From: Porticoccaceae bacterium
Lineage (GTDB): Bacteria > Pseudomonadota > Gammaproteobacteria > Pseudomonadales > Porticoccaceae
Reading direction: 5' to 3'
DNA length: 64,000 nucleotides
NCBI GenBank assembly: GCA_018069525.1
Contig: JAGPUQ010000009.1
Location: forward strand, 62,001-126,000
Part shown: in pieces, positions 1-64,000 of the stretch
Numbering within the stretch: the stretch's first letter is position 1
Layout: each line of letters starts with the position of its first letter
Program-made: the position numbers and the translations under genes
The notes under the pieces: model-generated
The model's database searches: none
Told to the model about the DNA's origin: nothing
Seen by the model: the letters and a program-made list of their open reading frames with translations, nothing else

Positions 1-262
1 ATTGGCAGCTAAGGCGGGAATATTCATCGCGGCTATCCACCAGACCTAACATCGTATCTTCCAGTTCTTCCATCGGCGGAAGTTTATTCACCCAACTCGG
101 ATCAACGTGAACATGGCAGGTCGCACAGGCGCAGGCCCCACCACAATCGCCGTCGATGCCGGGTACCATATTATCGACCGCACCATCCATCAGGTTAGTA
201 CCGTTCTCTACTTCGATGTCGCGCGATACGCCGTCAAATGCCACGTAAATAATTTTAGCCAT
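1..262 (-). CDS. [2Fe-2S] ferredoxin (partial, C-terminus outside window)
   Basis: Electron carrier of the adrenodoxin/putidaredoxin type, passing electrons from a flavoprotein reductase to a P450. 87 codons are visible and the frame runs off the left edge. Cluster cysteines are C40, C46, C49 and C86 (CX5CX2C plus a distal Cys), with an extra C44 inside the loop. The segment GDCGGACACATCHVHV is typical of P450-linked ferredoxins. It follows the reductase and P450 genes on the same strand with a 59-base gap, so it is the third gene of the operon and its natural partner is CYP153. It could also serve the two dioxygenases nearby, which lack their own ferredoxin. Confidence 0.93.
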   Translation of the reverse strand, partial: MAKIIYVAFDGVSRDIEVENGTNLMDGAVDNMVPGIDGDCGGACACATCHVHVDPSWVNKLPPMEELEDTMLGLVDSRDEYSRLSCQ

Positions 263-321
263 CTTGCTACCTTCTTTAAAATTTAAATAATTGTTTAAGC
301 TTAGCGAATTTACTGAAAAAA

Positions 322-1554
322 TTACGCGGCAAGCTCCTTCACCGAAATTGTGTCGTCGCTCAATCGCTGCGGACTGATTTCAACCTGCCGAGGAATCAAC
401 TGCCTGGCCAAAATAAATTCTGCCGGACGGTTGATTGCATCGACGGCAATCAAACGCTTTTCTCTAAAATAAAACACCGCAAACGATTTACTCTCGGGAT
501 CACCCCGCACCGCGATTGCATCGTAACCCCGACTAATGCCTACGGTTTGTAATTTAATATCGTACTGATCCGACCAGAACCACGGCACCTGATCATAGGC
601 TTTTAGTTTACCGCAAATAGTCGCAGCAACGGTCTTACCTTGTTCAATGGCATTGTGCACCGACTCGAGACGCAGACGGGTTTGATAAATAGCACTGGGA
701 TGATTGGCGCAATCGCCGATGGAGTAGATCCCGGGAACATCAGCACCTGATACGGACGCTCGGCAATATTCATCGACAACAATACCGTTATCGCAATCCA
801 GTCCTGCGGATTCTGCCAGCTCGACATTGGGTAATAAACCGATACCGGCAATAATTAAATCGGCGGGAAAGCGCTCTCCGCTGGTAGTCACCACCACGGC
901 AACGCCCGCTTCGTCTTCAATGCGATCCACACAGGTATCACATTGAATATCAACACCAGCCTCACGATGTAACGCGGTATAAAACTTCGCCACCTCGGGA
1001 CAGGTCACTCGACCCAACACAATCGGTGCAGCTTCTATAACGGTCACTTGCAGGCCGTGCTTAACGGCAATCGCCGTCACTTCCAAACCAATATAGCCAC
1101 CGCCAATCACGACCATGCGTGCATCGGGGCGAAAGCGCTCACGAATAGCATCTACATCGGCTAGCGTGCGTAAATAATGCAGGGCGGGATGATCTGCACC
1201 GGGACATTGCAGGGGTCGAGGACGACCACCGGTGGCAAATACCAAATGATCGTAACTAAGGGATTGCCCATCATCGAGCTGAAGTTGTCGCTGCGCAACA
1301 TCCAGGCCGGTAGCCCTAACGCCGAGCCGGGCATCCACCTCGGCTTGCTTATAAAATTCGGCGGGTTTTATCAGTAAACGCGCGCGCTCCAATTCACCGG
1401 CAAGAAAAGCTTTTGACAGTGGCGGACGTTGATAGGGCAATTCGGCTTCGCCGCTGACCAACACAATACCGCCGTCAAAGCCCTGCTGACGCAAACTGGC
1501 GATGGCCTGCGCGGCAGCCTGCCCGCCCCCAATAATGGCAACTGTTTCACTCAT
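322..1554 (-). CDS. FAD-dependent NAD(P)H:ferredoxin reductase
   Basis: 410-residue flavoprotein of the putidaredoxin-reductase/BphA4 family, the usual length for that family. It oxidises NAD(P)H and reduces the [2Fe-2S] ferredoxin. Visible motifs are the N-terminal FAD dinucleotide fold GGGQAA (9-14), the NAD(P)H fold GGGYIGLE (151-158) and the second FAD motif YSIGDC (277-282). It lies 15 bases after the P450 stop and 59 bases before the ferredoxin, giving the P450-reductase-ferredoxin order known from CYP153 operons of alkane degraders. No dedicated reductase is seen beside either dioxygenase, so it may supply them too (inference). Confidence 0.93.
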   Translation of the reverse strand: MSETVAIIGGGQAAAQAIASLRQQGFDGGIVLVSGEAELPYQRPPLSKAFLAGELERARLLIKPAEFYKQAEVDARLGVRATGLDVAQRQLQLDDGQSLSYDHLVFATGGRPRPLQCPGADHPALHYLRTLADVDAIRERFRPDARMVVIGGGYIGLEVTAIAVKHGLQVTVIEAAPIVLGRVTCPEVAKFYTALHREAGVDIQCDTCVDRIEDEAGVAVVVTTSGERFPADLIIAGIGLLPNVELAESAGLDCDNGIVVDEYCRASVSGADVPGIYSIGDCANHPSAIYQTRLRLESVHNAIEQGKTVAATICGKLKAYDQVPWFWSDQYDIKLQTVGISRGYDAIAVRGDPESKSFAVFYFREKRLIAVDAINRPAEFILARQLIPRQVEISPQRLSDDTISVKELAA

Positions 1555-1569
1555 GTAGCAGCGCCCGGC

Positions 1570-2844
1570 TTATTCGTTGATACGAACGGGCAAAGAAGTG
1601 TAAGTGCGCAGTATGCAGGAATACCCACGCTCGGGTTCGCCGACGACCTCGATGTTCGGCTCTGGCCAGCGCTTGAGCAGTTCTTCCCAGAGAATTTTTA
1701 ATTGTAATTCCGCCACTCGGTTACCCACGCAGCGATGGATACCAAAACCAAAGGAAAGATGCTGCCGCGGCCGCTTGCGGTCGATAATAAAGGCTTCGGG
1801 ATCGTCTATTGCTTCCGGATCGCGATTAGCAGAGACGTACCACATCACTACTTTTTCGCCTTTTTTAATTTTTTTGCCACCCAATTCAGCATCTGCAACT
1901 GCCGTGCGACGCATAGAGGCTAGCGGCGTTTGCCAGCGAATCACTTCCGGAATCATCGACTCTATCAACTTCGGGTTGTCGCACAATTTTTGGTATTGAT
2001 CCGGGTTTTGATTTAACGCCAACACACTACCCGTCATCGAGTTTCGAGTGGTATCGTTGCCGCCGACGATCAACAGGATCAAGTTACCCATATATTCTAC
2101 TGGCGTGATATCGCGCATGGCCTCGGAGTGGGCCATCATCGAAATCAGATCAGGTTTCGGGTCCTGGGCGGCGCGCTCGTTCCACATCTTGGTGAAGTAG
2201 GCCAACATCTCGCCTAACTCGGCCATTCGTGTTTCTTCGTCGACCAGACCGGAACCCGGTTGGGCTGCTGCGATATCCGACCAACGGGTGAGCTTGTGAC
2301 GCTCTTCGAAGGGAAAATCAAATAGTGTAGTCAGCATTTGCGTAGTGAGATTGACCGACACCTTCTCAACCCAGTCAAAGGTTTCGTTCACCGGCAGTTC
2401 TTCAATCATTTTTCGAGTACGGCCGCGGATAGTCTCTTCCATTCGAGCCAGGTTCTCAGGGGACACCATCGGGCTAACAACCTTGCGTTGTTCGTCGTGC
2501 TTAGGTGGATCGAGGGCGATGAACATTTCCACGCCCAAACCCAGATTATCATCCTCGATGGTAATGCCACCGTTCGCGGTATCCGATGAATAGGTTTTGT
2601 GATCCATCTCAACGGTCATGATGTCCTTGTATTTGGTCACCGACCAATAGGGGCCAAACAGACTGTCCTTGCAGTAGTGCACCGGATCTTCTTTGCGCAG
2701 CCGTTCAAAATACGGCCACATGGTGTTGTCGCGAAACAGCTCCGGCTGCGCTACGTTGATATCTTCGAGCGGTATCGCATTGACCTCCGCCATCACACTG
2801 TCGCTGACAGCGGAGTCTATAATATTCGTTCGAGATTCATTCAT
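1570..2844 (-). CDS. Cytochrome P450, CYP153-type terminal hydroxylase
   Basis: 424-residue soluble bacterial P450. The I-helix motif is GGNDTT (261-266), the K-helix ExxR is E300/R303, and the heme loop FGFGIHRCVG (365-374) has the axial Cys at 372. The blocks LIVGGNDTTRNSM and LSFGFGIHRCVGNR are characteristic of CYP153, whose members put a hydroxyl on the terminal carbon of alkanes, fatty acids or alkyl side chains. It is the first gene of a minus-strand operon with its reductase and ferredoxin and is divergent from the dioxygenase operon. The substrate cannot be read from sequence; an aliphatic chain on an aromatic substrate is one possibility. Subfamily is by motif memory, not by phylogeny. 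Confidence 0.9.
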   Translation of the reverse strand: MNESRTNIIDSAVSDSVMAEVNAIPLEDINVAQPELFRDNTMWPYFERLRKEDPVHYCKDSLFGPYWSVTKYKDIMTVEMDHKTYSSDTANGGITIEDDNLGLGVEMFIALDPPKHDEQRKVVSPMVSPENLARMEETIRGRTRKMIEELPVNETFDWVEKVSVNLTTQMLTTLFDFPFEERHKLTRWSDIAAAQPGSGLVDEETRMAELGEMLAYFTKMWNERAAQDPKPDLISMMAHSEAMRDITPVEYMGNLILLIVGGNDTTRNSMTGSVLALNQNPDQYQKLCDNPKLIESMIPEVIRWQTPLASMRRTAVADAELGGKKIKKGEKVVMWYVSANRDPEAIDDPEAFIIDRKRPRQHLSFGFGIHRCVGNRVAELQLKILWEELLKRWPEPNIEVVGEPERGYSCILRTYTSLPVRINE

Positions 2845-3168
2845 CGTTGCTATTACTCCTGTATCACTATAATTACGTCACCATGGCTGCATCAACATGA
2901 TGCTGGTGATCTTTTGTTAATATTGCTCATCAAGCAAAGTGTAAAACGTCAACGTCTACCATAGAGCGGGTTCCTCAGACGTTGATAGGACTAAAAATGA
3001 CAAGACCGTTACAGAAAGTGACACGTCCGCGAGCTACCCACGACGTAAATGGCTACTGAGCGCCAGCTCAGCAGCCCGTATCTGCTGATCTCAGGTATTT
3101 ATTATGCTATCTTCAGCCCCATTAAAAATCGCTGATCACCAACAAAACTTAGTCGCTACGAGGCAAGC
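2845..3168. other. Divergent intergenic control region with a 7-bp inverted repeat
   Basis: This 324-base gap separates the divergent P450 and dioxygenase operons and must hold both promoters. I see a 7-bp inverted repeat, TCAGCAG (3068-3074) and CTGCTGA (3082-3088), with a 7-base spacer. It lies about 80 bases before the dioxygenase start and could be an operator. The dioxygenase has a clear ribosome binding site (GAGG at about 3160). No regulator gene is adjacent, and I see no RNA gene here. Confidence 0.4.
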
Positions 3169-4467
3169 ATGTCCCAGAAAACCAGCCCCATTCCTCTCCC
3201 CTCAGGGGCCGATGGTTTTATTCGCGACGATAGAGCAAACAACGAATTTTTGGTGCCGCGCAAAGCCTTTACCTCGCCCGAGGTACTGGCCGCCGAATAC
3301 GAACGTATTTTTAGCCAGTGCTGGCTCTATGCGGCTCACGCCTCAGAACTACCGGAACCAAATAGCTTTGTGTCCCGACGGGTTGGCGGTCGCGAGTTAA
3401 TCATCAACCGTGATAGCGACGGCGAAATACACGCATTTTTTAATGCCTGCAGCCATCGGGGCGCGATGGTATGTCGGGAAAAAACCGGCAAAAACAAATG
3501 GTTTGTCTGTCCCTACCATGGCTGGGCCTTTAACAGCGCCGGAACTCGAGTTGCTCAGGACAATGAAACCGGGTTTCCCGATGGTTTCTTCGACGGCGGC
3601 AGCAAAGACCTGACCAAAGTCGCCAAGCTTGCTGTTTATCGGGACTTTATTTTTATCACTTACAACTCCAACGCTGGAAGCCTGAGTGACTATCTGGGCG
3701 ATGCCGCCGAAATGCTCGACCTGGTCGCGGATCAATCGGAGACGGGCATGGAGGTCACCGAAGGCAATCACGAGTACAGCATGCGAGCCAACTGGAAGCT
3801 GCTACTGGAAAACAGTGCCGATGGTTACCACGCCATGGCCACTCATGCCTCCTATTTCGATTACCTGCAATCTACTAACGGTAGTTTTCGCTCCGACTTT
3901 AATCCCAGCGACATTGGCGGTGCCTGTACCGCTTTTGGCAATGGCCATGCCGCCATCGAATACGTCGCGCCCTGGGGACGCCCGGTGGCACAGTGGGTAC
4001 CACAGTGGGGAGACCAGGGTCGCGATGCCGTTAACCAGTTAATGGAAACCTTAATCAAGCGTCACGGCGAAGAACGCGCTCGCCGCATCGGAGAAAAAAA
4101 TCGCAACATCCTTATTTTCCCCAACCTGGTGATCAACGACATTATGGCGCTCACCATCCGTACCTTTCAGCCGGTTAACGAAGGCTATCTGGAAGTAAAC
4201 GCCTGGTCGCTAGCGCCAAAAGAAGAACACGCCGATGTGCGCAAATTCCGCCAATATAATTTTTTGGAATTTCTCGGCCCCGCCGGCTTTGCCACCCCGG
4301 ACGACGTAGAAATGCTGGAGCTCTGCCAGCAAGGCTATAAAAATATGCCTGAACCCATGTGGAACGACATTTCCAAGGGTATGAGCAAGGCCATCAACGG
4401 CAGCGACGACGAATTGCAAATGCGTACCTTCTGGCGTCGTTGGAATGCGCTGATGACGGCCGACTAA
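3169..4467 (+). CDS. Aromatic ring-hydroxylating dioxygenase, alpha subunit (copy 1)
   Basis: 432-residue large subunit of a Rieske non-heme iron oxygenase, which adds O2 across an aromatic bond to give a cis-diol. The Rieske ligands are C94/H96 and C114/H117. The mononuclear iron site DX2HX4H is D218, H221 and H226 inside an NWKLLLENSADGYH block, so the enzyme looks intact. It opens an operon with its beta subunit, an extradiol dioxygenase, an SDR and a decarboxylase-like hydrolase, a complete meta-cleavage sequence. The substrate is unknown; the decarboxylase-like gene downstream hints at an aromatic carboxylate. Sequence blocks differ clearly from the second alpha subunit at 14386-15720, so the two are old paralogues or separate acquisitions. 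Confidence 0.93.
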   Translation: MSQKTSPIPLPSGADGFIRDDRANNEFLVPRKAFTSPEVLAAEYERIFSQCWLYAAHASELPEPNSFVSRRVGGRELIINRDSDGEIHAFFNACSHRGAMVCREKTGKNKWFVCPYHGWAFNSAGTRVAQDNETGFPDGFFDGGSKDLTKVAKLAVYRDFIFITYNSNAGSLSDYLGDAAEMLDLVADQSETGMEVTEGNHEYSMRANWKLLLENSADGYHAMATHASYFDYLQSTNGSFRSDFNPSDIGGACTAFGNGHAAIEYVAPWGRPVAQWVPQWGDQGRDAVNQLMETLIKRHGEERARRIGEKNRNILIFPNLVINDIMALTIRTFQPVNEGYLEVNAWSLAPKEEHADVRKFRQYNFLEFLGPAGFATPDDVEMLELCQQGYKNMPEPMWNDISKGMSKAINGSDDELQMRTFWRRWNALMTAD

Positions 4468-4517
4468 AACAACAGAACCGCGCTATACAAGAACGCCACA
4501 GAATAAATGGAAGCATC

Positions 4518-4997
4518 ATGAGCTATACCCGCGAGCAAATCGAAGATTTCCTCTACCACGAAGCCGCATTAATCGACGAGTGGAAAACGGAGGATTGGGC
4601 CAATTTATTTACCGAAGACGCAGAATATTTAATTCCGCCGACCGAAAACCCCGATGCTAATAAAGACACCGCGCTGTTTATTATTAACGACGACTATCAT
4701 CGCCTTCAGCAGCGGGCGATACGGCTAGGCAAGCGCACCGCCCATGCAGAATTCCCCCACTCCATCGTCCGACATATGATCAGTAACGTGCGCATTATTT
4801 CCCAGAGCGCTAACGACCTCGTCGTCAACTACAATCAAGTGGTCTACCGATCAAAACGACAAATTACTGACACTTACATTTGCTCCGCTACCCAACATCT
4901 GGTGCCGGACGGCGACAGTTTTAAAATTCGCAGTAAACGCGTCATACTCGCTACCGATACTCTCCGCCCTCAGGGCCGGGTTAGTATTATTTTATAA
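4518..4997 (+). CDS. Aromatic ring-hydroxylating dioxygenase, beta subunit (copy 1)
   Basis: 159-residue small subunit of the SnoaL-like (cystatin-fold) family that packs against the alpha trimer in alpha3beta3 dioxygenases. It starts at the ATG at 4518 (GGAAG just upstream), 50 bases after the alpha stop. An in-frame ATG at 4359 would overlap the alpha gene by more than 100 bases and add residues with no family resemblance, so it is rejected. Typical features are the N-terminal EQIEDFLYHEAALID helix, the YLIPPTE strand and a C-terminal FKIRSKRVIL segment. It is a structural partner without catalytic residues of its own. Confidence 0.9.
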   Translation: MSYTREQIEDFLYHEAALIDEWKTEDWANLFTEDAEYLIPPTENPDANKDTALFIINDDYHRLQQRAIRLGKRTAHAEFPHSIVRHMISNVRIISQSANDLVVNYNQVVYRSKRQITDTYICSATQHLVPDGDSFKIRSKRVILATDTLRPQGRVSIIL

Positions 4998-5105
4998 ACT
5001 CTATATTTAGTAGCTTAGTAGATGCGACTCGGCAGGAACGGGTTAATAAATATAAACTTCGATTATTAAACATCTAAAACTCTGGAACACAGTTGAGGCC
5101 AAACT

Positions 5106-6032
5106 ATGATTCGCTATAAAAAACTCGGTTACGTCGCGCTCGGTGTCCGCGATATTCAAAAATCTATTCCTTACTATCGAGATACTCTCGGCCTCCAGCT
5201 CAACGCCGAAGAAAACGATAACGCTTTTTTTTCCTGCAGCGACGACCACCACAACGTCGTGCTTTGCAACAGCAGCGAGCCAGGCTTATTGCGCGTTGCC
5301 TGGGAGCTAGAGAGCGATGACGAACTGGATCGCGCCGCCGCCCATTTAAAAAGCCACGGACTTGAGGTCTACGAAATCCCTGCGGAGGAAAGCGCCGCAA
5401 TACATCAGGGCCGCACCCTGCGTTTTCAGGAACCCAACGCCGGTATCTGTTGTGAATTTTACAGCCAGCAACATAAACGCGGTTTAAATTATAAGGCGAC
5501 CGTAACTAATATCGCTCGCCTCGGCCATGTGGTGGTGAACTTTCCCGACTGGCCTGTCGCAGTAAAGTTTTTTCAGGAAGTTATGAACTTTAAAGCCTCC
5601 GACTACGTCGATGGCTTTATCGCTTTTATGCGCTGCTACCCCAATCGCTTCCATCATTCCTTTGGGGTTGGCAATGCCAAACTCCGGGGCGGTAAAGCCG
5701 GGCTGCACCACGTCAACTTTATGGTGACGGACATGGACGACATCGGCCGCGCGCTCAATAGAATGCCGGCCAACGATGTGCCAGTGGTATTTGGTCCGGG
5801 GCGACACCCACCCTCCGGCAGTATTTTTTACTACTTTCTGGAACCGGACGGCATGACCCTGGAATACAGTTTCGGCATGGAAGAGTTTCCGGAAGAAAAT
5901 CCCCGCAAACCTCGAGTTTTGGAACCACGACCCGACTCCGTCGATTACTGGGGTGGTTCGCCTAAAGAGGATTTCGCCAGTGCCGGTGAGATCTTGCCCG
6001 CCCAGCCGCAACTGCTGGGCAACAAGTTATGA
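5106..6032 (+). CDS. Type I extradiol ring-cleavage dioxygenase (VOC fold)
   Basis: 308-residue two-domain vicinal-oxygen-chelate protein of the BphC/catechol 2,3-dioxygenase class, which opens a catechol next to its diol using Fe(II). Domain 1 (about 1-120) is the non-metal half; domain 2 (about 135-260) holds the ligands. Likely ligands are H141 (LGHVVV), H201 or H202 (GLHHVNF) and E253 (TLEYSFG). The length is normal. The start has GAGG about 9 bases upstream. The stop overlaps the next gene by 4 bases (ATGA), so the two are probably translationally coupled. It should act on the catechol made by the dioxygenase and a dehydrogenase. Confidence 0.9.
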   Translation: MIRYKKLGYVALGVRDIQKSIPYYRDTLGLQLNAEENDNAFFSCSDDHHNVVLCNSSEPGLLRVAWELESDDELDRAAAHLKSHGLEVYEIPAEESAAIHQGRTLRFQEPNAGICCEFYSQQHKRGLNYKATVTNIARLGHVVVNFPDWPVAVKFFQEVMNFKASDYVDGFIAFMRCYPNRFHHSFGVGNAKLRGGKAGLHHVNFMVTDMDDIGRALNRMPANDVPVVFGPGRHPPSGSIFYYFLEPDGMTLEYSFGMEEFPEENPRKPRVLEPRPDSVDYWGGSPKEDFASAGEILPAQPQLLGNKL

Positions 6033-6802
6033 CGGAAAATTTGTCTCAACCTCTAGCCGGACAAGTCGCCATTGTTAGCGGCGCGGCGCAAGGCATCGGT
6101 AAGGTCTTGGCAATGGATCTGGCTCGCCGCGGTGCCAATGTCATGCTAGGGGATATGTCCGCCGATATTCTCCCTGAGACGTCTCAGGAAATCCGTGAGC
6201 TCCACGGCGTGCAGGTGGCGACTCACCTGGCCGACCTCAGTACCGAACAGGCAAATGAAGACCTGGTTGCCGCGACACTTAACACTTTCGGTAAGGTCGA
6301 CATATTAGTTAACAATGCGGGCGGCGGCGTAATTCTGCCGTTTTTAGAGCACACTCCCGAAACTCTCGAAACGACCATTAATCGCAATCTGTGGACGGTG
6401 ATCTGGGCTTGCCGGGCAGCACTACCCAGCATGCTCAAACAAAATTACGGCCGCATTATTAATATCGGTGCCGATTCCGTGCGCAACGGCCTTTGGGACC
6501 ACGCCGCCTACAATGCCGCAAAAGGCGGTGTACACGGTATTATTACCGGGCTCGCCCGCGAGTATGCTGAAACACCCCTTACCTTTAATGTGGTGGCTCC
6601 CTGCGCGGTGCGCACCCAGCAAGTGGACGACATTAAAGCCTCGATGCCCGAGCTCTACGAAAAATATATTAGTGTGATCCCCAAGGGACGACCCGCAGAA
6701 ATGCAAGAAGTCGCGGCGGTCGTCAGTTTTCTCGCAGGCGCAGAAGCGTCCTTTGTCACCGGGCAAGTCATCAGCGTCAACGGCGGCAGCACCATGCTAT
6801 GA
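6029..6802 (+). CDS. Short-chain dehydrogenase/reductase (candidate cis-diol dehydrogenase)
   Basis: 257-residue classical SDR. The NAD(P) motif is SGAAQGIG near residue 18-25, NNAGGG lies near 95, and the active site is S-x12-Y-x3-K in ADSVRNGLWDHAAYNAAK. It ends with the usual SVNGGSTML tail. It sits between the extradiol dioxygenase (4-base overlap) and the amidohydrolase, so its expected role is NAD-dependent oxidation of the cis-dihydrodiol to a catechol, by analogy with BphB/CmtB-type steps. SDRs are catalytically diverse, so the role rests on context rather than on a specific motif. Confidence 0.85.
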   Translation: MTENLSQPLAGQVAIVSGAAQGIGKVLAMDLARRGANVMLGDMSADILPETSQEIRELHGVQVATHLADLSTEQANEDLVAATLNTFGKVDILVNNAGGGVILPFLEHTPETLETTINRNLWTVIWACRAALPSMLKQNYGRIINIGADSVRNGLWDHAAYNAAKGGVHGIITGLAREYAETPLTFNVVAPCAVRTQQVDDIKASMPELYEKYISVIPKGRPAEMQEVAAVVSFLAGAEASFVTGQVISVNGGSTML

Positions 6803-6859
6803 AAAAATCTAACGAATCTGTAAAGCTGATTTAAGCCAGTCAGTCTGGAAACCTACCCT

Positions 6860-7861
6860 GTGATTATCGACGTACACACGCATATCGTTCCCGAATCGTT
6901 TCCTCCTTATGCCGGAAAGAATTCCGATGCGCGTTGGCCAGCCATGGGCGGTTGCGATCACCCCCATCACAAAACAGTAATGATCGGCGGCAAAAACTTT
7001 CGCGAGGTTAGCCACCACTGCTGGGATACTAGCGAACGCCTTAAAGAAATGCAGGCCGAGGGCGTCAATCGCCAGGTGCTGTCACCCATGCCGGAATTAC
7101 TCTCCTACTGGTTTGATTTGGACGACGCGCTGACCATGTGCGACCACACCAACCGCACCATCGGCACCATGGTTGCCAGTGATCCCGGACATTTTTACGG
7201 GCTGGGCATGGTGCCCATGCAAGACCCCGAACGGGCCGCGCGAGAAATGGCGCACCTGAAAAGTGATTACGGTTTGCTTGGCATTGAAGTAGGCACCAAT
7301 ATTAACGGAACGCCGATTGGCGATCCGAGTTTTGAACCGGTGTTTGCCGCTGCGGTAGAACACGATCTGGCGATTTTTGTACACGCCCTACATCCCGCTG
7401 GCCTGGAGCGAGTGATCGGCCCACCGGCGATGGCCGCACTGGTGGCCTTTCCCAATGAAAATGCCTTTGCCGTGGCTTCACTAATTTGCGGTGGCATGCT
7501 CACCCGATACCCCAAACTACGTATTGCCTTTAGTCACGGTGGTGGCGGCTTCGCGATGATGTTGCCACGCATGATGCACGGCTGGCGCACCATGGGCGAC
7601 ACACTGTTTGAACACTCGCCACTGGAATTAGCGCGCCGCCTTTATTACGACACCCTGGTTTACGATACGCCAACGCTTAAATATTTAATCGACACCTTCG
7701 GCATCGAACAATTATTGGTCGGCACGGACTACCCTTTTGTTATCCGTGAGAAATCGCCCGGCGAGCGCCTTCAGGCACTTTCGATCAGCGAACAACAACT
7801 GGAGCTACTGCAGTCCAAAAACGCCTTACGTTTTTTAAACCACCCCCAAGAGCTGCCCTAG
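6860..7861 (+). CDS. Amidohydrolase-family (ACMSD-like) decarboxylase/hydrolase
   Basis: 333-residue amidohydrolase_2 protein of the family of 2-amino-3-carboxymuconate-semialdehyde decarboxylase and related aromatic-acid decarboxylases. Metal and catalytic residues are H6 and H8 (HTH), H175, H226 and D290 (GTDYPF). It starts at GTG 6860, and the HxH lies only six residues in, which fits the family. As the last gene of the dioxygenase operon it may remove a carboxyl group from the ring-cleavage product or the catechol. Members also act as hydrolases, so decarboxylation is inference. Its stop shares a CTAG palindrome with the stop of the convergent sulfotransferase (4-base tail overlap). Confidence 0.85.
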   Translation: MIIDVHTHIVPESFPPYAGKNSDARWPAMGGCDHPHHKTVMIGGKNFREVSHHCWDTSERLKEMQAEGVNRQVLSPMPELLSYWFDLDDALTMCDHTNRTIGTMVASDPGHFYGLGMVPMQDPERAAREMAHLKSDYGLLGIEVGTNINGTPIGDPSFEPVFAAAVEHDLAIFVHALHPAGLERVIGPPAMAALVAFPNENAFAVASLICGGMLTRYPKLRIAFSHGGGGFAMMLPRMMHGWRTMGDTLFEHSPLELARRLYYDTLVYDTPTLKYLIDTFGIEQLLVGTDYPFVIREKSPGERLQALSISEQQLELLQSKNALRFLNHPQELP

Positions 7862-8868
7862 TTTTCTACGTAATAACGCTCGTAGGGAAAATCGCTATTC
7901 AATTCCAACAAACGTCCGCGGCATGAATCATCAATAAGTTGCTGTTGTGAGAATGACAACATTCCCCCAAAACTGCCTTTCTTGCCAGAGCGCATCATCG
8001 TGCCCCCAGACGTGGCAAAAGGCGTGACTTCGCCGGGATAAAACTTGTGGTCGATACGCTTCATATAGCTGAAAGCACTTTTTTCTCGAACCTTCTCTAT
8101 TTCTTCGGCACTCAAGTCTACCGACATCAGCGCAGCGACTTTGGTAATCGTCCCAACGGGATCGTCCTGCATGTCTTCGTAGGTCAGAAACAAAACATTG
8201 GGACGTTCCCGCCAGAGCCAATAGCTGTTAGTAAAATCTGCCCAGTGGCCAAATACTGCATTTTTCGAACAACTATGGCGAACCCAGGTTGCTATAGAAG
8301 GCATTAATGAACCCAATAACATGCGCCCAAAAAAATGGTGCCCAGAAACCACTACATCTTTTGGGTCCCGTACCACGCAGATATAGTGAGCTTTTTCGCT
8401 ATAGGGTACGTATTCCGCACGCGCATGGGTTTTAATAATACGCAAACCGGTTTTCGATAACTGTGCAGGGCGAGGATCTGCCAATGAAATCGTGGTATCG
8501 GGAGCCGGGCAATCGGCCCAGGGAATCACATCGAGAATGTCGTCGAACTCGCCTTCACCCCGATTAGCAATTTGATGGGAGAGCTGCATCATCCAGTTAG
8601 TCCCACTTTTAAAATACGAACAGACAAACACATCTTTTTCTATCGGCATGTAATCAATAAAGGCTCTATCAATGGCTTTATCAAACATTCCACCAATAGG
8701 CTTAAAAAACAGCCGAAATAGCGGGTATTCAACATGTAATAACCGAGAAATGGCAAAAATCAGGCGTAACAGTAAGGTAAGCGGAATCATCACCTTGCCT
8801 TGTTTGGCGATATTATCGAGGTGAGCCTTTCTACTCAGATGTAAGTCGTCGAAATTAATACTACTCAT
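7858..8868 (-). CDS. PAPS-dependent sulfotransferase
   Basis: 336-residue cytosolic-type sulfotransferase (Sulfotransfer_1 fold), moving sulfate from PAPS to a hydroxyl or amine. The 5'-phosphosulfate loop is SYFKSGTNWM (84-93), the bacterial form of YPKSGTTW. The 3'-phosphate motif is VVRDPKDVVVSGHHF near residue 185. A GAGGA ribosome binding site precedes the start at 8868. It points away from the preceding operon and towards no obvious partner. It is unexpected in a catabolic cluster: it could conjugate a hydroxylated intermediate for detoxification or make a sulfated lipid or sterol. The acceptor is unknown. Confidence 0.88.
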   Translation of the reverse strand: MSSINFDDLHLSRKAHLDNIAKQGKVMIPLTLLLRLIFAISRLLHVEYPLFRLFFKPIGGMFDKAIDRAFIDYMPIEKDVFVCSYFKSGTNWMMQLSHQIANRGEGEFDDILDVIPWADCPAPDTTISLADPRPAQLSKTGLRIIKTHARAEYVPYSEKAHYICVVRDPKDVVVSGHHFFGRMLLGSLMPSIATWVRHSCSKNAVFGHWADFTNSYWLWRERPNVLFLTYEDMQDDPVGTITKVAALMSVDLSAEEIEKVREKSAFSYMKRIDHKFYPGEVTPFATSGGTMMRSGKKGSFGGMLSFSQQQLIDDSCRGRLLELNSDFPYERYYVEN

Positions 8869-8902
8869 AATATCCTCATAATGTTTTTTTGTTCGCCCCT
8901 CT

Positions 8903-8947
8903 TTATATAGGACTAAATTATATAGGGCTGAATTATATAGGGCTAAA
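8903..8947. repeat. Three 15-bp tandem repeats in the sulfotransferase promoter region
   Basis: Three contiguous 15-base units with consensus TTATATAGGRCTRAA (8903-8917, 8918-8932, 8933-8947). Only two positions vary. They begin 35 bases upstream of the sulfotransferase start, where its promoter is expected, and contain TATATA cores. They may be an iterated protein-binding site or a replication-slippage product that alters promoter spacing. Confidence 0.8.
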
Positions 8948-8957
8948 AATACTCAAC

Positions 8958-8975
8958 TTAGGTCACATGACCTAA
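8958..8975. promoter_or_regulatory. 18-bp palindromic operator candidate
   Basis: TTAGGTCA-CA-TGACCTAA: two perfect 8-base arms with a 2-base spacer. It lies in the 206-base divergent gap between the sulfotransferase (minus) and an SDR (plus), about 100 bases from each start. Dimeric repressors of the GntR, TetR or IclR type bind sites of this size. No regulator gene is nearby, so the binding protein would be encoded elsewhere. Confidence 0.55.
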
Positions 8976-9074
8976 ATCAAAAATTTCTACTCACTTAACA
9001 AAATCTATTCGTAGTAAGGGGCAAAAAGCCTTACTATAATCTGTGTAAACAATCCTATCATAAGAGCCAACGAC

Positions 9075-9842
9075 ATGAATCGATTTGAAAATAAAGTCGC
9101 CGTTATTACCGGCGGCGCTCGGGGTATCGGCCTCGCTGCCGGCAAGTTACTCGCCTCAGAAGGTGCCTCCGTGCTGCTCGTTGACCTTCAGGAGGATGCC
9201 TTGAAGGAGGCAGTGCAAGCCATTGGCGGTAACTCCGTGAGTTATCAAATCGCCGACGTAAGCCAGCCGGATCAAGTACAAAACTATGTGGCGGTTGCGC
9301 TCGAACGCTACGGAAAAATTGACTGCTTTTTAAATAATGCCGGTGTGGAAGGCACCGTCGCGCCGATTGTTGATTCTCCAGTCGAGGCCTTTGATCAAGT
9401 TATGGCCGTCAACGTTAAAGGCGTGTGGCTGGGATTAAAATATGTGATTCCGGCCATGCTCAACAACGGTGGTGGCAGCATCGTGATCACCTCTTCTTTG
9501 GCGGGCTTAAAAGGTTCGCCCAACCTGTCGCCCTATATGGCCAGCAAGCACGCTGTAGTCGGCATGATGCGCGGCGTTTCCCAGGAATATGCTACACAGG
9601 GCATTCGCATTAACACCGTCAACCCCGCGCCCATTGAAACCCGCATGATGCGCTCTCTCGAAACCGGATTCGCTCCCGGCCAGGAAGACGCCGCAAAGCA
9701 GGAACTAAGCAAAATGATGCCCATGGGACGTTACGGCGAACCCGAAGAAGTCGCCCGCTTAATGGCCTTTCTTTGTAGTGATGAAGCGTCTTATTGTTCC
9801 GGCGGAACTTATTCTGTCGACGGCGGAGCTTCCGCGCAATAG
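9075..9842 (+). CDS. Short-chain dehydrogenase/reductase
   Basis: 255-residue classical SDR: TGGARGIG (about 13-20), NNAG near 90, and catalytic Ser with YMASK in ITSSLAGLKGSPNLSPYMASK. The C-terminal SVDGGASAQ is typical. It stands alone between the palindromic control region and the TonB receptor. It oxidises or reduces a hydroxyl/keto group with NAD(P); dihydrodiol or secondary alcohol oxidation is plausible from context. A GC-rich hairpin (9930-9965) follows and may end its transcript. Confidence 0.85.
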   Translation: MNRFENKVAVITGGARGIGLAAGKLLASEGASVLLVDLQEDALKEAVQAIGGNSVSYQIADVSQPDQVQNYVAVALERYGKIDCFLNNAGVEGTVAPIVDSPVEAFDQVMAVNVKGVWLGLKYVIPAMLNNGGGSIVITSSLAGLKGSPNLSPYMASKHAVVGMMRGVSQEYATQGIRINTVNPAPIETRMMRSLETGFAPGQEDAAKQELSKMMPMGRYGEPEEVARLMAFLCSDEASYCSGGTYSVDGGASAQ

Positions 9843-10222
9843 CTAATAGATAGCTGGCACATAAAAACGAAATTTAGAGAAAAAATAATATATTAGTCAG
9901 CCAAATTTACGAAGACAATATGCTAGCCTGGGGGCGCATCCAATACGGTTTACCGGGGCGCCCCCTTATTCTAACTCCCTCTGCCGCCAATGCCTGTACC
10001 TTATCCCCTACATTACTCTGTGCATTAAGAGAGCTCCGATTAATTATGGACGATGTAAAGAACCGTCTTTAGTAATACACGCGTTCGCCCATTAATTAGA
10101 GGTTGCTTAGATAACACACCATTAAGTAAACCCATTGCTATACCCCAAAACTTGAGGTAATCTCTGTCAAGTCATAATTTTGAACTATACAAATAACAAC
10201 TATAAGTTATAGGGGCGATACT
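9843..10222. other. Intergenic region upstream of the TonB receptor, with an inverted repeat
   Basis: 380 bases without a gene. Besides the hairpin at 9930-9965 it holds an inverted repeat ACTTGA (10150-10155) / TCAAGT (10167-10172) about 50-70 bases before the receptor start, a plausible operator. AT-rich sequence and AGGGGCG precede the receptor ATG. I see no small RNA or short gene here. Confidence 0.35.
9930..9965 (+). terminator. GC-rich hairpin, possible terminator after the SDR
   Basis: An 8-bp perfect stem GGGGGCGC (9930-9937) / GCGCCCCC (9958-9965) with a 20-base loop, followed by TTATTCT. The T-run is weak and the loop long, so termination is likely but not certain. Confidence 0.45.
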
Positions 10223-12646
10223 ATGATCCACACAAAATCTCATGTAATTCCCGGTATTTTTGGCCTGATCACTTCGATGACTCTGTTCAGTGGGGTCGCA
10301 TCAGTCGAGGCAGCGGAGCCCTTGGTACTGGAAGAAATCATCATCTCCGCCCAAAAGCGGGAACAAAGTCTTCAAGATGTACCGATTTCGGTCAACGCTG
10401 TTAGTGGCCAGAAGATGTCCGACGCCGGTATCAGCAACCTGGAAATGCTCTCCTCCTACGTGCCCAACTTCAGCATGAACCAAACCGGTATTGCCAGCGT
10501 AATTTCCATTCGCGGTATTAGCTCAGGTATTAATGAAGGACTGGAGCAATCGGCTGGGATGTACTCGGATGGTATTTATTATGGTCGCGGTCCGCTATCA
10601 CGGGTTCCGATGATGGACATGGAACGCGTCGAGGTGGTTAGAGGCCCACAGAGCATTTTGTTCGGTAAAAATAGTATTGCCGGTGCCGTCAGCATGATTA
10701 CTGCCAAACCGACAGATGAATTTGAGGGTTCTATTACCGCACTGTACGAGCCCAAACACGGTGAGCAGGATTACAGACTGGTTTTGTCCGGCCCCCTCAC
10801 CGACACGCTGCGCGGCCGTCTCGCGGTACTGTATCGAGAGTTAGACGGTTATATGCAGAATGACTTTAACGGTAATGATGAAAAAAATGAGGAGGAAACC
10901 GTGATTCGCGGCTCGCTGGCCTGGGATGTTACGGACCAGTTAACGGTGAATTTTAAGGCCGAAAACGCGCAATTTGATGTTCGTGGTCGCAATATAGAGG
11001 TGGCGGATAACATTACGCTCCTAAGTGGTGGGATCGGTCACCTCACTTCATTAAATAATGTTCAGACGATGCTCGGCCGACCGCTAGTGGGCACTCAAAT
11101 CGACTACCACCGGGATGCCGAACAGGACGAAAGTAATAACGAAGTAGAAAACTATACTCTCGATATAGAGTATCAGCTTGGCGAAAACACGCTCAATTTT
11201 ACCTCTGCCTGGGTACAGTACGATACCGACGAAATTTGCGACTGCGACTTTACCGGGGCTAAAGTATTATTAGTAGATCCCCGGCAAGAGCAATTTGAGC
11301 AATTCAGCCAGGAAATTCGTTTGACCTCACCCTTAGGCGGCACCTTTGAATATATCGCGGGCGCATTTTATCAAACTTATGACCTCGACTACGACGAAGG
11401 AATTTTTATCCCCACCGACGGGATCGTACCGATATTATTTGACGGCTTGCTAAGCGGCCCCCCATTTTTGAGACCAGATGCCGCCGAGGCACTGGCTGGC
11501 TCGAGGGCCAAACGCAATTATACCCAGGACTCGGATTTGTGGGCCGCCTTTGCCCAGGTGTCCTGGAATATTAACGATGCACTCAAACTAACCCTTGGCG
11601 GGCGCTTTAGTCAGGAAGATAAAGACGGCAGCCGACGCCAGTACCACGTCACCAATACTGGTGTGGATGTAGGAAGCAGCGATATCGATTTAAATGTCGC
11701 CTACAACCTGTTCGCCATCGAACCCTATGACACCGTTAAGGGCGATCGCAGTGAATCGACATTCACCCCCCTGGTGAATATCGAGTGGCATGCCTCGGAT
11801 ACCGCAATGTTTTACGCAACCTGGACCAAGGGCCATAAATCCGGCGGCTTCGATGCCCGCTCCAATGCCAGCCCCGACCCAGCCAATGCGCCGCCAGGAA
11901 CATTCCAACCGCTAGTCGGAAGCTTTGAATTCGAAGAAGAGGAAGCCAAAAGTATCGAAATAGGTACCAAACTGACCCTGCTGGATGGTGCCGCCGAAGT
12001 CAATATCGCATTGTTTAGAACGGATTATACCGACCTGCAAACCTCGCAATTTGACGGCGTTCTAGGCTTCAATGTGACCAACGCGGGCGAAGCCCGCATC
12101 CAGGGTGTCGAGGCTGACGGTCGCTGGCTGGTCACTGAGGGTTTGACCTTATCCGGCTCCATGGCCTATCTGGATTTTAATTTCGAAGACTTCCCCAACA
12201 GCCAGTGTTATTTCGGTGAAGCAGAACTGGAACCGTCGCGAGTCGTGGGCGGCGGGCTATGTGATGCCAGCGGCAGCAGACGGGAATATACCCCCGAGTG
12301 GAAAGCCAGTGTTGCTGCTGACTATGAGCGATCTATCTTTAACTCACTCACGCTACGAACCACTGTGGATGTCAACTTCACCGATGACTATTTGTGGAAC
12401 GCGACCCTCGATCCGCGCAATGAGCAGGAAGCCCACACCATCATTAACGCCCGGCTAGCTATCACCGATGCGGCGGACAAATGGGAGCTGGCGGTAATCG
12501 GTCGCAACCTTACCGATAAAAAAGTCATTAATTATGGCGGCAATACGCCGCTGGCCGGAGGGCTTACGGGCGGTACTGGCAATTCCTATTACCAGTTTGT
12601 CGGCCGAGAAAAATCCGTTGCCATGCAGTTGACCCGACGCTTTTAA
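10223..12646 (+). CDS. TonB-dependent outer-membrane receptor
   Basis: 807 residues. An N-terminal signal peptide (about 1-31, ending VEAAEP) is followed by a TonB-box-like EEIIISAQKREQ, a plug domain (about 45-160 with SIRGISSG and VEVVRGPQSILFGKNSIAG) and a beta-barrel ending in the aromatic FVGREKSVAMQLTRRF. It imports a bulky or scarce ligand using the proton motive force through TonB-ExbBD. Receptors of this lineage near catabolic clusters are thought to bring in hydrophobic or polycyclic substrates (inference). AGGGGCG lies before the ATG. A strong terminator follows at 12671. Confidence 0.93.
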   Translation: MIHTKSHVIPGIFGLITSMTLFSGVASVEAAEPLVLEEIIISAQKREQSLQDVPISVNAVSGQKMSDAGISNLEMLSSYVPNFSMNQTGIASVISIRGISSGINEGLEQSAGMYSDGIYYGRGPLSRVPMMDMERVEVVRGPQSILFGKNSIAGAVSMITAKPTDEFEGSITALYEPKHGEQDYRLVLSGPLTDTLRGRLAVLYRELDGYMQNDFNGNDEKNEEETVIRGSLAWDVTDQLTVNFKAENAQFDVRGRNIEVADNITLLSGGIGHLTSLNNVQTMLGRPLVGTQIDYHRDAEQDESNNEVENYTLDIEYQLGENTLNFTSAWVQYDTDEICDCDFTGAKVLLVDPRQEQFEQFSQEIRLTSPLGGTFEYIAGAFYQTYDLDYDEGIFIPTDGIVPILFDGLLSGPPFLRPDAAEALAGSRAKRNYTQDSDLWAAFAQVSWNINDALKLTLGGRFSQEDKDGSRRQYHVTNTGVDVGSSDIDLNVAYNLFAIEPYDTVKGDRSESTFTPLVNIEWHASDTAMFYATWTKGHKSGGFDARSNASPDPANAPPGTFQPLVGSFEFEEEEAKSIEIGTKLTLLDGAAEVNIALFRTDYTDLQTSQFDGVLGFNVTNAGEARIQGVEADGRWLVTEGLTLSGSMAYLDFNFEDFPNSQCYFGEAELEPSRVVGGGLCDASGSRREYTPEWKASVAADYERSIFNSLTLRTTVDVNFTDDYLWNATLDPRNEQEAHTIINARLAITDAADKWELAVIGRNLTDKKVINYGGNTPLAGGLTGGTGNSYYQFVGREKSVAMQLTRRF

Positions 12647-12670
12647 CGGTATAAAAACAACTAACTAAGA

Positions 12671-12703
12671 GCCGGTTATAAGGGAGTAGCCCTTATAACC
12701 GGC
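12671..12703 (+). terminator. Rho-independent terminator of the TonB receptor gene
   Basis: A perfect 14-bp stem (12671-12684 with 12690-12703), a 5-base loop AGTAG, then GTTTTATTTTC. It starts 24 bases after the receptor stop. Confidence 0.9.
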
Positions 12704-12781
12704 GTTTTATTTTCAGAAAGAAACCAAAGATAAAAAATTTAAATCAAAGCCTATACCCTGTACAGAGACATTAGGCTCGAC

Positions 12782-13750
12782 TTAAACAACGCCCAAATTT
12801 TTCAATTTATCCACTAGCCACTCGCGCCGCTGTTCCGAAACGTCATCAACTGGCGCCAGTGTATAGCCGCCATTTAAGCCGATGGCATCGTACCAGGGCT
12901 TGAGTAAGGCGAAGGCAGAAGCATAACTCGCCGTTTCAGCGATGTGCCATACGGTTTGGTCTTCGACAAAATCGGAAACATCCCGGATCGATTTCCAAAC
13001 ATCGTAGGCCTTATCCATATCGCCAGCCTCGGCAAGTTTTTTATACTCCTGAATCACTGCACGTTTTTTACCAAACACTGTGTAGTGGAAGGCCGCCCAC
13101 TGGATAAAGGGATAACCGGCACGCAGGTCATCGTAAAAATACTGTTCCATCGGCTCGCTGACAAAAAAATCTTCGCGCAGATCACGGCGCAATTTGTAGG
13201 TGTCCGAACGCCTGAGGCTACCCTGCTTAACGCCAACCAGCGTGTCGATATCCGCGAGCCGCTGCACCAAATCGAAACTCAGCACTGTTCCTGAAACCGG
13301 GGTGCGGTAAAGGATCATTGCCATATCTGTGCGATCGGCCAGGTATTTATAGTAGGAGAAAATTTCGTCGTCGGTTTTAAGTTGAACTGCGGGGTTCATT
13401 ACTTCGGCGCTGCGGTAGCCCATTTTTTCAACCGCCTGCATTTTCTCCAGTGCCTGACGAGCGCTAAAGTCCAGAATAATAGTCGAAATATCAATACGAC
13501 CATTCACCGCATCGGCAATAACTTCGTGATAATGTAGCCATTCTGACAAGGTTAAATTCCAGGCTTCGGCAATAAAACCACCCACCACAATACCGTTCAT
13601 ACCCATTTCGACAAATTGCTCAATATTATCGCGCATTGCCGGCTCATCGAGCAGTCCGTCTTTAGTAAACGGGGTTAGTGGAGCATCGTAAAAACCCCTT
13701 AAGTTCTGCTGCGCCCACTGCTTTGCTTCACCACGCGTATACTCCATCAT
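12782..13750 (-). CDS. Dihydrodipicolinate-synthase-family aldolase (paralogue 1)
   Basis: 322-residue class I aldolase of the DHDPS/N-acetylneuraminate lyase superfamily. The Schiff-base lysine is K175 (VGVKQGS) and the conserved tyrosine is Y148 (LYRTPVSG). The usual GTTGE loop is replaced by GGFIAEAW. It is collinear over its whole length with the protein at 15809-16810. In aromatic degradation this superfamily supplies hydratase-aldolases (NahE, PhdJ types) that split hydroxybenzylidene-pyruvates into an aldehyde and pyruvate. That role is inferred from its place behind dioxygenase genes. Start: CAGGAGTGGG directly before ATGATG. It is unlikely to be lysine-pathway DapA given this divergence and context. 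Confidence 0.85.
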   Translation of the reverse strand: MMEYTRGEAKQWAQQNLRGFYDAPLTPFTKDGLLDEPAMRDNIEQFVEMGMNGIVVGGFIAEAWNLTLSEWLHYHEVIADAVNGRIDISTIILDFSARQALEKMQAVEKMGYRSAEVMNPAVQLKTDDEIFSYYKYLADRTDMAMILYRTPVSGTVLSFDLVQRLADIDTLVGVKQGSLRRSDTYKLRRDLREDFFVSEPMEQYFYDDLRAGYPFIQWAAFHYTVFGKKRAVIQEYKKLAEAGDMDKAYDVWKSIRDVSDFVEDQTVWHIAETASYASAFALLKPWYDAIGLNGGYTLAPVDDVSEQRREWLVDKLKNLGVV

Positions 13751-13795
13751 CCCACTCCTGGCTCATGTGTTACAGATTTTGATAAATAGAAAACG

Positions 13796-13834
13796 AAAAC
13801 ACGGCAAATAATTTAGCATCAGTTACCGTGTTTT
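13796..13834 (-). terminator. Hairpin between dioxygenase beta and the aldolase gene
   Basis: A 9-bp inverted repeat AAAACACGG (13796-13804) / CCGTGTTTT (13826-13834) with a 21-base loop, followed on the minus strand by CGTTTTC. It lies in the 105-base gap inside the operon. It could attenuate expression of the last aldolase gene or protect the upstream mRNA end. Confidence 0.35.
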
Positions 13835-13855
13835 TGGAAAACTCTAAAGAAAAAA

Positions 13856-14389
13856 TTACATAAAAACAGATAAATTTTCATCAAGCACTACATGCTGATC
13901 AAACACGATATGACGGCGTGCCAAATACCATGCGCCATCGACATTCCGCAGTCGATCCCGCCTTGCTGCCACGAACCAGGCTTCCTCGTCCTGACGGCGA
14001 TTGCGATAAAGAATGATATTAGAAAATACGTTTAATTCATTTTCGTTATCGGTGTATTCCGCCTCTACATTGGACACGATGCGGCGGATCCGGGAGGGAG
14101 GATCTTCGATCCAGGCCAAACCGGTTTCAAAGCGCTGGATACGGTGCTCGATATCGGTGTAGTCATCGTTGTAGACCGAGGAAGAATTTTCTGGCGTCGG
14201 CTCTGGCCGTTTATCCTTACGGAAACGATTTTCCCGAATTGGCAGCCAGTAGTGGATATCGTCCGTTAACGTCGCCTGCCAGGGACGGAATTGTTCGCTG
14301 TCGAGCATGCGGGCTTCACGAAACAGAAAAGACTGGATTTCATAATGTAATTCAAGGGGCACGATAGCACCCGGTTTATTAGTACTCAT
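13856..14389 (-). CDS. Aromatic ring-hydroxylating dioxygenase, beta subunit (copy 2)
   Basis: 177-residue SnoaL-fold small subunit, a normal length. Recognisable segments are YEIQSFLFREARMLD near the N-terminus, HYWLPIRENRF near 50, and ARRDRLRNVDGAWYLARRHI near the C-terminus. Its ATG overlaps the stop of the alpha gene (ATGA, 4 bases), so the subunits are translationally coupled, as expected for a stoichiometric alpha3beta3 enzyme. It differs strongly from the beta subunit at 4518-4997. No catalytic role of its own. Confidence 0.93.
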   Translation of the reverse strand: MSTNKPGAIVPLELHYEIQSFLFREARMLDSEQFRPWQATLTDDIHYWLPIRENRFRKDKRPEPTPENSSSVYNDDYTDIEHRIQRFETGLAWIEDPPSRIRRIVSNVEAEYTDNENELNVFSNIILYRNRRQDEEAWFVAARRDRLRNVDGAWYLARRHIVFDQHVVLDENLSVFM

Positions 14390-15720
14390 TTTTTATGCTC
14401 CTTACTACGACTTGCCATAATTTCATCCCAGCTGTCAGATGTCATCATCGTCCGCCACATGCGTAAGAAGTTTCGTTGCGCGGCTTCGTTATCTCCCGGT
14501 TCTGACATCATACTTGGGAACACATCAGAATCGAGCTGTTCCCACCCTATGCCCATTTCGGCGTTAAGGGGTTGATCGCGCGTTATAAAACCTTCTGCAG
14601 TTTGGGTATTACCCTCCATGTTTTCGCCATCATCCCCTTCGAGAATACCAGCCACGCCAAAGGTTTTTTCATTGGTGTGCCTAATTCCTTGTTTGAGCTC
14701 CTCTGGCATATCGCGTTCAACCAAAGTCCAGGTCCAGACTTCCACTTCTCTCGGTCCACGTGGCTGCCAAACTTTCCAGGTATCAATACCACGCAAGAAA
14801 GAAGTATTCGGAAACATGGAGCCATCCCAAATCGCGTTATACAACGTTGCCCGCTCGTCGCCCAGGCGCTCTTTTAATACCGGAGTGCGCTGACGCACCC
14901 AGTCTTCCCACATTTCAGCAATGTGGCCCTGGTGAATGTGCGGGAACACCTCATCGGTTCCGGGAGCGGCGTTAAAACCATGCCCATATTTTGTCCCGAA
15001 TTGCATAGCCCCTTGAGGCGTAGCCTGGTTACCCAAAATACCCATAAGCGGCCCGCCAATGACCTTAATCGCGGCGGCGTGGGTCCAGCCCGCGTGATAA
15101 AAATCACCAACAAAGTTTTCTGCGAAAAACTTCCAGTTAGCCTTAACACGAACTTTGGTGGGCGGACCCAATAATTCCGAGCCGCCGGGCACATCCATAA
15201 AGGTATCAAAATACCAGCCCATTTCTCCCAGGTAGTCGCTCAATGATGGCGCGCTGTCGTCAAAGGTTCCAAAAATAAAACCTCGATAACTTTCCACACG
15301 AACCTGTCTTAAATCCATCGCTGAACGATCAAAACTCTTGGGGTAAATCTCATCTTGCAAGGGAATATCCGACACCCGACCATCGGAGCCGTAAGCCCAG
15401 CCGTGGTAATTACACACAAAGTTTTTAGCATTACCGGAATCGGCTCGACAAATTATATTACCGCGGTGCGAACAGGCATTAAGAAAAGCTTTAACCTGAC
15501 CGTCTTCTCCGCGCGTAACAATCACGCGATCCTGACCCATAAAGGTGGTCAGGAAATCACCTTTTTCGGGGATCAACGAATCCTGCGCCAAAAATAACCA
15601 GGAGCGAGCAAAAACTCGTTCGAGTTCCATCTGGTAAACATCTTCGTCCCAGTAAATCCGGCGATCCTGAACTCCACCATCGGCACGAACTAAATCGTTA
15701 ATATTAAGATTTTTTGTCAT
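14386..15720 (-). CDS. Aromatic ring-hydroxylating dioxygenase, alpha subunit (copy 2)
   Basis: 444-residue Rieske oxygenase large subunit of the biphenyl/naphthalene-dioxygenase type. Rieske ligands are C83/H85 and C103/H106 (FVCNYHGWAYG). The iron site D206, H209, H214 lies in ENFVGDFYHAGWTH, the block seen in polycyclic-aromatic dioxygenases. A ribosome binding site GGAG precedes the ATG. The gene lies between two aldolase paralogues: 88 bases after one and, with beta, 105 bases before the other. The four form a probable minus-strand operon. No ferredoxin or reductase gene accompanies it; electrons may come from the ferredoxin system at 1-1554 or from a distant locus. Confidence 0.95.
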   Translation of the reverse strand: MTKNLNINDLVRADGGVQDRRIYWDEDVYQMELERVFARSWLFLAQDSLIPEKGDFLTTFMGQDRVIVTRGEDGQVKAFLNACSHRGNIICRADSGNAKNFVCNYHGWAYGSDGRVSDIPLQDEIYPKSFDRSAMDLRQVRVESYRGFIFGTFDDSAPSLSDYLGEMGWYFDTFMDVPGGSELLGPPTKVRVKANWKFFAENFVGDFYHAGWTHAAAIKVIGGPLMGILGNQATPQGAMQFGTKYGHGFNAAPGTDEVFPHIHQGHIAEMWEDWVRQRTPVLKERLGDERATLYNAIWDGSMFPNTSFLRGIDTWKVWQPRGPREVEVWTWTLVERDMPEELKQGIRHTNEKTFGVAGILEGDDGENMEGNTQTAEGFITRDQPLNAEMGIGWEQLDSDVFPSMMSEPGDNEAAQRNFLRMWRTMMTSDSWDEIMASRSKEHKK

Positions 15721-15808
15721 TTAAATTACTCCGCAGTATTCAATCTATTCTGTTTTATCCCTGGCCTTTTTTCCGCAGCCAGTTGCCTAAGCAAATTTCA
15801 CCAGGTCA

Positions 15809-16810
15809 CTAAACTACGCCAAGCTCTTTCAGTCTGCCCGCTATCCATTCTTTGTATTCCGGGGAGACCTGTCGCATCGGCGAACGCAGTTTACCCGCTG
15901 CAAGACCCATGGCTTCGTACCAGGCCTTAACATTCCCCAAAGTGGTCGCGTAGGTAAAATTACCTGCCAATGGGCCTAACATAATCTCGTCGAGCAGATC
16001 CCTTACTGGCGATAAAGACTCCCAAATCGCGTAGGCCTCATCCCACTTTCCTGCTCGAGCCAGGGCGGTGTACTCTTCGAGCAAGACGCGTTTCTTGCCG
16101 TACAAAATATGATGAAAAGCACCGTAGAGCACCTGCCCACCACCGCGCAGATCATTAAACCAATGTGTCTCGATGGGATCGCTGACAATAAAATCGTCGC
16201 GGCATGCCTTACGCAATTTTAACGTGTCGGCATGATTCAAACTGCCCTGCTTCATCCCTACCATGGTTTCAATTTCCGAAAGCCGTTGGGACAATTCAAG
16301 ACTAATCAAATGACCCGATACCGCGGAACGGTAAAAAAGCAGTGCCAGATTAGAGTTCTCGGCGAGGTAGTTAAAATAATCAAAGATCTCGTCGTCGGCA
16401 CGCAACTGGACGATAGGCGTCACCACCTCCGCCGCTTCAAAACCCAGGCTTTCAACGTAATTGAGCTTTTCCATTGCCTGGTGGACACTCGGGTCAAAAA
16501 TAATGGTGTGCAGCGGGATTTTCCCGCCGGCCACTTCAGCAATCACCTCGTGATAACGCATCCATTCGGTCACGGTAGTATTCCAGCACTCAGCAACAAA
16601 ACCACCACACACCAGACCGGTCTCACCGATATCCATGTAGTACTCTACATTTTTACGGAGGCCGTCTTCATCGAGGCTGTCATCGGCAAGAAAAGGGGTT
16701 GTCGGGCAATCATACCAATCAACGATAGTTTGTTTCGCCCAGGTTTTGGCTTCTGATTTCGTGTATGGAAGATTCGATTTTTTGTTCGACATAACGGTAC
16801 TTATCCCCAT
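15809..16810 (-). CDS. Dihydrodipicolinate-synthase-family aldolase (paralogue 2)
   Basis: 333-residue paralogue of the protein at 12782-13750. Shared landmarks run in the same order: YTxxEAK, TPF, GGFxAE, YHEVIA, VGMKQGS with Schiff-base K187, FYRSAVSG with Y160, GKKR, and a final LKxLGVV. It is the first gene of the dioxygenase operon. Two start codons are possible, the ATG at 16810 and one seven codons in (16792); GGGGA upstream of the second slightly favours it. It probably catalyses a pyruvate-releasing or hydratase-aldolase step on a ring-fission product (inference). Two copies around one dioxygenase suggest two successive or substrate-specific aldol cleavages. Confidence 0.85.
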   Translation of the reverse strand: MGISTVMSNKKSNLPYTKSEAKTWAKQTIVDWYDCPTTPFLADDSLDEDGLRKNVEYYMDIGETGLVCGGFVAECWNTTVTEWMRYHEVIAEVAGGKIPLHTIIFDPSVHQAMEKLNYVESLGFEAAEVVTPIVQLRADDEIFDYFNYLAENSNLALLFYRSAVSGHLISLELSQRLSEIETMVGMKQGSLNHADTLKLRKACRDDFIVSDPIETHWFNDLRGGGQVLYGAFHHILYGKKRVLLEEYTALARAGKWDEAYAIWESLSPVRDLLDEIMLGPLAGNFTYATTLGNVKAWYEAMGLAAGKLRSPMRQVSPEYKEWIAGRLKELGVV

Positions 16811-17191
16811 AGCTCTCGAGCTTAGTTATTGTGATTTCTGTTTTAGACGTTTTTTAATAAAAAAAACACTAACCAGATCCTGCCTGATAAGAGTAACTCG
16901 AAATATTTTTATCTGTCGTAACGATTGTCGTGGCAATCGTGCTTTGGACGCACAGATTAAGAGGGCTAGTGTCTCACTCCAAAAAAGCTCACCCTGGAAA
17001 AAATATTCCTAAGCAAACCCTCCCTTAAGAACCCCTAGCTTTACCCTTACCTTAAGGGCTAATATATTAGCTACCGCGCTTAATGTGACACCATTTTTCG
17101 TAAATGTGTATAGCCATAACTGACAATCTTAAATCCCTGTCACTTAGCGTGTATAGATATGCGCAACAGGGATCTGGGGACGACACCAATA
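16811..17191. other. Intergenic region containing a perfect 14-bp palindrome
   Basis: 381 bases between the BphD-like hydrolase and the aldolase-dioxygenase operon, both minus strand. It should hold the operon promoter. The clear element is the perfect palindrome GCTAATATATTAGC at 17058-17071, flanked by GG and TACC, an operator-like site. Nothing else resembles a gene. Confidence 0.4.
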
Positions 17192-18058
<867 letters not shown>

Positions 18059-18150
18059 TCAGTATTTTCAATAATAATTCAACGACCGATTATTAAGCCT
18101 TTCAAAGACTAGCGCAAGCCGCGAGCCTGAGAACCTTTCCATTGCGAGCG

Positions 18151-18166
18151 TCCCGGTTTACCGGGA
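18151..18166. promoter_or_regulatory. 16-bp palindrome in the divergent hydrolase/LLM promoter region
   Basis: TCCCGGT-TT-ACCGGGA, perfect 7-base arms with a 2-base spacer. It is the only palindrome I see in the 196-base gap between the BphD-like hydrolase and the LLM oxidoreductase. Its size and place fit an operator controlling one or both. It has no T-run and so does not look like a terminator. Confidence 0.45.
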
Positions 18167-18242
18167 ATCCGGTTTGGAGTAGGCTCCCTAAGCAAGTAAA
18201 TACTAATAACAGGCCCTATCTATAAAAAAACAGGAGCGACCC

Positions 18243-19343
18243 ATGCAAGCGTTTCCAGAACTTGGTTTTTACGCCCTTCCCGGTCATGCCATTGAGCCCA
18301 AGCAGATTTTCGAGGATGTTACCGCAGGCGACAGCCTGGGTTTTGGCTCGGTGTGGATTTCGGAACGACTCAATAACAAAGAGTTGGGCGTGCTTTCAGG
18401 TATTAGCCTGGCCAAATCCCCCAATATGGCGGTGGCAGCGGGTTTAATCGCCAATTTACCGGCACGCAACCCGGTATTAACTGCGGCCTATGCCTCTACC
18501 ATGATGCTGTTATCCGACAATCGCTTTGCTCTCGGTGTCGGTCGCGGCTTTAATTCGTTGGCGGACAGCCTGGGCATTCCCCATATGAATTTTGCTCTAT
18601 TCGCGGACTACTTTGATATTTTGCGCCGCCTCTGGCGCGGTGAAACGGTGGATTACCAGGGCCCTGCCGGAACCTTAACGGGGGCCAAACTAGGCATGGA
18701 GCTCGATGTCATTCCACCCATCATTATGGCGGCAATGGGGCCAAAAACCCTGTATTGGGCCGGGCAGCATGCCGACGGCGTACTGCTGCAACCGCTGTGG
18801 AGCACCGAAGGTGTTGCCGCGTCTATCGATATTATCCGCCGCGGCGCGCTCGACGCCGGGCGCGATCCGGCGAGCGTGAAAATCTGGCCTATCGTAGTCA
18901 CCGCCAGCGATGTAAGCGAAGAAAAACAATTGGATTACGTGGTGCGACGCATGAGCACCTACGCCGTTCTTCCGCATATTTTGGAAGCCGTATGCGCTAT
19001 CAACCAATGGTCTTTGGACGAAGTACTACCGGTGCGCCAGGCCATTCGGGACGATATGGATCAGGCCAAGGCTGGCAGTATGGGCGACGAAGGCGTCACC
19101 CGCGAACACGATCAGCTGCGCCGCTTGCGAGATTTGTGGCCGGAAAAATGGCTCTATGAAGGCAACGCCATGGGCACCGCGCAACACTGCGCCGGTCGTC
19201 TAAAAGATTATTTTGATGCTGGGGCAGACGGTATTGTGTTGCACGGTAGCCGCCCGCAGGATTTAGCCAGCTTGCTAGACATCTGGCCGCAGTATCGACC
19301 CGCGGAACGCCTTGCCGGACGTTCGGTTAATCCAGGTTTATAG
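18243..19343 (+). CDS. LLM-class flavin/F420-dependent oxidoreductase
   Basis: 366-residue luciferase-like TIM-barrel oxidoreductase. Family features are the N-terminal ELGFYALPG strand, GFGSVWISER, AAYASTMMLLSDNRFALGVGRG near residue 80-102, and MAAMGPKTLYWAGQHADGVLL near 163. It resembles the subfamily annotated as F420-dependent, although FMN cannot be excluded. An ACAGGAGCG ribosome binding site precedes the ATG. It may oxidise or reduce a ketone, alcohol or acyl-CoA intermediate. It is divergent from the C-C hydrolase and convergent with a sulfotransferase-fold gene. See also the deazaflavin-type protein at 24828-25289. Confidence 0.85.
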   Translation: MQAFPELGFYALPGHAIEPKQIFEDVTAGDSLGFGSVWISERLNNKELGVLSGISLAKSPNMAVAAGLIANLPARNPVLTAAYASTMMLLSDNRFALGVGRGFNSLADSLGIPHMNFALFADYFDILRRLWRGETVDYQGPAGTLTGAKLGMELDVIPPIIMAAMGPKTLYWAGQHADGVLLQPLWSTEGVAASIDIIRRGALDAGRDPASVKIWPIVVTASDVSEEKQLDYVVRRMSTYAVLPHILEAVCAINQWSLDEVLPVRQAIRDDMDQAKAGSMGDEGVTREHDQLRRLRDLWPEKWLYEGNAMGTAQHCAGRLKDYFDAGADGIVLHGSRPQDLASLLDIWPQYRPAERLAGRSVNPGL

Positions 19344-19421
19344 GTCTAAATAGCCCAAATAAAAAGTAGCTGCTCACGCTTTTTCCTGGCTCTCCAACCC
19401 CAGCTATCTATTTCTGGCTCT

Positions 19422-20033
19422 TTATTTCTGGAATTGCGCCAGAAATTCTTCAGTGGTATTCGACTTAGGAAAAGCGTTACCGGGAACTTCGCAGCCCAGA
19501 AAATCACACAGAGGAGCCCAACCCTCGCTCACCTGATACACCAGCAATTGCTCCGGGGGCACACTCGCTATCACCTTCGCGTTGTGTTTTTCGTACACGG
19601 AAATGGCGCGATCTTTGTCGCCTAGCTCACCGGCAAAGGTTTCCTCCCAAATAATTCTGCGCCCCATACTGATTTGCTGATCCGGCAGGGTCGCCGGGAT
19701 ATGCAACAACATTTGGTAGAGCGTGTTATGGATGCTGGTATACCAACTTTCTGAATCACGCACGGTGAGAATAACTTTGGCTTGCGGATTTGCCGCCAAC
19801 AAGGGCTCCCAAAAATGACAGGCTGGCCAGTCTATAGCCGCTTGATAGCCATCCAATAGTTGCTCAAGAAGCTTAGGGTTCTCCAGCGCCTCTACCCAAA
19901 GCGGGCCGTGCTCAGGATATTTAAACACCTCCATCATGTGATAAACCGGGCCGTGACCAAGTTGCTCTAATGCCGCACGTAGCGATACCGTACCGGTTCT
20001 TCCAAATCCCGCACCAATAAGTGACAGTGCCAT
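19422..20033 (-). CDS. Sulfotransferase-family protein (Sulfotransfer_4 type)
   Basis: 203-residue protein with an N-terminal P-loop-like IGAGFGRTGTVSLRAAL (6-22) and VILTVRDSESWYTSIHNTL near residue 95, the two cofactor-binding motifs of the short sulfotransferase family. The length is close to the family norm. GAGGG precedes the ATG. It is unrelated in detail to the sulfotransferase at 7858-8868. Proteins of this family are poorly characterised and some may not transfer sulfate, so the acceptor and the reaction are unknown. Confidence 0.8.
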   Translation of the reverse strand: MALSLIGAGFGRTGTVSLRAALEQLGHGPVYHMMEVFKYPEHGPLWVEALENPKLLEQLLDGYQAAIDWPACHFWEPLLAANPQAKVILTVRDSESWYTSIHNTLYQMLLHIPATLPDQQISMGRRIIWEETFAGELGDKDRAISVYEKHNAKVIASVPPEQLLVYQVSEGWAPLCDFLGCEVPGNAFPKSNTTEEFLAQFQK

Positions 20034-20184
20034 TTATCAAGCCCTCATAATTTTTGTTTAAAGAAAGTCAGATTTGTATAAAACATAGTAATACAAAACA
20101 TCATCAAATTCTTAATTCCCGCTGCCAACAACTTACTCTTTAGACAGGATAGGGTTTGCCAATAACTCCGTGTATGCTAGACCG

Positions 20185-21381
20185 ATGAATAGAAATGTTT
20201 GGGTATTATTTGGTTGTCAGGCGCTGTTGGTGTCGATGGCTTCTTTTGTGGTGATGGTCGGCGGTTTAATCGGCAATAGTCTTGCCCCCGATCCCGCTTA
20301 CGCCACCACGCCGGTTGCCATATTTATTATCGGCACGGCGCTGTCAACTCTGCCGATCACGTTAAGTATGAAACGCTTCGGCCGCAAACCGGTGTTTCTG
20401 TTCTGTTCGTGCATCGCCATTGCTGCCGCTTTAATGGCCGCACAAGCAACGGTGATGGAAAGCTTCCCGTTATTTTTATTTGCAATCTCGCTGATGGGCG
20501 TTGCGCTCGCGGCGGGTCAACAGTTTCGTTTTGCGGCAATGGAAAGCGTCGCCCCGGAACACATGACCAAGGCAGCATCGAGAGTATTATTAGGCGGTCT
20601 GGTCGCCGCCTTTATTGGGCCAGAATTAGTGGTGCGCGGTGAAAACTTATTCGGCTCAGCCTTCCAAGGCTCTTTCTATTTACTGGCCGGTGTTAATGTC
20701 CTGGCGCTATGCCTGATGCTGGGTTTTCGCGAAACAGAAATCCTACAAACGTCCAGCAGTGCAGAACCCCGCTCCTGGGGAATACTACTGCGCCAACCGG
20801 TGTTATGGGCGGCGATAATATCCGCTGCCGTAGGCTTTGCGGTTATGTCCCTGGTAATGACCGCCACCCCCTTGCACATGCACGAAGTCAACGGTCACAG
20901 TTTAGAAAGTACCAAATGGGTGATCCAATCACACATTATGGCGATGTTTATTCCTTCCTTTATTTTCCCGTGGTTAGTCAGTCGCTTCGGGGTCGGACGA
21001 TTATTGGTTGCCGGCCTGGCAATGTATTTGGTCGCCATCGCCGCGGTGTTTTCCCACTATGACTTTGCCAACTATTGGGTCGCATTAGTGCTACTGGGTA
21101 TCGGTTGGAATTTTCTGTTTATCGGTGGAACGACTTTACTGCCGCAAAGTTATCGCGACAACGAGCGCTTCCGCGTCCAGGCATTAAATGAATTTACCGT
21201 GTTCGGTGTGCAGGCCACCGCCGCCGTCGGTTCCGGCTGGCTGATGTTTCGCTTCGGTTGGCAAAACCTACTGCTAACGGTTATCCCTCTCGTCGTTATA
21301 TTAATTATTGCATTGTTAATTTGGCGACGTCCGCAACGGGAAACGAGCGAAGACATTAAATCGGAAAGCACGGTAATATAA
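20185..21381 (+). CDS. MFS transporter
   Basis: About 400 residues with roughly 12 hydrophobic segments and an MFS loop (MKRFGRKPVFLF) between helices 2 and 3. I place the start at the ATG at 20185. A GTG at 20170 would add five residues, but neither has a convincing ribosome binding site, and TGTATGCTA just upstream looks more like a -10 box. It probably exports or imports a small organic molecule at the inner membrane; substrate and direction are unknown. It is divergent from the sulfotransferase-fold gene and convergent with the SDR at 21501, with which it shares a bidirectional terminator. Confidence 0.85.
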   Translation: MNRNVWVLFGCQALLVSMASFVVMVGGLIGNSLAPDPAYATTPVAIFIIGTALSTLPITLSMKRFGRKPVFLFCSCIAIAAALMAAQATVMESFPLFLFAISLMGVALAAGQQFRFAAMESVAPEHMTKAASRVLLGGLVAAFIGPELVVRGENLFGSAFQGSFYLLAGVNVLALCLMLGFRETEILQTSSSAEPRSWGILLRQPVLWAAIISAAVGFAVMSLVMTATPLHMHEVNGHSLESTKWVIQSHIMAMFIPSFIFPWLVSRFGVGRLLVAGLAMYLVAIAAVFSHYDFANYWVALVLLGIGWNFLFIGGTTLLPQSYRDNERFRVQALNEFTVFGVQATAAVGSGWLMFRFGWQNLLLTVIPLVVILIIALLIWRRPQRETSEDIKSESTVI

Positions 21382-21432
21382 ATTTGCTCCACGAGAGAAA
21401 TACTGCGAAGGAAGTATTACTACCCGCAACAT

Positions 21433-21464
21433 AAAAAAAGGGCCATATTACTGGCCCTTTTTTT
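21433..21464. terminator. Bidirectional rho-independent terminator
   Basis: Stem GGGCCA (21440-21445) / TGGCCC (21452-21457) with loop TATTAC, flanked by A7 on the left and T7 on the right. It works for the MFS gene on the plus strand and the SDR on the minus strand. Confidence 0.92.
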
Positions 21465-21500
21465 AATCATGCAATTTTTAATTGCCGATCTAGCAGGTAT

Positions 21501-22262
21501 TTATAACTCCAAAGCAAACCCGGCAGTCATGCCACCATCGGCAATAAATTCTGCTCCCGTGGAATAAGAACTGTCGTCGGAGGCCAAATAGGCTGCTAAC
21601 GTAGCCATTTCTCTTGGTTGCCCAATACGCCCCAGAGGTACCGATTTAAACACTTCTCCGGCTTCATCCTGAGTAAGGCCCGTGTCGTCAAGTATCTTGG
21701 TGGCCACACCGCCGGGATGAATGGAATTCACTCGAATATTGTCCCGACCCATCTCCAATGCCGCGACCTTGGTCATGCCCCGCACCGCAAATTTACTCGC
21801 CACATACGCCGCCGCACCGTACATTCCGACTAAACCATCGATGGAGGAAATATTAATAATGGAACCACCGCCGGCATCTTTCATTGCTCCAGCGACGCTA
21901 CGCATGCCCAAAAACACACCAAGTTGATTCACATTAATTACCTTCTGATAATCAGCCGTACTGGTCTCTGCCATTACTTTCGGTACAGTGATAATGCCTG
22001 CATTATTAATTAACACATTTAATTTTCCGAATTTTTTCACCGTCGCGGCAACTGCAGCTTCCCAATCTTGTTCCTTAGTTACATCGAGTCGTATATAAGC
22101 TGCCGCATCGCCAATTTCCGCGGCGAGTTTTTTGCCTTCGTCGTCGAGCACATCACACACCATTACTTTAGCGCCGCGCTCGGCAAACAATATGGCTTCC
22201 GCCGCGCCCTGGCCGCGAGCGGCACCGGTGACTAAGGCTACTTTTCCTGTTAAATCGGTCAT
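21501..22262 (-). CDS. Short-chain dehydrogenase/reductase
   Basis: 253-residue classical SDR: VTGAARGQG (about 12-20, with GQG in place of the usual GIG), NNAG near 87, active site NISSIDGLVGMYGAAAYVASK near 137-157. GGGGAAAG precedes the ATG. It resembles 3-alpha/20-beta-hydroxysteroid-dehydrogenase-type SDRs in layout, but that is not diagnostic. It is divergent from the BVMO across a 319-base gap. An alcohol-to-ketone oxidation feeding that BVMO would be a sensible pairing (inference). Confidence 0.85.
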   Translation of the reverse strand: MTDLTGKVALVTGAARGQGAAEAILFAERGAKVMVCDVLDDEGKKLAAEIGDAAAYIRLDVTKEQDWEAAVAATVKKFGKLNVLINNAGIITVPKVMAETSTADYQKVINVNQLGVFLGMRSVAGAMKDAGGGSIINISSIDGLVGMYGAAAYVASKFAVRGMTKVAALEMGRDNIRVNSIHPGGVATKILDDTGLTQDEAGEVFKSVPLGRIGQPREMATLAAYLASDDSSYSTGAEFIADGGMTAGFALEL

Positions 22263-22581
22263 GCTTCTTTCCCCTATATAGTTATCAAATAGTAGTTATT
22301 AATACATCGTTGTTAATCAGCTTATTGCTAAATCATCATGTTCTAAATCGGGCGGGCTTCAGCCGCTATCGAACCAAAACCCTAACTTGCCAACTGGTTA
22401 CCGCATGGTAATATATCTGCTTAAAACGGTAAAGCGCACGACAAAATTAAACTGTCAGCTTCAGCATCTCAGCGCCCTGGCGCTACTAGCAGACTGAGTG
22501 CCCCGATTTGTAAGAGAGTACACAGTTGAATATACCGTGCTGTTATCGAAAAATTTTCTATTAAGAACAAGAGGTTAGAAA
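22263..22581. other. Divergent intergenic region between the SDR and the BVMO
   Basis: 319 bases that should contain both promoters. I see only a small inverted repeat TTACC (22398-22402) / GGTAA (22407-22411) and AGAGG before the BVMO start. No gene, RNA or repeat is apparent. Confidence 0.3.
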
Positions 22582-24282
22582 ATGTCTTCTGTCACATCCT
22601 CCGCCAACACTCGATCTTCAAACACACAAGCTTCACAAGCAAGCTCTGCTCTCGATTACGATGTAGTCATCGTGGGCGCGGGATTCGCTGGCCTAACCGC
22701 AGTTCACCGCATGCGCGAGCTGGGTTTTAGCGCGCGTTTGTATGAAGCCGGTAAAGACGTGGGCGGCACCTGGTACTGGAATCGTTATCCGGGTCTTAAG
22801 GTTGATATTGAAAGCGTCGAGTACTCGCTGTCGTTCTCCTATGTGATCGAGCAGGAATGGACCTGGTCGGAGCGCTATCCCGCCCCGGACGAGCTGTGTC
22901 GCTACGCGAATTTTGTCGCTGACCGCCTCGATCTGCGCCGCGACATTCAACTTGATTCACGCATTGATGTCGCCGAGTTCGATGAACGCGCCAACCTGTG
23001 GGTACTGCAAAACAGCCAGGGCGAAACGGTGCGCTCGCGCTTTGTCATTATGGCAACGGGCATGCTCAACCAGCCCATTAAACCTTCATTTAAAGGGCTC
23101 GATTCCTTCCAGGGCCAGCAGTACCACAGCGCCCGCTGGCCAAGAGACGGCGTCGACCTCAGCGGCCAGCGCGTCGGCGTAATCGGCACCGGGTCTTCGG
23201 GTGTACAAATTATTTCTACCATTGCCAGCGAAGTCGGTCATTTACATGTATTTCAACGCACTCCGGGCTATTGCCTACCGCTGCGTAATCACCCCATGCC
23301 CGAGGAATATTCGACCCGAGTAAAAGCCAATTACGCGCAGTGGCGAGCCGCTGAGCGCTACAACTCCTTTGGCGGCTGGGTGGCGCTTAACTATGAAATC
23401 GGCGAACCCGTCACCGGGTCGGCGCTAGATGCAACACCCGAAGAACTCCAGGCCCTGTTCGACGAGCGCTGGAAAAGCGGTGGGCTGAGTTTTTATAACA
23501 TCTATCCCGATGTCTACACCGACCTGGAAGCCAACGAAATCCTGGCCGTGTATTTACGCGGGAAAATTCGCGAGCGCATCAAAGATCCCAAACTCGCCGA
23601 CATTCTCACGCCGAAGTACCCGGTACTCACCAAACGTCTGATTGCCGACACCAACTACTACGAAGTATATGAACGCGACAATGTTTCGCTGGTCGATCTT
23701 AGCGAGCACGGCATCGACGAAATCACCCCAAAAGGTGTTCGGGTTGGCGATACCGAATACGAATTCGACGCCCTGGTGTTCGCCACCGGGTTTGACGCGC
23801 TGATCGGCTCCCTCAAAGCCATGGACGTGCGTGGACGCAAAGGCATTACCTTCGCCGAGCACTGGGAAGACGGCGCGCGCACCCATATGGGGCTGATGAG
23901 CGCCGGTTTCCCCAACCTGTTTATTATCAATGCCGCCGGCAGCCCCGCGCCTTTATTCGCGCCGGTTATTCTGGGTCAGGAACAAATTGAATGGGTGGGT
24001 CGCTTAATGCTCAAGCTCAATGAACGTGAGCTCGACTGCATCGAGACCACCTCTAAAGCGGAAGATCACTGGGGCGGTTTGTGCGAAGAAGCGGTATCAG
24101 CAACCCTGTTCCCGCTCACCGAAAGTTGGTACGTGGGCAAAAACGTACCGGGCAAATCCCGCACCGGCCTCGCCTACTTCGGTGGCATGGATAACTACCG
24201 TAAATTTATGACCGAAGCCGAGGTTAGCGGTTACGAGAAAGATTTTGTTTTAAGTGCCGCGCCATTGGCCGCAACGGGATAA
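22582..24282 (+). CDS. Baeyer-Villiger monooxygenase (cyclohexanone-monooxygenase type)
   Basis: 566-residue class B flavoprotein that inserts oxygen next to a ketone to give an ester or lactone, using FAD and NADPH. The FAD motif is GAGFAG (32-37), the BVMO fingerprint is FQGQQYHSARWP (176-187, FxGxxxHxxxWP) and the NADPH fold is GTGSSG (202-207). An ATG-motif segment FATGFDAL lies near 395. An N-terminal Ser/Thr-rich stretch of about 25 residues precedes the FAD fold. AGAGG lies before the ATG. It probably handles a cyclic ketone intermediate. A second, different BVMO is at 40381-42291. Confidence 0.93.
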   Translation: MSSVTSSANTRSSNTQASQASSALDYDVVIVGAGFAGLTAVHRMRELGFSARLYEAGKDVGGTWYWNRYPGLKVDIESVEYSLSFSYVIEQEWTWSERYPAPDELCRYANFVADRLDLRRDIQLDSRIDVAEFDERANLWVLQNSQGETVRSRFVIMATGMLNQPIKPSFKGLDSFQGQQYHSARWPRDGVDLSGQRVGVIGTGSSGVQIISTIASEVGHLHVFQRTPGYCLPLRNHPMPEEYSTRVKANYAQWRAAERYNSFGGWVALNYEIGEPVTGSALDATPEELQALFDERWKSGGLSFYNIYPDVYTDLEANEILAVYLRGKIRERIKDPKLADILTPKYPVLTKRLIADTNYYEVYERDNVSLVDLSEHGIDEITPKGVRVGDTEYEFDALVFATGFDALIGSLKAMDVRGRKGITFAEHWEDGARTHMGLMSAGFPNLFIINAAGSPAPLFAPVILGQEQIEWVGRLMLKLNERELDCIETTSKAEDHWGGLCEEAVSATLFPLTESWYVGKNVPGKSRTGLAYFGGMDNYRKFMTEAEVSGYEKDFVLSAAPLAATG

Positions 24283-24366
24283 GCAAAAGACAGGATAAGT
24301 AAAAAAAAGTGTACTAAGAGCTGAGCGTTTAACAGAAAGCCCTTCAAGGCGCCGAACATATTTTAG

Positions 24367-24714
24367 TTACTTGATTTCGGTTTCAATTAGGATCACTTCA
24401 GTATCCCCAATATTTTTAACATTGTGGGTCGTTGCCGGTAGAAACAAGGTGTTCCCGTCGGGAGCATCAATCACTTTTGGCCGCTTCTGTGGGTCTCCCG
24501 GGATCAGCTCTATCTTTCCGCCTTTAACAAAATAAACAGCCCTGTTAGGGTGCTTATGGGTATGCATACCAGACTCCGTCCCTACGGGGTAAGTCAAACG
24601 CACCACTTCCACCGTTTCGTTATCCAGCAGCACTTCTCGGGTTCCCAGTTTCACTTCTGAAAAACCTGAGGATGAAAATATAAGGGAAATAATAACTGTT
24701 GCTAAGCGTTTCAT
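24367..24714 (-). CDS. Secreted small cupin protein
   Basis: 115 residues. A signal peptide covers about 1-19 (MKRLATVIISLIFSSSGFSE); a single cupin barrel follows, with HTHKHPN (about 56-62) and a second motif around TTHNVKN, giving a plausible His-based metal site. Exported single-domain cupins often bind a metal or a small ligand; a function cannot be assigned. GAGG lies before the ATG. It is convergent with the BVMO and precedes the deazaflavin-type oxidoreductase on the plus side. Confidence 0.8.
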   Translation of the reverse strand: MKRLATVIISLIFSSSGFSEVKLGTREVLLDNETVEVVRLTYPVGTESGMHTHKHPNRAVYFVKGGKIELIPGDPQKRPKVIDAPDGNTLFLPATTHNVKNIGDTEVILIETEIK

Positions 24715-24827
24715 TTATCGCCTCATCTAAGATCACTTACTGCCATCGGATTAAGGTGCTGGCTCCGCAAATTACCCAGCACCTGTTCAAAGCAAAGGCT
24801 GGCCCATAGAAAGAATAATTCAAAAAC

Positions 24828-25289
24828 TCAAATGCGCTCCAGCACCACAACCGGAATCTCCCGTTCGTCCGCGCTTTGCTGGTATCCGTCGAAGATAGGC
24901 GCCAAGGCTTGCTGTTGCGCCCATAAAGCAGTCCTCTCTTCACCAAGCGCAGTTCGCGCTCGGGCACGAAACTTATCGTCCTTCACCTGCACCTCAACAT
25001 CCGGTTGGGCAAGCAAGTTTAAATACCATGCAGGATGTTTCTGTGCACCGCCTTTAGAGGCGATTACCACATACCCGCCATTACCCGCCTCACTATAGAT
25101 CAGCGGCATAATCCGCGGCTCACCACTTTTACGACCCGTGGTAGTCAGTAACAGTGTGGGCACCAAACCGGGGCCACCGACCGCCGTCGAGTCGAACATA
25201 TGACCTTCAGCACCGTTGCTAGCGAGGTATTTCTCCCGGTGTTCGGCAATCCAGCCAGAGGTACTGGCTTCAACAATGGGGTCTTTCAT
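24828..25289 (-). CDS. Deazaflavin-dependent nitroreductase-family protein (DDN-like)
   Basis: 153 residues, split-beta-barrel flavin/F420-binding family that includes mycobacterial Ddn. The core LLTTTGRKSGEPRIMPLIY followed by VIASKGGAQKHPAWYLNL is the family signature. I start at the ATG at 25289 because AGGAGAG sits 7 bases upstream; a longer frame would add 15 residues without that support. It reduces an unknown substrate with F420H2 or FMNH2. A 44-base relic of a similar 5' end lies at 25865-25908. Confidence 0.85.
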   Translation of the reverse strand: MKDPIVEASTSGWIAEHREKYLASNGAEGHMFDSTAVGGPGLVPTLLLTTTGRKSGEPRIMPLIYSEAGNGGYVVIASKGGAQKHPAWYLNLLAQPDVEVQVKDDKFRARARTALGEERTALWAQQQALAPIFDGYQQSADEREIPVVVLERI

Positions 25290-25354
25290 GGTTTTTTCTC
25301 TCCTATATATTACATCTAGGTTCGCATACCGCAATAAGCCACGTAACGCATGTG

Positions 25355-25792
25355 CTAGCTCAGTGTGGAGTCACTGTCGGCAGGAGTTCTTTGTACCGCT
25401 TTATTTTGCATATACCTTGGTCGATTTTTATCCAACACAAACCAGCTTGAGACTGACTCACAATATATTTGGTAGCTCGGCTCAGGTATTTTCCCTTCGG
25501 TAATGGTGCCAACTCTCAGCCTGATAGTCTCAGGCATATCAGTACGCTGACTAAACAAGGGGCTGCCACAATTAGCACAAAATACGCGCCTTTTATTTTC
25601 GCTGGAGCTGTATGACTTAAAATTCTCTTCACCCGATAACCACTTCATTTTAGCCAGATCTATCGGTGCATTTGTTGCAAAAGGAGTTCCTTGAGCTTTC
25701 TTGCACTGCCCGCAGTGACAAACCGCTAATTCCGATATTTCAGCGCCATATTCATATTTCACTTCTCCGCAGAGACAACTTCCTTTAATCAT
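25355..25792 (-). CDS. GFA/CENP-V-type zinc protein
   Basis: 145-residue glutathione-dependent-formaldehyde-activating-like protein with a zinc site: CLCGEVKY near the N-terminus, CHCGQCKKAQG near 25-35, and FCANCGSPLF near 75. The start at 25792 follows GGAGGGAAG, so a start four codons earlier is less likely. Members bind zinc; actual glutathione chemistry is rarely shown. Genes of this family often turn up as integron cassettes, and this copy adjoins a patch containing a real attC site. Its C-terminal tail VQRTPADSDSTLS has no zinc residues and looks like read-through into flanking DNA. Confidence 0.88.
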   Translation of the reverse strand: MIKGSCLCGEVKYEYGAEISELAVCHCGQCKKAQGTPFATNAPIDLAKMKWLSGEENFKSYSSSENKRRVFCANCGSPLFSQRTDMPETIRLRVGTITEGKIPEPSYQIYCESVSSWFVLDKNRPRYMQNKAVQRTPADSDSTLS

Positions 25793-25864
25793 ACTTCCCT
25801 CCATCCGCGAATTAGCGCGTAACGCCCTGCCTACGATCTCAGAAAGACAATTGGATAAGGGCTG

Positions 25865-25908
25865 CTGGCTTCAACAATTGAGACTTCCATGGCTCATTTC
25901 TCTTATAT
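25865..25908 (-). pseudogene. Relic of the 5' end of a deazaflavin-nitroreductase-like gene
   Basis: These bases match, with scattered substitutions, the translation-start region of the gene at 24828-25289 (around 25264-25309), including CTGGCTTCAACAAT, the CATGG around the start codon and a TTTCTCttATAT leader. On the minus strand it reads MEVSIVEASSPYPIV before a stop, against MKDPIVEAST in the intact gene. It is a short decayed or recombined copy. Confidence 0.6.
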
Positions 25909-26030
25909 GGCCCTAACGCCTCGCCTCAGTTGCGCAGTGCAGCCACGTCGACCGGGAGACACTTGTCATATCTTAAATACAGTAATTTACTGCACATAAG
26001 GCTATATGGATACAAAGTTTATGGGGAATT

Positions 26031-26855
26031 TCACTTCGAATGTGGCTTAATAATTTCTGAGAAAGCTTTAACTTTTAAATACCTATAAGACAGACCGCCA
26101 TATCCAAGTGGTATATATTCATTACTTGGATTCTTATCGAAAAAATATTCTAGGACTCTCATGCTAGAAAAAACGCACGGCTCCATGTCTTTAGTAATTA
26201 ATTCTATAAAATTCTCCTCGGTGGCCTTACTTTTACTATGTACAATTTTATTCCTAATATTCTCTAACTCTTTGAAGTCTGACCAAAATTCCTTTTTTTG
26301 AGGTTTTTCACATTCATATACTCCAGGAAGAATCTTCGTGAGCTTGTCAGATGTTTTAATCCATCTCTCGATTTCTGGCTTGCTATATATTTCAGTCACC
26401 CCTCTCTGATTAGTGATTTTATACTCATAATCATCAGGAATCGACGCGTTACAAAAAGACTCTACAGCTTTATAGCTAAAAATAATCGCCATATATATTT
26501 GTTCTACATAGTCAAAATAAATTTCCATCCTATCTTTAGTGATGGAGCTTTTATCTTTTTTAATCGAATCAGTGATATCTTTTTTTAAGCGTACGGAGGT
26601 ACTCCATGATCTTTCTAAAATACTCAGTGATATTGATATTTCATTTGGAAGAGCCAGCGTGACATCATGGTCAGATATGCTCGCGTCAAATGTTTTAAAA
26701 TACGTGACTATTTTTTCAGCATCTTCAGAATAGATTGAATTTGGGCGATTACATCGCCGATCAATGTCAAAATTTTTAATATTGGGTTCTGAGCCATCTG
26801 CAACGTCGATAACAAGACCTATATGGCTTGACCCATCATATTCGTCCATAATCAA
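26031..26855 (-). CDS. Uncharacterised protein with HEPN-like RNxxxH motif
   Basis: 274 residues, AT-rich and unlike its GC-rich neighbours in codon use, which suggests transfer. I do not recognise a named family. The second half is helical with SYKAVESFCNAS (127-138) and the motif R201-N202-KIV-H206, the Rx4H pattern of HEPN domains, which occur in RNases of toxin-antitoxin and abortive-infection systems. The N-terminal 100 residues show no motif I know. It follows a patch of inverted and direct repeats. A role in phage or stress response is inference from motif and setting. No partner antitoxin is evident. Confidence 0.7.
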   Translation of the reverse strand: MIMDEYDGSSHIGLVIDVADGSEPNIKNFDIDRRCNRPNSIYSEDAEKIVTYFKTFDASISDHDVTLALPNEISISLSILERSWSTSVRLKKDITDSIKKDKSSITKDRMEIYFDYVEQIYMAIIFSYKAVESFCNASIPDDYEYKITNQRGVTEIYSKPEIERWIKTSDKLTKILPGVYECEKPQKKEFWSDFKELENIRNKIVHSKSKATEENFIELITKDMEPCVFSSMRVLEYFFDKNPSNEYIPLGYGGLSYRYLKVKAFSEIIKPHSK

Positions 26856-26885
26856 TCCTCATCATGCTATAACGCTCAACGTAAA

Positions 26886-26946
26886 ACACCCAATCAGGGT
26901 CAGGTCTTTGATTTAAACACCCAATCAGGGTCAGGTCTTTGATTTA
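26886..26946. repeat. Two 30-bp direct copies of the mobile-element end
   Basis: Two identical 30-base copies (26886-26915 and 26917-26946) beginning ACACCCAATCAGGGTCAGG, separated by a single base. The second runs on into the longer repeat at 26922. Each contains most of the terminal repeat of the element at 27007-27209. They look like successive partial insertions or slippage products. Confidence 0.85.
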
Positions 26947-27076
26947 TGATCACTAACGATCCCACTCAACGTCGAATGTCTTCGCGACGGCCTCCACAGC
27001 CAATCAGGGTCAGGTCTTTGATTTATGATCACTAACGATCCCACTCAACGTCGAATGTCTTCGCGACGGCCTCCAC
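26922..27076. repeat. Exact 76-bp tandem duplication
   Basis: The 76-base stretch 26922-26997 is repeated without change at 27001-27076 (period 79, spacer AGC). It comprises the left terminal repeat of the mobile element plus 40 bases of interior. The identity shows that the duplication is recent. Confidence 0.9.
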
Positions 27077-27209
27077 GAGAAGCTACGTGATACGTCCCCA
27101 CCAGAGTCTAATCGTAAGTGTCTGACTATAATAGCTATAGCGCTCTCACTAACAAGTACCTGTCTAGCTAGGCGCGCCTTGGTGTAATCATAAATCAAAG
27201 ACCTGACCC
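27007..27209. mobile_element. 203-bp MITE-like element with 23-bp perfect terminal inverted repeats
   Basis: The ends 27007-27029 and 27187-27209 are perfect 23-base inverted repeats starting GGGTCAGGTCTTTGATT. No intact transposase is present. Read on the minus strand, the right end gives ATG with MITPRRA then a stop, and the left end gives VEAVAKTFDVEWDR then a stop. These look like the two termini of a deleted transposase gene. Ends of this GGGTCAGGTCTT type are, from memory, associated with Y1/REP-associated transposases in gammaproteobacteria; this needs a database match. Confidence 0.7.
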
Positions 27210-27334
27210 CGAAACTCAATCGCATTTCTCGGACTCCCTATCCGGGAAATGAGATATACCCTTCCCGGTTGCGCAGCCTTGAAGTAAAAGGAGCGAGGTT
27301 GCGAAAATTATGATGAGATTTCCGGGCATTTGGG
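27210..27334. other. Spacer between the mobile element and the attC site
   Basis: 125 bases with no gene. It contains two GGTTGCG boxes (at about 27269 and 27297) and CCGGGAAATGAGAT near 27252, but nothing I can assign. Together with 26856-27209 it makes a 549-base stretch without a coding region, ending at the attC site. Confidence 0.3.
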
Positions 27335-27397
27335 GCCTAACGATTTGGGTAAGGCGCGCGACGCTTTTTCGCGTCGCACTTGACCCCCTTGTTAGGG
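27335..27397 (-). other. Integron attC recombination site
   Basis: 63 bases with the full attC layout. Read on the minus strand: R'' CCCTAAC (27397-27391), L'' GGGTCAAG, a hairpin GCGACGC-TTTTTC-GCGTCGC (27358-27377), L' CTTACCC (27353-27347) and R' GTTAGGC (27341-27335). The L arms pair except for one unpaired base, G27382, on the strand that IntI recombines; this extrahelical G is the hallmark that fixes the orientation. R'' starts 7 bases after the stop of the minus-strand gene at 27405, the normal place for the attC of a cassette. R'' deviates from consensus only at its first base. Confidence 0.88.
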
Positions 27398-27404
27398 TTA
27401 TTTG

Positions 27405-28208
27405 CTATGCAATCTCTAATAATTCGCATAATACAGTTCTCACTTGGTCTCGTACTCTTGTAACTTCAGATTTATTAGTTGGTGTGTGTGTAGAAATACT
27501 TGCTCGTGTATATACTGAGCGGACAAATGCTCCAACACTTTCTTCGACAACAGCGATAGAATCTTGGACAGGTTTTATAGCGTTTCGTGTTTGTTTTCTC
27601 TTTTTAAGAATAAATTGAGCTTTTTGTTTCATGGTTGGCTTGCTTATGTTCTTTTCCAGTTTAAAACCATCAGCAGCCATAACATCAACGTCAGGCGCCA
27701 ATGTGTCAAGGCATTCTCTTAGAGCCTCTCGATAATCAGTTGCGGGACCGCGCCATGATAAGCGCTCATTTGACTGCAAATCTATTGTGGCTTGCTCATA
27801 GGATAAAGCTGCTGATGGACATACCATTTTTAATGTTTGAATAATTGAGCTGTCACTGTCGTTTTTAATATTTGTTTTACCTATATCACTATTTTCAAGT
27901 AAGGCTAATTTCTCAATATTAATTAGGGACTTTTTAATTTTGTTTGCAAGTGACTTATAAATAGATAGGCTAGTTCGCTTATGTGTTGCTTCCAGTAGAG
28001 ACTGCATAAGATTGTCTAACTCTAATACAACTTGATTATCTATTTGGTTGTTTGAAATGCTAGGCCTAACACTCCTAAAATAATCATCCACAACAGCCTG
28101 CGCGCTTTCTTTAGGACGCTTTTGACCTACTTGCGTAGTTTTAATTTTTTTTAACAAGCCATTTAAAGATAAAACTTCCGCTTGTAGCTCTCTAACGCCT
28201 TCTAGCAT
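27405..28208 (-). CDS. Cassette gene: putative nuclease-domain protein (pPIWI-associated-nuclease-like)
   Basis: 267 residues. The N-terminal 110 are helical and probably coiled. A conserved block follows: SWRGPATDYREALRECLDTL (151-170), then APDVDVM, GFKLEK and PTMKQKAQFIL near 193-201, and a C-terminal FVRSVYTRASISTHTP (228-243) with a last helix LCELLEIA. From memory these match the predicted nuclease domain found beside prokaryotic PIWI-related proteins; without a search this is tentative. It lies 18 bases after the winged-helix gene and is the last gene of the cassette, with the attC R'' 7 bases after its stop. AT-rich relative to the flanking genome. Confidence 0.7.
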   Translation of the reverse strand: MLEGVRELQAEVLSLNGLLKKIKTTQVGQKRPKESAQAVVDDYFRSVRPSISNNQIDNQVVLELDNLMQSLLEATHKRTSLSIYKSLANKIKKSLINIEKLALLENSDIGKTNIKNDSDSSIIQTLKMVCPSAALSYEQATIDLQSNERLSWRGPATDYREALRECLDTLAPDVDVMAADGFKLEKNISKPTMKQKAQFILKKRKQTRNAIKPVQDSIAVVEESVGAFVRSVYTRASISTHTPTNKSEVTRVRDQVRTVLCELLEIA

Positions 28209-28226
28209 TACTCTATACCTTACTAT

Positions 28227-28763
28227 TTATTTTTTAGTACGCGGCAATGAATGAGCGACTAGATTATGTCCTACAGGGTTTAATTTATAACGACCACGCG
28301 ATGAAGCAGAGTCGAGGTAGCCAGCAGCTTTTGCATCAATTAGGGTTTGAGATACGGCTTTAGGTAGTGGAAAGCCTGCTTGTTTAAAATATTTTTCTAA
28401 GTCTTTTTTATTAATATCTGGTGATGCCTCACCTTCTGGTGCGTAATTTTCTAAATAATAGGCAACTAAGCATGTCATCTCTATTCCGTTAGAGGGTACT
28501 TTCTCTTCCTTAAGCGATCTTATATCCTTAACAGTTGAAGTTTGTTGTGGCGTAGAAGTATGTTGCACTTCGGGTGCTGACGAACCTGTGTTCTGCGTTG
28601 GATGGAGTGTGCTTGCAATAGCCTCTGATGCGCAAATATTAATATTCAAATGTCCACAGGCTGCTTTAACTGCAATTGACCTAGTTATTTCATCAAGATC
28701 AGACAAAGCAGAAATGATTTCATCTATTGCTGTTCCAATGCTTTTCTTTTCTGACTTTGACAT
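28227..28763 (-). CDS. Cassette gene: winged-helix protein of unknown function
   Basis: 178 residues. The N-terminal helix (1-60) is followed by a Ser/Thr/Gln-rich linker (about 68-90) and a C-terminal winged-helix-like domain (about 95-175): DINKKDLEKYFKQAG, then LPKAVSQTLIDAKAAGYL, then SSRGRYKLNPVGHNLV with the basic wing. The start has AGGAG 6 bases upstream. It begins 30 bases after the cassette boundary GTTAGGG (28799-28793, minus strand) and is co-transcribed with the putative nuclease. It could be a DNA-binding sensor or repressor for that partner. I do not recognise a named family. Confidence 0.75.
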   Translation of the reverse strand: MSKSEKKSIGTAIDEIISALSDLDEITRSIAVKAACGHLNINICASEAIASTLHPTQNTGSSAPEVQHTSTPQQTSTVKDIRSLKEEKVPSNGIEMTCLVAYYLENYAPEGEASPDINKKDLEKYFKQAGFPLPKAVSQTLIDAKAAGYLDSASSRGRYKLNPVGHNLVAHSLPRTKK

Positions 28764-28792
28764 TTAATTCTCCTATTAATAATTTGTTGTAA

Positions 28793-28875
28793 CCCTAACT
28801 ATTAGTTAACTGCACCTGCAGTATATGTACCTGATTAGGGATGCTTTACTGCTTGTGTAGTATATGTGCCCAATT
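28793..28875 (-). other. Cassette boundary with paired 28-bp direct repeats (attI-like)
   Basis: GTTAGGG on the minus strand (28799-28793) marks the 5' end of the cassette. Immediately outside it are two 28-base imperfect direct repeats, 28809-28836 and 28848-28875 (21 of 28 identical), sharing AGTATATGT. This layout, a simple site next to two direct repeats, resembles an attI site. It could equally be a pair of operators for the cassette promoter. No partner arm of an attC is present at this junction, and no integrase gene is in the window. Confidence 0.5.
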
Positions 28876-29068
28876 TTTGGGGTTTTTACTACTCGCACGG
28901 TAGCTCACACCTTAACCCCAAACTATTTATTTTTCTAATGTACTGATTTAATAAACGAAATTTTCTATTTTTATTTTCGAGCAAGCTTAACTGCGCTAGC
29001 CCGATAAGGTATTTTTTCCAGCTTGGCCGGACTATTTTTTGTTATTAAACATCGGTTCTATAAAAAAT
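28876..29068. other. Spacer between cassette boundary and RNase P RNA
   Basis: With 28764-28875 this forms a 305-base gap without a coding region. It contains TTTGGGG (28877-28883) and CCCCAAA (28917-28923), a loose inverted repeat, and AT-rich sequence downstream of the RNase P RNA. No clear terminator for that RNA is seen. Confidence 0.3.
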
Positions 29069-29473
29069 GGAAGCTGGCCGATAAGCCGGGTTCTGTCGTG
29101 GACAGTCATTCATCTGGGATGCACGTCGCCGTACACCTCAAGCAGCCTACCCGGATCCAGTGCGGGCCGCACCAGTGGATCCCTATTTGGCCTTGCTCCG
29201 AGCGGGGTTTACCCTGCCACGCCTGTTGCCAGCCGCGCGGTGCGCTCTTACCGCACCATTTCACCCTTACCCAGCCTTAAAGCGAACTTCAAAGTTGGGC
29301 GGTATATTTTCTGTGGCACTTTCCATAGGCTTTCGCCCCCCAGGCGTTACCTGGCGCTCTGCCCTGTGGAGCCCGGACTTTCCTCTATCTCACCACCGAT
29401 AACATCATAAATAGAGCCATAAGCCCTATTATGAAGTCTCAGCAAGCGAAACAGCGACTGCCTGGCCAGCTTC
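29069..29473 (-). ncRNA. rnpB: RNase P RNA, bacterial class A
   Basis: About 405 bases on the minus strand. The 5' end GAAGCTGGCCAGGCAGTCGC (29473 leftwards) and the 3' end with GACAGAACCCGGCTTATCGG pair as helix P1. Universal core segments are present: GAGGAAAGTCCGGGCTCCAC near 29390, GGCGAAAGCC, GGTAAGGGTGAAATGGTGCG, and near the 3' end the GATGAATGACTGTCCACGAC stretch. It is the catalytic RNA that matures tRNA 5' ends. Apparent reading frames on the plus strand across it are spurious. End positions are set by the P1 pairing and could shift by a few bases. Confidence 0.96.
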
Positions 29474-29625
29474 CGCGGGTATTGTACTCTGCTGTCTCGG
29501 CGAATGCTTTTCCAATTTCGGGAAATACTCTACTATCGGCCTTATATTATTCACCAATGATTTCTTATAACTACCAATAACCGCCAATACTCATCAATAA
29601 CCATCAATAACGAAAGGGGAATGCT

Positions 29626-30585
29626 ATGTCACAGGTCATGCCACAAGTAGAAACCGCCCTCGGGCCAATTGACGTTAACGACATCGGCATGTGCCTGATG
29701 CACGAGCACATTATTATTGCCGACTGGGATATGCGCTCAAACTACGAGGGTTACGTCGATATTGAAAAGGAAGTGCCCAAGGCCGTAGCCTCGCTGAACA
29801 AAGCCAAGGAGCGCGGGGTGAGTACGATTGTCGATCTCACCCCGGTAAATTTGGGCCGGGATATTCACTCCATTCTCGCGGTATCGAAAGCCACGGGCGT
29901 GAATGTGATTTGTCCCACGGGGTTTTACTGGACGGAAGAACCCTGGATGCACGGCTGGGATTCGGATTATCTGTCGAACTATATGATTAAAGATATTAAC
30001 GAGGGCATTCTGGACACCGGCATCAAGGCGGGGATTATTAAATGTGCCTCGGACCACCCCGGCGTCGATGACTTTAATAAAAAGCTGTTACAGGCCAGCG
30101 CCATTGCCCACCGGGAAACCGGCGCGCCGATTTCAACTCACACGACGGTATCCAATAGCTCGGCGCGGGATCAGGTTGCGGCCTTTAAGGAGTTTGGTGT
30201 GGATTTAAGCCGAGTGGTGATCGGCCACATGGGCGACTCTTCGGATATCGACTATCTGGAAGAGATTCTATCCAACGGCTGCTTTATCGGCATGGATCGC
30301 TTTGGCCTGGAGGCGTTTTTACCCACCGATGTGCGGGTGCAAACCGTTGCTACGTTATGCAACAAGGGCTACGCGGGACAAATGGTGGTGTCCCACGACG
30401 CTTGCAGTTTTCAGGATTTCTTCGACGGGGAATATGTAGAGAAGTTTGCGCCCAACTGGTGTTACGAGCATGTGCCCCGCGACGTGCTACCTGCACTGGC
30501 TGCCGCCGGAATCAGCCAGACGGATATCGACACCATGATGATCGATAACCCGCGAAAGGTGTTTTCAAAAAAAGGCAGTTATTAA
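29626..30585 (+). CDS. Phosphotriesterase-family metallohydrolase (lactonase-like)
   Basis: 319-residue amidohydrolase of the PTE/PLL family with a binuclear metal site. Ligands are H26 and H28 (MHEHII), bridging K139 (GIIKCA), H172 (STHTT), H201 (IGHMGD) and D258 (VSHDAC), so all six positions are present. The native substrate in this family is usually a lactone, with promiscuous phosphotriesterase activity. AAGGGG precedes the ATG. It is monocistronic with a strong shared terminator after it. It could open lactones made by the BVMOs in this window (inference). Confidence 0.9.
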   Translation: MSQVMPQVETALGPIDVNDIGMCLMHEHIIIADWDMRSNYEGYVDIEKEVPKAVASLNKAKERGVSTIVDLTPVNLGRDIHSILAVSKATGVNVICPTGFYWTEEPWMHGWDSDYLSNYMIKDINEGILDTGIKAGIIKCASDHPGVDDFNKKLLQASAIAHRETGAPISTHTTVSNSSARDQVAAFKEFGVDLSRVVIGHMGDSSDIDYLEEILSNGCFIGMDRFGLEAFLPTDVRVQTVATLCNKGYAGQMVVSHDACSFQDFFDGEYVEKFAPNWCYEHVPRDVLPALAAAGISQTDIDTMMIDNPRKVFSKKGSY

Positions 30586-30606
30586 ATATAATTTAAAGCG
30601 GAAAGC

Positions 30607-30637
30607 AAAAACCCGGTGTTAAGAGCACCGGGTTTTT
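30607..30637. terminator. Bidirectional rho-independent terminator
   Basis: Stem ACCCGGTG (30611-30618) / CACCGGGT (30626-30633) with loop TTAAGAG, extended by A and T runs on the two sides. It serves the convergent phosphotriesterase-like gene and the thioesterase gene. Confidence 0.92.
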
Positions 30638-30686
30638 ATTTGTTTTGGTTATTTCCTGCTATTTATCATTTCCGAGCCTTTCGTAT

Positions 30687-31538
30687 TTAAAGAGCCATCC
30701 GCATTAGACCTTCCTGCATACAGGTGGCGACCAAGGTGCCGTCCCGTTTATAGAAAGAACCCAAATTTAAGCCTCGCCCGCCGCTGGCTGTGGGGCTATC
30801 CATCGTATACAACATCCACTCGTTAATACGGAAGTCCCGGTGAAACCACATGGCGTGATCCAGGCTGGCCGCCAACATACCGGCACTAGAAAAGCGCTCG
30901 CCGTGGGGACGCAATGCGGTGCCCATTAAATAAAAATCGGACGCGTAAGCTAGTAGCGTACGGTGCAATTTAGGGGAATCGGGAATTTCGGTGTTCACCC
31001 TGAGCCAAAACCCTTGCTGCGCTGGCCGTGTAGTTTTGTTCCAGAGGTCGTCGGGATACAGCGGTCGCATTTCTACTGGGCGCTCGCTGGTAAAAAACGC
31101 CTGCCGCTCTGGCTCCAGGCTTGTCGCCATGGCCAGGCGAATTTCCGATTCGTCGGGCAGGTCTTCCGGTGCGGGAACATCGGGCATGTCTGTTTGATGA
31201 TCGAAACCTTGTTCAGCTTTCTGGAACGAGGCCGACAATATAAAAATCACTTCGCCCTGTTGTTCGGCGACCACCCGACGGGTACTGAAACTACCGCCAT
31301 CGCGCACCCGCTCCACGTCGTAAATAATTGGTATGGTTTTATTGCCGGGACGCAAAAAATACGAATGCAAAGAATGTGCTGGCCGACTCTCGACCGTTGC
31401 TTCGGCTGCGGCCAAAGCCTGGCCCACCACCTGGCCGCCAAATACGGAGGCCGCGCCGATGTCCTGATTCTGGCCCTCGAAGCGCCCATCGTCGAGTTGT
31501 TCGAGAGTTAATAATTTCAGTAATTCTTGTGGATTCAT
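30687..31538 (-). CDS. tesB: Acyl-CoA thioesterase II
   Basis: 283-residue double-hotdog thioesterase of the TesB family (E. coli TesB is 286). Family blocks are GQVVGQALAAAEATV near 35, the LHSYFLRPG strand near 57-65, and SLDHAMWFHRDFRINEWMLY near 228-247 with the catalytic-site Asp of SLDHAMWFH. It hydrolyses medium- and long-chain acyl-CoA in the cytoplasm, sparing CoA during beta-oxidation. It is divergent from the haloalkane dehalogenase with a 110-base gap. Confidence 0.93.
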   Translation of the reverse strand: MNPQELLKLLTLEQLDDGRFEGQNQDIGAASVFGGQVVGQALAAAEATVESRPAHSLHSYFLRPGNKTIPIIYDVERVRDGGSFSTRRVVAEQQGEVIFILSASFQKAEQGFDHQTDMPDVPAPEDLPDESEIRLAMATSLEPERQAFFTSERPVEMRPLYPDDLWNKTTRPAQQGFWLRVNTEIPDSPKLHRTLLAYASDFYLMGTALRPHGERFSSAGMLAASLDHAMWFHRDFRINEWMLYTMDSPTASGGRGLNLGSFYKRDGTLVATCMQEGLMRMAL

Positions 31539-31648
31539 GTTAAAACTATGCCTGAATAAGCAGATGAAGGCTGCCTGGTGACTGCCAGAGCAGAACTAAA
31601 CGTAACGCGAACATTAGAACTAAACGTAGACAATAAACGGAGGTTGTT

Positions 31649-32536
31649 ATGTCCACTGATAAACCTATCAACGCAACAATGAAATACACCAAACAGCAGG
31701 CGAATATTCTCGGTAAAACCATGAGTTATGTGGACGTCGGTAGCGGCGATCCCATCGTGTTTTTGCATGGCAACCCCACGTCGTCCTACTTGTGGCGCAA
31801 CATCATACCCCATTGCGAAACACTGGGCCGCTGCATCGCACCGGATTTAATCGGCATGGGGGATTCGGAGAAGCTCTCGCCCTCCGGCCCGGATAGCTAC
31901 CGCTTTGCGGAACATCGCGAGTACCTCGACGCCCTGCTCGATCACCTGGGCGTTAACAAAAATGTAACCTTAGTGATTCACGACTGGGGTTCTGCACTGG
32001 GCTTCGACTGGGCCAACCGCCACCGGGATGCGGTAAAAGGCATCGCCTATATGGAAGGGATCATACAGCCCTTAACCTGGGAGGAATGGCCGCGCGCGAT
32101 TACACCAGTATTTGAAGGCTTTCGCTCACCGGCGGGTGACAAGATGGTGCTGGAAGACAATGTGTTTATCGAACAGGTGTTAACGGGAGCGATTATTCGC
32201 ACACTCTCTGACGAGGAGATGACGGAATACCGCCGACCGTTTTTAAACCCCGGCGAAGATCGACGCCCCATGTTGACCTGGCCACGACAAATTCCTCTGG
32301 CGGGTGAACCCGAAGATGTGGTGAACATCGTCAAGGATTACGGCAAGTGGTTAGCAACGAGTGATGTGAAAAAGTTATTTATCAACGCCGACCCCGGCGC
32401 GATTTTACGCGGCACGGCGCGAGACTTTTGCCGTACCTGGAAGAATCAAACCGAGGTTACGGTGCCCGGCATTCACTTTGTGCAGGAAGATGCGCCCGAT
32501 GAAATTGGTAAGGCGGTTGCGGAATGGATGAGTTAG
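31649..32536 (+). CDS. Haloalkane dehalogenase (subfamily II, DhaA/LinB-like)
   Basis: 295-residue alpha/beta hydrolase that replaces a halogen with hydroxyl. The nucleophile is D112 in [12 protein letters not shown]113 and N42 ([12 protein letters not shown]) form the halide site, E136 is the acid and H276 (PGIHFVQED) the base. The Asp-His-Glu triad with Asn+Trp halide ligands is that of subfamily II. All catalytic residues are present. GGAGG lies before the ATG. It has no regulator beside it and is convergent with rsmI. The natural halocarbon is unknown. Confidence 0.94.
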
Positions 32537-32567
32537 ATTTATTCCGCCGCTTTTGATTCCAAAGCTT

Positions 32568-33431
32568 TTAACTCCGCGCTTTTAATTCAAGGCCGCGCTG
32601 ATACAAACTGTTTTTATTCACGCCGGTGATTTTTGCGGCCAGGGCCACCGCCTGCTTTAAAGGCAGGTCGGCAACTAAGGTTGTTAGTACTTTTTCCACA
32701 TCGGCATCTTCAGCATTTTGCGTTTGCTTGGGCGCACCTTCAATCATCAGCACAAATTCACCGCGCTGCTGATTGGGGTCGGCGTGTAGAATTTCGAGTA
32801 ACTCTGCGGCGGACCCGGACAAAAACGTTTCAAAGGTTTTGCTGAGTTCTCGCGCCAGGACAATATTGCGCTGCGCTTCATTATTCTGGACGTTCAGAAC
32901 CTCGCCGATGTCGGTCAAGGTATCCAGTATCCGGTGGGGCGCTTCGTAAAAAATTAGGGTACGCTGCTCGACCAACAAGGTCTCCAGACGCTTGCGGCGC
33001 TCGCCGCTTTTTGCCGGTAAAAAACCTTCAAAGGCAAAGCGATCGCTGGGCAAACCCGCTGCACTTAAGGCGGCGATGGCGGCGCAGGGCCCGGGGATGG
33101 GCGATACGGTATAACCGCACTGTCGGGCATCGCGAACCAGCTTATAACCAGGGTCGGAAATGAGCGGGGTTCCGGCGTCGGAAATCAGCGCCACGTCCTC
33201 GCCCTTAGCAAGGGCGCCCAGAATCCGCGCGCTTTGCCGTTGGTCGCCACGGTCGTGGTAGGGAGTCATCGGGGTATCGATGTTGAGATGCTTCAACAAA
33301 CGACCACTGTGGCGCGTATCTTCGGCGGCGATAAGGGCGACTGTCTGGAGTATCTCGACAGCGCGGGGTACCATATCGCCCAGATTACCGATCGGTGTTG
33401 CAACTACATATAAGGTACCCGTCATTCTCAT
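32568..33431 (-). CDS. rsmI: 16S rRNA (cytidine-1402 2'-O) methyltransferase
   Basis: 287-residue tetrapyrrole-methylase-fold enzyme (YraL) that methylates C1402 of 16S rRNA with SAM. Signature blocks are YVVATPIGNLGDM (8-20), ISDAGTPLISDPGYKLV near 95-111, PIPGPCAAIAALSAAGLPSDRF and FYEAPHRI near 175. Two starts are possible, 33431 and 33425. The first overlaps the lpoA start on the other strand by two bases. Divergence from lpoA is the conserved gammaproteobacterial arrangement. Confidence 0.95.
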   Translation of the reverse strand: MRMTGTLYVVATPIGNLGDMVPRAVEILQTVALIAAEDTRHSGRLLKHLNIDTPMTPYHDRGDQRQSARILGALAKGEDVALISDAGTPLISDPGYKLVRDARQCGYTVSPIPGPCAAIAALSAAGLPSDRFAFEGFLPAKSGERRKRLETLLVEQRTLIFYEAPHRILDTLTDIGEVLNVQNNEAQRNIVLARELSKTFETFLSGSAAELLEILHADPNQQRGEFVLMIEGAPKQTQNAEDADVEKVLTTLVADLPLKQAVALAAKITGVNKNSLYQRGLELKARS

Positions 33432-35295
33432 GACTCCATCTGTTTTACTGTGTTTTAGAAGCCGTTTTAGGACTTACCTGAGGACATCCATTGCTGCGCT
33501 GTGCACCTGTGGAGTGCTGTTGCTGGTGCCGGGTTGCGCCAGCCCCCCGCTACCGCAGGCAGAATACACCACCGCGACACCTAAGGCGGCGGACATACTG
33601 ACCCAGGCTGACAGCGCGCAATCTCCGGAACGGGACGAACTGCTGGCCAAAGCCGCTGCCATACAAGTAAATTCCGGCGACACCAACGCCGCTCTCGAGA
33701 CCTACGGGAAAGTCAATCCAGCCATGTTGTCTCGCCAAATGCTGGCGGACTACGTGCTGAATTATGCGGCGCTCGCGGTCGCACACGACGAGTTTTTTCT
33801 GGCCCGCGAACTCCTTGGCAAACCCGCCATAAACCAGCAATCCGCACAATGGCCTGCATCACAACAGGCGCAACTGTTACGCCTGCGCGGTGATTTATTT
33901 GCCCTGCTCGGTGAAACCAGCGCTAGTATAACGGCCTACACGCAGTTGGCCCGCACCACCAATGATACCGGTGCTATCCAGGATATTCACGACACTATCT
34001 GGCGAGTACTGAACCACAGCTCTAATCAGCACCTCCTGGAATTGCACAACGCCGCCACTACCCGCGACCTCAAGGGCTGGTATCAACTGGCTCTGGTGAG
34101 CCGCCGCGAGCAAAGCAACCTCAGCCACCACCAGCAGGCTATCACTCAGTGGCAACAGGATTGGGTAGATCACCCGGCCTCGCTGGCATTGCCCTCATTT
34201 ATCACGCGCGCGTCTACCGGAGTTGAGCGCGTGCCACAAAAATTAGCCCTGCTGCTACCCTTGCAGGGCCCCTACGCCACCGCGGCCAGCACTATTCGCG
34301 ACGGCATTATGGCCTCTCTGTTTAACACCCAACGCAGCGGCGCTACCGCGCCCAAAGTCGAGGTCTACGACACCACAGGCGAGGACATTGTTGCGCTGTA
34401 TCAAAGGGCTGTCAGCGAGGGTGCCGAGGCCGTGATCGGGCCACTACGGCGCGAACAACTCGAGGTGCTATCCCGGCAACCCGCTTTGCCTATACCGGTC
34501 ACTGGTCTCAATTATCTCGATCAGGAGACCGCCCAAACCCCTGGCAATTTTTATCAATTTGGTTTGTCCGTCGCCGACGAGGCCAGCCAGGCCGCGCGAC
34601 GCGCCTGGATAGAAGGTCGCCGTAGCGCGCTGATACTGGTGCCGGATACCACCTGGGGCCTCAGAGCGAGGGATGCCTTCGAACAAGCGTTTCGCGCCAA
34701 TGGTGGCCGCATTGCCGCCGCCGCTAGCTACGAAATGGGACTGAAGGATTTTTCTTCAGTGATTCGGCCACTGCTGCTGGTTGACCAAAGCAGTGCGCGG
34801 GTCAACGAGCTGCAACGTACCCTGGGAAAAGCGCTCGAACACGCGCCCAACCGCCGCCAGGATGTCGACATGATTTTTCTGGTTGCCTATCCCAATCAAG
34901 GTCGGCAGATTAAACCCACCCTCGACTTTTTCTACGCCCACGACCTGCCGGTATACGCCACGTCTCATATTTATGCTGGCATCGAAGATCCCCGTCGCGA
35001 CAACGATCTCGACCGCATTCGCTTTACCGCGATGCCCTGGACATTGGATGCCGATACCGAAGTACGCCCCGGCAAGGACTTAGCTCCGGCCTTCCGCCAC
35101 CTGTTTGCGTTGGGGGCAGACGCCTATCAATTGCAGCAATGGCTGGGTCTTATGGACACACTGAACGATGCCACCTTTAACGGTTACACCGGAACACTGA
35201 CGGTGCCAACCAATCATCGGATCCGCCGCGAACAGCCCTGGGCCAGGTTCCGCAACGGTAAGGTCTATCCCGGTTCGGGTTTTCGGGACGATTAA
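33430..35295 (+). CDS. lpoA: Penicillin-binding protein activator LpoA
   Basis: 621-residue outer-membrane lipoprotein that activates PBP1A. The lipobox LVPGC puts the lipid-attached cysteine at C36. An N-terminal TPR-like helical domain (about 50-240) is followed by a periplasmic-binding-protein-like domain (about 260-610, with LALLLPLQGPYATAA and AVIGPLRREQ). I start at ATG 33430, which gives an ordinary signal peptide; a longer frame reading back into rsmI is rejected. The order lpoA-yraN-diaA-dolP follows on the same strand. Its start codon overlaps that of rsmI. Confidence 0.94.
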   Translation: MTPSVLLCFRSRFRTYLRTSIAALCTCGVLLLVPGCASPPLPQAEYTTATPKAADILTQADSAQSPERDELLAKAAAIQVNSGDTNAALETYGKVNPAMLSRQMLADYVLNYAALAVAHDEFFLARELLGKPAINQQSAQWPASQQAQLLRLRGDLFALLGETSASITAYTQLARTTNDTGAIQDIHDTIWRVLNHSSNQHLLELHNAATTRDLKGWYQLALVSRREQSNLSHHQQAITQWQQDWVDHPASLALPSFITRASTGVERVPQKLALLLPLQGPYATAASTIRDGIMASLFNTQRSGATAPKVEVYDTTGEDIVALYQRAVSEGAEAVIGPLRREQLEVLSRQPALPIPVTGLNYLDQETAQTPGNFYQFGLSVADEASQAARRAWIEGRRSALILVPDTTWGLRARDAFEQAFRANGGRIAAAASYEMGLKDFSSVIRPLLLVDQSSARVNELQRTLGKALEHAPNRRQDVDMIFLVAYPNQGRQIKPTLDFFYAHDLPVYATSHIYAGIEDPRRDNDLDRIRFTAMPWTLDADTEVRPGKDLAPAFRHLFALGADAYQLQQWLGLMDTLNDATFNGYTGTLTVPTNHRIRREQPWARFRNGKVYPGSGFRDD

Positions 35296-35690
35296 TGACC
35301 GCCGGAATCAGCGCGAAGCATGGTAAAACTGCCGAACATCAGGCAGCCAAAATGTTGCGCCGGGCCGGACTTAAAATACTGCATCGTAATTATCGTGCGC
35401 CCCGAGGGGAAATCGATATTATTGCGGATGATGATGGCACTCTGGTGTTTGCCGAAGTGCGCTTGCGCACCCACACGGCTTTTGGTCGCCCCGACGAAAC
35501 CATTACCAAGCGCAAACAACAGAGCATTGCGCGGGCCGCCGAACACTATTTGGCCAGCGAAACCAAACACCGCCAACACCAGAGCCAGCCCTGTCGCTTT
35601 GACGCCATTTGTCTGGCACCGACAGAAGATAACAGCGGAAAATACACCATGGAGTGGCTGCGGGATGCCTTCCGCCTGGACGATCACTAA
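35295..35690 (+). CDS. yraN: YraN/UPF0102 family nuclease-fold protein
   Basis: 131 residues, usual family length. The Holliday-junction-resolvase-like fold is marked by GEIDIIADDDGTLVFAEVRLR (family EID...EVK pattern) and an N-terminal KHGKTAEHQAAKMLRRAG. Its ATG overlaps the lpoA stop by one base (TAATG), so translation is coupled. The biochemical role is unknown in the family; conservation next to lpoA and diaA is strong. Confidence 0.93.
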   Translation: MTAGISAKHGKTAEHQAAKMLRRAGLKILHRNYRAPRGEIDIIADDDGTLVFAEVRLRTHTAFGRPDETITKRKQQSIARAAEHYLASETKHRQHQSQPCRFDAICLAPTEDNSGKYTMEWLRDAFRLDDH

Positions 35691-35789
35691 CACAGCATTA
35701 CTGTGACGATTGCCTTAAGAAATAGAAAGACAGAAAGATAGAAAGATAGCAAAACAGACAAATAGAAAAACAAATAGACAGAGAGATAC

Positions 35790-36374
35790 ATGGAAGAACA
35801 GGTCATCGAACATTTTCACCGTAGCATCCAGGCCAAAATGGCGGTGGGCGAACAGCTGGCTCCCACCGTTGCGACGGCGGCAAAGAGTCTTAGCGAAACA
35901 TTTTTAAATGGCGGCAAGCTATGGATTGCAGGCTTTGGTGCCAGCCAGCATCTCGCTGCACATATACATTACTGTCTGTCTCACGGCCTGAATTTTGAAC
36001 GTCCCACCTTGCCGGTCTTGCTATTAAACGATACTCCCGGCCCCTTTGTTAATCCGGATCGCCTCGACGGTCAGATATACTCGCGACAACTAAACGCACT
36101 GGCGGATTCCGGCGATGTACTTTTGGTGGTTAGCCCGGGAGATAACCCGGAGCCTCTAACTCAAGCTATTACCGCGGCGCATAGTCGAAATGCGACCAGT
36201 ATTGTGCTGACCGGGCCGGGAGATTCACTGCTAACGACCCAGCTGAACGCAAATGATATTGAACTTTCTAGCGGCGCAAACAACCAACTCCGCAACCAGG
36301 AAATACAATTGCTGATTATTTTTTGTTTATGTGAATTAATAGAACAACAATTCTTTGGAGGATCAGCACCGTGA
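35790..36374 (+). CDS. diaA: DiaA-like SIS-domain protein
   Basis: 194-residue single SIS (sugar isomerase) domain protein. In E. coli the homologue DiaA binds DnaA and times replication initiation; the family is close to GmhA phosphoheptose isomerase. Features are NGGKLWIAGFGASQHLAAH (about 41-58) and LLVVSPGDNPEPL near 111-123. Its position between yraN and the BON-domain lipoprotein gene favours DiaA over GmhA. A purine-rich repeated leader (35718-35790) precedes it. The stop overlaps a possible GTG of the next gene. Confidence 0.88.
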   Translation: MEEQVIEHFHRSIQAKMAVGEQLAPTVATAAKSLSETFLNGGKLWIAGFGASQHLAAHIHYCLSHGLNFERPTLPVLLLNDTPGPFVNPDRLDGQIYSRQLNALADSGDVLLVVSPGDNPEPLTQAITAAHSRNATSIVLTGPGDSLLTTQLNANDIELSSGANNQLRNQEIQLLIIFCLCELIEQQFFGGSAP

Positions 36375-36400
36375 TACAGGGAAAAACAGAGGCAACAGGA

Positions 36401-36988
36401 ATGTTACGATTTACACAAAAATTCACCACGTGGATTCTTACGGCACTCATCGCCTTGATGCTCGGCGCCTGTACTACTGCCGTGCACAAAGTGACCAAAG
36501 AGCCTTTTCAACCCGACCCAGCAGAAACCTCAGTCGGCACCGATCTAGATGATTTGCAGATGGACACCCTGATTGGGGTCAACATCAAAAAAGCCCATTC
36601 CGGCCTGGAAAACGTTCATCTCAACGTAAACACCTACAACAAAGTGGTGTTACTCACCGGAGAGGTACCCAACGCCGACTTGCGCAAGCTTGCAGGCGAC
36701 ACCGCGCGAAACTTTCGCGGCGTGCGTCAGGTCTACAACGAACTTACTATCCAGGGCGCCTCGTCCTTGTTAGCGCGCACCAACGACACCTGGCTAACCA
36801 CTAAGGTTAAAAGCAAGCTGCTCGCATACACAGACATAAAAGGCCGGCAGGTAAAAGTCGCCACTGAAAACAGCGTCGTTTATTTAATGGGTATTGTTAC
36901 CCGCGCCGACTCAGATCGCATCGCGAACGTGGTCAGTCAAACGGCTGGAGTGAGAAAAGTAGTGAAAGTGTTTGAGTATTTAGATTAA
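36401..36988 (+). CDS. dolP: Outer-membrane lipoprotein with two BON domains
   Basis: 195 residues. Lipobox LGAC puts the lipidated cysteine at C24, followed by two BON domains (about 50-115 and 125-190). The E. coli homologue DolP (YraP) binds anionic phospholipids at the division site and supports outer-membrane integrity. I choose ATG 36401, which gives a normal lipoprotein signal peptide; a GTG at 36371 would add ten residues. It ends the conserved lpoA-yraN-diaA-dolP series. A 16-codon copy of its C-terminus is at 39741-39791. Confidence 0.92.
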   Translation: MLRFTQKFTTWILTALIALMLGACTTAVHKVTKEPFQPDPAETSVGTDLDDLQMDTLIGVNIKKAHSGLENVHLNVNTYNKVVLLTGEVPNADLRKLAGDTARNFRGVRQVYNELTIQGASSLLARTNDTWLTTKVKSKLLAYTDIKGRQVKVATENSVVYLMGIVTRADSDRIANVVSQTAGVRKVVKVFEYLD

Positions 36989-37027
36989 AAAATGGCATGG
37001 AAGGCGGCTAGCCGAAGAGAGTTAAAG

Positions 37028-37843
37028 CTAAGAACCTGACGAATTTTTTGCTTTATATTTTTTCACTGGATTTATCAACGACACCAGCACAAAACTCAAC
37101 AGCATTAACATATACCACGAAGACAGCTTAGCTACGGAAACCGGCTCCCAGCCATTCGACTGATTTGGGTAAATCCATACATTAGAATAAGTGGCGATAT
37201 TTTCGGCCAACCAAATAAACAATGTCACTAAAAACCAGCCTATAAGAATCGGCATATAACGGTGATTCTTCGATACCTTGAAATGGATTTTTGTTCGCCA
37301 AAACAGCACCGCCGTGACCGCAATCAATACCCAACGTAAATCGACGATATAGTGGTGAGTAAAGAAATTCAAATAAATACTAACCACTAGAAAGATAACG
37401 TATAGCTGCCTGGGATAGCAGGAATATTGAAAATCGAAGATGCGCCAGACTCTAGCGATATAACTCCCTACGGCGCTATACATAAACCCGGCAAACAGAG
37501 GCACATTGCCGACACCAAAATAGTATGCCTCGGGATAATGCCATGAACCGATACTGTCGGAGGTTTTAAATACCTCCATAAGCGTTGCAACTGCGTGAAA
37601 AACGATAATTACCAAGGCCTCACGAGGGCTTTCCAGTTTAAACACCAGCAGAACAATTTGAAAAATAACCGCCGATGCAAACAGGAAATCGTATCGGTGT
37701 ATCGATTCCAGCGGGTACCAAAATTTGCTAACAACGATAAGAATGAGAAGAAAACCGCCGAACAGGCTCGCGTAAGCTTGTTTCAGACCAAATAGCCACA
37801 ACTCTCGCATTACCGACACGGCACTTGTGCCGCTAAACAACAA
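37028..37843 (-). CDS. DUF817-family integral membrane protein
   Basis: 271 residues with about eight hydrophobic segments. Blocks [32 protein letters not shown] and [24 protein letters not shown] mark the DUF817 family, whose function is unknown. A TTG start at 37843 has AAGGAA upstream; an ATG 11 codons in (37810) is an alternative. It is convergent with dolP and downstream of the M48 peptidase on the same strand. Confidence 0.85.
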
Positions 37844-37905
37844 AAAAGAGTTCCTTAATTATCTCACTCGGATCTGGCCGATTCGCCATATCTCTGGTCA
37901 AGCGG

Positions 37906-38754
37906 TTAATCGTCCGACCGAAGGATTTCTGGGAGAGGCGTTATTTTTCCACGGGTAATGCTCGCTGCCTTATATGCTGCCAGGGCTTCAATTCTTTTTT
38001 CTGTGACGGGGTGGGTACTTAAAAAAACCGGTGGCTCAAGGCTCTCGCTATTATCCTGCAAAACCTCAAACAGAACCTCGGCACCAAGCACGTGCCCATA
38101 CTGGCGAAGCAAGGTTTGAACGGCCTCTTCATCCGCAGCGGTTTCCTGTTGGCGACTGAAATTCAGAGCTGTCATCAATCCAACCTGGCCGAAGAACATA
38201 CTTGCCACTCCGCTATCACCCATACCCGCAATACTCACCAAAGCGAGCCCCACGGTGAGGCCTCGACCGACGGCTACCAGGGGATCACGGTGTTTTATGT
38301 GGGCGATTTCATGCGCCATTACCATGGCGAGTGCATTCTCGTGTGGTAGTTGTTCTACCAGACCACGAAACATAACGACATGGCCGCCGAGTGTGGCGAA
38401 GGCATTGACGGTGTCATCATCAATATAATGAACGGTAATGGTCATGCCATCGGGCAGCACTTGCGCTATAGCCAGCTTATCGGCCAGGGCCTGTAGATAG
38501 ACTTCGACTTCCTGTTGCTGGGGACTGAGCTGCGGAATTTCTATACTGCTTGTTGAAAGTGCTTTTTCCGACAACCTGAGTTCAGTTTCAAAAGGAATAA
38601 AACGCACTAGTCGCCCAGCCACTAGCGACAACAACAAAACTACGATGGCAATAACCGCAGCGAAACCCGCTATCAGAATAAAAAATTCCTTTAACGGTTT
38701 ATCCTCGCTTACGTTAATCCCCTCAGTCGGCAGGCGATTTTCATATTCCAACAT
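37906..38754 (-). CDS. Membrane-anchored M48 zinc metallopeptidase
   Basis: 282 residues. One transmembrane segment (about 23-47) is followed by a periplasmic-type M48 domain with HEIAH (H148, E149, H152) and a downstream glutamate in RQQETAADEEA near 205 as third zinc ligand. The family is Ste24/HtpX/LoiP-like and degrades misfolded membrane or periplasmic proteins. It is the last gene of a three-gene operon with two YbjQ-type genes (2- and 6-base gaps). Confidence 0.9.
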   Translation of the reverse strand: MLEYENRLPTEGINVSEDKPLKEFFILIAGFAAVIAIVVLLLSLVAGRLVRFIPFETELRLSEKALSTSSIEIPQLSPQQQEVEVYLQALADKLAIAQVLPDGMTITVHYIDDDTVNAFATLGGHVVMFRGLVEQLPHENALAMVMAHEIAHIKHRDPLVAVGRGLTVGLALVSIAGMGDSGVASMFFGQVGLMTALNFSRQQETAADEEAVQTLLRQYGHVLGAEVLFEVLQDNSESLEPPVFLSTHPVTEKRIEALAAYKAASITRGKITPLPEILRSDD

Positions 38755-38756
38755 AT

Positions 38757-39212
38757 TTAGACCGTCGGAATCGGCACCAAAGCCGTGCCATAAGCGTAGA
38801 CTTCAACCGCACCCACTTGCTGTTTTTTGCCCTTGGTGATGGATGCCGTTTCCAGCTTTACATTCACTATCATGTTGGCGCCTTGTGATTGCGCATCCTC
38901 TTTCATACGCAACATGGCTTCGCGACGCGCTCGCTCCAGCAGCGATTCATAGGAGGTTATTCGGCCGCCTATAATACCGCGGAGCCCAGCAATGAAACGT
39001 TTAAAGTAATCCACCGATATCACCACATTACCGCCAACGAGGACGGTGTCCACGGAGGTAATATTCGCTGGCGGCATGCGCTCGCTAAAGGTGAGTAAAC
39101 TCAGAAACTGTTTTTCACGCTCAATAATGGATTTGAAATGTTTTGATTCGGCCATGCGGCCAAAACCATAACCCAACGCCAACAAAGTTATAAAAACAAT
39201 TATATCTATCAT
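38757..39212 (-). CDS. YbjQ-type domain protein with N-terminal membrane anchor
   Basis: 151 residues. A hydrophobic N-terminal helix (1-20) precedes a YbjQ/UPF0145 domain (about 50-150) with GGRITSYESLLERARREAMLRM and a final EVYAYGTALV. These domains form pentamers; no activity is established. It lies between the shorter YbjQ gene and the M48 peptidase in one operon, so the three may work together in envelope quality control (inference). Confidence 0.88.
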   Translation of the reverse strand: MIDIIVFITLLALGYGFGRMAESKHFKSIIEREKQFLSLLTFSERMPPANITSVDTVLVGGNVVISVDYFKRFIAGLRGIIGGRITSYESLLERARREAMLRMKEDAQSQGANMIVNVKLETASITKGKKQQVGAVEVYAYGTALVPIPTV

Positions 39213-39218
39213 CGTCTA

Positions 39219-39542
39219 CTACCTCGGCTCCAGAATAACCGCCGTACCGTAGGCAAATAGCTCGGCGGCTCCTGCGGCAACCGATGAAGTGGAGTAACGC
39301 ACATTGATGACGGCATTAGCACCTATTGACCGGGCTTGCTCGATCATCCGTTCGGTGGCCTCTTCCCGGGACTCCTGCAGCAATTCGGTATAACCCGCTA
39401 ACTCTCCACCGAATATATTTTTTAGCCCTGCCATAATATCCCGACCCGCGTGTTTGGCGCGGACCGTATTACCCTGCACCATACCCAGATGCTTGCTAAT
39501 TTTTTGTCCTGGAATAAATTCAATGTTGCTGACTAGCATCAC
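39219..39542 (-). CDS. YbjQ/UPF0145 family protein
   Basis: 107 residues, the usual size of stand-alone YbjQ. Characteristic sequence: VQGNTVRAKHAGRDIMAGLKN, then GELAGYTELLQESREEATERM and a last strand AELFAYGTAVIL. First gene of the YbjQ-YbjQ-M48 operon. Function unknown; older notes link the fold to heavy-metal binding, but no conserved Cys/His cluster is visible here. Confidence 0.9.
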   Translation of the reverse strand: MMLVSNIEFIPGQKISKHLGMVQGNTVRAKHAGRDIMAGLKNIFGGELAGYTELLQESREEATERMIEQARSIGANAVINVRYSTSSVAAGAAELFAYGTAVILEPR

Positions 39543-39740
39543 AATTCTCCTTTTTAATTATTACTGCAGACACTTTATTTTAATAATTTAAAACCTGATG
39601 CGCCGAGATCCTCACGTAAACGCACCCGATTGTACAACCGTAGCAGAATTAATCGGGGAATAACAGAATGGGGATTTACGGAAAAATCAAAAGAATAGCA
39701 GGGCGTATTACGCCGATAAACGTTTCAAATGGGCTTGTTT

Positions 39741-39791
39741 CAAACGGCGGGAGTGAGGAAGGTGGTTAAGGTCTTTGAATACCTGGATTAA
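39741..39791 (+). pseudogene. Relic of a second dolP (C-terminal 16 codons)
   Basis: Reads QTAGVRKVVKVFEYLD and TAA, identical in amino acids to the end of the intact dolP (36938-36988), yet about ten of the sixteen codons differ at silent positions. Upstream the frame is interrupted by a stop. Such a pattern means that the two copies diverged under selection as separate functional genes before this one was truncated. It is not a recent local duplication. Confidence 0.85.
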
Positions 39792-39873
39792 ATTGTTCGA
39801 TCTCAGGCGACGAGGCCTCAATGCCCCGTAAGGTAAGCTGTTAACATCATACTAAACCATAAAAGAACAAAGA

Positions 39874-39895
39874 AGCGGGGGAAATAAAACCCGCT
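39874..39895 (-). terminator. Possible terminator of the DUF465 gene
   Basis: Stem AGCGGG (39874-39879) / CCCGCT (39890-39895), loop of 10 bases, followed on the minus strand by TCTTTGTTCTTTT. Short stem; moderate support. Confidence 0.4.
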
Positions 39896-39957
39896 AACCG
39901 GCAAAATCGATCACTTATCTATTAAACCACCACCCTTATTAAATTCACCCAGATTCT

Positions 39958-40206
39958 TTAAGCATTCTTAGCTTCTTTAAGTATTGCCACGAGCTGATCC
40001 TTAAGGTGCAGCCGCACCTTCTTCTGACTTTCCAAATGTTCATCAGAGCAATTCTCAGCCCCGCTCTCAAAACGGTGAACGGCATGATCGACCTCGTGAT
40101 AATCTTTGAAGAGCCGGGCAAAGTGGTTATTGCTAATTTTGAGCTCGTGAATTTTATCTCTGTATTCTGGTAACTCGTGAATCAAATCGTGTTTTTCGAT
40201 AGTCAT
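39958..40206 (-). CDS. YdcH/DUF465 family small protein
   Basis: 82 residues, all helical: EYRDKIHELKISNNHFARLFKDYHEVDHAVHRFE and a second helix KKVRLHLKDQLVAILKEA, the signature of DUF465 (YdcH). GAGGAG lies upstream of the ATG. Function is unknown in the family. It stands alone between the dolP relic and the BVMO gene. Confidence 0.9.
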   Translation of the reverse strand: MTIEKHDLIHELPEYRDKIHELKISNNHFARLFKDYHEVDHAVHRFESGAENCSDEHLESQKKVRLHLKDQLVAILKEAKNA

Positions 40207-40330
40207 CTAGTTATGTACTCCTCATATGAACCTGGGCTTCTACTTCCATTATGACAAACTCACCCGATGGGCGATTGACACACGTCAAGAAACAAATAAT
40301 TCCGGTTTATTTAGAGTCTGTAAGGAAAAA

Positions 40331-40355
40331 AAGCCGGTGACTTAGTCACCGGCTT
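40331..40355 (-). terminator. Rho-independent terminator of the BVMO gene
   Basis: Perfect stem AAGCCGGTGAC (40331-40341) / GTCACCGGCTT (40345-40355) with loop TTA, then TTTTTCC on the minus strand. It lies 26 bases after the BVMO stop. Confidence 0.92.
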
Positions 40356-40380
40356 CACGATCGATCAATCAACAAACAAA

Positions 40381-42291
40381 TCAGCCCACTCGCGACTCGC
40401 TTGTGTAATCATCCATATCCACGGTTTTGGTCATCTCAAAGAAATCCACATTGCGATACGGTGAATTCACCACAATGCGGCCTTTGGAATTGCGGTAATA
40501 GGTGCTCATACCTGGATGAGTCCACACCATTTTTTCGTGCAGCTCGTTAAGTTTATCGAGATAACGATCGTGGGCATCGTCGCGGCACTCAACCGCACCA
40601 ACATTTTGCGTGTTCATTTTGTCGATCATATCCATGACGTAACGCACTTGCATCTCGGAGACAAAAATCAAGCTGCCACCGTGACCCGGTTGTAAGTTAG
40701 GACCATAGAGCGTGAAAAAGTTTGGGAAGCCTGGAATCACTGTGCCCAAATAAGAGCTCGCGTCTTCGTCACCCCACACGTCGCGCACGTTCTTACCAGA
40801 ACGCCCGACCAGGTCATAGGTGGACAGCATTTTCAGCACATCGAAACCAGTGGAGATCAAAATCACGTCGGCTTCGTATTCGCTGCCATCTTTGGTAATG
40901 ACTTTGTTGCCTTCGATGCGAACAATCGGGTTGTCCACCAGCTCTACCTTGGGGTTGCGCAACATGCGGTACCAGCCATTGTCCATCAACAAACGCTTGC
41001 CGAAAGGCGGGTACGTTGGCAGAACTTTGTCGAGCAAATCGGTACGATCGCCGAGTTCACTTTTAATATAATCGGTAAAGTAAGCACGGTGAGCATCGTT
41101 TACCGCATTCAGAGAACGCTCAGGATGCTCCCAGTTTTCGTCTTTAAATAACGACAGATAAACCCGGTCGTTATAGGTCCAACCCAAGCGCATGCGATAC
41201 CACATACGATACAAGGGCACCTCTTTAAGCAGGAAGCGCACCGGCTCCGGAACCTGCTTGCGGAACTGCTCGTGGGGCGAAGCCCAGTGAGGGCCACGCT
41301 GGAAAATAGTGAGCGACTCCACGTCATTTTGAATCTCAGGCCCGATCTGCATGCCGGTCGCGCCGTTGCCAATCATAATGACTCGCTTGCCTTCGATAGT
41401 TTTGTCATTCGGCCACTCGGCGGTATGCCAGCTCTCACCGGTAAAGCTATCAAGGCCTTCGATGTCGGGAAACGCGGGTGGGTTAAAGATGCCCGCCGCA
41501 CTAATGACGATATTTGCGGTATGAGTCGTCTCGGCACCACTGGAATCCTTGACCTTAACTTCCCAGCTCTGGCTCTCTTCCTGATAGATCGCGGACACCA
41601 CGTCGGTATCAAACTGGATATCGTCTTTTACTTCAAAATCCTGGGCAACCTGATCGAAGTAGTCGTGCAGTTCGTCGCGCATCGCAAAGTAGGCCGACCA
41701 ATCGTAGGGGGCGAAGGAAAACGAATAAAGATGATTGGGGGTATCGACACCGGCACCAGGGTAGCGATTGTCCTGCCAAACACCACCCACGGAGTGACGG
41801 CGCTCAAACAATTTAAAGGGAATACCTGCGGTTTTTAAATTGACTGCCGCAACCAGACCAGAAACACCAGCGCCAATCACGATGACACTGAAGTCTTTCG
41901 GCACATCGATTTTTTGATCCCAAAGCATCGGGGTTTGCCCGAGCTGCGCCGAGGTCATCGCGCCGTATTCTTCCGGAACGGTCTCACCCATCGCTACGGT
42001 GAGCATTTCTACTAAATCCTGATCGCTGGGATTCAGCGCCGGCGGCTTGCCGCCTTTCCAGGCCAGAATCGCTTCGAGTGCCGCAGCGCGAATCTCCTGT
42101 TGAATTTCCTCGCTCAAACCGCCGCTGTCGTTGTCGTCTACGCCGCGCGGGCGCTTGGGCTTATAAGGGTCAGACAGCCAACGTTTGTCGCCACTCAGCT
42201 GCACTAGCACCATTAACAAGGTGGGGACGTTGGCGATGGCCACCGCCTCTTTAAACTGCTGCTCTTCGGTCACATTACTTCCCTCAGTCAT
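40381..42291 (-). CDS. Baeyer-Villiger monooxygenase, 4-hydroxyacetophenone-monooxygenase-like
   Basis: 636-residue class B flavoprotein. FAD fold GAGVSG (140-145), BVMO fingerprint FTGESWHTAEWP (283-294) and NADPH fold GNGATG (308-313) are intact. The N-terminal extension of about 130 residues, with NVPTLLMVLVQLSGDKRWL (21-39), matches the extra domain of 4-hydroxyacetophenone monooxygenase, and the total length agrees. It converts an (aryl) ketone to an ester. AGGAAG precedes the ATG. It has a strong terminator and no operon partner. The true ketone is unknown. Confidence 0.92.
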   Translation of the reverse strand: MTEGSNVTEEQQFKEAVAIANVPTLLMVLVQLSGDKRWLSDPYKPKRPRGVDDNDSGGLSEEIQQEIRAAALEAILAWKGGKPPALNPSDQDLVEMLTVAMGETVPEEYGAMTSAQLGQTPMLWDQKIDVPKDFSVIVIGAGVSGLVAAVNLKTAGIPFKLFERRHSVGGVWQDNRYPGAGVDTPNHLYSFSFAPYDWSAYFAMRDELHDYFDQVAQDFEVKDDIQFDTDVVSAIYQEESQSWEVKVKDSSGAETTHTANIVISAAGIFNPPAFPDIEGLDSFTGESWHTAEWPNDKTIEGKRVIMIGNGATGMQIGPEIQNDVESLTIFQRGPHWASPHEQFRKQVPEPVRFLLKEVPLYRMWYRMRLGWTYNDRVYLSLFKDENWEHPERSLNAVNDAHRAYFTDYIKSELGDRTDLLDKVLPTYPPFGKRLLMDNGWYRMLRNPKVELVDNPIVRIEGNKVITKDGSEYEADVILISTGFDVLKMLSTYDLVGRSGKNVRDVWGDEDASSYLGTVIPGFPNFFTLYGPNLQPGHGGSLIFVSEMQVRYVMDMIDKMNTQNVGAVECRDDAHDRYLDKLNELHEKMVWTHPGMSTYYRNSKGRIVVNSPYRNVDFFEMTKTVDMDDYTSESRVG

Positions 42292-42521
42292 AGCTACTTC
42301 CTATAGTTGATAAAAATAAAAAATTAGTAAAAATTTGAAATTTGAAATTTGGTCTGAATCCGACGCAATATAGTTAAGGTCGTACTCGCTGCGCACGCGC
42401 GGCGCGAGTTTTCAGAATGGCTTAGTGTGTAAAATTGATTTACAAATTATTCAGTGTGCGCAAATAGGCAACTGCTGAACAAAATGTTTACTCAAAAAAT
42501 TAATATGGCAACAGACACCGA

Positions 42522-43343
42522 CTACCTTGCTTGCCATAAAAACCCACAGGTTTTCTTGCCGAGAACATCGTCATCGAAGATCAAATCGGCCGCTGACCCC
42601 GCCGCGCCATAGCAAACATGCAATGGCAGTAGGTGTTCTTCCCTGGGGTGACAATACCGGGCGGAGGATGCTGAATCCCAACGAGTCAATCGTTGCTCAC
42701 GTTGCTTTTCGTCAATCAGTTTACTCGTACAGACATCAATCAGCCAGTCTTGAAACGCATTATTGCCCTTATCGACATCAGCGGCATCCGGGGCAAAGAA
42801 CGCTCCCATATTGTGAAACGTTAGCCCTGAGCCAATAATTAGTACATTCTCCGCGCGCAGAGGGGCCAGGGCTCGGCCAATCTGAATATGAAACTGGGGG
42901 TCTAGCGTATTCACCAAAGACAGCTGGACGCAGGGAATATCGGCATCCGGGTAGACCAGCTTTAAGGGCACAAATACCCCGTGATCAAAGTCGCGCTGAT
43001 CGTCCAGACGGGCGTCAAATCCTTGACCAGCCAGCAGTTTCTCTACTTTTTGGGTGAGACTTGCACACCCGGCCAGAGGGTAGTCAATATGATAGGTTTC
43101 TTCTGGAAAGTTGTAGTAGTCGTAGTACAGCCCGGGCTTGGCCTTGCTGGTAATAACAGGCTGATTCTCTTCCCAGTGGGCGCTGATGATCAAGATCGCC
43201 GCTGGCTTATCAATTTGTGAGGCTAGCCCACTTAAAAAGCGGGTCAGATGCTTATGCCCTTCGTCGCCAAATAAAGGCAGTGGCCCACCACCGTGAGGCA
43301 GAAATAGAACAGGAGAAAGAACTTTATTTTCTGTTTGTGTCAT
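42522..43343 (-). CDS. LigB-type extradiol dioxygenase (DODA/YgiD-like)
   Basis: 273-residue type II (class III) extradiol dioxygenase. Features are FLPHGGGPLPLFGD (14-27), ILIISAHWEE near 50-59, YYDYYNFPEETYHIDYP near 73-89, and LIIGSGLTFHNMG near 170-182, giving the usual His/Glu metal site. E. coli YgiD converts L-DOPA to muconate semialdehydes. It is a fold unrelated to the VOC extradiol enzyme at 5106. It starts 179 bases before the BVMO gene ends its regulatory region, on the same strand as its neighbours. Confidence 0.9.
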   Translation of the reverse strand: MTQTENKVLSPVLFLPHGGGPLPLFGDEGHKHLTRFLSGLASQIDKPAAILIISAHWEENQPVITSKAKPGLYYDYYNFPEETYHIDYPLAGCASLTQKVEKLLAGQGFDARLDDQRDFDHGVFVPLKLVYPDADIPCVQLSLVNTLDPQFHIQIGRALAPLRAENVLIIGSGLTFHNMGAFFAPDAADVDKGNNAFQDWLIDVCTSKLIDEKQREQRLTRWDSASSARYCHPREEHLLPLHVCYGAAGSAADLIFDDDVLGKKTCGFLWQAR

Positions 43344-43351
43344 ACGTTTAT

Positions 43352-44047
43352 CTACTCAACAACTCGGTGCAACATCATCATTTTTTGCCAAATTTTTCGA
43401 TTAAATCCAGACGTCAAACTCTCTATTTCATTCACGGTCGCGAGCACTACTGGGTCTCGAGTTTTATCCGAATACAAGGCTGCTATTTTCCCAACCAGAG
43501 ATAGCATTTCACTGCAATAATCCAGGTACCGGGTCAGTTCATACGGAGTCATATCCCGTTTTGGAGATGACGTCGTCAACATAATTTTTTGCATAAAGAC
43601 GCTAGGGTCCTTGGTTAATTGATGCATATCGATAACGTGAGCTATAGAACGCAGCTCGTACAGGGACGTCAGTATTCGCGCCCGTTTTATGCGGGACTCA
43701 GCCGTTACCAAAAACACTATCGCCGCACCGATAAGCACTATGTTGTTAATAGCGGCATTGCTAATTTGTGCAAGCCCACCCACATTAAGCTCGCCAAGAG
43801 ACATATCAAATGTCGAGATAGTGTAGATAAGCACACCGACAAATACAGTGATCAGCAGAGAAACAAATACCCTCAATGGAACATTGGGTCTACCGATGCG
43901 CTCCGCTCGCTGCTCACCATCTTTAGCAAGCTCACACAGTTCCTTACAAACTGCCTCTAAATCCGAATAGGGGAATCGTTCCGCGATTCTTTTCTGCAGT
44001 GTCTCAATCGTTTCTATGGTTTTTAGCGAGCTTAGGCTTCTGTACAT
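43352..44047 (-). CDS. Uncharacterised two-helix membrane protein
   Basis: 231 residues with two hydrophobic segments (about 66-85 and 105-122) and long cytoplasmic helical parts on both sides. Segments such as RIKRARILTSLYELRSIAHVID and LTKDPSVF recur, from memory, in uncharacterised proteobacterial membrane proteins. I cannot name the family. Its stop lies 9 bases before the DODA-like start, so the two may be co-transcribed. Confidence 0.7.
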   Translation of the reverse strand: MYRSLSSLKTIETIETLQKRIAERFPYSDLEAVCKELCELAKDGEQRAERIGRPNVPLRVFVSLLITVFVGVLIYTISTFDMSLGELNVGGLAQISNAAINNIVLIGAAIVFLVTAESRIKRARILTSLYELRSIAHVIDMHQLTKDPSVFMQKIMLTTSSPKRDMTPYELTRYLDYCSEMLSLVGKIAALYSDKTRDPVVLATVNEIESLTSGFNRKIWQKMMMLHRVVE

Positions 44048-44172
44048 ATCGGTTACCTGCTGTCGCCTGTTTTACGGGGAGAGGGCTAAAAACGGCACAA
44101 ACCCCGGAGCGAGCATTGAAAGACGCGCACATCGACCAATATTATATCGGAATAAATTAACGATCCGGCAAA

Positions 44173-44199
44173 AAAAAACCGAGCAAAGCTCAGTTTTTT
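44173..44199 (-). terminator. Terminator of the amidohydrolase gene
   Basis: A/T-flanked hairpin GAGC-AAA-GCTC with one mismatch below, followed by a run of T on the minus strand. It lies 20 bases after the stop of the gene at 44219. Confidence 0.75.
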
Positions 44200-44218
44200 C
44201 TTTATCAAAAATTAATAA

Positions 44219-45961
44219 TTAGGCGGCGGCGCTACTGGTCTCTTTGGCCTGACCATGTCGGAGCAACTTACCCGGTGTCGCCCCTGTGCATTCGCCATCG
44301 ATAAAAATAACTTCGCCATTAACCATAGTGAAGCGATAACCTTCGGCTCTTTCGACGTAGCGCCATTCATCACCCGGGAGGTCGTGAACAATTTCTGAAG
44401 GCAAGACTTTTAAATTTTCGTAATCGTAAATCACTATGTCCGCCGCGCGCCCGACTTCCAGTGTGCCCCGATCGGTGAACCCTGCAGCCTTGGCCGGCAT
44501 TGCGGCCAGTCGGTAGTGGGCTTCTTCCAGGGTATAGGAACCGCGTTCACGCACCAGCGTCTCGATCATATTGGTCGGGTAACGACCATAGTTGAGGAAT
44601 TTGGTATGAGCTCCACCGTCGGAAAGACCGGGCACGGTCCATTCGTTTTCGAGGATTTCGTTTAACAGGCCTTCCTCGTAATTAAACGGCACCACATAAA
44701 ACACCGTTTTCAATCTTTCGCTGATGGCTAGATCAAGCATGGCGTCGGAAGGGTGTTTGCCCATGGACGCGCCTAATTCGGCAATTGTCATACCCACGTA
44801 AATTTTATTTTCTTCGTTAACCACCGAATCGACGACGATGTCGGCAACGGGGCCGGTGACGAAGGGCGCACTACCGTGATCATAATCGTCACGCACTGCC
44901 GTCCGCAGTTCGGGATCTTTCATTTTTTCCAATCGCGTGTCTACATCGCCGATGGTGACATTACGCCAGGCACCGTTGCCATCAAACAGATTGAAGTCAT
45001 CGAGCATAAAGCGTAAATCATTGGGCGTGGTGATCGCCTGCATCCAGACTTCGAGGCCCTTTGCTCGAGCTTCATCCACAAAGCGCAACATGCGCCGATG
45101 CTGGTGAGGATGACGTTCGTTGACCTGCACTGCATTCCACAGCACCGAACAGCCCGCAGTTTCAGCCAGGGTCATACCAAACCCCAGGTCGGAGACCACG
45201 TCGTCCTTAGCCTGAGTCAATTGAATAATACCCTCGCCCCGGCCTTTGAGTACCTTGGCGAACTCTAGAACCAGTTCGTCGGACATGGTGTCCGTAGGCA
45301 TCGGCGTACCATCGTAGTCGCGTTGTACCGAGGTAAAGCCATCGCCCAGGCGCTGCATGGTATAACCCACACCACCCGCGTCGAGGGATTCCTCCATCAT
45401 GCTTAGCATTTCCGCCAACTCTGCTTTTGTTGGCTCGCGAGTTTTAGCCGCCTCAACACCCATAACGTAAACCATTAAGGGGTTTAGTGGTACAAAGCTC
45501 ATCACGTTGACGCCTTTGGGGCGGCGATCCAGGGAGTCGAGCCACTCCGGAAAGGTTTCCCAATCCCAATCCATACCGGCCTTCATCGTGGCAAGAGGGA
45601 TCGCTTCGACGCGCTCCATCGATAACATTGCCCGCTCCCGCTGATCTGGACGGGTGGGCGCAAAACCAAAACCGCAGTTACCAATCGCCATGGAGGTAAC
45701 ACCGTGCCAGCTCGAACAACTCAGGTAGGGATCCCAGAGCAGCTGACCATCGTAGTGGGTGTGTAAATCCACATAGCCCGGAACCACATTCAGCCCGTTT
45801 GCATCGATTACTTTGTCGGCGAGACTGGTATCCAGCCCTCCACCTTCTACAATTTCGGCTATCAGTCCGTCTTTAATCGCCACGTCACCAACGAAACGTT
45901 CCCGGGTGCGGGTTCCATCGACAATAGTGCCGCCTTTAATGATTGTATCGTACGTACTCAT
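44219..45961 (-). CDS. N-acyl-D-amino-acid deacylase-like amidohydrolase
   Basis: 580-residue amidohydrolase of the D-aminoacylase group. The metal motif HTH is H67/H69 (VDLHTHYDGQ) and C96 (GNCGFGFAP) is the bridging cysteine typical of this group; a later GLSDGGAHT segment near 470 supplies the catalytic Asp. I start at ATG 45961 because GGAGG lies 7 bases upstream; a frame seven codons longer is not supported. The real substrate of these long homologues is often not a D-amino acid. It is monocistronic with its own terminator. Confidence 0.88.
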   Translation of the reverse strand: MSTYDTIIKGGTIVDGTRTRERFVGDVAIKDGLIAEIVEGGGLDTSLADKVIDANGLNVVPGYVDLHTHYDGQLLWDPYLSCSSWHGVTSMAIGNCGFGFAPTRPDQRERAMLSMERVEAIPLATMKAGMDWDWETFPEWLDSLDRRPKGVNVMSFVPLNPLMVYVMGVEAAKTREPTKAELAEMLSMMEESLDAGGVGYTMQRLGDGFTSVQRDYDGTPMPTDTMSDELVLEFAKVLKGRGEGIIQLTQAKDDVVSDLGFGMTLAETAGCSVLWNAVQVNERHPHQHRRMLRFVDEARAKGLEVWMQAITTPNDLRFMLDDFNLFDGNGAWRNVTIGDVDTRLEKMKDPELRTAVRDDYDHGSAPFVTGPVADIVVDSVVNEENKIYVGMTIAELGASMGKHPSDAMLDLAISERLKTVFYVVPFNYEEGLLNEILENEWTVPGLSDGGAHTKFLNYGRYPTNMIETLVRERGSYTLEEAHYRLAAMPAKAAGFTDRGTLEVGRAADIVIYDYENLKVLPSEIVHDLPGDEWRYVERAEGYRFTMVNGEVIFIDGECTGATPGKLLRHGQAKETSSAAA

Positions 45962-46179
45962 GATATTCCTCCGAGTTATCAAAATCCCAAATCTATTATT
46001 ACTAGTAATTATGTCAACTCCATTATAGAACTATTACCGGGGGGGAAATCTAGTCTTTTTTTTAAAAATTTATCCGAGCCGTCACTCGATTATTTTTGGA
46101 TGATGGGGTCATTAGATTCAGACAAAAAACTTATATACTGCCCTCACACTAGAGTCTTTATTCGGGCACACTTCTCACC

Positions 46180-46668
46180 ATGAAATCATTAACAAGCTTA
46201 GCCACGCCAACAGCAGACGCACTTATCGCGCGGTCGCAAACTCTAGCAGTATGCGAGTCGTCCGCAGGCGGACTGATCTCCGCCGCATTGGTCAGCTATC
46301 CCGGAGCATCCGCCTACTTTCTCGGCGGCACCGTGGTTTACACACTGAGTGCGCGAGATAAATTAATCGACGTTAACGATGAGGATATGGCGGGCATTCG
46401 CCCGGCGAGCGAAGCCTACGCCTTGCTATGCGCCCGTAGAATTCGCGCCAAACTAGGCAGTGACTGGGCTTTAGCAGAAACCGGAGCCAGCGGCCCCAGC
46501 GGAAACCCTTATGGCGATGCGCCCGGCCATGCTTGTTTTGCGGTGAGTGGGCCGATAGAACGGGCAATGACTATCGCCACCGAGAAAGATAATCGCGAGG
46601 AAAATATGTGGATATATGCGCAACAAGCACTTAATTTACTGATGGAATGTCTCGCAGAGCAAGCATAA
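46180..46668 (+). CDS. pncC: Nicotinamide-nucleotide amidohydrolase (CinA C-terminal domain)
   Basis: 162 residues, a stand-alone CinA C-terminal domain. Blocks TLAVCESSAGGLISAALVSYPGAS (21-44), FLGGTVVYT and AETGASGPSGNPYGDAPGHA (104-123) identify it. It deamidates NMN in NAD recycling in the cytoplasm. The length equals that of E. coli PncC. Convergent with the small lipoprotein gene. Confidence 0.93.
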   Translation: MKSLTSLATPTADALIARSQTLAVCESSAGGLISAALVSYPGASAYFLGGTVVYTLSARDKLIDVNDEDMAGIRPASEAYALLCARRIRAKLGSDWALAETGASGPSGNPYGDAPGHACFAVSGPIERAMTIATEKDNREENMWIYAQQALNLLMECLAEQA

Positions 46669-46680
46669 ATTTTATTTATT

Positions 46681-46716
46681 TTAATTCAGTACTGACTTAA
46701 TTTAGTACTGAATTAA
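46681..46716. terminator. 13-bp AT-rich hairpin between convergent genes
   Basis: Perfect arms TTAATTCAGTACT (46681-46693) and AGTACTGAATTAA (46704-46716) with a 10-base loop; a further TTTAGTAC copy follows at 46718. It overlaps the stop codon of the lipoprotein gene. Without a GC core or T-run it may slow polymerase only weakly. Confidence 0.4.
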
Positions 46717-47144
46717 TTTAGTACAGAGTAGCCACGGCCACGCAAACAGTTTCTTACTACTTGATGTTTTTCCTGATAACCGGAGCTCGCGCCTTTCACA
46801 CCGCCGACCACGCCACCTACACCTGCCCCACGCTGAGCACTGCCACTATCACCAGTGATGGCACCAACAACACCACCGAGTACTGCACCAGCCACCGCTC
46901 CAGTCGTGGTTCGGCCCGCGACACTGACTTGCGAGGCATAATTACGGCATTCGTGAAGGTCCTGATAATAGGCATCCATGTTGACGCCCTGGGTATCGAT
47001 AATGACACCGCTGCTCGATTGGCTCGAACCTTGATTGGCGCATGCGCTGAGTAAGCCCACAGCCACTAAAGCACCCACTATGCGTAGGCGCGCAAATTGT
47101 TCGGGAAATTTTTGTGTAATGCGTAACTTATTTAGGTGGGCCAT
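46713..47144 (-). CDS. Glycine-zipper lipoprotein
   Basis: 143 residues. The lipobox LLSAC places the lipidated cysteine at C35. A glycine-zipper region (about 80-115: TGAVAGAVLGGVVGAITGD, then GAGVGGVVGGVKGA) is followed by VVRNCLRGRGYSVLN. Such proteins sit in the outer membrane. I start at ATG 47144 because AGAGGAAAG precedes it; a frame 36 codons longer would put the signal peptide far inside. Function unknown. Confidence 0.85.
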   Translation of the reverse strand: MAHLNKLRITQKFPEQFARLRIVGALVAVGLLSACANQGSSQSSSGVIIDTQGVNMDAYYQDLHECRNYASQVSVAGRTTTGAVAGAVLGGVVGAITGDSGSAQRGAGVGGVVGGVKGASSGYQEKHQVVRNCLRGRGYSVLN

Positions 47145-47295
47145 TGAACTTTCCTCTGAAATTTTTGGTAACAAGGCAAGCTCTCTGACTGTGTTGATTC
47201 GGAATGGTTTCGCCGCGGCTTTGTGTTTCGTCGCGGCTTTACGTTTCGTCACGACGCCGCTTAGCCGCTAACTAATACAACAGGAAATGATATTA

Positions 47296-47640
47296 CTACC
47301 ATCCCATCAACAACATACAACCTTCAGCAAGCCCCAGCACCGGGTTATGGCCATAACCCTTGCCCTGAGTCGCCCGATTTGTGCACTTGACCAGTTTATT
47401 TGAAAATCGGCGAAGAGTAGCTATATCGCCACTCTTTTTAAGTTTGTCTTGAACCTTCGGTCTGATACTCGCCCAATCTGCTGCAGTAGCTAATTTATTA
47501 GACGCATCCGCACTATTCCAGTCATCCACGGTTGCGGAGTGCAAGGCACCCCCTTCATACCACTCTTCAGCGGTAGCCAATAACGGAGACATTCCAAGTA
47601 CTAGAATCAACACTCCGTTAATAAAAAATATTTTTTTCAT
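47296..47640 (-). CDS. Small secreted protein of unknown function
   Basis: 114 residues with a clear signal peptide (about 1-24, ending LLATAEE). The mature part has a tryptophan-rich N-terminal stretch (WYEGG, DDWNSA, ADWASI), a basic helix KVQDKLKKSGD and two cysteines (in VKCTN and EGCML) that may form a disulfide. I recognise no family. It lies upstream of the glycine-zipper gene on the same strand with a 151-base gap. Confidence 0.7.
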   Translation of the reverse strand: MKKIFFINGVLILVLGMSPLLATAEEWYEGGALHSATVDDWNSADASNKLATAADWASIRPKVQDKLKKSGDIATLRRFSNKLVKCTNRATQGKGYGHNPVLGLAEGCMLLMGW

Positions 47641-47944
47641 ACTGCTTCTTCCCGCGTACTAGATAAAAAATAATCATTCTGGAGATAAAAGCCCCAGCCT
47701 GACGCAACCATTGCGCATAAATGGCAATGCAGGTCATAAAAACACAGGAAAGAAATACAAACCACTACCGGACAGCGATAGTGTGGACCAAGTCACGCTA
47801 TCCGCGCCAATTATTCACCTGAGCACACGAGCAGCTCGCTGTACATAGCCACTATTTAAAACAAACCAAAGAGGGGCGCTTACTTACGCCCCTCAAAAAG
47901 GTCCCAACCTAAACCCGGCTTAGCTATTTACTAATTTCGATGGG
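47641..47944. other. Intergenic region with the desaturase terminator
   Basis: 304 bases between the desaturase and the secreted-protein genes, both minus. It contains the terminator at 47871-47894 and presumably the promoter of the secreted-protein gene. Nothing else is recognisable. Confidence 0.4.
47871..47894 (-). terminator. Rho-independent terminator of the desaturase gene
   Basis: Perfect 8-bp stem GAGGGGCG (47871-47878) / CGCCCCTC (47887-47894), 8-base loop, then TTTGGTTTGTTTT on the minus strand. Confidence 0.85.
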
Positions 47945-48850
47945 TCACGTCGCTTGATTGGCATGAAAGTTCTTGTGCACCTCAAGATTAGCCGGCTCCA
48001 AAGCAAAGGGCTTTTGAATACTCACATTGTGTCCATTCAGCTCATCGTATTTCAAGTACCAGACTTTATGCATTTTGTAGAACGGCACCGTAGGATACAG
48101 GTGATGGATGAGGTGATAATTTTGGTACACCAGCAAAGGCGTCAACAACCACTCCCAGCCCATGCGCATTGTCGTTGCCAAATAGGCATCTTCGTCCTGA
48201 CTCACAATAGCCGGATGGTGCGGCAAGATCACAAACACCACTGCAATAAGAAACAAGGCGATGCGGGTGGGAATAAACCACAACATTAAAATCTCGTAGC
48301 CATACCCCATAACAATCAACGCTATGGCCGCAGGTATTAACAAACTATAAAAAATAATCAGGCTTTTCGCATGCTTCTTCATTACCCTGTGGCCGTTTTT
48401 AAAAAAGTAATAAATGTAATAGGCGTCAAAAAATGTCCAGCGAATCGGAACCTGCCACCACGGTGACTCGTGTTCAAAAATATCCGGGTCGTCCTGGCTA
48501 TTGGCGTGAATATGATGTTGATTGTGCACCCAGCGCAGCAGGGTCATGGGGGCGTAAGGGAAAAGAAATACCAGCGCAGTGCCGCCAATGCCTTCGTTCA
48601 AAAACGCATTTTTTGACAGCGATCGGTGTGCACTGTCGTGGATAACACTGAACATCCAATAACTCAGAAAGCCGTTAATAATGCTCCCCACCCACATCTC
48701 GATATCACCCGCCAAAGCATAACGCCAGGTGGCTATAATCCCGGTCAAGGCCACGATAAAGATCAGGGTAGTGGGGATAGCTAACTTGGGCGCTCGCAAG
48801 TAAGACTGAAATAATTGCTCACTGGGCGCAATGGTTTGCGATGTGCTCAT
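47945..48850 (-). CDS. Membrane fatty-acid-desaturase-family protein
   Basis: 301 residues with about six hydrophobic segments and the three histidine boxes of membrane di-iron desaturases/hydroxylases: HDSAH (71-75), HNQHH (109-113) and HLIHH near 250. It acts on a lipid in the inner membrane using O2. Box spacing fits either an acyl-lipid desaturase or a carotenoid beta-ring hydroxylase/ketolase; I cannot choose. It is single, with its own terminator. Confidence 0.88.
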   Translation of the reverse strand: MSTSQTIAPSEQLFQSYLRAPKLAIPTTLIFIVALTGIIATWRYALAGDIEMWVGSIINGFLSYWMFSVIHDSAHRSLSKNAFLNEGIGGTALVFLFPYAPMTLLRWVHNQHHIHANSQDDPDIFEHESPWWQVPIRWTFFDAYYIYYFFKNGHRVMKKHAKSLIIFYSLLIPAAIALIVMGYGYEILMLWFIPTRIALFLIAVVFVILPHHPAIVSQDEDAYLATTMRMGWEWLLTPLLVYQNYHLIHHLYPTVPFYKMHKVWYLKYDELNGHNVSIQKPFALEPANLEVHKNFHANQAT

Positions 48851-48962
48851 CTTGTTTTCCTGTTCATACTACGGCTACCGACAATTTATCCCTGAACAGA
48901 CAATGGATACACATCATCGGTTCTTCGACTGTCAATTATACACCTAGAGTTTGCGGAGTAAA

Positions 48963-49355
48963 TTATCGGGAAAACTTTATGGTAAGCGCGGCAACCACAC
49001 CCCATACCCAGTTGAAAAACAACACAAATACCGGAGTCAGCAGGCCCAACTCAAGCCCTGCCAGGCCCTTGTTCGCCATGAAGGGAAATACTACGAATAG
49101 CTGAACAAGGGTAGGAAACAGACTAAGAACGGCCCCTTTTAATAACAACCGCGACTGCAGTAAGGGCAAAATAAAGAGCAGCCCCCAAAGGCCACCCCAG
49201 ACAATTCGAGGATACAGCCAACCTGGGGTTAACGAAGGTGCAATTGAAACACCAAATGCCGAGGTGATACCAAGCTGCCCAAATTGCCAAACGGCAAGGC
49301 TGTTTGCCAGCGCACCTACGCACCCCGCCGCGAAAAAAATTAATAGCTTTTTCAT
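48963..49355 (-). CDS. Small membrane protein of unknown function
   Basis: 130 residues with about four hydrophobic segments: FFAAGCVGALANSLAVW near the N-terminus, IVWGGLWGLLFILPLL, FPTLVQLFVVFPFMA and VFVLFFNWVWGVVAAL. I start at ATG 49355, which has GAGG upstream. No named family recognised. A degraded copy of its 5' part lies at 50564-50645. Confidence 0.75.
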   Translation of the reverse strand: MKKLLIFFAAGCVGALANSLAVWQFGQLGITSAFGVSIAPSLTPGWLYPRIVWGGLWGLLFILPLLQSRLLLKGAVLSLFPTLVQLFVVFPFMANKGLAGLELGLLTPVFVLFFNWVWGVVAALTIKFSR

Positions 49356-49382
49356 AGCCAACCTCAAATAAACCTGGCGGGC

Positions 49383-50414
49383 TTAGCCTATTGATTTAAG
49401 CTCGTATGTGAATGTTGGGGCAGGCCAAACACAGTTGCGCCCTCGCTCCTTGGCCTGGTACAAGTTCACATCCGCACGCCGGATCCAGGCCTCAATACTT
49501 TCATTGTTCTCGTAATCAGCCACACCGATGCTCACCGTCATCGTCTGACCATCGAGGATATTGGCCTGCTCTACGTGAAGCCGCAGACTTTCGGCAAAGG
49601 CGGTCGCCTGCCCGGCTTCGATATCGTGCGTGAGTATGACGAATTCTTCACCGCCGGTACGGAACACCTCGTCGAGCTTACGCTTGCGTTGCAGTAGCGT
49701 GTCCACTAAGCCTTTGAGGGCCTTATCACCCGCCTCATGACCCAGCAAGTCGTTAATGCTTTTGAAGTGATCAACGTCAAGGGCAATAAGGCTCGCCGTG
49801 CCCATTCCTCGCCGACAAGCCTCTGCGGCATCGGCAACGCAAGCCATCATATGCCGGCGGTTATACGCCCCCGTCAATGGATCGGTAGTTGCCAGCCTGG
49901 CCTGCTGCTCCTGAACTGAATCTAACAAGCGGACAATCACGTCACCCAGATAAGCCACCATGATGTAGCTCACGACAAAGCGAACCGCAAACTCCATGCT
50001 TAACGCATAAAAAGCCGCCGGGATCAGTAATGCAACACTAATAATAATCATGATCCGTGCGTGTTGTCGTTCGGCGATGGATAGAATAATCAGGGCACAG
50101 GGGAAAAACCAAAACACGATAGTCACGCCTTGTAAAAACAGACCCGCAATCAGTGTTGCCTGCATCACCGGGAAAAAGAACACCAAAGGGACGAGTTGAC
50201 GCTTGTGGCGCAAAATCCACAGCGTATTGGCGCCAGAAACTATCAAGATTGATAGCGTTAACAAAGCCATAGTAATACGGCCCTGCAGAAAATGATTTAC
50301 CGTGAAAGGCAGCACAAAAAGCACAGTGACGAAGCCAAAAATCATATACATGCGCAGACGAAACCCGGTAATCAGGTCATCTGGTTGCTGCGAAACGACG
50401 GTACCATTCATCAA
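49383..50414 (-). CDS. Diguanylate cyclase with membrane sensor region
   Basis: 343 residues. Five to six hydrophobic helices (about 20-170) are followed by a GGDEF domain (about 180-335): DPLTGAYNRRHM at its start and the active motif GGEEF near 268, so cyclic-di-GMP synthesis is expected. The RxxD inhibitory site five residues before GGEEF is not obvious. It lies 27 bases upstream of the small membrane protein gene and may be co-transcribed with it. The signal sensed is unknown. Confidence 0.92.
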   Translation of the reverse strand: MMNGTVVSQQPDDLITGFRLRMYMIFGFVTVLFVLPFTVNHFLQGRITMALLTLSILIVSGANTLWILRHKRQLVPLVFFFPVMQATLIAGLFLQGVTIVFWFFPCALIILSIAERQHARIMIIISVALLIPAAFYALSMEFAVRFVVSYIMVAYLGDVIVRLLDSVQEQQARLATTDPLTGAYNRRHMMACVADAAEACRRGMGTASLIALDVDHFKSINDLLGHEAGDKALKGLVDTLLQRKRKLDEVFRTGGEEFVILTHDIEAGQATAFAESLRLHVEQANILDGQTMTVSIGVADYENNESIEAWIRRADVNLYQAKERGRNCVWPAPTFTYELKSIG

Positions 50415-50563
50415 AAAATATCCTTATTATTCAACGCATCACCTCATTATAGCGGAAAACCTTAGCGCTAATAGTGCTTGTATTTCTACAGGGCTAGCTG
50501 TTTTTATCCACTAATTTTCGACAGGAAAATGATAGCACTGATACCTCTGACAGTATAACGAGC

Positions 50564-50645
50564 AACACCAAATGCCAAGGTGATACCAAGGTGCCCAAAT
50601 GGTCAAAACTATTAGCTAGTGCACCCACGCTCCCAGACGGTGCGG
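50564..50645 (-). pseudogene. Degraded copy of the 5' part of the small membrane protein gene
   Basis: These bases match 49243-49333 with substitutions and small gaps, for example AACACCAAATGCC and AGGTGATACCAAG. On the minus strand it reads AAPSGSVGALANS, parallel to AAGCVGALANS of the gene at 48963, then decays. It sits just downstream of the gene at 50650. Confidence 0.7.
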
Positions 50646-50649
50646 CGTT

Positions 50650-51015
50650 CTAACTAAGATCGCTCGTGGACTCTGTTTTGACGTCGCCAGCCTTGAGCCT
50701 ATTTTCCATATGCCTCGACAGAAACCAAATCGCGCACGCCGCGACATAGGTGGGAACCACGGTAATTGAAAGGACTACCAGATCCGTCGACGCGTTTTTC
50801 CCCGAATGTGCGACCCCGTATCCAAACAGCACAACGACTACGAACATCAGGACGCCAACCATAATAACGACGTAGAGACAGGACAAAATGACATACGCGG
50901 TTTTGCGTACTTTTTGACATCGCCATGCACACAAAACTGCTCTACCAATGGCAATTAGCCCGATCAAGGGCAGCGATAAAAGAACACCTACAATAATTAT
51001 TTGAGAAATGCTCAT
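50650..51015 (-). CDS. Small membrane protein of unknown function
   Basis: 121 residues with three hydrophobic segments (about 4-24, 38-68, 80-100) and a charged C-terminal tail. I place the start at ATG 51015; a GTG five codons earlier is possible. No family recognised, no conserved motif seen. Confidence 0.6.
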   Translation of the reverse strand: MSISQIIIVGVLLSLPLIGLIAIGRAVLCAWRCQKVRKTAYVILSCLYVVIMVGVLMFVVVVLFGYGVAHSGKNASTDLVVLSITVVPTYVAACAIWFLSRHMENRLKAGDVKTESTSDLS

Positions 51016-51113
51016 AGGCGGAGTAGACACCTAAGCATCAAGGAAAGTCAACGTAATACCCAGTGCCATTGAGTGAACTTTGCCTGGCTTGATTAGTACA
51101 TACGCTAACGTGA

Positions 51114-51881
51114 CTATCCCAACAACTCCGAGAAAAATCCTCTCAAGGCATCTTCGCCGCCCTCTTCCCATTTTTTAAGGGCCGCCGTACCGATAATTGC
51201 TATGTCCGCTTTGCCGCGTAAAAAATCCATATCGGTTTTATCACTGATACCAAAGCCGACTCCAATGGGCAGATCGGTGTATTGTCGGCAGTGCTCAATA
51301 AAGGATGTGACTTCCGCATCCATTTGGGTTTTTGAACCCGTCACGCCTTTGCGCGCTACGGCATAAACAAAACCTTTGGCCGCTTCACCCAGGGTTTTTA
51401 AGCGCGCATCGGTATTGGTGGGTGTCATTAAGATAATGGGATCAAGATCAACCTCGGCTGATAAGCGGTGCATCTCTCCCGCTTCTTCCAGCGGTAAGTC
51501 GGGAATGATATAGCCGCTACCACCCGCCGCTTGCAGGCTTTGCATAAACTCGGCTTCCCCCAATTTGAACGCGGTGTTGTAGTAACCCATCATCAACAGC
51601 TTAAAGGGAAACAACTCGGCGACTTTTTTCATAAACTGAAAACAGTCGCGAGTGTGCACGCCGCTACTCACCGCCGCTTGATTGGCTTTAACGAACAGGG
51701 GGCCATCGGCGGAGGGTTCGGAAAACGGAAATTGCAGCTCCACCAAATCCACATCGAACTCGGCCATCACTTCGAGAGCTTTCAGGTTTTCTTCAAAAGA
51801 GGGGTAGCCGCAGACCACGTGGGTCATTAGCAGCATGTCTTTGTGTTTTAGACGCTCCCGTAAATACTGCTCAAGCGCCAT
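51114..51881 (-). CDS. trpA: Tryptophan synthase alpha chain (divergent type)
   Basis: 255-residue TIM barrel that releases indole from indole-3-glycerol phosphate. Catalytic residues are E48 (VELQFPFSEPSADGP) and D59 in the same block, both present; GFGISDKTDM near 212 is the phosphate region. The N-terminal block MLLMTHVVCGYPSFEENL differs from the usual enterobacterial form. ATG 51881 lies inside the end of trpB (11-base overlap), so translation is coupled. A longer frame upstream is rejected because it reads through trpB. Confidence 0.9.
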   Translation of the reverse strand: MALEQYLRERLKHKDMLLMTHVVCGYPSFEENLKALEVMAEFDVDLVELQFPFSEPSADGPLFVKANQAAVSSGVHTRDCFQFMKKVAELFPFKLLMMGYYNTAFKLGEAEFMQSLQAAGGSGYIIPDLPLEEAGEMHRLSAEVDLDPIILMTPTNTDARLKTLGEAAKGFVYAVARKGVTGSKTQMDAEVTSFIEHCRQYTDLPIGVGFGISDKTDMDFLRGKADIAIIGTAALKKWEEGGEDALRGFFSELLG

Positions 51882-53121
51882 ATTCAACCGCCTTCTGTTT
51901 AATAAATTCTTTCCAGTGCTTATCGTCGATGGCGTCGGCCACGGTGAAAATATCTTTATCGCCACGACCGGACTGGTTGATTAATATCACCTCGTCCTTC
52001 CCTAACAACGGTGCTTCGAGTATCACCTGGGCAAAGGCATGGGTACTTTCCAACGCGGGAATCACACCCTCGGTGCGCATCACCAGCTGCAAGGCCTCGC
52101 GCACCATATCGTCGGTGGCGGCTTCGAAGCGAACTTGCTCGTTCTCCCACATATTGACCAGAATCGGATTAACGCCGATATAGTCGAGACCGGCGGCGAT
52201 GGAGTGGGTCTCCAGCATATTGCCGTCGTCATTTTGCAAAAAGTAGGTTTTAAAGCCCTGGGCGACACCGACACTGGCATCTTTATAGGCCAATCGGGAA
52301 GCGTGCCGCCCCGGCCCCGGCCCATAACCACCGGCCTCACAACCGACCAACTCCACGTCTTTATCGTCGAGAAAGCCCTGAAAAATGCCCATAGCGTTGG
52401 AACCGCCGCCGACACAGGCGTAAACCTTGTCTGGCAGACGCCCGACCTGGTCAACGATCTGTTCGCGGGCTTCGCGGCCAATCACCGACTGAAAATAACT
52501 CACCATCTCGGGGAAGGGATGGGGCCCACAGGCCGTGCCGAGCACATAGTGGGTATCGGCCATATTGGTGACCCAATCCCGCAGACACTCGTTGATGGCG
52601 TCTTTGAGGGTGCGCTGGCCATCTTGCACGGCAATCACCTCTGCACCGAGGTTTTCCATCCAGAACACATTGGGCCGCTGGCGAGCTACATCCACCGCGC
52701 CCATATAAATTTTGCAGTCGAAACCGAAGCGTGCGGCCATGGTCGCCGTGGCAAAACCATGCTGCCCAGCACCCGTCTCGGCAATCACCCGCTTTTTACC
52801 CAGGCGTTTAGCCAATAGGCCCTGCCCCATCACATTATTGATTTTGTGAGAGCCGGTGTGGTTTAAATCCTCGCGCTTGGCGTAAATCTGCGCGCCGCCC
52901 AGGTGCTTAGAGAGGTTCTCCAGGTAGGTCACCGGCGTCGGTCGCCCGGAATAGTTCTGCAACAAGGCGATAAACTCGGCCCAAAATGTTGGGTCGTTCT
53001 TACACTCGTCGAAGCAGTGACGCAACTCCTCGATGGTCGAGGTCAGAATTTCCGGCAAAAAACAGCCACCGTACTCGCCGTAATAGCCTTCACGGTCTTC
53101 GGCGGATTTAACTAGGGACAT
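51871..53121 (-). CDS. trpB: Tryptophan synthase beta chain (divergent type)
   Basis: 416-residue PLP enzyme joining indole and serine. The PLP lysine is K93 in HTGSHKINN and the catalytic glutamate is E115 in AETGAGQHG; CVGGGSNAMG binds the phosphate and SGRGDKD lies near the C-terminus. The start is placed at ATG 53121; a TTG five codons earlier lacks support. It overlaps trpA by 11 bases. No trpF lies upstream, unlike the common trpF-trpB-trpA order in gammaproteobacteria. Confidence 0.93.
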   Translation of the reverse strand: MSLVKSAEDREGYYGEYGGCFLPEILTSTIEELRHCFDECKNDPTFWAEFIALLQNYSGRPTPVTYLENLSKHLGGAQIYAKREDLNHTGSHKINNVMGQGLLAKRLGKKRVIAETGAGQHGFATATMAARFGFDCKIYMGAVDVARQRPNVFWMENLGAEVIAVQDGQRTLKDAINECLRDWVTNMADTHYVLGTACGPHPFPEMVSYFQSVIGREAREQIVDQVGRLPDKVYACVGGGSNAMGIFQGFLDDKDVELVGCEAGGYGPGPGRHASRLAYKDASVGVAQGFKTYFLQNDDGNMLETHSIAAGLDYIGVNPILVNMWENEQVRFEAATDDMVREALQLVMRTEGVIPALESTHAFAQVILEAPLLGKDEVILINQSGRGDKDIFTVADAIDDKHWKEFIKQKAVEYGA

Positions 53122-53318
53122 GGCAAAAGTTACCAATCGATTGGGCCGCCAATGGTAGCCAAGGGGGGCGCAATCAACAAGAGAAACCCGGCTTTAGATT
53201 GCATAAAGCCCAGCACCACTAGATAATTCCCGTCCGCACCGGCAATCACAGCCTCAACCAAACGCTCAATCAAGCTCTTAATCAAACCTTCTATCAAATA
53301 AGGGACACAACCACCGCC

Positions 53319-54083
53319 ATGAGTGACACCGCAAGCCCCAATTCCCATAACCATAGCCACAACCATCTCTCCGACAAAGCCATCACCCCAGAAGACCGGC
53401 TGATCTTCGCCCTCGACGTACCCAGCGCCGACGATGCCCGCGCTCTGGTCGAAACGCTGGGCGATAGCATCACCTTCTATAAGCTGGGTTTAGAGTTGTG
53501 TATGGCCGGCGGGTATTTCGAGCTGGTGGAATGGCTGATTGCCAAAGATAAAAAGGTGTTTGTCGATCTCAAATTTTTTGACGTACCCCAAACCGTCGCC
53601 TCGGCGGTAAAACAACTCAGCCGCTACGGCGCGACCTTCGCCACCGTGCACGGCAACGACTCCATACTCAAAGCCGCAGCGGCGGAAAAAGGCGAACTCA
53701 AAATACTCGCGGTCACCGCCTTAACCAGTCTCGACCAGGGCGATATGGACGACCTGGGGTTTAAAACCGAGGTTAAAGACCTGGTACTCTCCCGCGCTCG
53801 CCGCGCCCTGGAATCCGGCTGCGATGGCGTGATCTCCTCCGGCCTCGAAGTACCAGAGCTAAGAAAAAATATCGACGAAAAATTAATCGTCATCACCCCC
53901 GGTATTCGTCCGGTAAAAAATACCGACGACCAGAAACGCACGGTGGATGTGGAAGAAGCTTTTCTAAATGGCGCGGATTATATTGTGGTAGGTCGCCCGA
54001 TTCGGGATCACCATGGTTTTGATACGCCGAAAGCGGCGGCGGATGATATTCAGCGAAGGATTAAAGTACTGTTTGAGAGTTAA
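53319..54083 (+). CDS. pyrF: Orotidine-5'-phosphate decarboxylase
   Basis: 254-residue TIM barrel for the last step of UMP synthesis. The DxKxxDxPxT motif is D83, K85 and D88 (FVDLKFFDVPQTV); VITPGIRP near 195 and YIVVGRPI near 225 bind the phosphate. The N-terminus carries a His/Asn-rich stretch (NSHNHSHNHLSD) before the barrel, unusual for the family, so a start closer to ITPEDRLIFALDV cannot be excluded. Divergent from trpB. Confidence 0.94.
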   Translation: MSDTASPNSHNHSHNHLSDKAITPEDRLIFALDVPSADDARALVETLGDSITFYKLGLELCMAGGYFELVEWLIAKDKKVFVDLKFFDVPQTVASAVKQLSRYGATFATVHGNDSILKAAAAEKGELKILAVTALTSLDQGDMDDLGFKTEVKDLVLSRARRALESGCDGVISSGLEVPELRKNIDEKLIVITPGIRPVKNTDDQKRTVDVEEAFLNGADYIVVGRPIRDHHGFDTPKAAADDIQRRIKVLFES

Positions 54084-54226
54084 AAGAAACTGGTAGCCAT
54101 GCCCTCGATTTCTTTGGCAACCCAAACACTAAAGCTAACCCAAGCGCCTTTAGATCAACATCTAATGTTTTAACTTCACATAAAACTGCGAACACCGCCT
54201 GTTCGCAGATGCTGGCCGAGCCGCTG

Positions 54227-56206
54227 TTACATCGCCTTCGTCTTCTTAGAAAACTCAATAAAGTAATCGATCGTCTCCGGATTACGCATCGCATCCCGAT
54301 TTACCGATTTCTCTAAATCAAAACCCATCAAAATTTTCTTCACTGGGGTTTCCAACTTTTTCCCGGTCATGGTGTAGGGTATTTCGTCGATTTGAAAAAC
54401 TTCATCTGGAACGTGGCGAGGGGTAAAGTTTTCGCGCAGGGATTTTTTTATTTGCCCAATAATATCGTCGTTTAATACCAGGCCCGGCTTGAGCTGCACA
54501 AACAACGGCATATAGGCGCGGCCGCCGGACAGTTCGATACTAATCACTAAACTGTCGGCAATGGCTTCGACGGCTTCAACGCCGCGATAAAGTTCTGCGG
54601 TGCCGATGCGGATACCGCCCCGGTTCAAGGTGGCATCAGAACGCCCCATAATTTCGATGGTGCCCTCGCTAGACAAGCGCATCCAGTCGCCGTGTCGCCA
54701 GTAGCCGGGGTACTCTTCAAAATAGCTTTCTTTGTAGCGTTTATCGTTGTCGTCGTTCCAAAAATAAATCGGCATGGAGGGCATGGGCTGCATAATCACC
54801 ATTTCACCGACTTCGTCGATCAGGGCATTACCCTCGTCGTCGAGAGCGCGAACATCCACACCCAGCAAACGGCATTGAATCTCGCCGGAGTACACCGGCA
54901 ACAGGGGTGAGCTACCGACAAAGGCTCCGGCGATATCGGTGCCGCCGCTCATGGAAATTAACCACAGGTCTTGTTTAACAGCCTGATAAATCCATTCAAA
55001 ACCTTCCGGGGGTAAAGGCGAACCGGTAGAACCCAGGGCGCGAAGATTGGAGAGATCAAACTCCTTACCCGGCTCCATACCCGCTTTCATACCGGCGATG
55101 TAATAAGCCGCGCCGCCGCCAAAATGACTTAATTTAGCGCGCTCGGCCAGCGACCACAGATGTGAGGCCTGAGGATAGGCGGGGTTGCCGTCGTAAATAA
55201 CAAATACGCCACCCACCAGCATGGAGGCCAGGCCAATGTTCCACATCACCCAGCCGGTGGTGGAAAACCAGAAGAATCGATCATCGGGTTTTATATCGCA
55301 GTGCAAGCTGGCGTGTTTGTAGAATTCGATCAGCGCGCCGCCGTGACCGTGGGTAATGGCCTTGGGAATACCGGTGGTGCCGGAGGAATATAAAATCCAG
55401 ATCGGGTGGTCGAAGGGCACTTGTTCAAACTCGATGGTGGTGGCGTTATTTATGCTGCTATCGAAAGTGAGCGCCCGACCCCAGCTTTCGACCTTACTAT
55501 TAACACCAGCCTCCGGCGCAGAGCCGACATAATCGAGCAGCACTATTTTTTCCAGGCTCGGCAGGGCTTCCTGTAACTGGGCGACTTCGTCCAGGCGATT
55601 AATGTTTTTGTTGTTGTAGCGGTAGCCATCGACGGCGAACAATACTTTGGGGGATATTTGCTGAAAGCGATCGACCACGCTGCTGGTGCCGAAGTCCGGC
55701 GAGCAACTCGACCACACCGCGCCAATAGAGTTAGTCGCCAAAAAGGCCACCACGGTTTCCGGAATATTGGGCATGTAGGCGGCGACCCGATCGCCGGATT
55801 GCACACCCAGACCCCGCAGGTAACTCGCCAGGCGAGCCACCTGGCTTTCCAGCTCGTCCCAGCTCACTTCGTAGAGCTCACGAAATTCGGATTCCGCCAT
55901 AATGGCCGGGCGCTCATCGCTACGGGCACGGAACACGTGTTCGGCGAAATTCAACCTTGCGCCTTCAAACCACTGGGCACCGGGCATGGTGTGACTGGAC
56001 AGCACTTGCTGGTACGGCGTGCTGGACTGAATGTCGAAGTAATCCCAGATGCTCTGCCAGAAGGTTTCGAGATTGTCGATGGACCACTGATATAAGGCAT
56101 CGTAGTCGGCAAATGTGAGTCCTTGCTCCGCCTCTAGCCAGCCCATATAGGCTGTCATGTTGGATTGCTGTTTAAGTGTTGCCGAGGGTTCCCACAGTTT
56201 TTTCAT
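54227..56206 (-). CDS. Acetoacetyl-CoA synthetase
   Basis: 659-residue acyl-adenylate-forming enzyme activating acetoacetate with ATP and CoA. Motifs: ILYSSGTTGIPKAI (P-loop-like A3) near 270, GGTDIAGAFVG near 398, WRHGDWM near 505 and the catalytic lysine segment MTGKKLETPVKK near 620. N-terminal ACAS_N domain precedes it. The length is typical for AACS rather than acetyl-CoA synthetase. It feeds ketone bodies into acetyl-CoA metabolism or PHB turnover. No operon partner. Confidence 0.92.
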   Translation of the reverse strand: MKKLWEPSATLKQQSNMTAYMGWLEAEQGLTFADYDALYQWSIDNLETFWQSIWDYFDIQSSTPYQQVLSSHTMPGAQWFEGARLNFAEHVFRARSDERPAIMAESEFRELYEVSWDELESQVARLASYLRGLGVQSGDRVAAYMPNIPETVVAFLATNSIGAVWSSCSPDFGTSSVVDRFQQISPKVLFAVDGYRYNNKNINRLDEVAQLQEALPSLEKIVLLDYVGSAPEAGVNSKVESWGRALTFDSSINNATTIEFEQVPFDHPIWILYSSGTTGIPKAITHGHGGALIEFYKHASLHCDIKPDDRFFWFSTTGWVMWNIGLASMLVGGVFVIYDGNPAYPQASHLWSLAERAKLSHFGGGAAYYIAGMKAGMEPGKEFDLSNLRALGSTGSPLPPEGFEWIYQAVKQDLWLISMSGGTDIAGAFVGSSPLLPVYSGEIQCRLLGVDVRALDDEGNALIDEVGEMVIMQPMPSMPIYFWNDDNDKRYKESYFEEYPGYWRHGDWMRLSSEGTIEIMGRSDATLNRGGIRIGTAELYRGVEAVEAIADSLVISIELSGGRAYMPLFVQLKPGLVLNDDIIGQIKKSLRENFTPRHVPDEVFQIDEIPYTMTGKKLETPVKKILMGFDLEKSVNRDAMRNPETIDYFIEFSKKTKAM

Positions 56207-56398
56207 TTAGCTAAGCTCTGTTCAAATTTGATTCGGGTATAAAAACACAGTCGCGCATTGTAGTTTTTTTGTGCGCCAGGTTCATCTTCCCGCTGCGATC
56301 TCTACCCGCTGGCTGGTACAATCCCCGGCTGTCGTAACTCTATCCTTATGTAGCGCTGTCCTTACGTAGCGCTGTCTTTACATAACACGCCCTTAATA

Positions 56399-58480
56399 GT
56401 GAGCCACCCCATTTCTCAGTCGCCGTTTATCAAGCCCGCCTCTACCCAATCCGCACCCCTCTCGAACCAGGCTGGGCAACTCAACCCTGAACAGCAGCGC
56501 GCGGTGCGACATATCAGCGGGCCACTGCTGGTACTGGCGGGTGCGGGCAGCGGTAAAACCAGTGTGATCACCCGCAAAATCGCCCACCTGATTGAGAACT
56601 GCGACACCCCCGCCCGTTATATTGCCGCCGTGACCTTCACCAACAAGGCCGCCCGCGAGATGAAGCAGCGGGTCAGTAAACTGCTGTCCAAAAGCGCAGT
56701 ACGGGGTTTGACCGTATCGACCTTCCACAATCTGGGTCTTAATATCATCCGCCGCGAAGTCAGTGCCCTGGGTTTACGCAGCGGGTTTACTATTTTTGAC
56801 TCCGAGGACAGCCGCAGCATCATTAAAGAACTGCTGATTAGCGACGGCAATGAAGACCTGATCGATATGGCGCAAAACCAAATCTCGCGCTGGAAAAACT
56901 CGCTACTTTCGCCAGAACAGGCCAGCTCGCAGGCTGAAAGCAAAGGCGAGGAAGTACTCGCCCGGCTCTACGCACGCTACCAACAAGCTCTGACCACCTA
57001 CAATGCGGTGGATTTTGACGACCTTATTTTCCTGCCGATTCAGGTATTTCAACAACACCCAGACCGTCTCGGTAAATGGCGGCAGCGCATCCGCTATCTA
57101 TTGGTGGACGAATACCAGGACACCAACCTGGCCCAATACGAGCTGGTCAAGCTGCTGGCCGGAGAGCGGCAAAAACTCACCGTGGTGGGTGACGACGATC
57201 AGTCTATCTACGCCTGGCGTGGGGCTAACCCGGAAAATCTGGCTCAGCTACAGGCCGATTTTCCCGATCTGGAAGTCGTCAAGCTCGAGCAAAATTATCG
57301 CTCCACGGCGCGCATACTAAAAGCGGCAAACAGCCTAATCGCCAACAACCCTCACGTATTTGATAAAACCCTGTGGAGCGATTTGGGTTTTGGGGAAGCC
57401 ATCCGCGTGATTCGCTGCCCCAGCGAAGACGCCGAAGCCGAAACGGTGGTCAACGAAATTCTCTATCAAAAAATGCGCCGGGGTTGCAGGTTCCGCGACT
57501 TTGCCGTGTTGTACCGGGGCAACCATCAAGCCAAATTGCTGGAACTCAAACTACAAGCCCAAACGGTGCCCTACCAGTTAAGCGGCGGCACCTCGTTTTA
57601 TGCCCGCACCGAAATCAAAGACATACTCGCCTACCTGCGCCTGCTGGTGAACCCGGATGACGACAATGCCTTTCTGCGCATCATCAACACCCCCCGTCGT
57701 CAGATTGGTCACACCACGCTGGAAAAACTCAGTCTCTATGCCAGACACCGGGAAATTGGCCTTTATGCCGCCTGCGGAGAATTGGGTTTAGGGCAGGTTG
57801 TTACGGATCCCGCCCTCGATCGCCTGCGGCGCTTTCAGCACTGGTTTGACGGAGTGGTACAACATTGCCATAGCCAGCAACCCATGAGCGCGATCCGGGA
57901 AATGGTAAACGACATCGATTACGAAAGCTGGCTAGTAGAAAATGCCAGTAGTACCGCCGTCGCAGAAGGCCGCATGAAAAACGTCCACTTACTGCTGGAT
58001 CAGTTAGAAAAAAGCCTAAAAAAACATGACGACGAAGACGATCCCGACTCAATAGACGCCGCTATCGCACGCCTGGTATTAATGGATCTGCTGGATCGCC
58101 AGGCGGAAGAATCCGCCGATGACCGGGTGCAATTAATGACCCTGCATGCGGCCAAAGGTTTGGAGTTTCCCCACGTGTTTTTAATCGGCATGGAGGAAGA
58201 CTTACTGCCCCACCGCAACAGCGTTGAAAGTGGCGACATCGAAGAAGAACGCCGCCTCGCCTATGTGGGCATTACCCGCGCCCGACAGACCTTAACGTTT
58301 ACCCTAACCGCAAAACGCAAACAGTTCGGCGAAACCAGCAACACCACGCCCAGCCGGTTTTTAGATGAACTACCCGCCGATGATATTGAACGAGAAGGCT
58401 TCGGTGAAGCGGTGTCGGATGAACAGAAAAAACAAAAAGGCCGGAAAAGTTTAGACGATTTAAAGGACTTGTTTAATTAA
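56399..58480 (+). CDS. rep: ATP-dependent DNA helicase Rep
   Basis: 693-residue UvrD/PcrA-family superfamily 1 helicase (3'-5'). Walker A GAGSGKT (48-54), VDEYQDTN (Walker B) near 240, DDDQSIYAWRGA near 265, QLMTLHAAKGLEF near 580 and VGITRAR near 620. It aligns along its length with E. coli Rep, with a 25-30-residue N-terminal extension. GTG start at 56399 without a strong ribosome binding site; a start nearer to LNPEQQRAV is conceivable. Role: clearing proteins ahead of replication forks. Confidence 0.94.
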   Translation: MSHPISQSPFIKPASTQSAPLSNQAGQLNPEQQRAVRHISGPLLVLAGAGSGKTSVITRKIAHLIENCDTPARYIAAVTFTNKAAREMKQRVSKLLSKSAVRGLTVSTFHNLGLNIIRREVSALGLRSGFTIFDSEDSRSIIKELLISDGNEDLIDMAQNQISRWKNSLLSPEQASSQAESKGEEVLARLYARYQQALTTYNAVDFDDLIFLPIQVFQQHPDRLGKWRQRIRYLLVDEYQDTNLAQYELVKLLAGERQKLTVVGDDDQSIYAWRGANPENLAQLQADFPDLEVVKLEQNYRSTARILKAANSLIANNPHVFDKTLWSDLGFGEAIRVIRCPSEDAEAETVVNEILYQKMRRGCRFRDFAVLYRGNHQAKLLELKLQAQTVPYQLSGGTSFYARTEIKDILAYLRLLVNPDDDNAFLRIINTPRRQIGHTTLEKLSLYARHREIGLYAACGELGLGQVVTDPALDRLRRFQHWFDGVVQHCHSQQPMSAIREMVNDIDYESWLVENASSTAVAEGRMKNVHLLLDQLEKSLKKHDDEDDPDSIDAAIARLVLMDLLDRQAEESADDRVQLMTLHAAKGLEFPHVFLIGMEEDLLPHRNSVESGDIEEERRLAYVGITRARQTLTFTLTAKRKQFGETSNTTPSRFLDELPADDIEREGFGEAVSDEQKKQKGRKSLDDLKDLFN

Positions 58481-58550
58481 TTGTTTGATTAACTGACTAG
58501 TTAACATGACTCAAGCCCACCAAGATCTTACCCAACTCAAATCCATAACA

Positions 58551-59180
58551 CTATAATTCTTCCGGATTCAAATCTGGCTTTTGGTCTACGCTATTTTTTT
58601 CATCGCCAATCGTTTTACGAAAAGTCAGCGCGCTCTCCCTATAGCTCTCGGCATCACCGTAATCGACAAAGTTTGCGTAGCGAGGCCGAGTATCTTTCGC
58701 TCGACGAGCGTGTTTAATCGGACACCAATACTGCTCTGTTCGAGAAGCAATTTCCCCGGCATAGGCAAACAAACCATTACCATAGCCGCAGTAGGCACAA
58801 TTTATTTTTTCAAATAAATTCAGGTAGGCTAAACGATGACGATCCAACACCACATAATCAGCACGAACGGCACGGGGGATTCGATACAGGCGAAAACAAA
58901 CCTGTTGAAAAACCAGTAAAAACACATCCAGCAAAACCATTGGCACAATCATTCCATACACAAAAGGTGCGGACAACAAATGTCGTAATTCGGTGTCGGC
59001 AAACCAACGGTACCAACGTGTTTTTAACTGCCGGTGCTGCTCTTTAATACCTTCTTCAAATAAAACCCGACGCCCCTTTAGGCGATAAATTAGTTGATCG
59101 CTCTGTTCGTGAAGCGCGGTTTCGATTTCCGTCTCTAGCGCGTATATTTTTTCCCGCAGCTGCTGAATATTATGATTCAT
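58551..59180 (-). CDS. Uncharacterised membrane protein with CxxC motif
   Basis: 209 residues: an N-terminal coiled helix (1-55), one to two hydrophobic helices (about 65-100), then a C-terminal soluble part with NCAYCGYGNGLFAY (CxxC) near 135-148 and a third cysteine in QYWCPIKHARR, perhaps a metal or redox site. I recall homologues only as hypothetical proteins. It lies 8 bases from the slipin gene, so slipin, NfeD and this protein may form one operon. Confidence 0.7.
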   Translation of the reverse strand: MNHNIQQLREKIYALETEIETALHEQSDQLIYRLKGRRVLFEEGIKEQHRQLKTRWYRWFADTELRHLLSAPFVYGMIVPMVLLDVFLLVFQQVCFRLYRIPRAVRADYVVLDRHRLAYLNLFEKINCAYCGYGNGLFAYAGEIASRTEQYWCPIKHARRAKDTRPRYANFVDYGDAESYRESALTFRKTIGDEKNSVDQKPDLNPEEL

Positions 59181-59188
59181 CTTTATCT

Positions 59189-59938
59189 CTAATTCTTATC
59201 TTCCGATAGTTTATTTATCAAATCCATCGGCAAGGGAAAGACAATGGTATTGGTTCTTTCTCCGGCAATCGCCGTTAAAGTTTGCAAGTAACGCAACTGC
59301 AAAGCCTGCGGACTTTTCGACAACACATCGGCGGCTTGCCCTAGTTTTTCGGCGGCCTGTAATTCGCCTTCTGCATGAATGACTTTCGCCCGCCGGGTAC
59401 GTTCTTCTTCCGCTTGCTGTGCAATGGCGCGAATCATAGTCTCGTTAAGGTCAACGTGTTTAATCTCCACATTGCTGACTTTAATTCCCCAGGCGTCGGT
59501 CTGGGCATCGAGTACCGTTTGAATATCGACATTGAGCCTATCACGCTCGGCCAGCATTTCATCAAGCTCGTGCTGCCCCAATACCGAGCGCAAGGTAGTC
59601 TGTGCCAACTGGCTGGTGGCATTGTAAAAATCTTCTACCTGGATAATGGCTTTTTCAGGATCAACCACCCGGAAATACACCACCGCATTAACTTCAACCG
59701 AGACGTTATCTCGGGAAATTACATCCTGGCTGGGCACGTCCATCACCACGGTGCGCAAATCAGTTTTCACCATTTGCTGGATACCGGGCACAATGATAAA
59801 AAACCCAGGGCCTTTGACTTTCCAAAAACGACCCAGCGTAAACACCACACCGCGCTCGTATTCGCGCAAAATTCGGATGGCACTGGCTAAAAATATAATC
59901 ACCAGCACAATTAACATATAGAGAGGATATTCTGTCAT
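59189..59938 (-). CDS. Slipin (stomatin-like SPFH protein)
   Basis: 249 residues. N-terminal hydrophobic helix (about 6-25), SPFH/band 7 domain (about 30-190 with [12 protein letters not shown] and [20 protein letters not shown]) and a C-terminal helix ([19 protein letters not shown]). It builds membrane microdomain assemblies. The start at ATG 59938 has AGGAG; a frame 15 codons longer is not supported. It follows the NfeD gene on the same strand, the classic slipin-NfeD pairing. Confidence 0.93.
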
Positions 59939-60035
59939 TGTACCAACTCCTGTTTTTTTACTGTTTATAAACACCTTGATCAATTGTTGTTAATCGTCTT
60001 TGTATTAATTAATCCCAAACCTTAGACGCCAGACC

Positions 60036-61523
60036 TTAAATATCAGACACTAATTCCGGTTGACTCTTTGACTCGCTTAATAATTCAACATCCAGTAGTA
60101 AACCATTGACCGCACTCACTCTGACCTGTTGATTTTTTAGTGCAGGCTCGCCGCTGTGCCCGCCCCAAATTTCGCTATGGACAAACACCCGCCCTTTATA
60201 GCCGGTTTTTTGATCACCGATAAAATCATCCATAACCCGACCAACTTTACCCACTAGCTCTTCAACACCAGTAAGCACCGGCCGCGTACGAGCTTTTAAC
60301 GCCAACCCTACGATGGCAAATAACACCAGCGCACTCACCGCGGCGAAGGTCGCAATCACCGACAAATAAATACGGAAACCAGGCACGTCTACGTCCATCA
60401 AAATGATCGACCCCACCACAAAAGCGACTACGCCGCCGATGCCGAGTATGCCAAAACTGGGCTGAAAGGCTTCCGCGATCACCAAAGCCACACCCAGTAA
60501 GATCAACCCTACACCCGCGTAATTAATCGGCAGCATCTGGAAGGAATACAAAGCCAGCAACATGCAAATACCCCCGACCACGCCGGGCACCAGACCACCG
60601 GGGTTATAAAACTCCAGGATCAATCCGTAAATGCCCACCATCATCAAAATATAGGCGACATTGGGATTGGTGATCACCATCAATACCTGGCTGCGCCAAT
60701 CCGGCGGCATGCTAGTGACCGGCAATCCGGCTGTGTGCAGCGTGTGTTTTTTATTCTGTAGCATGACCTCGCGACCATCTATCTGCCTCAACAAATCATC
60801 CACATCGTTGGCAATCACATCGACCACATTCTGCGCCAGTGCTTCGCTGGCTTCGAGACTCACCGACTCGCGCACCGCCAACTCAGCCCACTCCACGTTA
60901 CGGCCGTGCAACTCCGCCAGCCCGCGTATATACGCCGAGGCGTCGTTAATGATTTTGTGTTCCATGGTGCTTTTGCCACCGCTTTCACCCGCCGTCTCGG
61001 ACTCGTCCTTTTCTGAGCCGGGTAATGAGATACCACCCACCATCACTGGGGTAGCCGCACCCAGGTTGGTGCCGGGAGCCATGGCAGCGATATGACTTGC
61101 GTAGAGGAGATAGGTGCCAGCGCTAGCGGCCCTCGCACCGGTGGGGGCCACATAGGTCGCCACCGGTACCGGCGATGCAGTGATTTGCTTGATCATATCG
61201 CGCATGGCGGTATCCAGACCGCCGGGGGTATCCATGCGCAAAATAACGATCGCGGGTGATTGCTCGATGGCATCGTCCAAAGCACGCCGGAAATAATCCT
61301 CGGTGGCCGGGCCAATGGCACCATCAATAGTCAGTAAGACGGCGTGATCTGGGGTGCTGGCCCGCGCTGGCACTGACATCAACATCGACGTCGGCGCCAT
61401 AATCACCACAGCGATCAAGGTAAGCAGTAAATACCACCCCGCGACCCGAGCGACACCCGGCGCTCCGATAGTCATTATCTCAGAGCTGTCCACACCAAAC
61501 TTACCGGACTGACGCAAACCCAT
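60036..61523 (-). CDS. NfeD-family membrane serine protease
   Basis: 495 residues. A signal/anchor helix (about 30-50), a ClpP-class protease domain (about 60-250) with serine S134 in GARAASAGTYLLYA, four to five membrane helices (about 275-410) and a C-terminal OB-fold NfeD domain (about 425-490). Partners cleave the C-terminus of slipin. GGAGG precedes ATG 61523; a frame six codons longer lacks this. First gene of the NfeD-slipin(-58551) series. Confidence 0.92.
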   Translation of the reverse strand: MGLRQSGKFGVDSSEIMTIGAPGVARVAGWYLLLTLIAVVIMAPTSMLMSVPARASTPDHAVLLTIDGAIGPATEDYFRRALDDAIEQSPAIVILRMDTPGGLDTAMRDMIKQITASPVPVATYVAPTGARAASAGTYLLYASHIAAMAPGTNLGAATPVMVGGISLPGSEKDESETAGESGGKSTMEHKIINDASAYIRGLAELHGRNVEWAELAVRESVSLEASEALAQNVVDVIANDVDDLLRQIDGREVMLQNKKHTLHTAGLPVTSMPPDWRSQVLMVITNPNVAYILMMVGIYGLILEFYNPGGLVPGVVGGICMLLALYSFQMLPINYAGVGLILLGVALVIAEAFQPSFGILGIGGVVAFVVGSIILMDVDVPGFRIYLSVIATFAAVSALVLFAIVGLALKARTRPVLTGVEELVGKVGRVMDDFIGDQKTGYKGRVFVHSEIWGGHSGEPALKNQQVRVSAVNGLLLDVELLSESKSQPELVSDI

Positions 61524-61733
61524 ATAACCTCCGCGGTTCAACTGAGCCCTACACTGAACTCACCTTTAGTGTAGGACAGTCTATCGGCGCCGCCACTTAA
61601 AGGGGTTTGACCTGGAACAACAACATGCACTTAAGATAAATGGATTTAAAACAGCAATACTCGATTGAGAAGTCCTATGTGAGAAACCATATATGAGAAA
61701 CCGCATATGAAAAATCATGAAATACTTGACGAC

Positions 61734-61940
61734 TTAGCAGCATTCTCCCTTCTGTATAGGCGGGCATTTGACTGCGCCATAAGAGCAAAATACACAACAA
61801 TCACCAGCTAGAGGAGATAACAGGGCACCGCAGCTCGAACAATCGTAGAACCACTGACAGGCGTCGTCCGGCATGCGTTCTACTTTAGTCGCTCCACACT
61901 CCGGGCAGGTAATGGTGGATTGATATTCGATGGTTTCGAT
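61734..61940 (-). CDS. GDCCVxC-domain zinc-ribbon protein, non-standard start
   Basis: 68 residues if started at ATC 61940. Reads IETIEYQSTITCPECG, then MPDDACQWFYDCSSCG, and GDCCVFCSYGAVKCPPIQ before TAA (61736-61734). Nine to eleven cysteines in CxxC pairs make a double zinc ribbon. The family domain is intact. No ATG, GTG or TTG lies in frame upstream of the first CxxC before a stop codon; GGGGAG lies 6 bases before the ATC at 61940. Initiation at AUC, or a lost start, must be assumed. The position with Sec in some family members is Cys here. Confidence 0.75.
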   Translation of the reverse strand: METIEYQSTITCPECGATKVERMPDDACQWFYDCSSCGALLSPLAGDCCVFCSYGAVKCPPIQKGECC

Positions 61941-62130
61941 ATGGCACTCCCCGGTTGTTACCAGGTCTTGATGACTGGTTGCCGATTACTAAGTACTGCA
62001 CCGACCATAGCCAAACTGGCACAGGCCTGGCAAGTACTTTATCCGTACCTCTTCCGCAACTCTGCTGTCTCTGGCGTTCACATAGGGTATTCTTTTACTT
62101 TTACTCGCCAGGCGATTCTCAGGAAACATC

Positions 62131-63678
62131 ATGCACAACCGCGAAACCATGCTTGAGGCGCTACAGCCTTTTCTCGATAAGAAACAGGCCCTCGACGATA
62201 TCGATTACTCCAAACGCCACGCCAAGGGCATGCTTTCGGCGCGTGAACGCGTCGATTTGTTATTTGATGACGACACTTTTTTTGAGCTGGCCCCGCTGGC
62301 CCGCGAAAGCGACCTGGCCCACAACACCAAGCCAGGAGAAACCCCTCGAGACGGTATTGTGGTGGGTTACGGCAAAGTGAACGGCCGCATGGTGGGTGTA
62401 GCCGCCTACGACATTGAGTTTCGCGGCGGCTCTATGGGTAAAATCTGCGAATGGAAATTCAACCGGCTGAAACGCTTAATTGAAGAACAGGGCTTTCCGC
62501 TAGTCATACTCAGCGAAGGCACCGGCGCTCGACTAGAGGAAGAAGTCAGCTCCCAGGGCGCCTACGATAATCCTCAGTTCGCTAACCTGTCGGCACTGAG
62601 CGGTTATGTTCCCATTGTGGTTGCGGTGATGGGCGTCTGCGTCGGCGGCCATGCCAACCTCACCGCTCTCGGCGATTTTGTGCCGATGACCAAAAGCTCT
62701 TCAATGATGATTGCAGGGCCCCCCTTGCTACTCAGCAAGATGGGGATCGACACCACTCTGGAAGAACTGGGCGGCGCCAAAAAACACGTCGAACAAAGCG
62801 GCATGGGGGATCTGTTAGTAGAAAATGATGAAGCGTGTATCGCCTCGATCAAGGAGTTCCTCGCCTACTTACCGAATAACTGTAACGAGCTACCGCCTAC
62901 GCGACCCAGCCGAGACCGAGCCGACCGCCGCTGCGACGAACTACTGGAAGTAGTGCCCGCGGATTTACGCTTTGCCTACGACATTAAAAAAGTTGTGCGC
63001 AGCATCGTGGACGACGGAGAATTTTTTGAATTTAAACCCAGCTTTGGCCAGAACGTGGTGACCTGCCTGGCCCATTTGAATGGCCGTGCGGTAGGTGTCA
63101 TCGCCAATCAGCCCAACCACATGTCTGGTACCCTCGACATTAAAGCCTGCCAAAAAATTTGCCGCTTTATTAATTTTTGCGATGTTTACGGCATTGCGCT
63201 GGTGTTCCTGCAGGACATTCCCGGCTACTACCCCGGCCCACAATCGGAGCTCGACGGCATTATTCGCTGGTCTACGCGGCTGCTCTACGAGATCGAGCAC
63301 TCCACCGTGCCACGCCTTACGGTGATGTTGCGCAAGGCCTTTGGCCTCGCTCACTACGGAATGAATAGCCTGGGCATGAAACCCGATCTGCTCGTAGCCT
63401 GGCCGATGGCGTCCTTTAGTGCGATTTCACCGGACGATGCGGTGCAAATTATGTTTGGCAAACAACTGGCGAAAATGGAAGATGGCGAGGAACGAAAACA
63501 GGAATTAATTGAGGAGTTTCGCGCTAAGACCAATATTCTTCCGGCCGCCCAGGCGGCTCTAGTAGACGACGTTATCGATCCCGCGGACACCCGTAAAATT
63601 CTGATCCAGGGGCTGGAAATGGCGAAAGCGCGGCGACCGGGACATGCCTTTAAACGACGAGGGATTACGCCGATTTAA
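62131..63678 (+). CDS. Acyl-CoA carboxylase carboxyltransferase subunit
   Basis: 515-residue biotin-dependent carboxyltransferase (crotonase fold twice) of the propionyl-/methylcrotonyl-CoA carboxylase beta family, moving CO2 from carboxybiotin to an acyl-CoA. Blocks: KGMLSARERVDLLFDDDTFFEL (30-51), LSEGTGARLEEEV near 129-141, DIPGYYPGPQSE near 365 with its oxyanion glycines, and AFGLAHYGMNSLG near 407. CAGGAAAC precedes the ATG. No biotin carboxylase gene lies beside it in the window, so the partner subunit is elsewhere and the acyl-CoA is uncertain. Confidence 0.9.
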   Translation: MHNRETMLEALQPFLDKKQALDDIDYSKRHAKGMLSARERVDLLFDDDTFFELAPLARESDLAHNTKPGETPRDGIVVGYGKVNGRMVGVAAYDIEFRGGSMGKICEWKFNRLKRLIEEQGFPLVILSEGTGARLEEEVSSQGAYDNPQFANLSALSGYVPIVVAVMGVCVGGHANLTALGDFVPMTKSSSMMIAGPPLLLSKMGIDTTLEELGGAKKHVEQSGMGDLLVENDEACIASIKEFLAYLPNNCNELPPTRPSRDRADRRCDELLEVVPADLRFAYDIKKVVRSIVDDGEFFEFKPSFGQNVVTCLAHLNGRAVGVIANQPNHMSGTLDIKACQKICRFINFCDVYGIALVFLQDIPGYYPGPQSELDGIIRWSTRLLYEIEHSTVPRLTVMLRKAFGLAHYGMNSLGMKPDLLVAWPMASFSAISPDDAVQIMFGKQLAKMEDGEERKQELIEEFRAKTNILPAAQAALVDDVIDPADTRKILIQGLEMAKARRPGHAFKRRGITPI

Positions 63679-63734
63679 GGTGTCGACAGAAGATAGCAGA
63701 AGATATTGATAAGCCCGCACCAAATTCCAGGCAT

Positions 63735-63766
63735 AAAAAAACCGCATCAACAGATGCGGTTTTTTT
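63735..63766. terminator. Bidirectional rho-independent terminator
   Basis: Stem CCGCATC (63742-63748) / GATGCGG (63753-63759), loop AACA, A7 on the left and T7 on the right. Shared by the convergent carboxylase and cytochrome genes. Confidence 0.93.
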
Positions 63767-63779
63767 ATGGATATCTGCC

Positions 63780-64000
63780 TTACTGGCTCTTCTCAACCAT
63801 GTAATCCACGGTCGCTTTCAGCTCGTCATCAGAGCAATCCATACACAAGCCCTTAGCTGGCATGCCATTAAAGCCACTTATAGAATTGGTATATAGGGCT
63901 TCGATACCTTTGCCGATACGCGGAGCCCAGTCAGTGGCATTACCCAATATCGGTGCGCCAGCAGTGCCCGAGGCGTGGCAGATCATGCATTTGGAATTGT
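63780..64000 (-). CDS. Cytochrome c5-like protein (partial, N-terminus outside window)
   Basis: C-terminal 73 residues of a small monoheme cytochrome, cut by the right edge. The heme motif is CMICH, the Met ligand is in NGMPAKG, and the extra CxxC pair GLCMDCSD is the mark of cytochrome c5. Periplasmic electron carrier. The reading frame continues beyond base 64000, so the internal Met within CMICH is not the start. Confidence 0.93.
   Translation of the reverse strand, partial: NSKCMICHASGTAGAPILGNATDWAPRIGKGIEALYTNSISGFNGMPAKGLCMDCSDDELKATVDYMVEKSQ

Follow-up and report, generated by a model that had tools for sequence, protein, structure and literature searches.

How does a small pair of genes, one encoding a predicted winged-helix protein and the other a predicted nuclease, come to lie in the genome of a marine Porticoccaceae bacterium, and what might the two proteins do together? 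The window, i.e., the whole 64,000-nt stretch of DNA that was analysed, carries this pair on its minus strand. The features of the locus, together with the genes found near copies of the pair elsewhere, are collected in Table 1.

Table 1 Features of the locus in the window, and defence-type genes near copies of the pair in other genomes
Feature	Position	Strand	Remarks
Integron gene cassette	27341..28798	-	1458 nt, from TTAGGG (28798) to the G of R' (27341); limits from complementary ends and attC fold
178-aa winged-helix protein (predicted)	28227..28763	-	N-terminal helical hairpin (residues 9-38), disordered linker, C-terminal wHTH (about 80-178)
267-aa all-helical predicted nuclease	27405..28208	-	PF18165 domain at residues 137-232; model pLDDT 87.5
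attC site	27335..27397	-	63 nt; R'' CCCTAAC (27391-27397), R' GTTAGGC (27335-27341)
5' recombination boundary G^TTAGGG	28793..28799	-	cut 28799^28798; from sequence
attI-like candidate	28806..28875	.	two 31-nt direct repeats, 74% identical, 39 nt apart, just upstream of the cassette
Neighbours, G692			HsdR, HsdS, RhuM, RhuM-Fic, GmrSD (Type IV)
Neighbours, L013			HsdR, HsdS
Neighbours, L018			HsdM, HsdS, HsdR
Neighbour, L010			HsdM-type fragment
Neighbour, L012			putAbiC
Neighbours, L019			AbiEi, AbiEii
Neighbours, L020			BstXI-like R-M, PIN
Neighbour, L021			TdeIII-like R-M
Neighbour, L007			HigB
Neighbour, L023			Fic

The stretch that holds the two genes is an integron cassette. Specifically, the plus strand of the attC site, which is the recombining strand of this minus-oriented cassette, forms a single long hairpin, one arm of which has unpaired bases (-16.7 kcal/mol, z -3.05); the minus strand favours another fold. 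The R'' and R' cores are inverted, as they are in the attC of an integron cassette. A strict scan finds a single attC-like site in the window and 11 in 40 shuffled windows, i.e., 0.28 per window, so that the hairpin by itself is weak evidence. What makes the site convincing is its position 7 nt past the stop codon of the operon's last gene, together with the matching 5' end and a related attC in a bacterium of the same order, G092 (85% identical over 47 nt, E 1.5e-7), which lies within a row of attC-like sites, a cassette array, and adjoins unrelated genes. The cassette start, TTAGGG, is complementary to its own R'' sequence CCCTAA at six of six positions, the relation of a circularised cassette, and this fixes the cassette limits. 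The cassette has a GC content of 38.1% where the window has 50.1%, which places it in the lowest 0.5% among equal-sized windows. A preliminary description of this DNA had drawn a complete cassette with a GTTAGGG boundary, a well-formed attC and AT-rich genes; the complementarity to R'', the attC structure with its relative in G092, and the base composition uphold each of these.

The cassette sits away from an integrase. The window's contig gives no IntI match, and of the adjoining intI and attI of a complete integron only attI-like repeats lie by the cassette; judging from their sequence, these direct repeats may represent an attI. A full IntI is encoded on another contig (C9:112075-113016; 431.6 bits, cut-off 265) and a partial one on contig C4, both with attC-like sites nearby: in the remnant on C9 (L052:9055-11755) the full intI is accompanied by an attC-like site of 87 nt close to the end of the contig, and in that on C4 (L053:9648-13192) a truncated intI is accompanied by one of 72 nt. 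On the upstream side, the RNase P RNA gene (29066-29473, minus strand) precedes the cassette, which begins about 270 nt beyond it. In several relatives, the position downstream of the RNase P RNA is held by an mraZ-like gene, identified by eye from sequence; mraZ was not found in the window or its nearby flanks, and the junction between the RNase P RNA and the cassette (28800-29473) has therefore been rearranged.

On the other side of the cassette, core-like GTT sites occur near 25912 and 26870, and no second foldable attC is present in the region tested, for which reason the neighbouring genes were rejected as further cassettes of one array. Three features of this region can be recorded in their own right. 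A gene for a 274-aa protein on the cassette's strand (26031-26855, minus; TTG start, 34% GC) matches phrog_17113 (1.5e-34) and, weakly, HEPN-type families, and is possibly another, degenerate cassette, though no attC was found. Tandem 79-nt and 31-nt repeats (AATCAGGGTCAGGTCTTTGATTTA...) with an inverted copy around a short ORF occupy 26884-27212, between two AT-rich genes, and a AATCAGGGTCAGGTCTTT stretch resembling them closes the cassette array in L054, near 8000-8020. Finally, a gene for a GFA-like protein (25355-25804, minus) shares the cassette's strand, with the core-like GTT near 25912 and no foldable attC.

In many phyla the two genes occur, closely spaced, as a conserved pair whose members diverge in parallel. 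A homologous pair was identified in G692 (identities 45% and 54%), and a scan of 84,980 species genomes with the alignment of this pair yielded 19 further loci in about nine phyla, one of them on the same G692 contig. At 18 of these 19 loci the nuclease-like gene is immediately preceded by the wHTH gene, mostly with intergenic gaps of -4 to +17 nt; the exception, L022 from Bradyrhizobium, has a distant nuclease homologue alone. Pairwise distances in the two families correlate at 0.84 (16 loci), the best of 2000 permutations reaching 0.62, and matches to the wHTH family are confined to the pair's own locus in all 15 carrier genomes tested. At two loci, one partner is damaged beside an intact other, in both cases possibly by sequencing error: the wHTH gene is split at L018:4942-5399, and the nuclease-like gene is truncated at L025:5929-6495.

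The hosts comprise Syntrophaceae and other deltaproteobacteria, Bacteroidetes, Gamma- and Alphaproteobacteria, Nitrospira, Thermoanaerobaculia, Actinomycetes, Dojkabacteria and Patescibacteria, Phycisphaerae, and Dormiibacterota, an assignment that may be wrong in places because most loci lie on MAG contigs. The closest relatives of the cassette pair come not from gammaproteobacteria but from one MAG each of Syntrophaceae and Bacteroidetes. The distribution is sparse: PF18165 turns up in a single genome among 398 from Pseudomonadota and the nuclease profile in one among 198 from the phylum of L010, and 144 relatives yielded none. Such a very low, patchy prevalence in scattered hosts is as expected for an accessory unit that moves horizontally. 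The family is missing from the plasmid and phage collections that were searched, and the viral contigs contain no real relatives, one short wHTH-like segment apart. A long ORF on a viral contig (L069:4493-6377) has 38 residues similar to the winged-helix family (E 3e-9). None of the other loci of the pair has a convincing attC nearby, so the cassette nature is shown for the window's copy only.

On the minus strand, the gene for the 178-aa protein comes first, followed by an 18-nt spacer and the gene for the 267-aa protein. The first protein is predicted to have a winged-helix fold: its AlphaFold2 model reaches a pLDDT of 80.5 overall and >90 for most of residues 81-170, and Foldseek aligns it with wHTH proteins (TubR, MarR) at probabilities up to 1.00, yet with E >= 0.017. 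Pfam, NCBIfam and PADLOC contain no model that matches it. The 267-aa protein, in turn, matches PF18165 (pP_pnuc_1, "predicted pPIWI-associating nuclease") with 40.4 bits against a Pfam gathering cut-off of 26.3, and PADLOC's Aga_Nuclease weakly and in part, a profile that 18 of 20 family members match. Its AlphaFold2 model is all-helical but for one small low-confidence hairpin and contains a long coiled helix; PD-(D/E)XK, PIN and HNH folds are incompatible with this model, and Foldseek returns nothing with E <= 0.001 from the PDB or from viral models.

The family alignment of the 267-aa protein shows R153, R160, E161 and R164 to be invariant and R230, Y233, R235, T240 and H241 to be near-invariant. 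The latter set includes a near-invariant HEPN-like R-x5-H motif (R235-x5-H241) in a region of low pLDDT, where the model places R235 in the small hairpin. We do not claim HEPN membership, as hhalign comparison of the C-terminal domain profile with two HEPN families, DUF4145 and RiboL-PSP, gives probabilities <1, like those of reversed and shuffled controls. With no known fold matched and a HEPN comparison no better than controls, the nuclease label, which comes from Pfam, stays a prediction. Searching the literature for PF18165 or pP_pnuc gave no result.

The genes around the pair suggest a function. Restriction-modification (R-M), Abi or toxin genes lie within ~5 kb at 10 of 18 paired loci, as judged from neighbours picked by the analyst, mostly larger nearby ORFs; at the other 8, some of which have truncated flanks, no defence neighbour is obvious. 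PADLOC at 1e-10 matched 0 of 42 control genes from arbitrary loci, which were taken from relatives of the window's genome and thus not host-matched to the pair loci. A single ORF that combines RhuM and Fic/Doc domains adjoins a Type I R-M operon at L006:11413-12534. Integron cassettes, moreover, are known to carry anti-phage systems (PMC12409362). From these data, it appears somewhat probable that the pair is a compact, horizontally mobile two-gene conflict module, most likely for anti-phage defence of the abortive type. The preliminary description had anticipated much of this: it read the first gene as winged-helix, which AlphaFold2 and Foldseek now place in a C-terminal wHTH, and the gene 18 bases downstream as resembling pPIWI-associated nucleases, recognised no named system with this pair, and proposed a two-component defence or toxin-antidote unit, an idea that gains support, its defence side drawing solely on gene neighbourhood. 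Two objections that it had raised against itself fall away, as the 267-aa protein matches PF18165 instead of a housekeeping family, and the homologues are adjacent and diverge together rather than never adjoining.

How such a module would work can be sketched, with more doubt attached to the exact mechanism than to the general role. The wHTH protein would oligomerise via its N-terminal helical hairpin, bind DNA and keep its partner in check. Subsequently, invading DNA or a phage-induced disturbance would free the helical effector, which could cut nucleic acid, probably RNA, in a metal-free manner through the conserved Arg and His residues, and growth would stop. No match to a sigma-70-like promoter was found upstream of the pair, and the leader of 35 nt is too short for a full promoter, so that expression probably needs transcription from upstream.

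The main rival of the defence reading is a plain toxin-antitoxin unit, an addiction module in which the wHTH protein would be an autorepressing antitoxin and the helical protein its toxin, kept because it stabilises the cassette or adjoining DNA and not for any action against phage. Toxin-antitoxin modules are common in integrons, and a small pair of coupled genes that opens with the DNA-binding one, found elsewhere near HigB, PIN and Fic genes, would suit this description. Cassette toxin-antitoxin modules usually bring their own promoter, however, whereas the short leader without a promoter match suggests outside transcription, which is more in keeping with ordinary cassettes than with toxin-antitoxin cassettes that are self-sufficient. 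Moreover, conservation in the wHTH protein spans a long domain and not a short antitoxin tail, and the nuclease-like gene at L018 is intact beside the split wHTH gene, sequencing error permitting. We regard this alternative as a minority possibility that deserves to be taken seriously.

A further reading is that the pair serves as an accessory of R-M systems, a regulator or guard that acts on restriction failure, in the way that PrrC, a HEPN anticodon nuclease, accompanies Type I R-M. HEPN effectors within R-M operons that include RhuM or Fic genes are an established pattern (PMC3710099), and the pair lies directly after hsdS in G692 and L013, ahead of hsdM-hsdS-hsdR in L018, and 213 bp before the HsdM-type fragment in L010. 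Since most copies, including the cassette, lack Type I R-M genes in their sequenced flanks, such a role could not be general, and the profile comparison lends no support to HEPN membership; we therefore consider this account unlikely. Equally unlikely, in our estimate, is that the pair is not cytotoxic, the second protein being no nuclease, and forms a DNA-binding complex of a transcriptional, nucleoid or partition-like kind: the all-helical fold, in which a long coiled helix but no nuclease core can be recognised, and the plasmid partition protein TubR as the best structural match of the wHTH, speak in its favour, but the strongly conserved Arg/Glu/His set, the PF18165 and Aga_Nuclease profile matches, and the defence-type neighbourhood speak against it. 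A part in a prokaryotic Argonaute (pPIWI) system, suggested by the Pfam name and the partial Aga_Nuclease match, is rejected as extremely improbable because a Piwi domain occurs in 0 of 15 carrier genomes, the window's genome included.

If the defence reading holds, the pair may constitute an Argonaute-independent anti-phage system of about nine phyla, with a helical nuclease of undescribed fold and active site and a winged-helix sensor, small enough for a single cassette; this fuller proposal is put forward tentatively. PADLOC v2 (2023), NCBIfam and the open-access papers searched contain no named system for the pair, and an earlier experimental description is possible. PF18165, known only by a predicted Argonaute tie, has an obligate-looking winged-helix partner and travels without Argonaute, in the present genome within an integron cassette and in others often in defence islands. 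An active module would add a compact two-gene system of defence or growth arrest and would give PF18165 proteins a testable biochemistry, and its size of ~1.4 kb allows it to be cloned as one piece.

Among known families, the nearest is PF18165 itself with PADLOC's Aga_Nuclease: the core residues 137-232 score above the curated cut-off, and nearly all members (18 of 20) match the latter profile, but the pair's carriers are without Argonaute, and the protein has an extra N-terminal helical region and a fixed wHTH pairing. An Argonaute partner that has been characterised, bAgaN, is a PD-(D/E)XK DNase (PMC10620215), a fold absent from the 267-aa model; the comparison does not equate bAgaN with PADLOC's Aga_Nuclease. 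As far as the anti-phage integron cassettes of Darracq et al. 2025 and Kieffer et al. 2025 are described in the review PMC12409362, the present cassette resembles them in its small size (two genes here) and standard attC, and differs in being apparently alone and away from an integrase, its own defence activity being putative.

An integron-cassette HEPN family has been reported as well, and HEPN RNases of the PrrC/RloC type are tied to R-M operons (PMC3710099). With these, the 267-aa protein shares a predicted all-helical architecture, a HEPN-like R-x5-H motif that may lie where the last two helices join, R-M, RhuM and Fic neighbours, and one integron instance. It differs from them in having neither DUF4145 or RiboL-PSP profile similarity nor an ABC-ATPase partner, and in the residue after the Arg, which is small (A/S/T/G) instead of the usual N/D/H, at a motif where model confidence is low. 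Lastly, the AbiE system, in which a wHTH regulator (AbiEi) is coupled to a toxin (AbiEii), offers the same two-gene plan with the DNA-binding partner first; the protein families differ, and L019 carries the pair beside a separate AbiE system.
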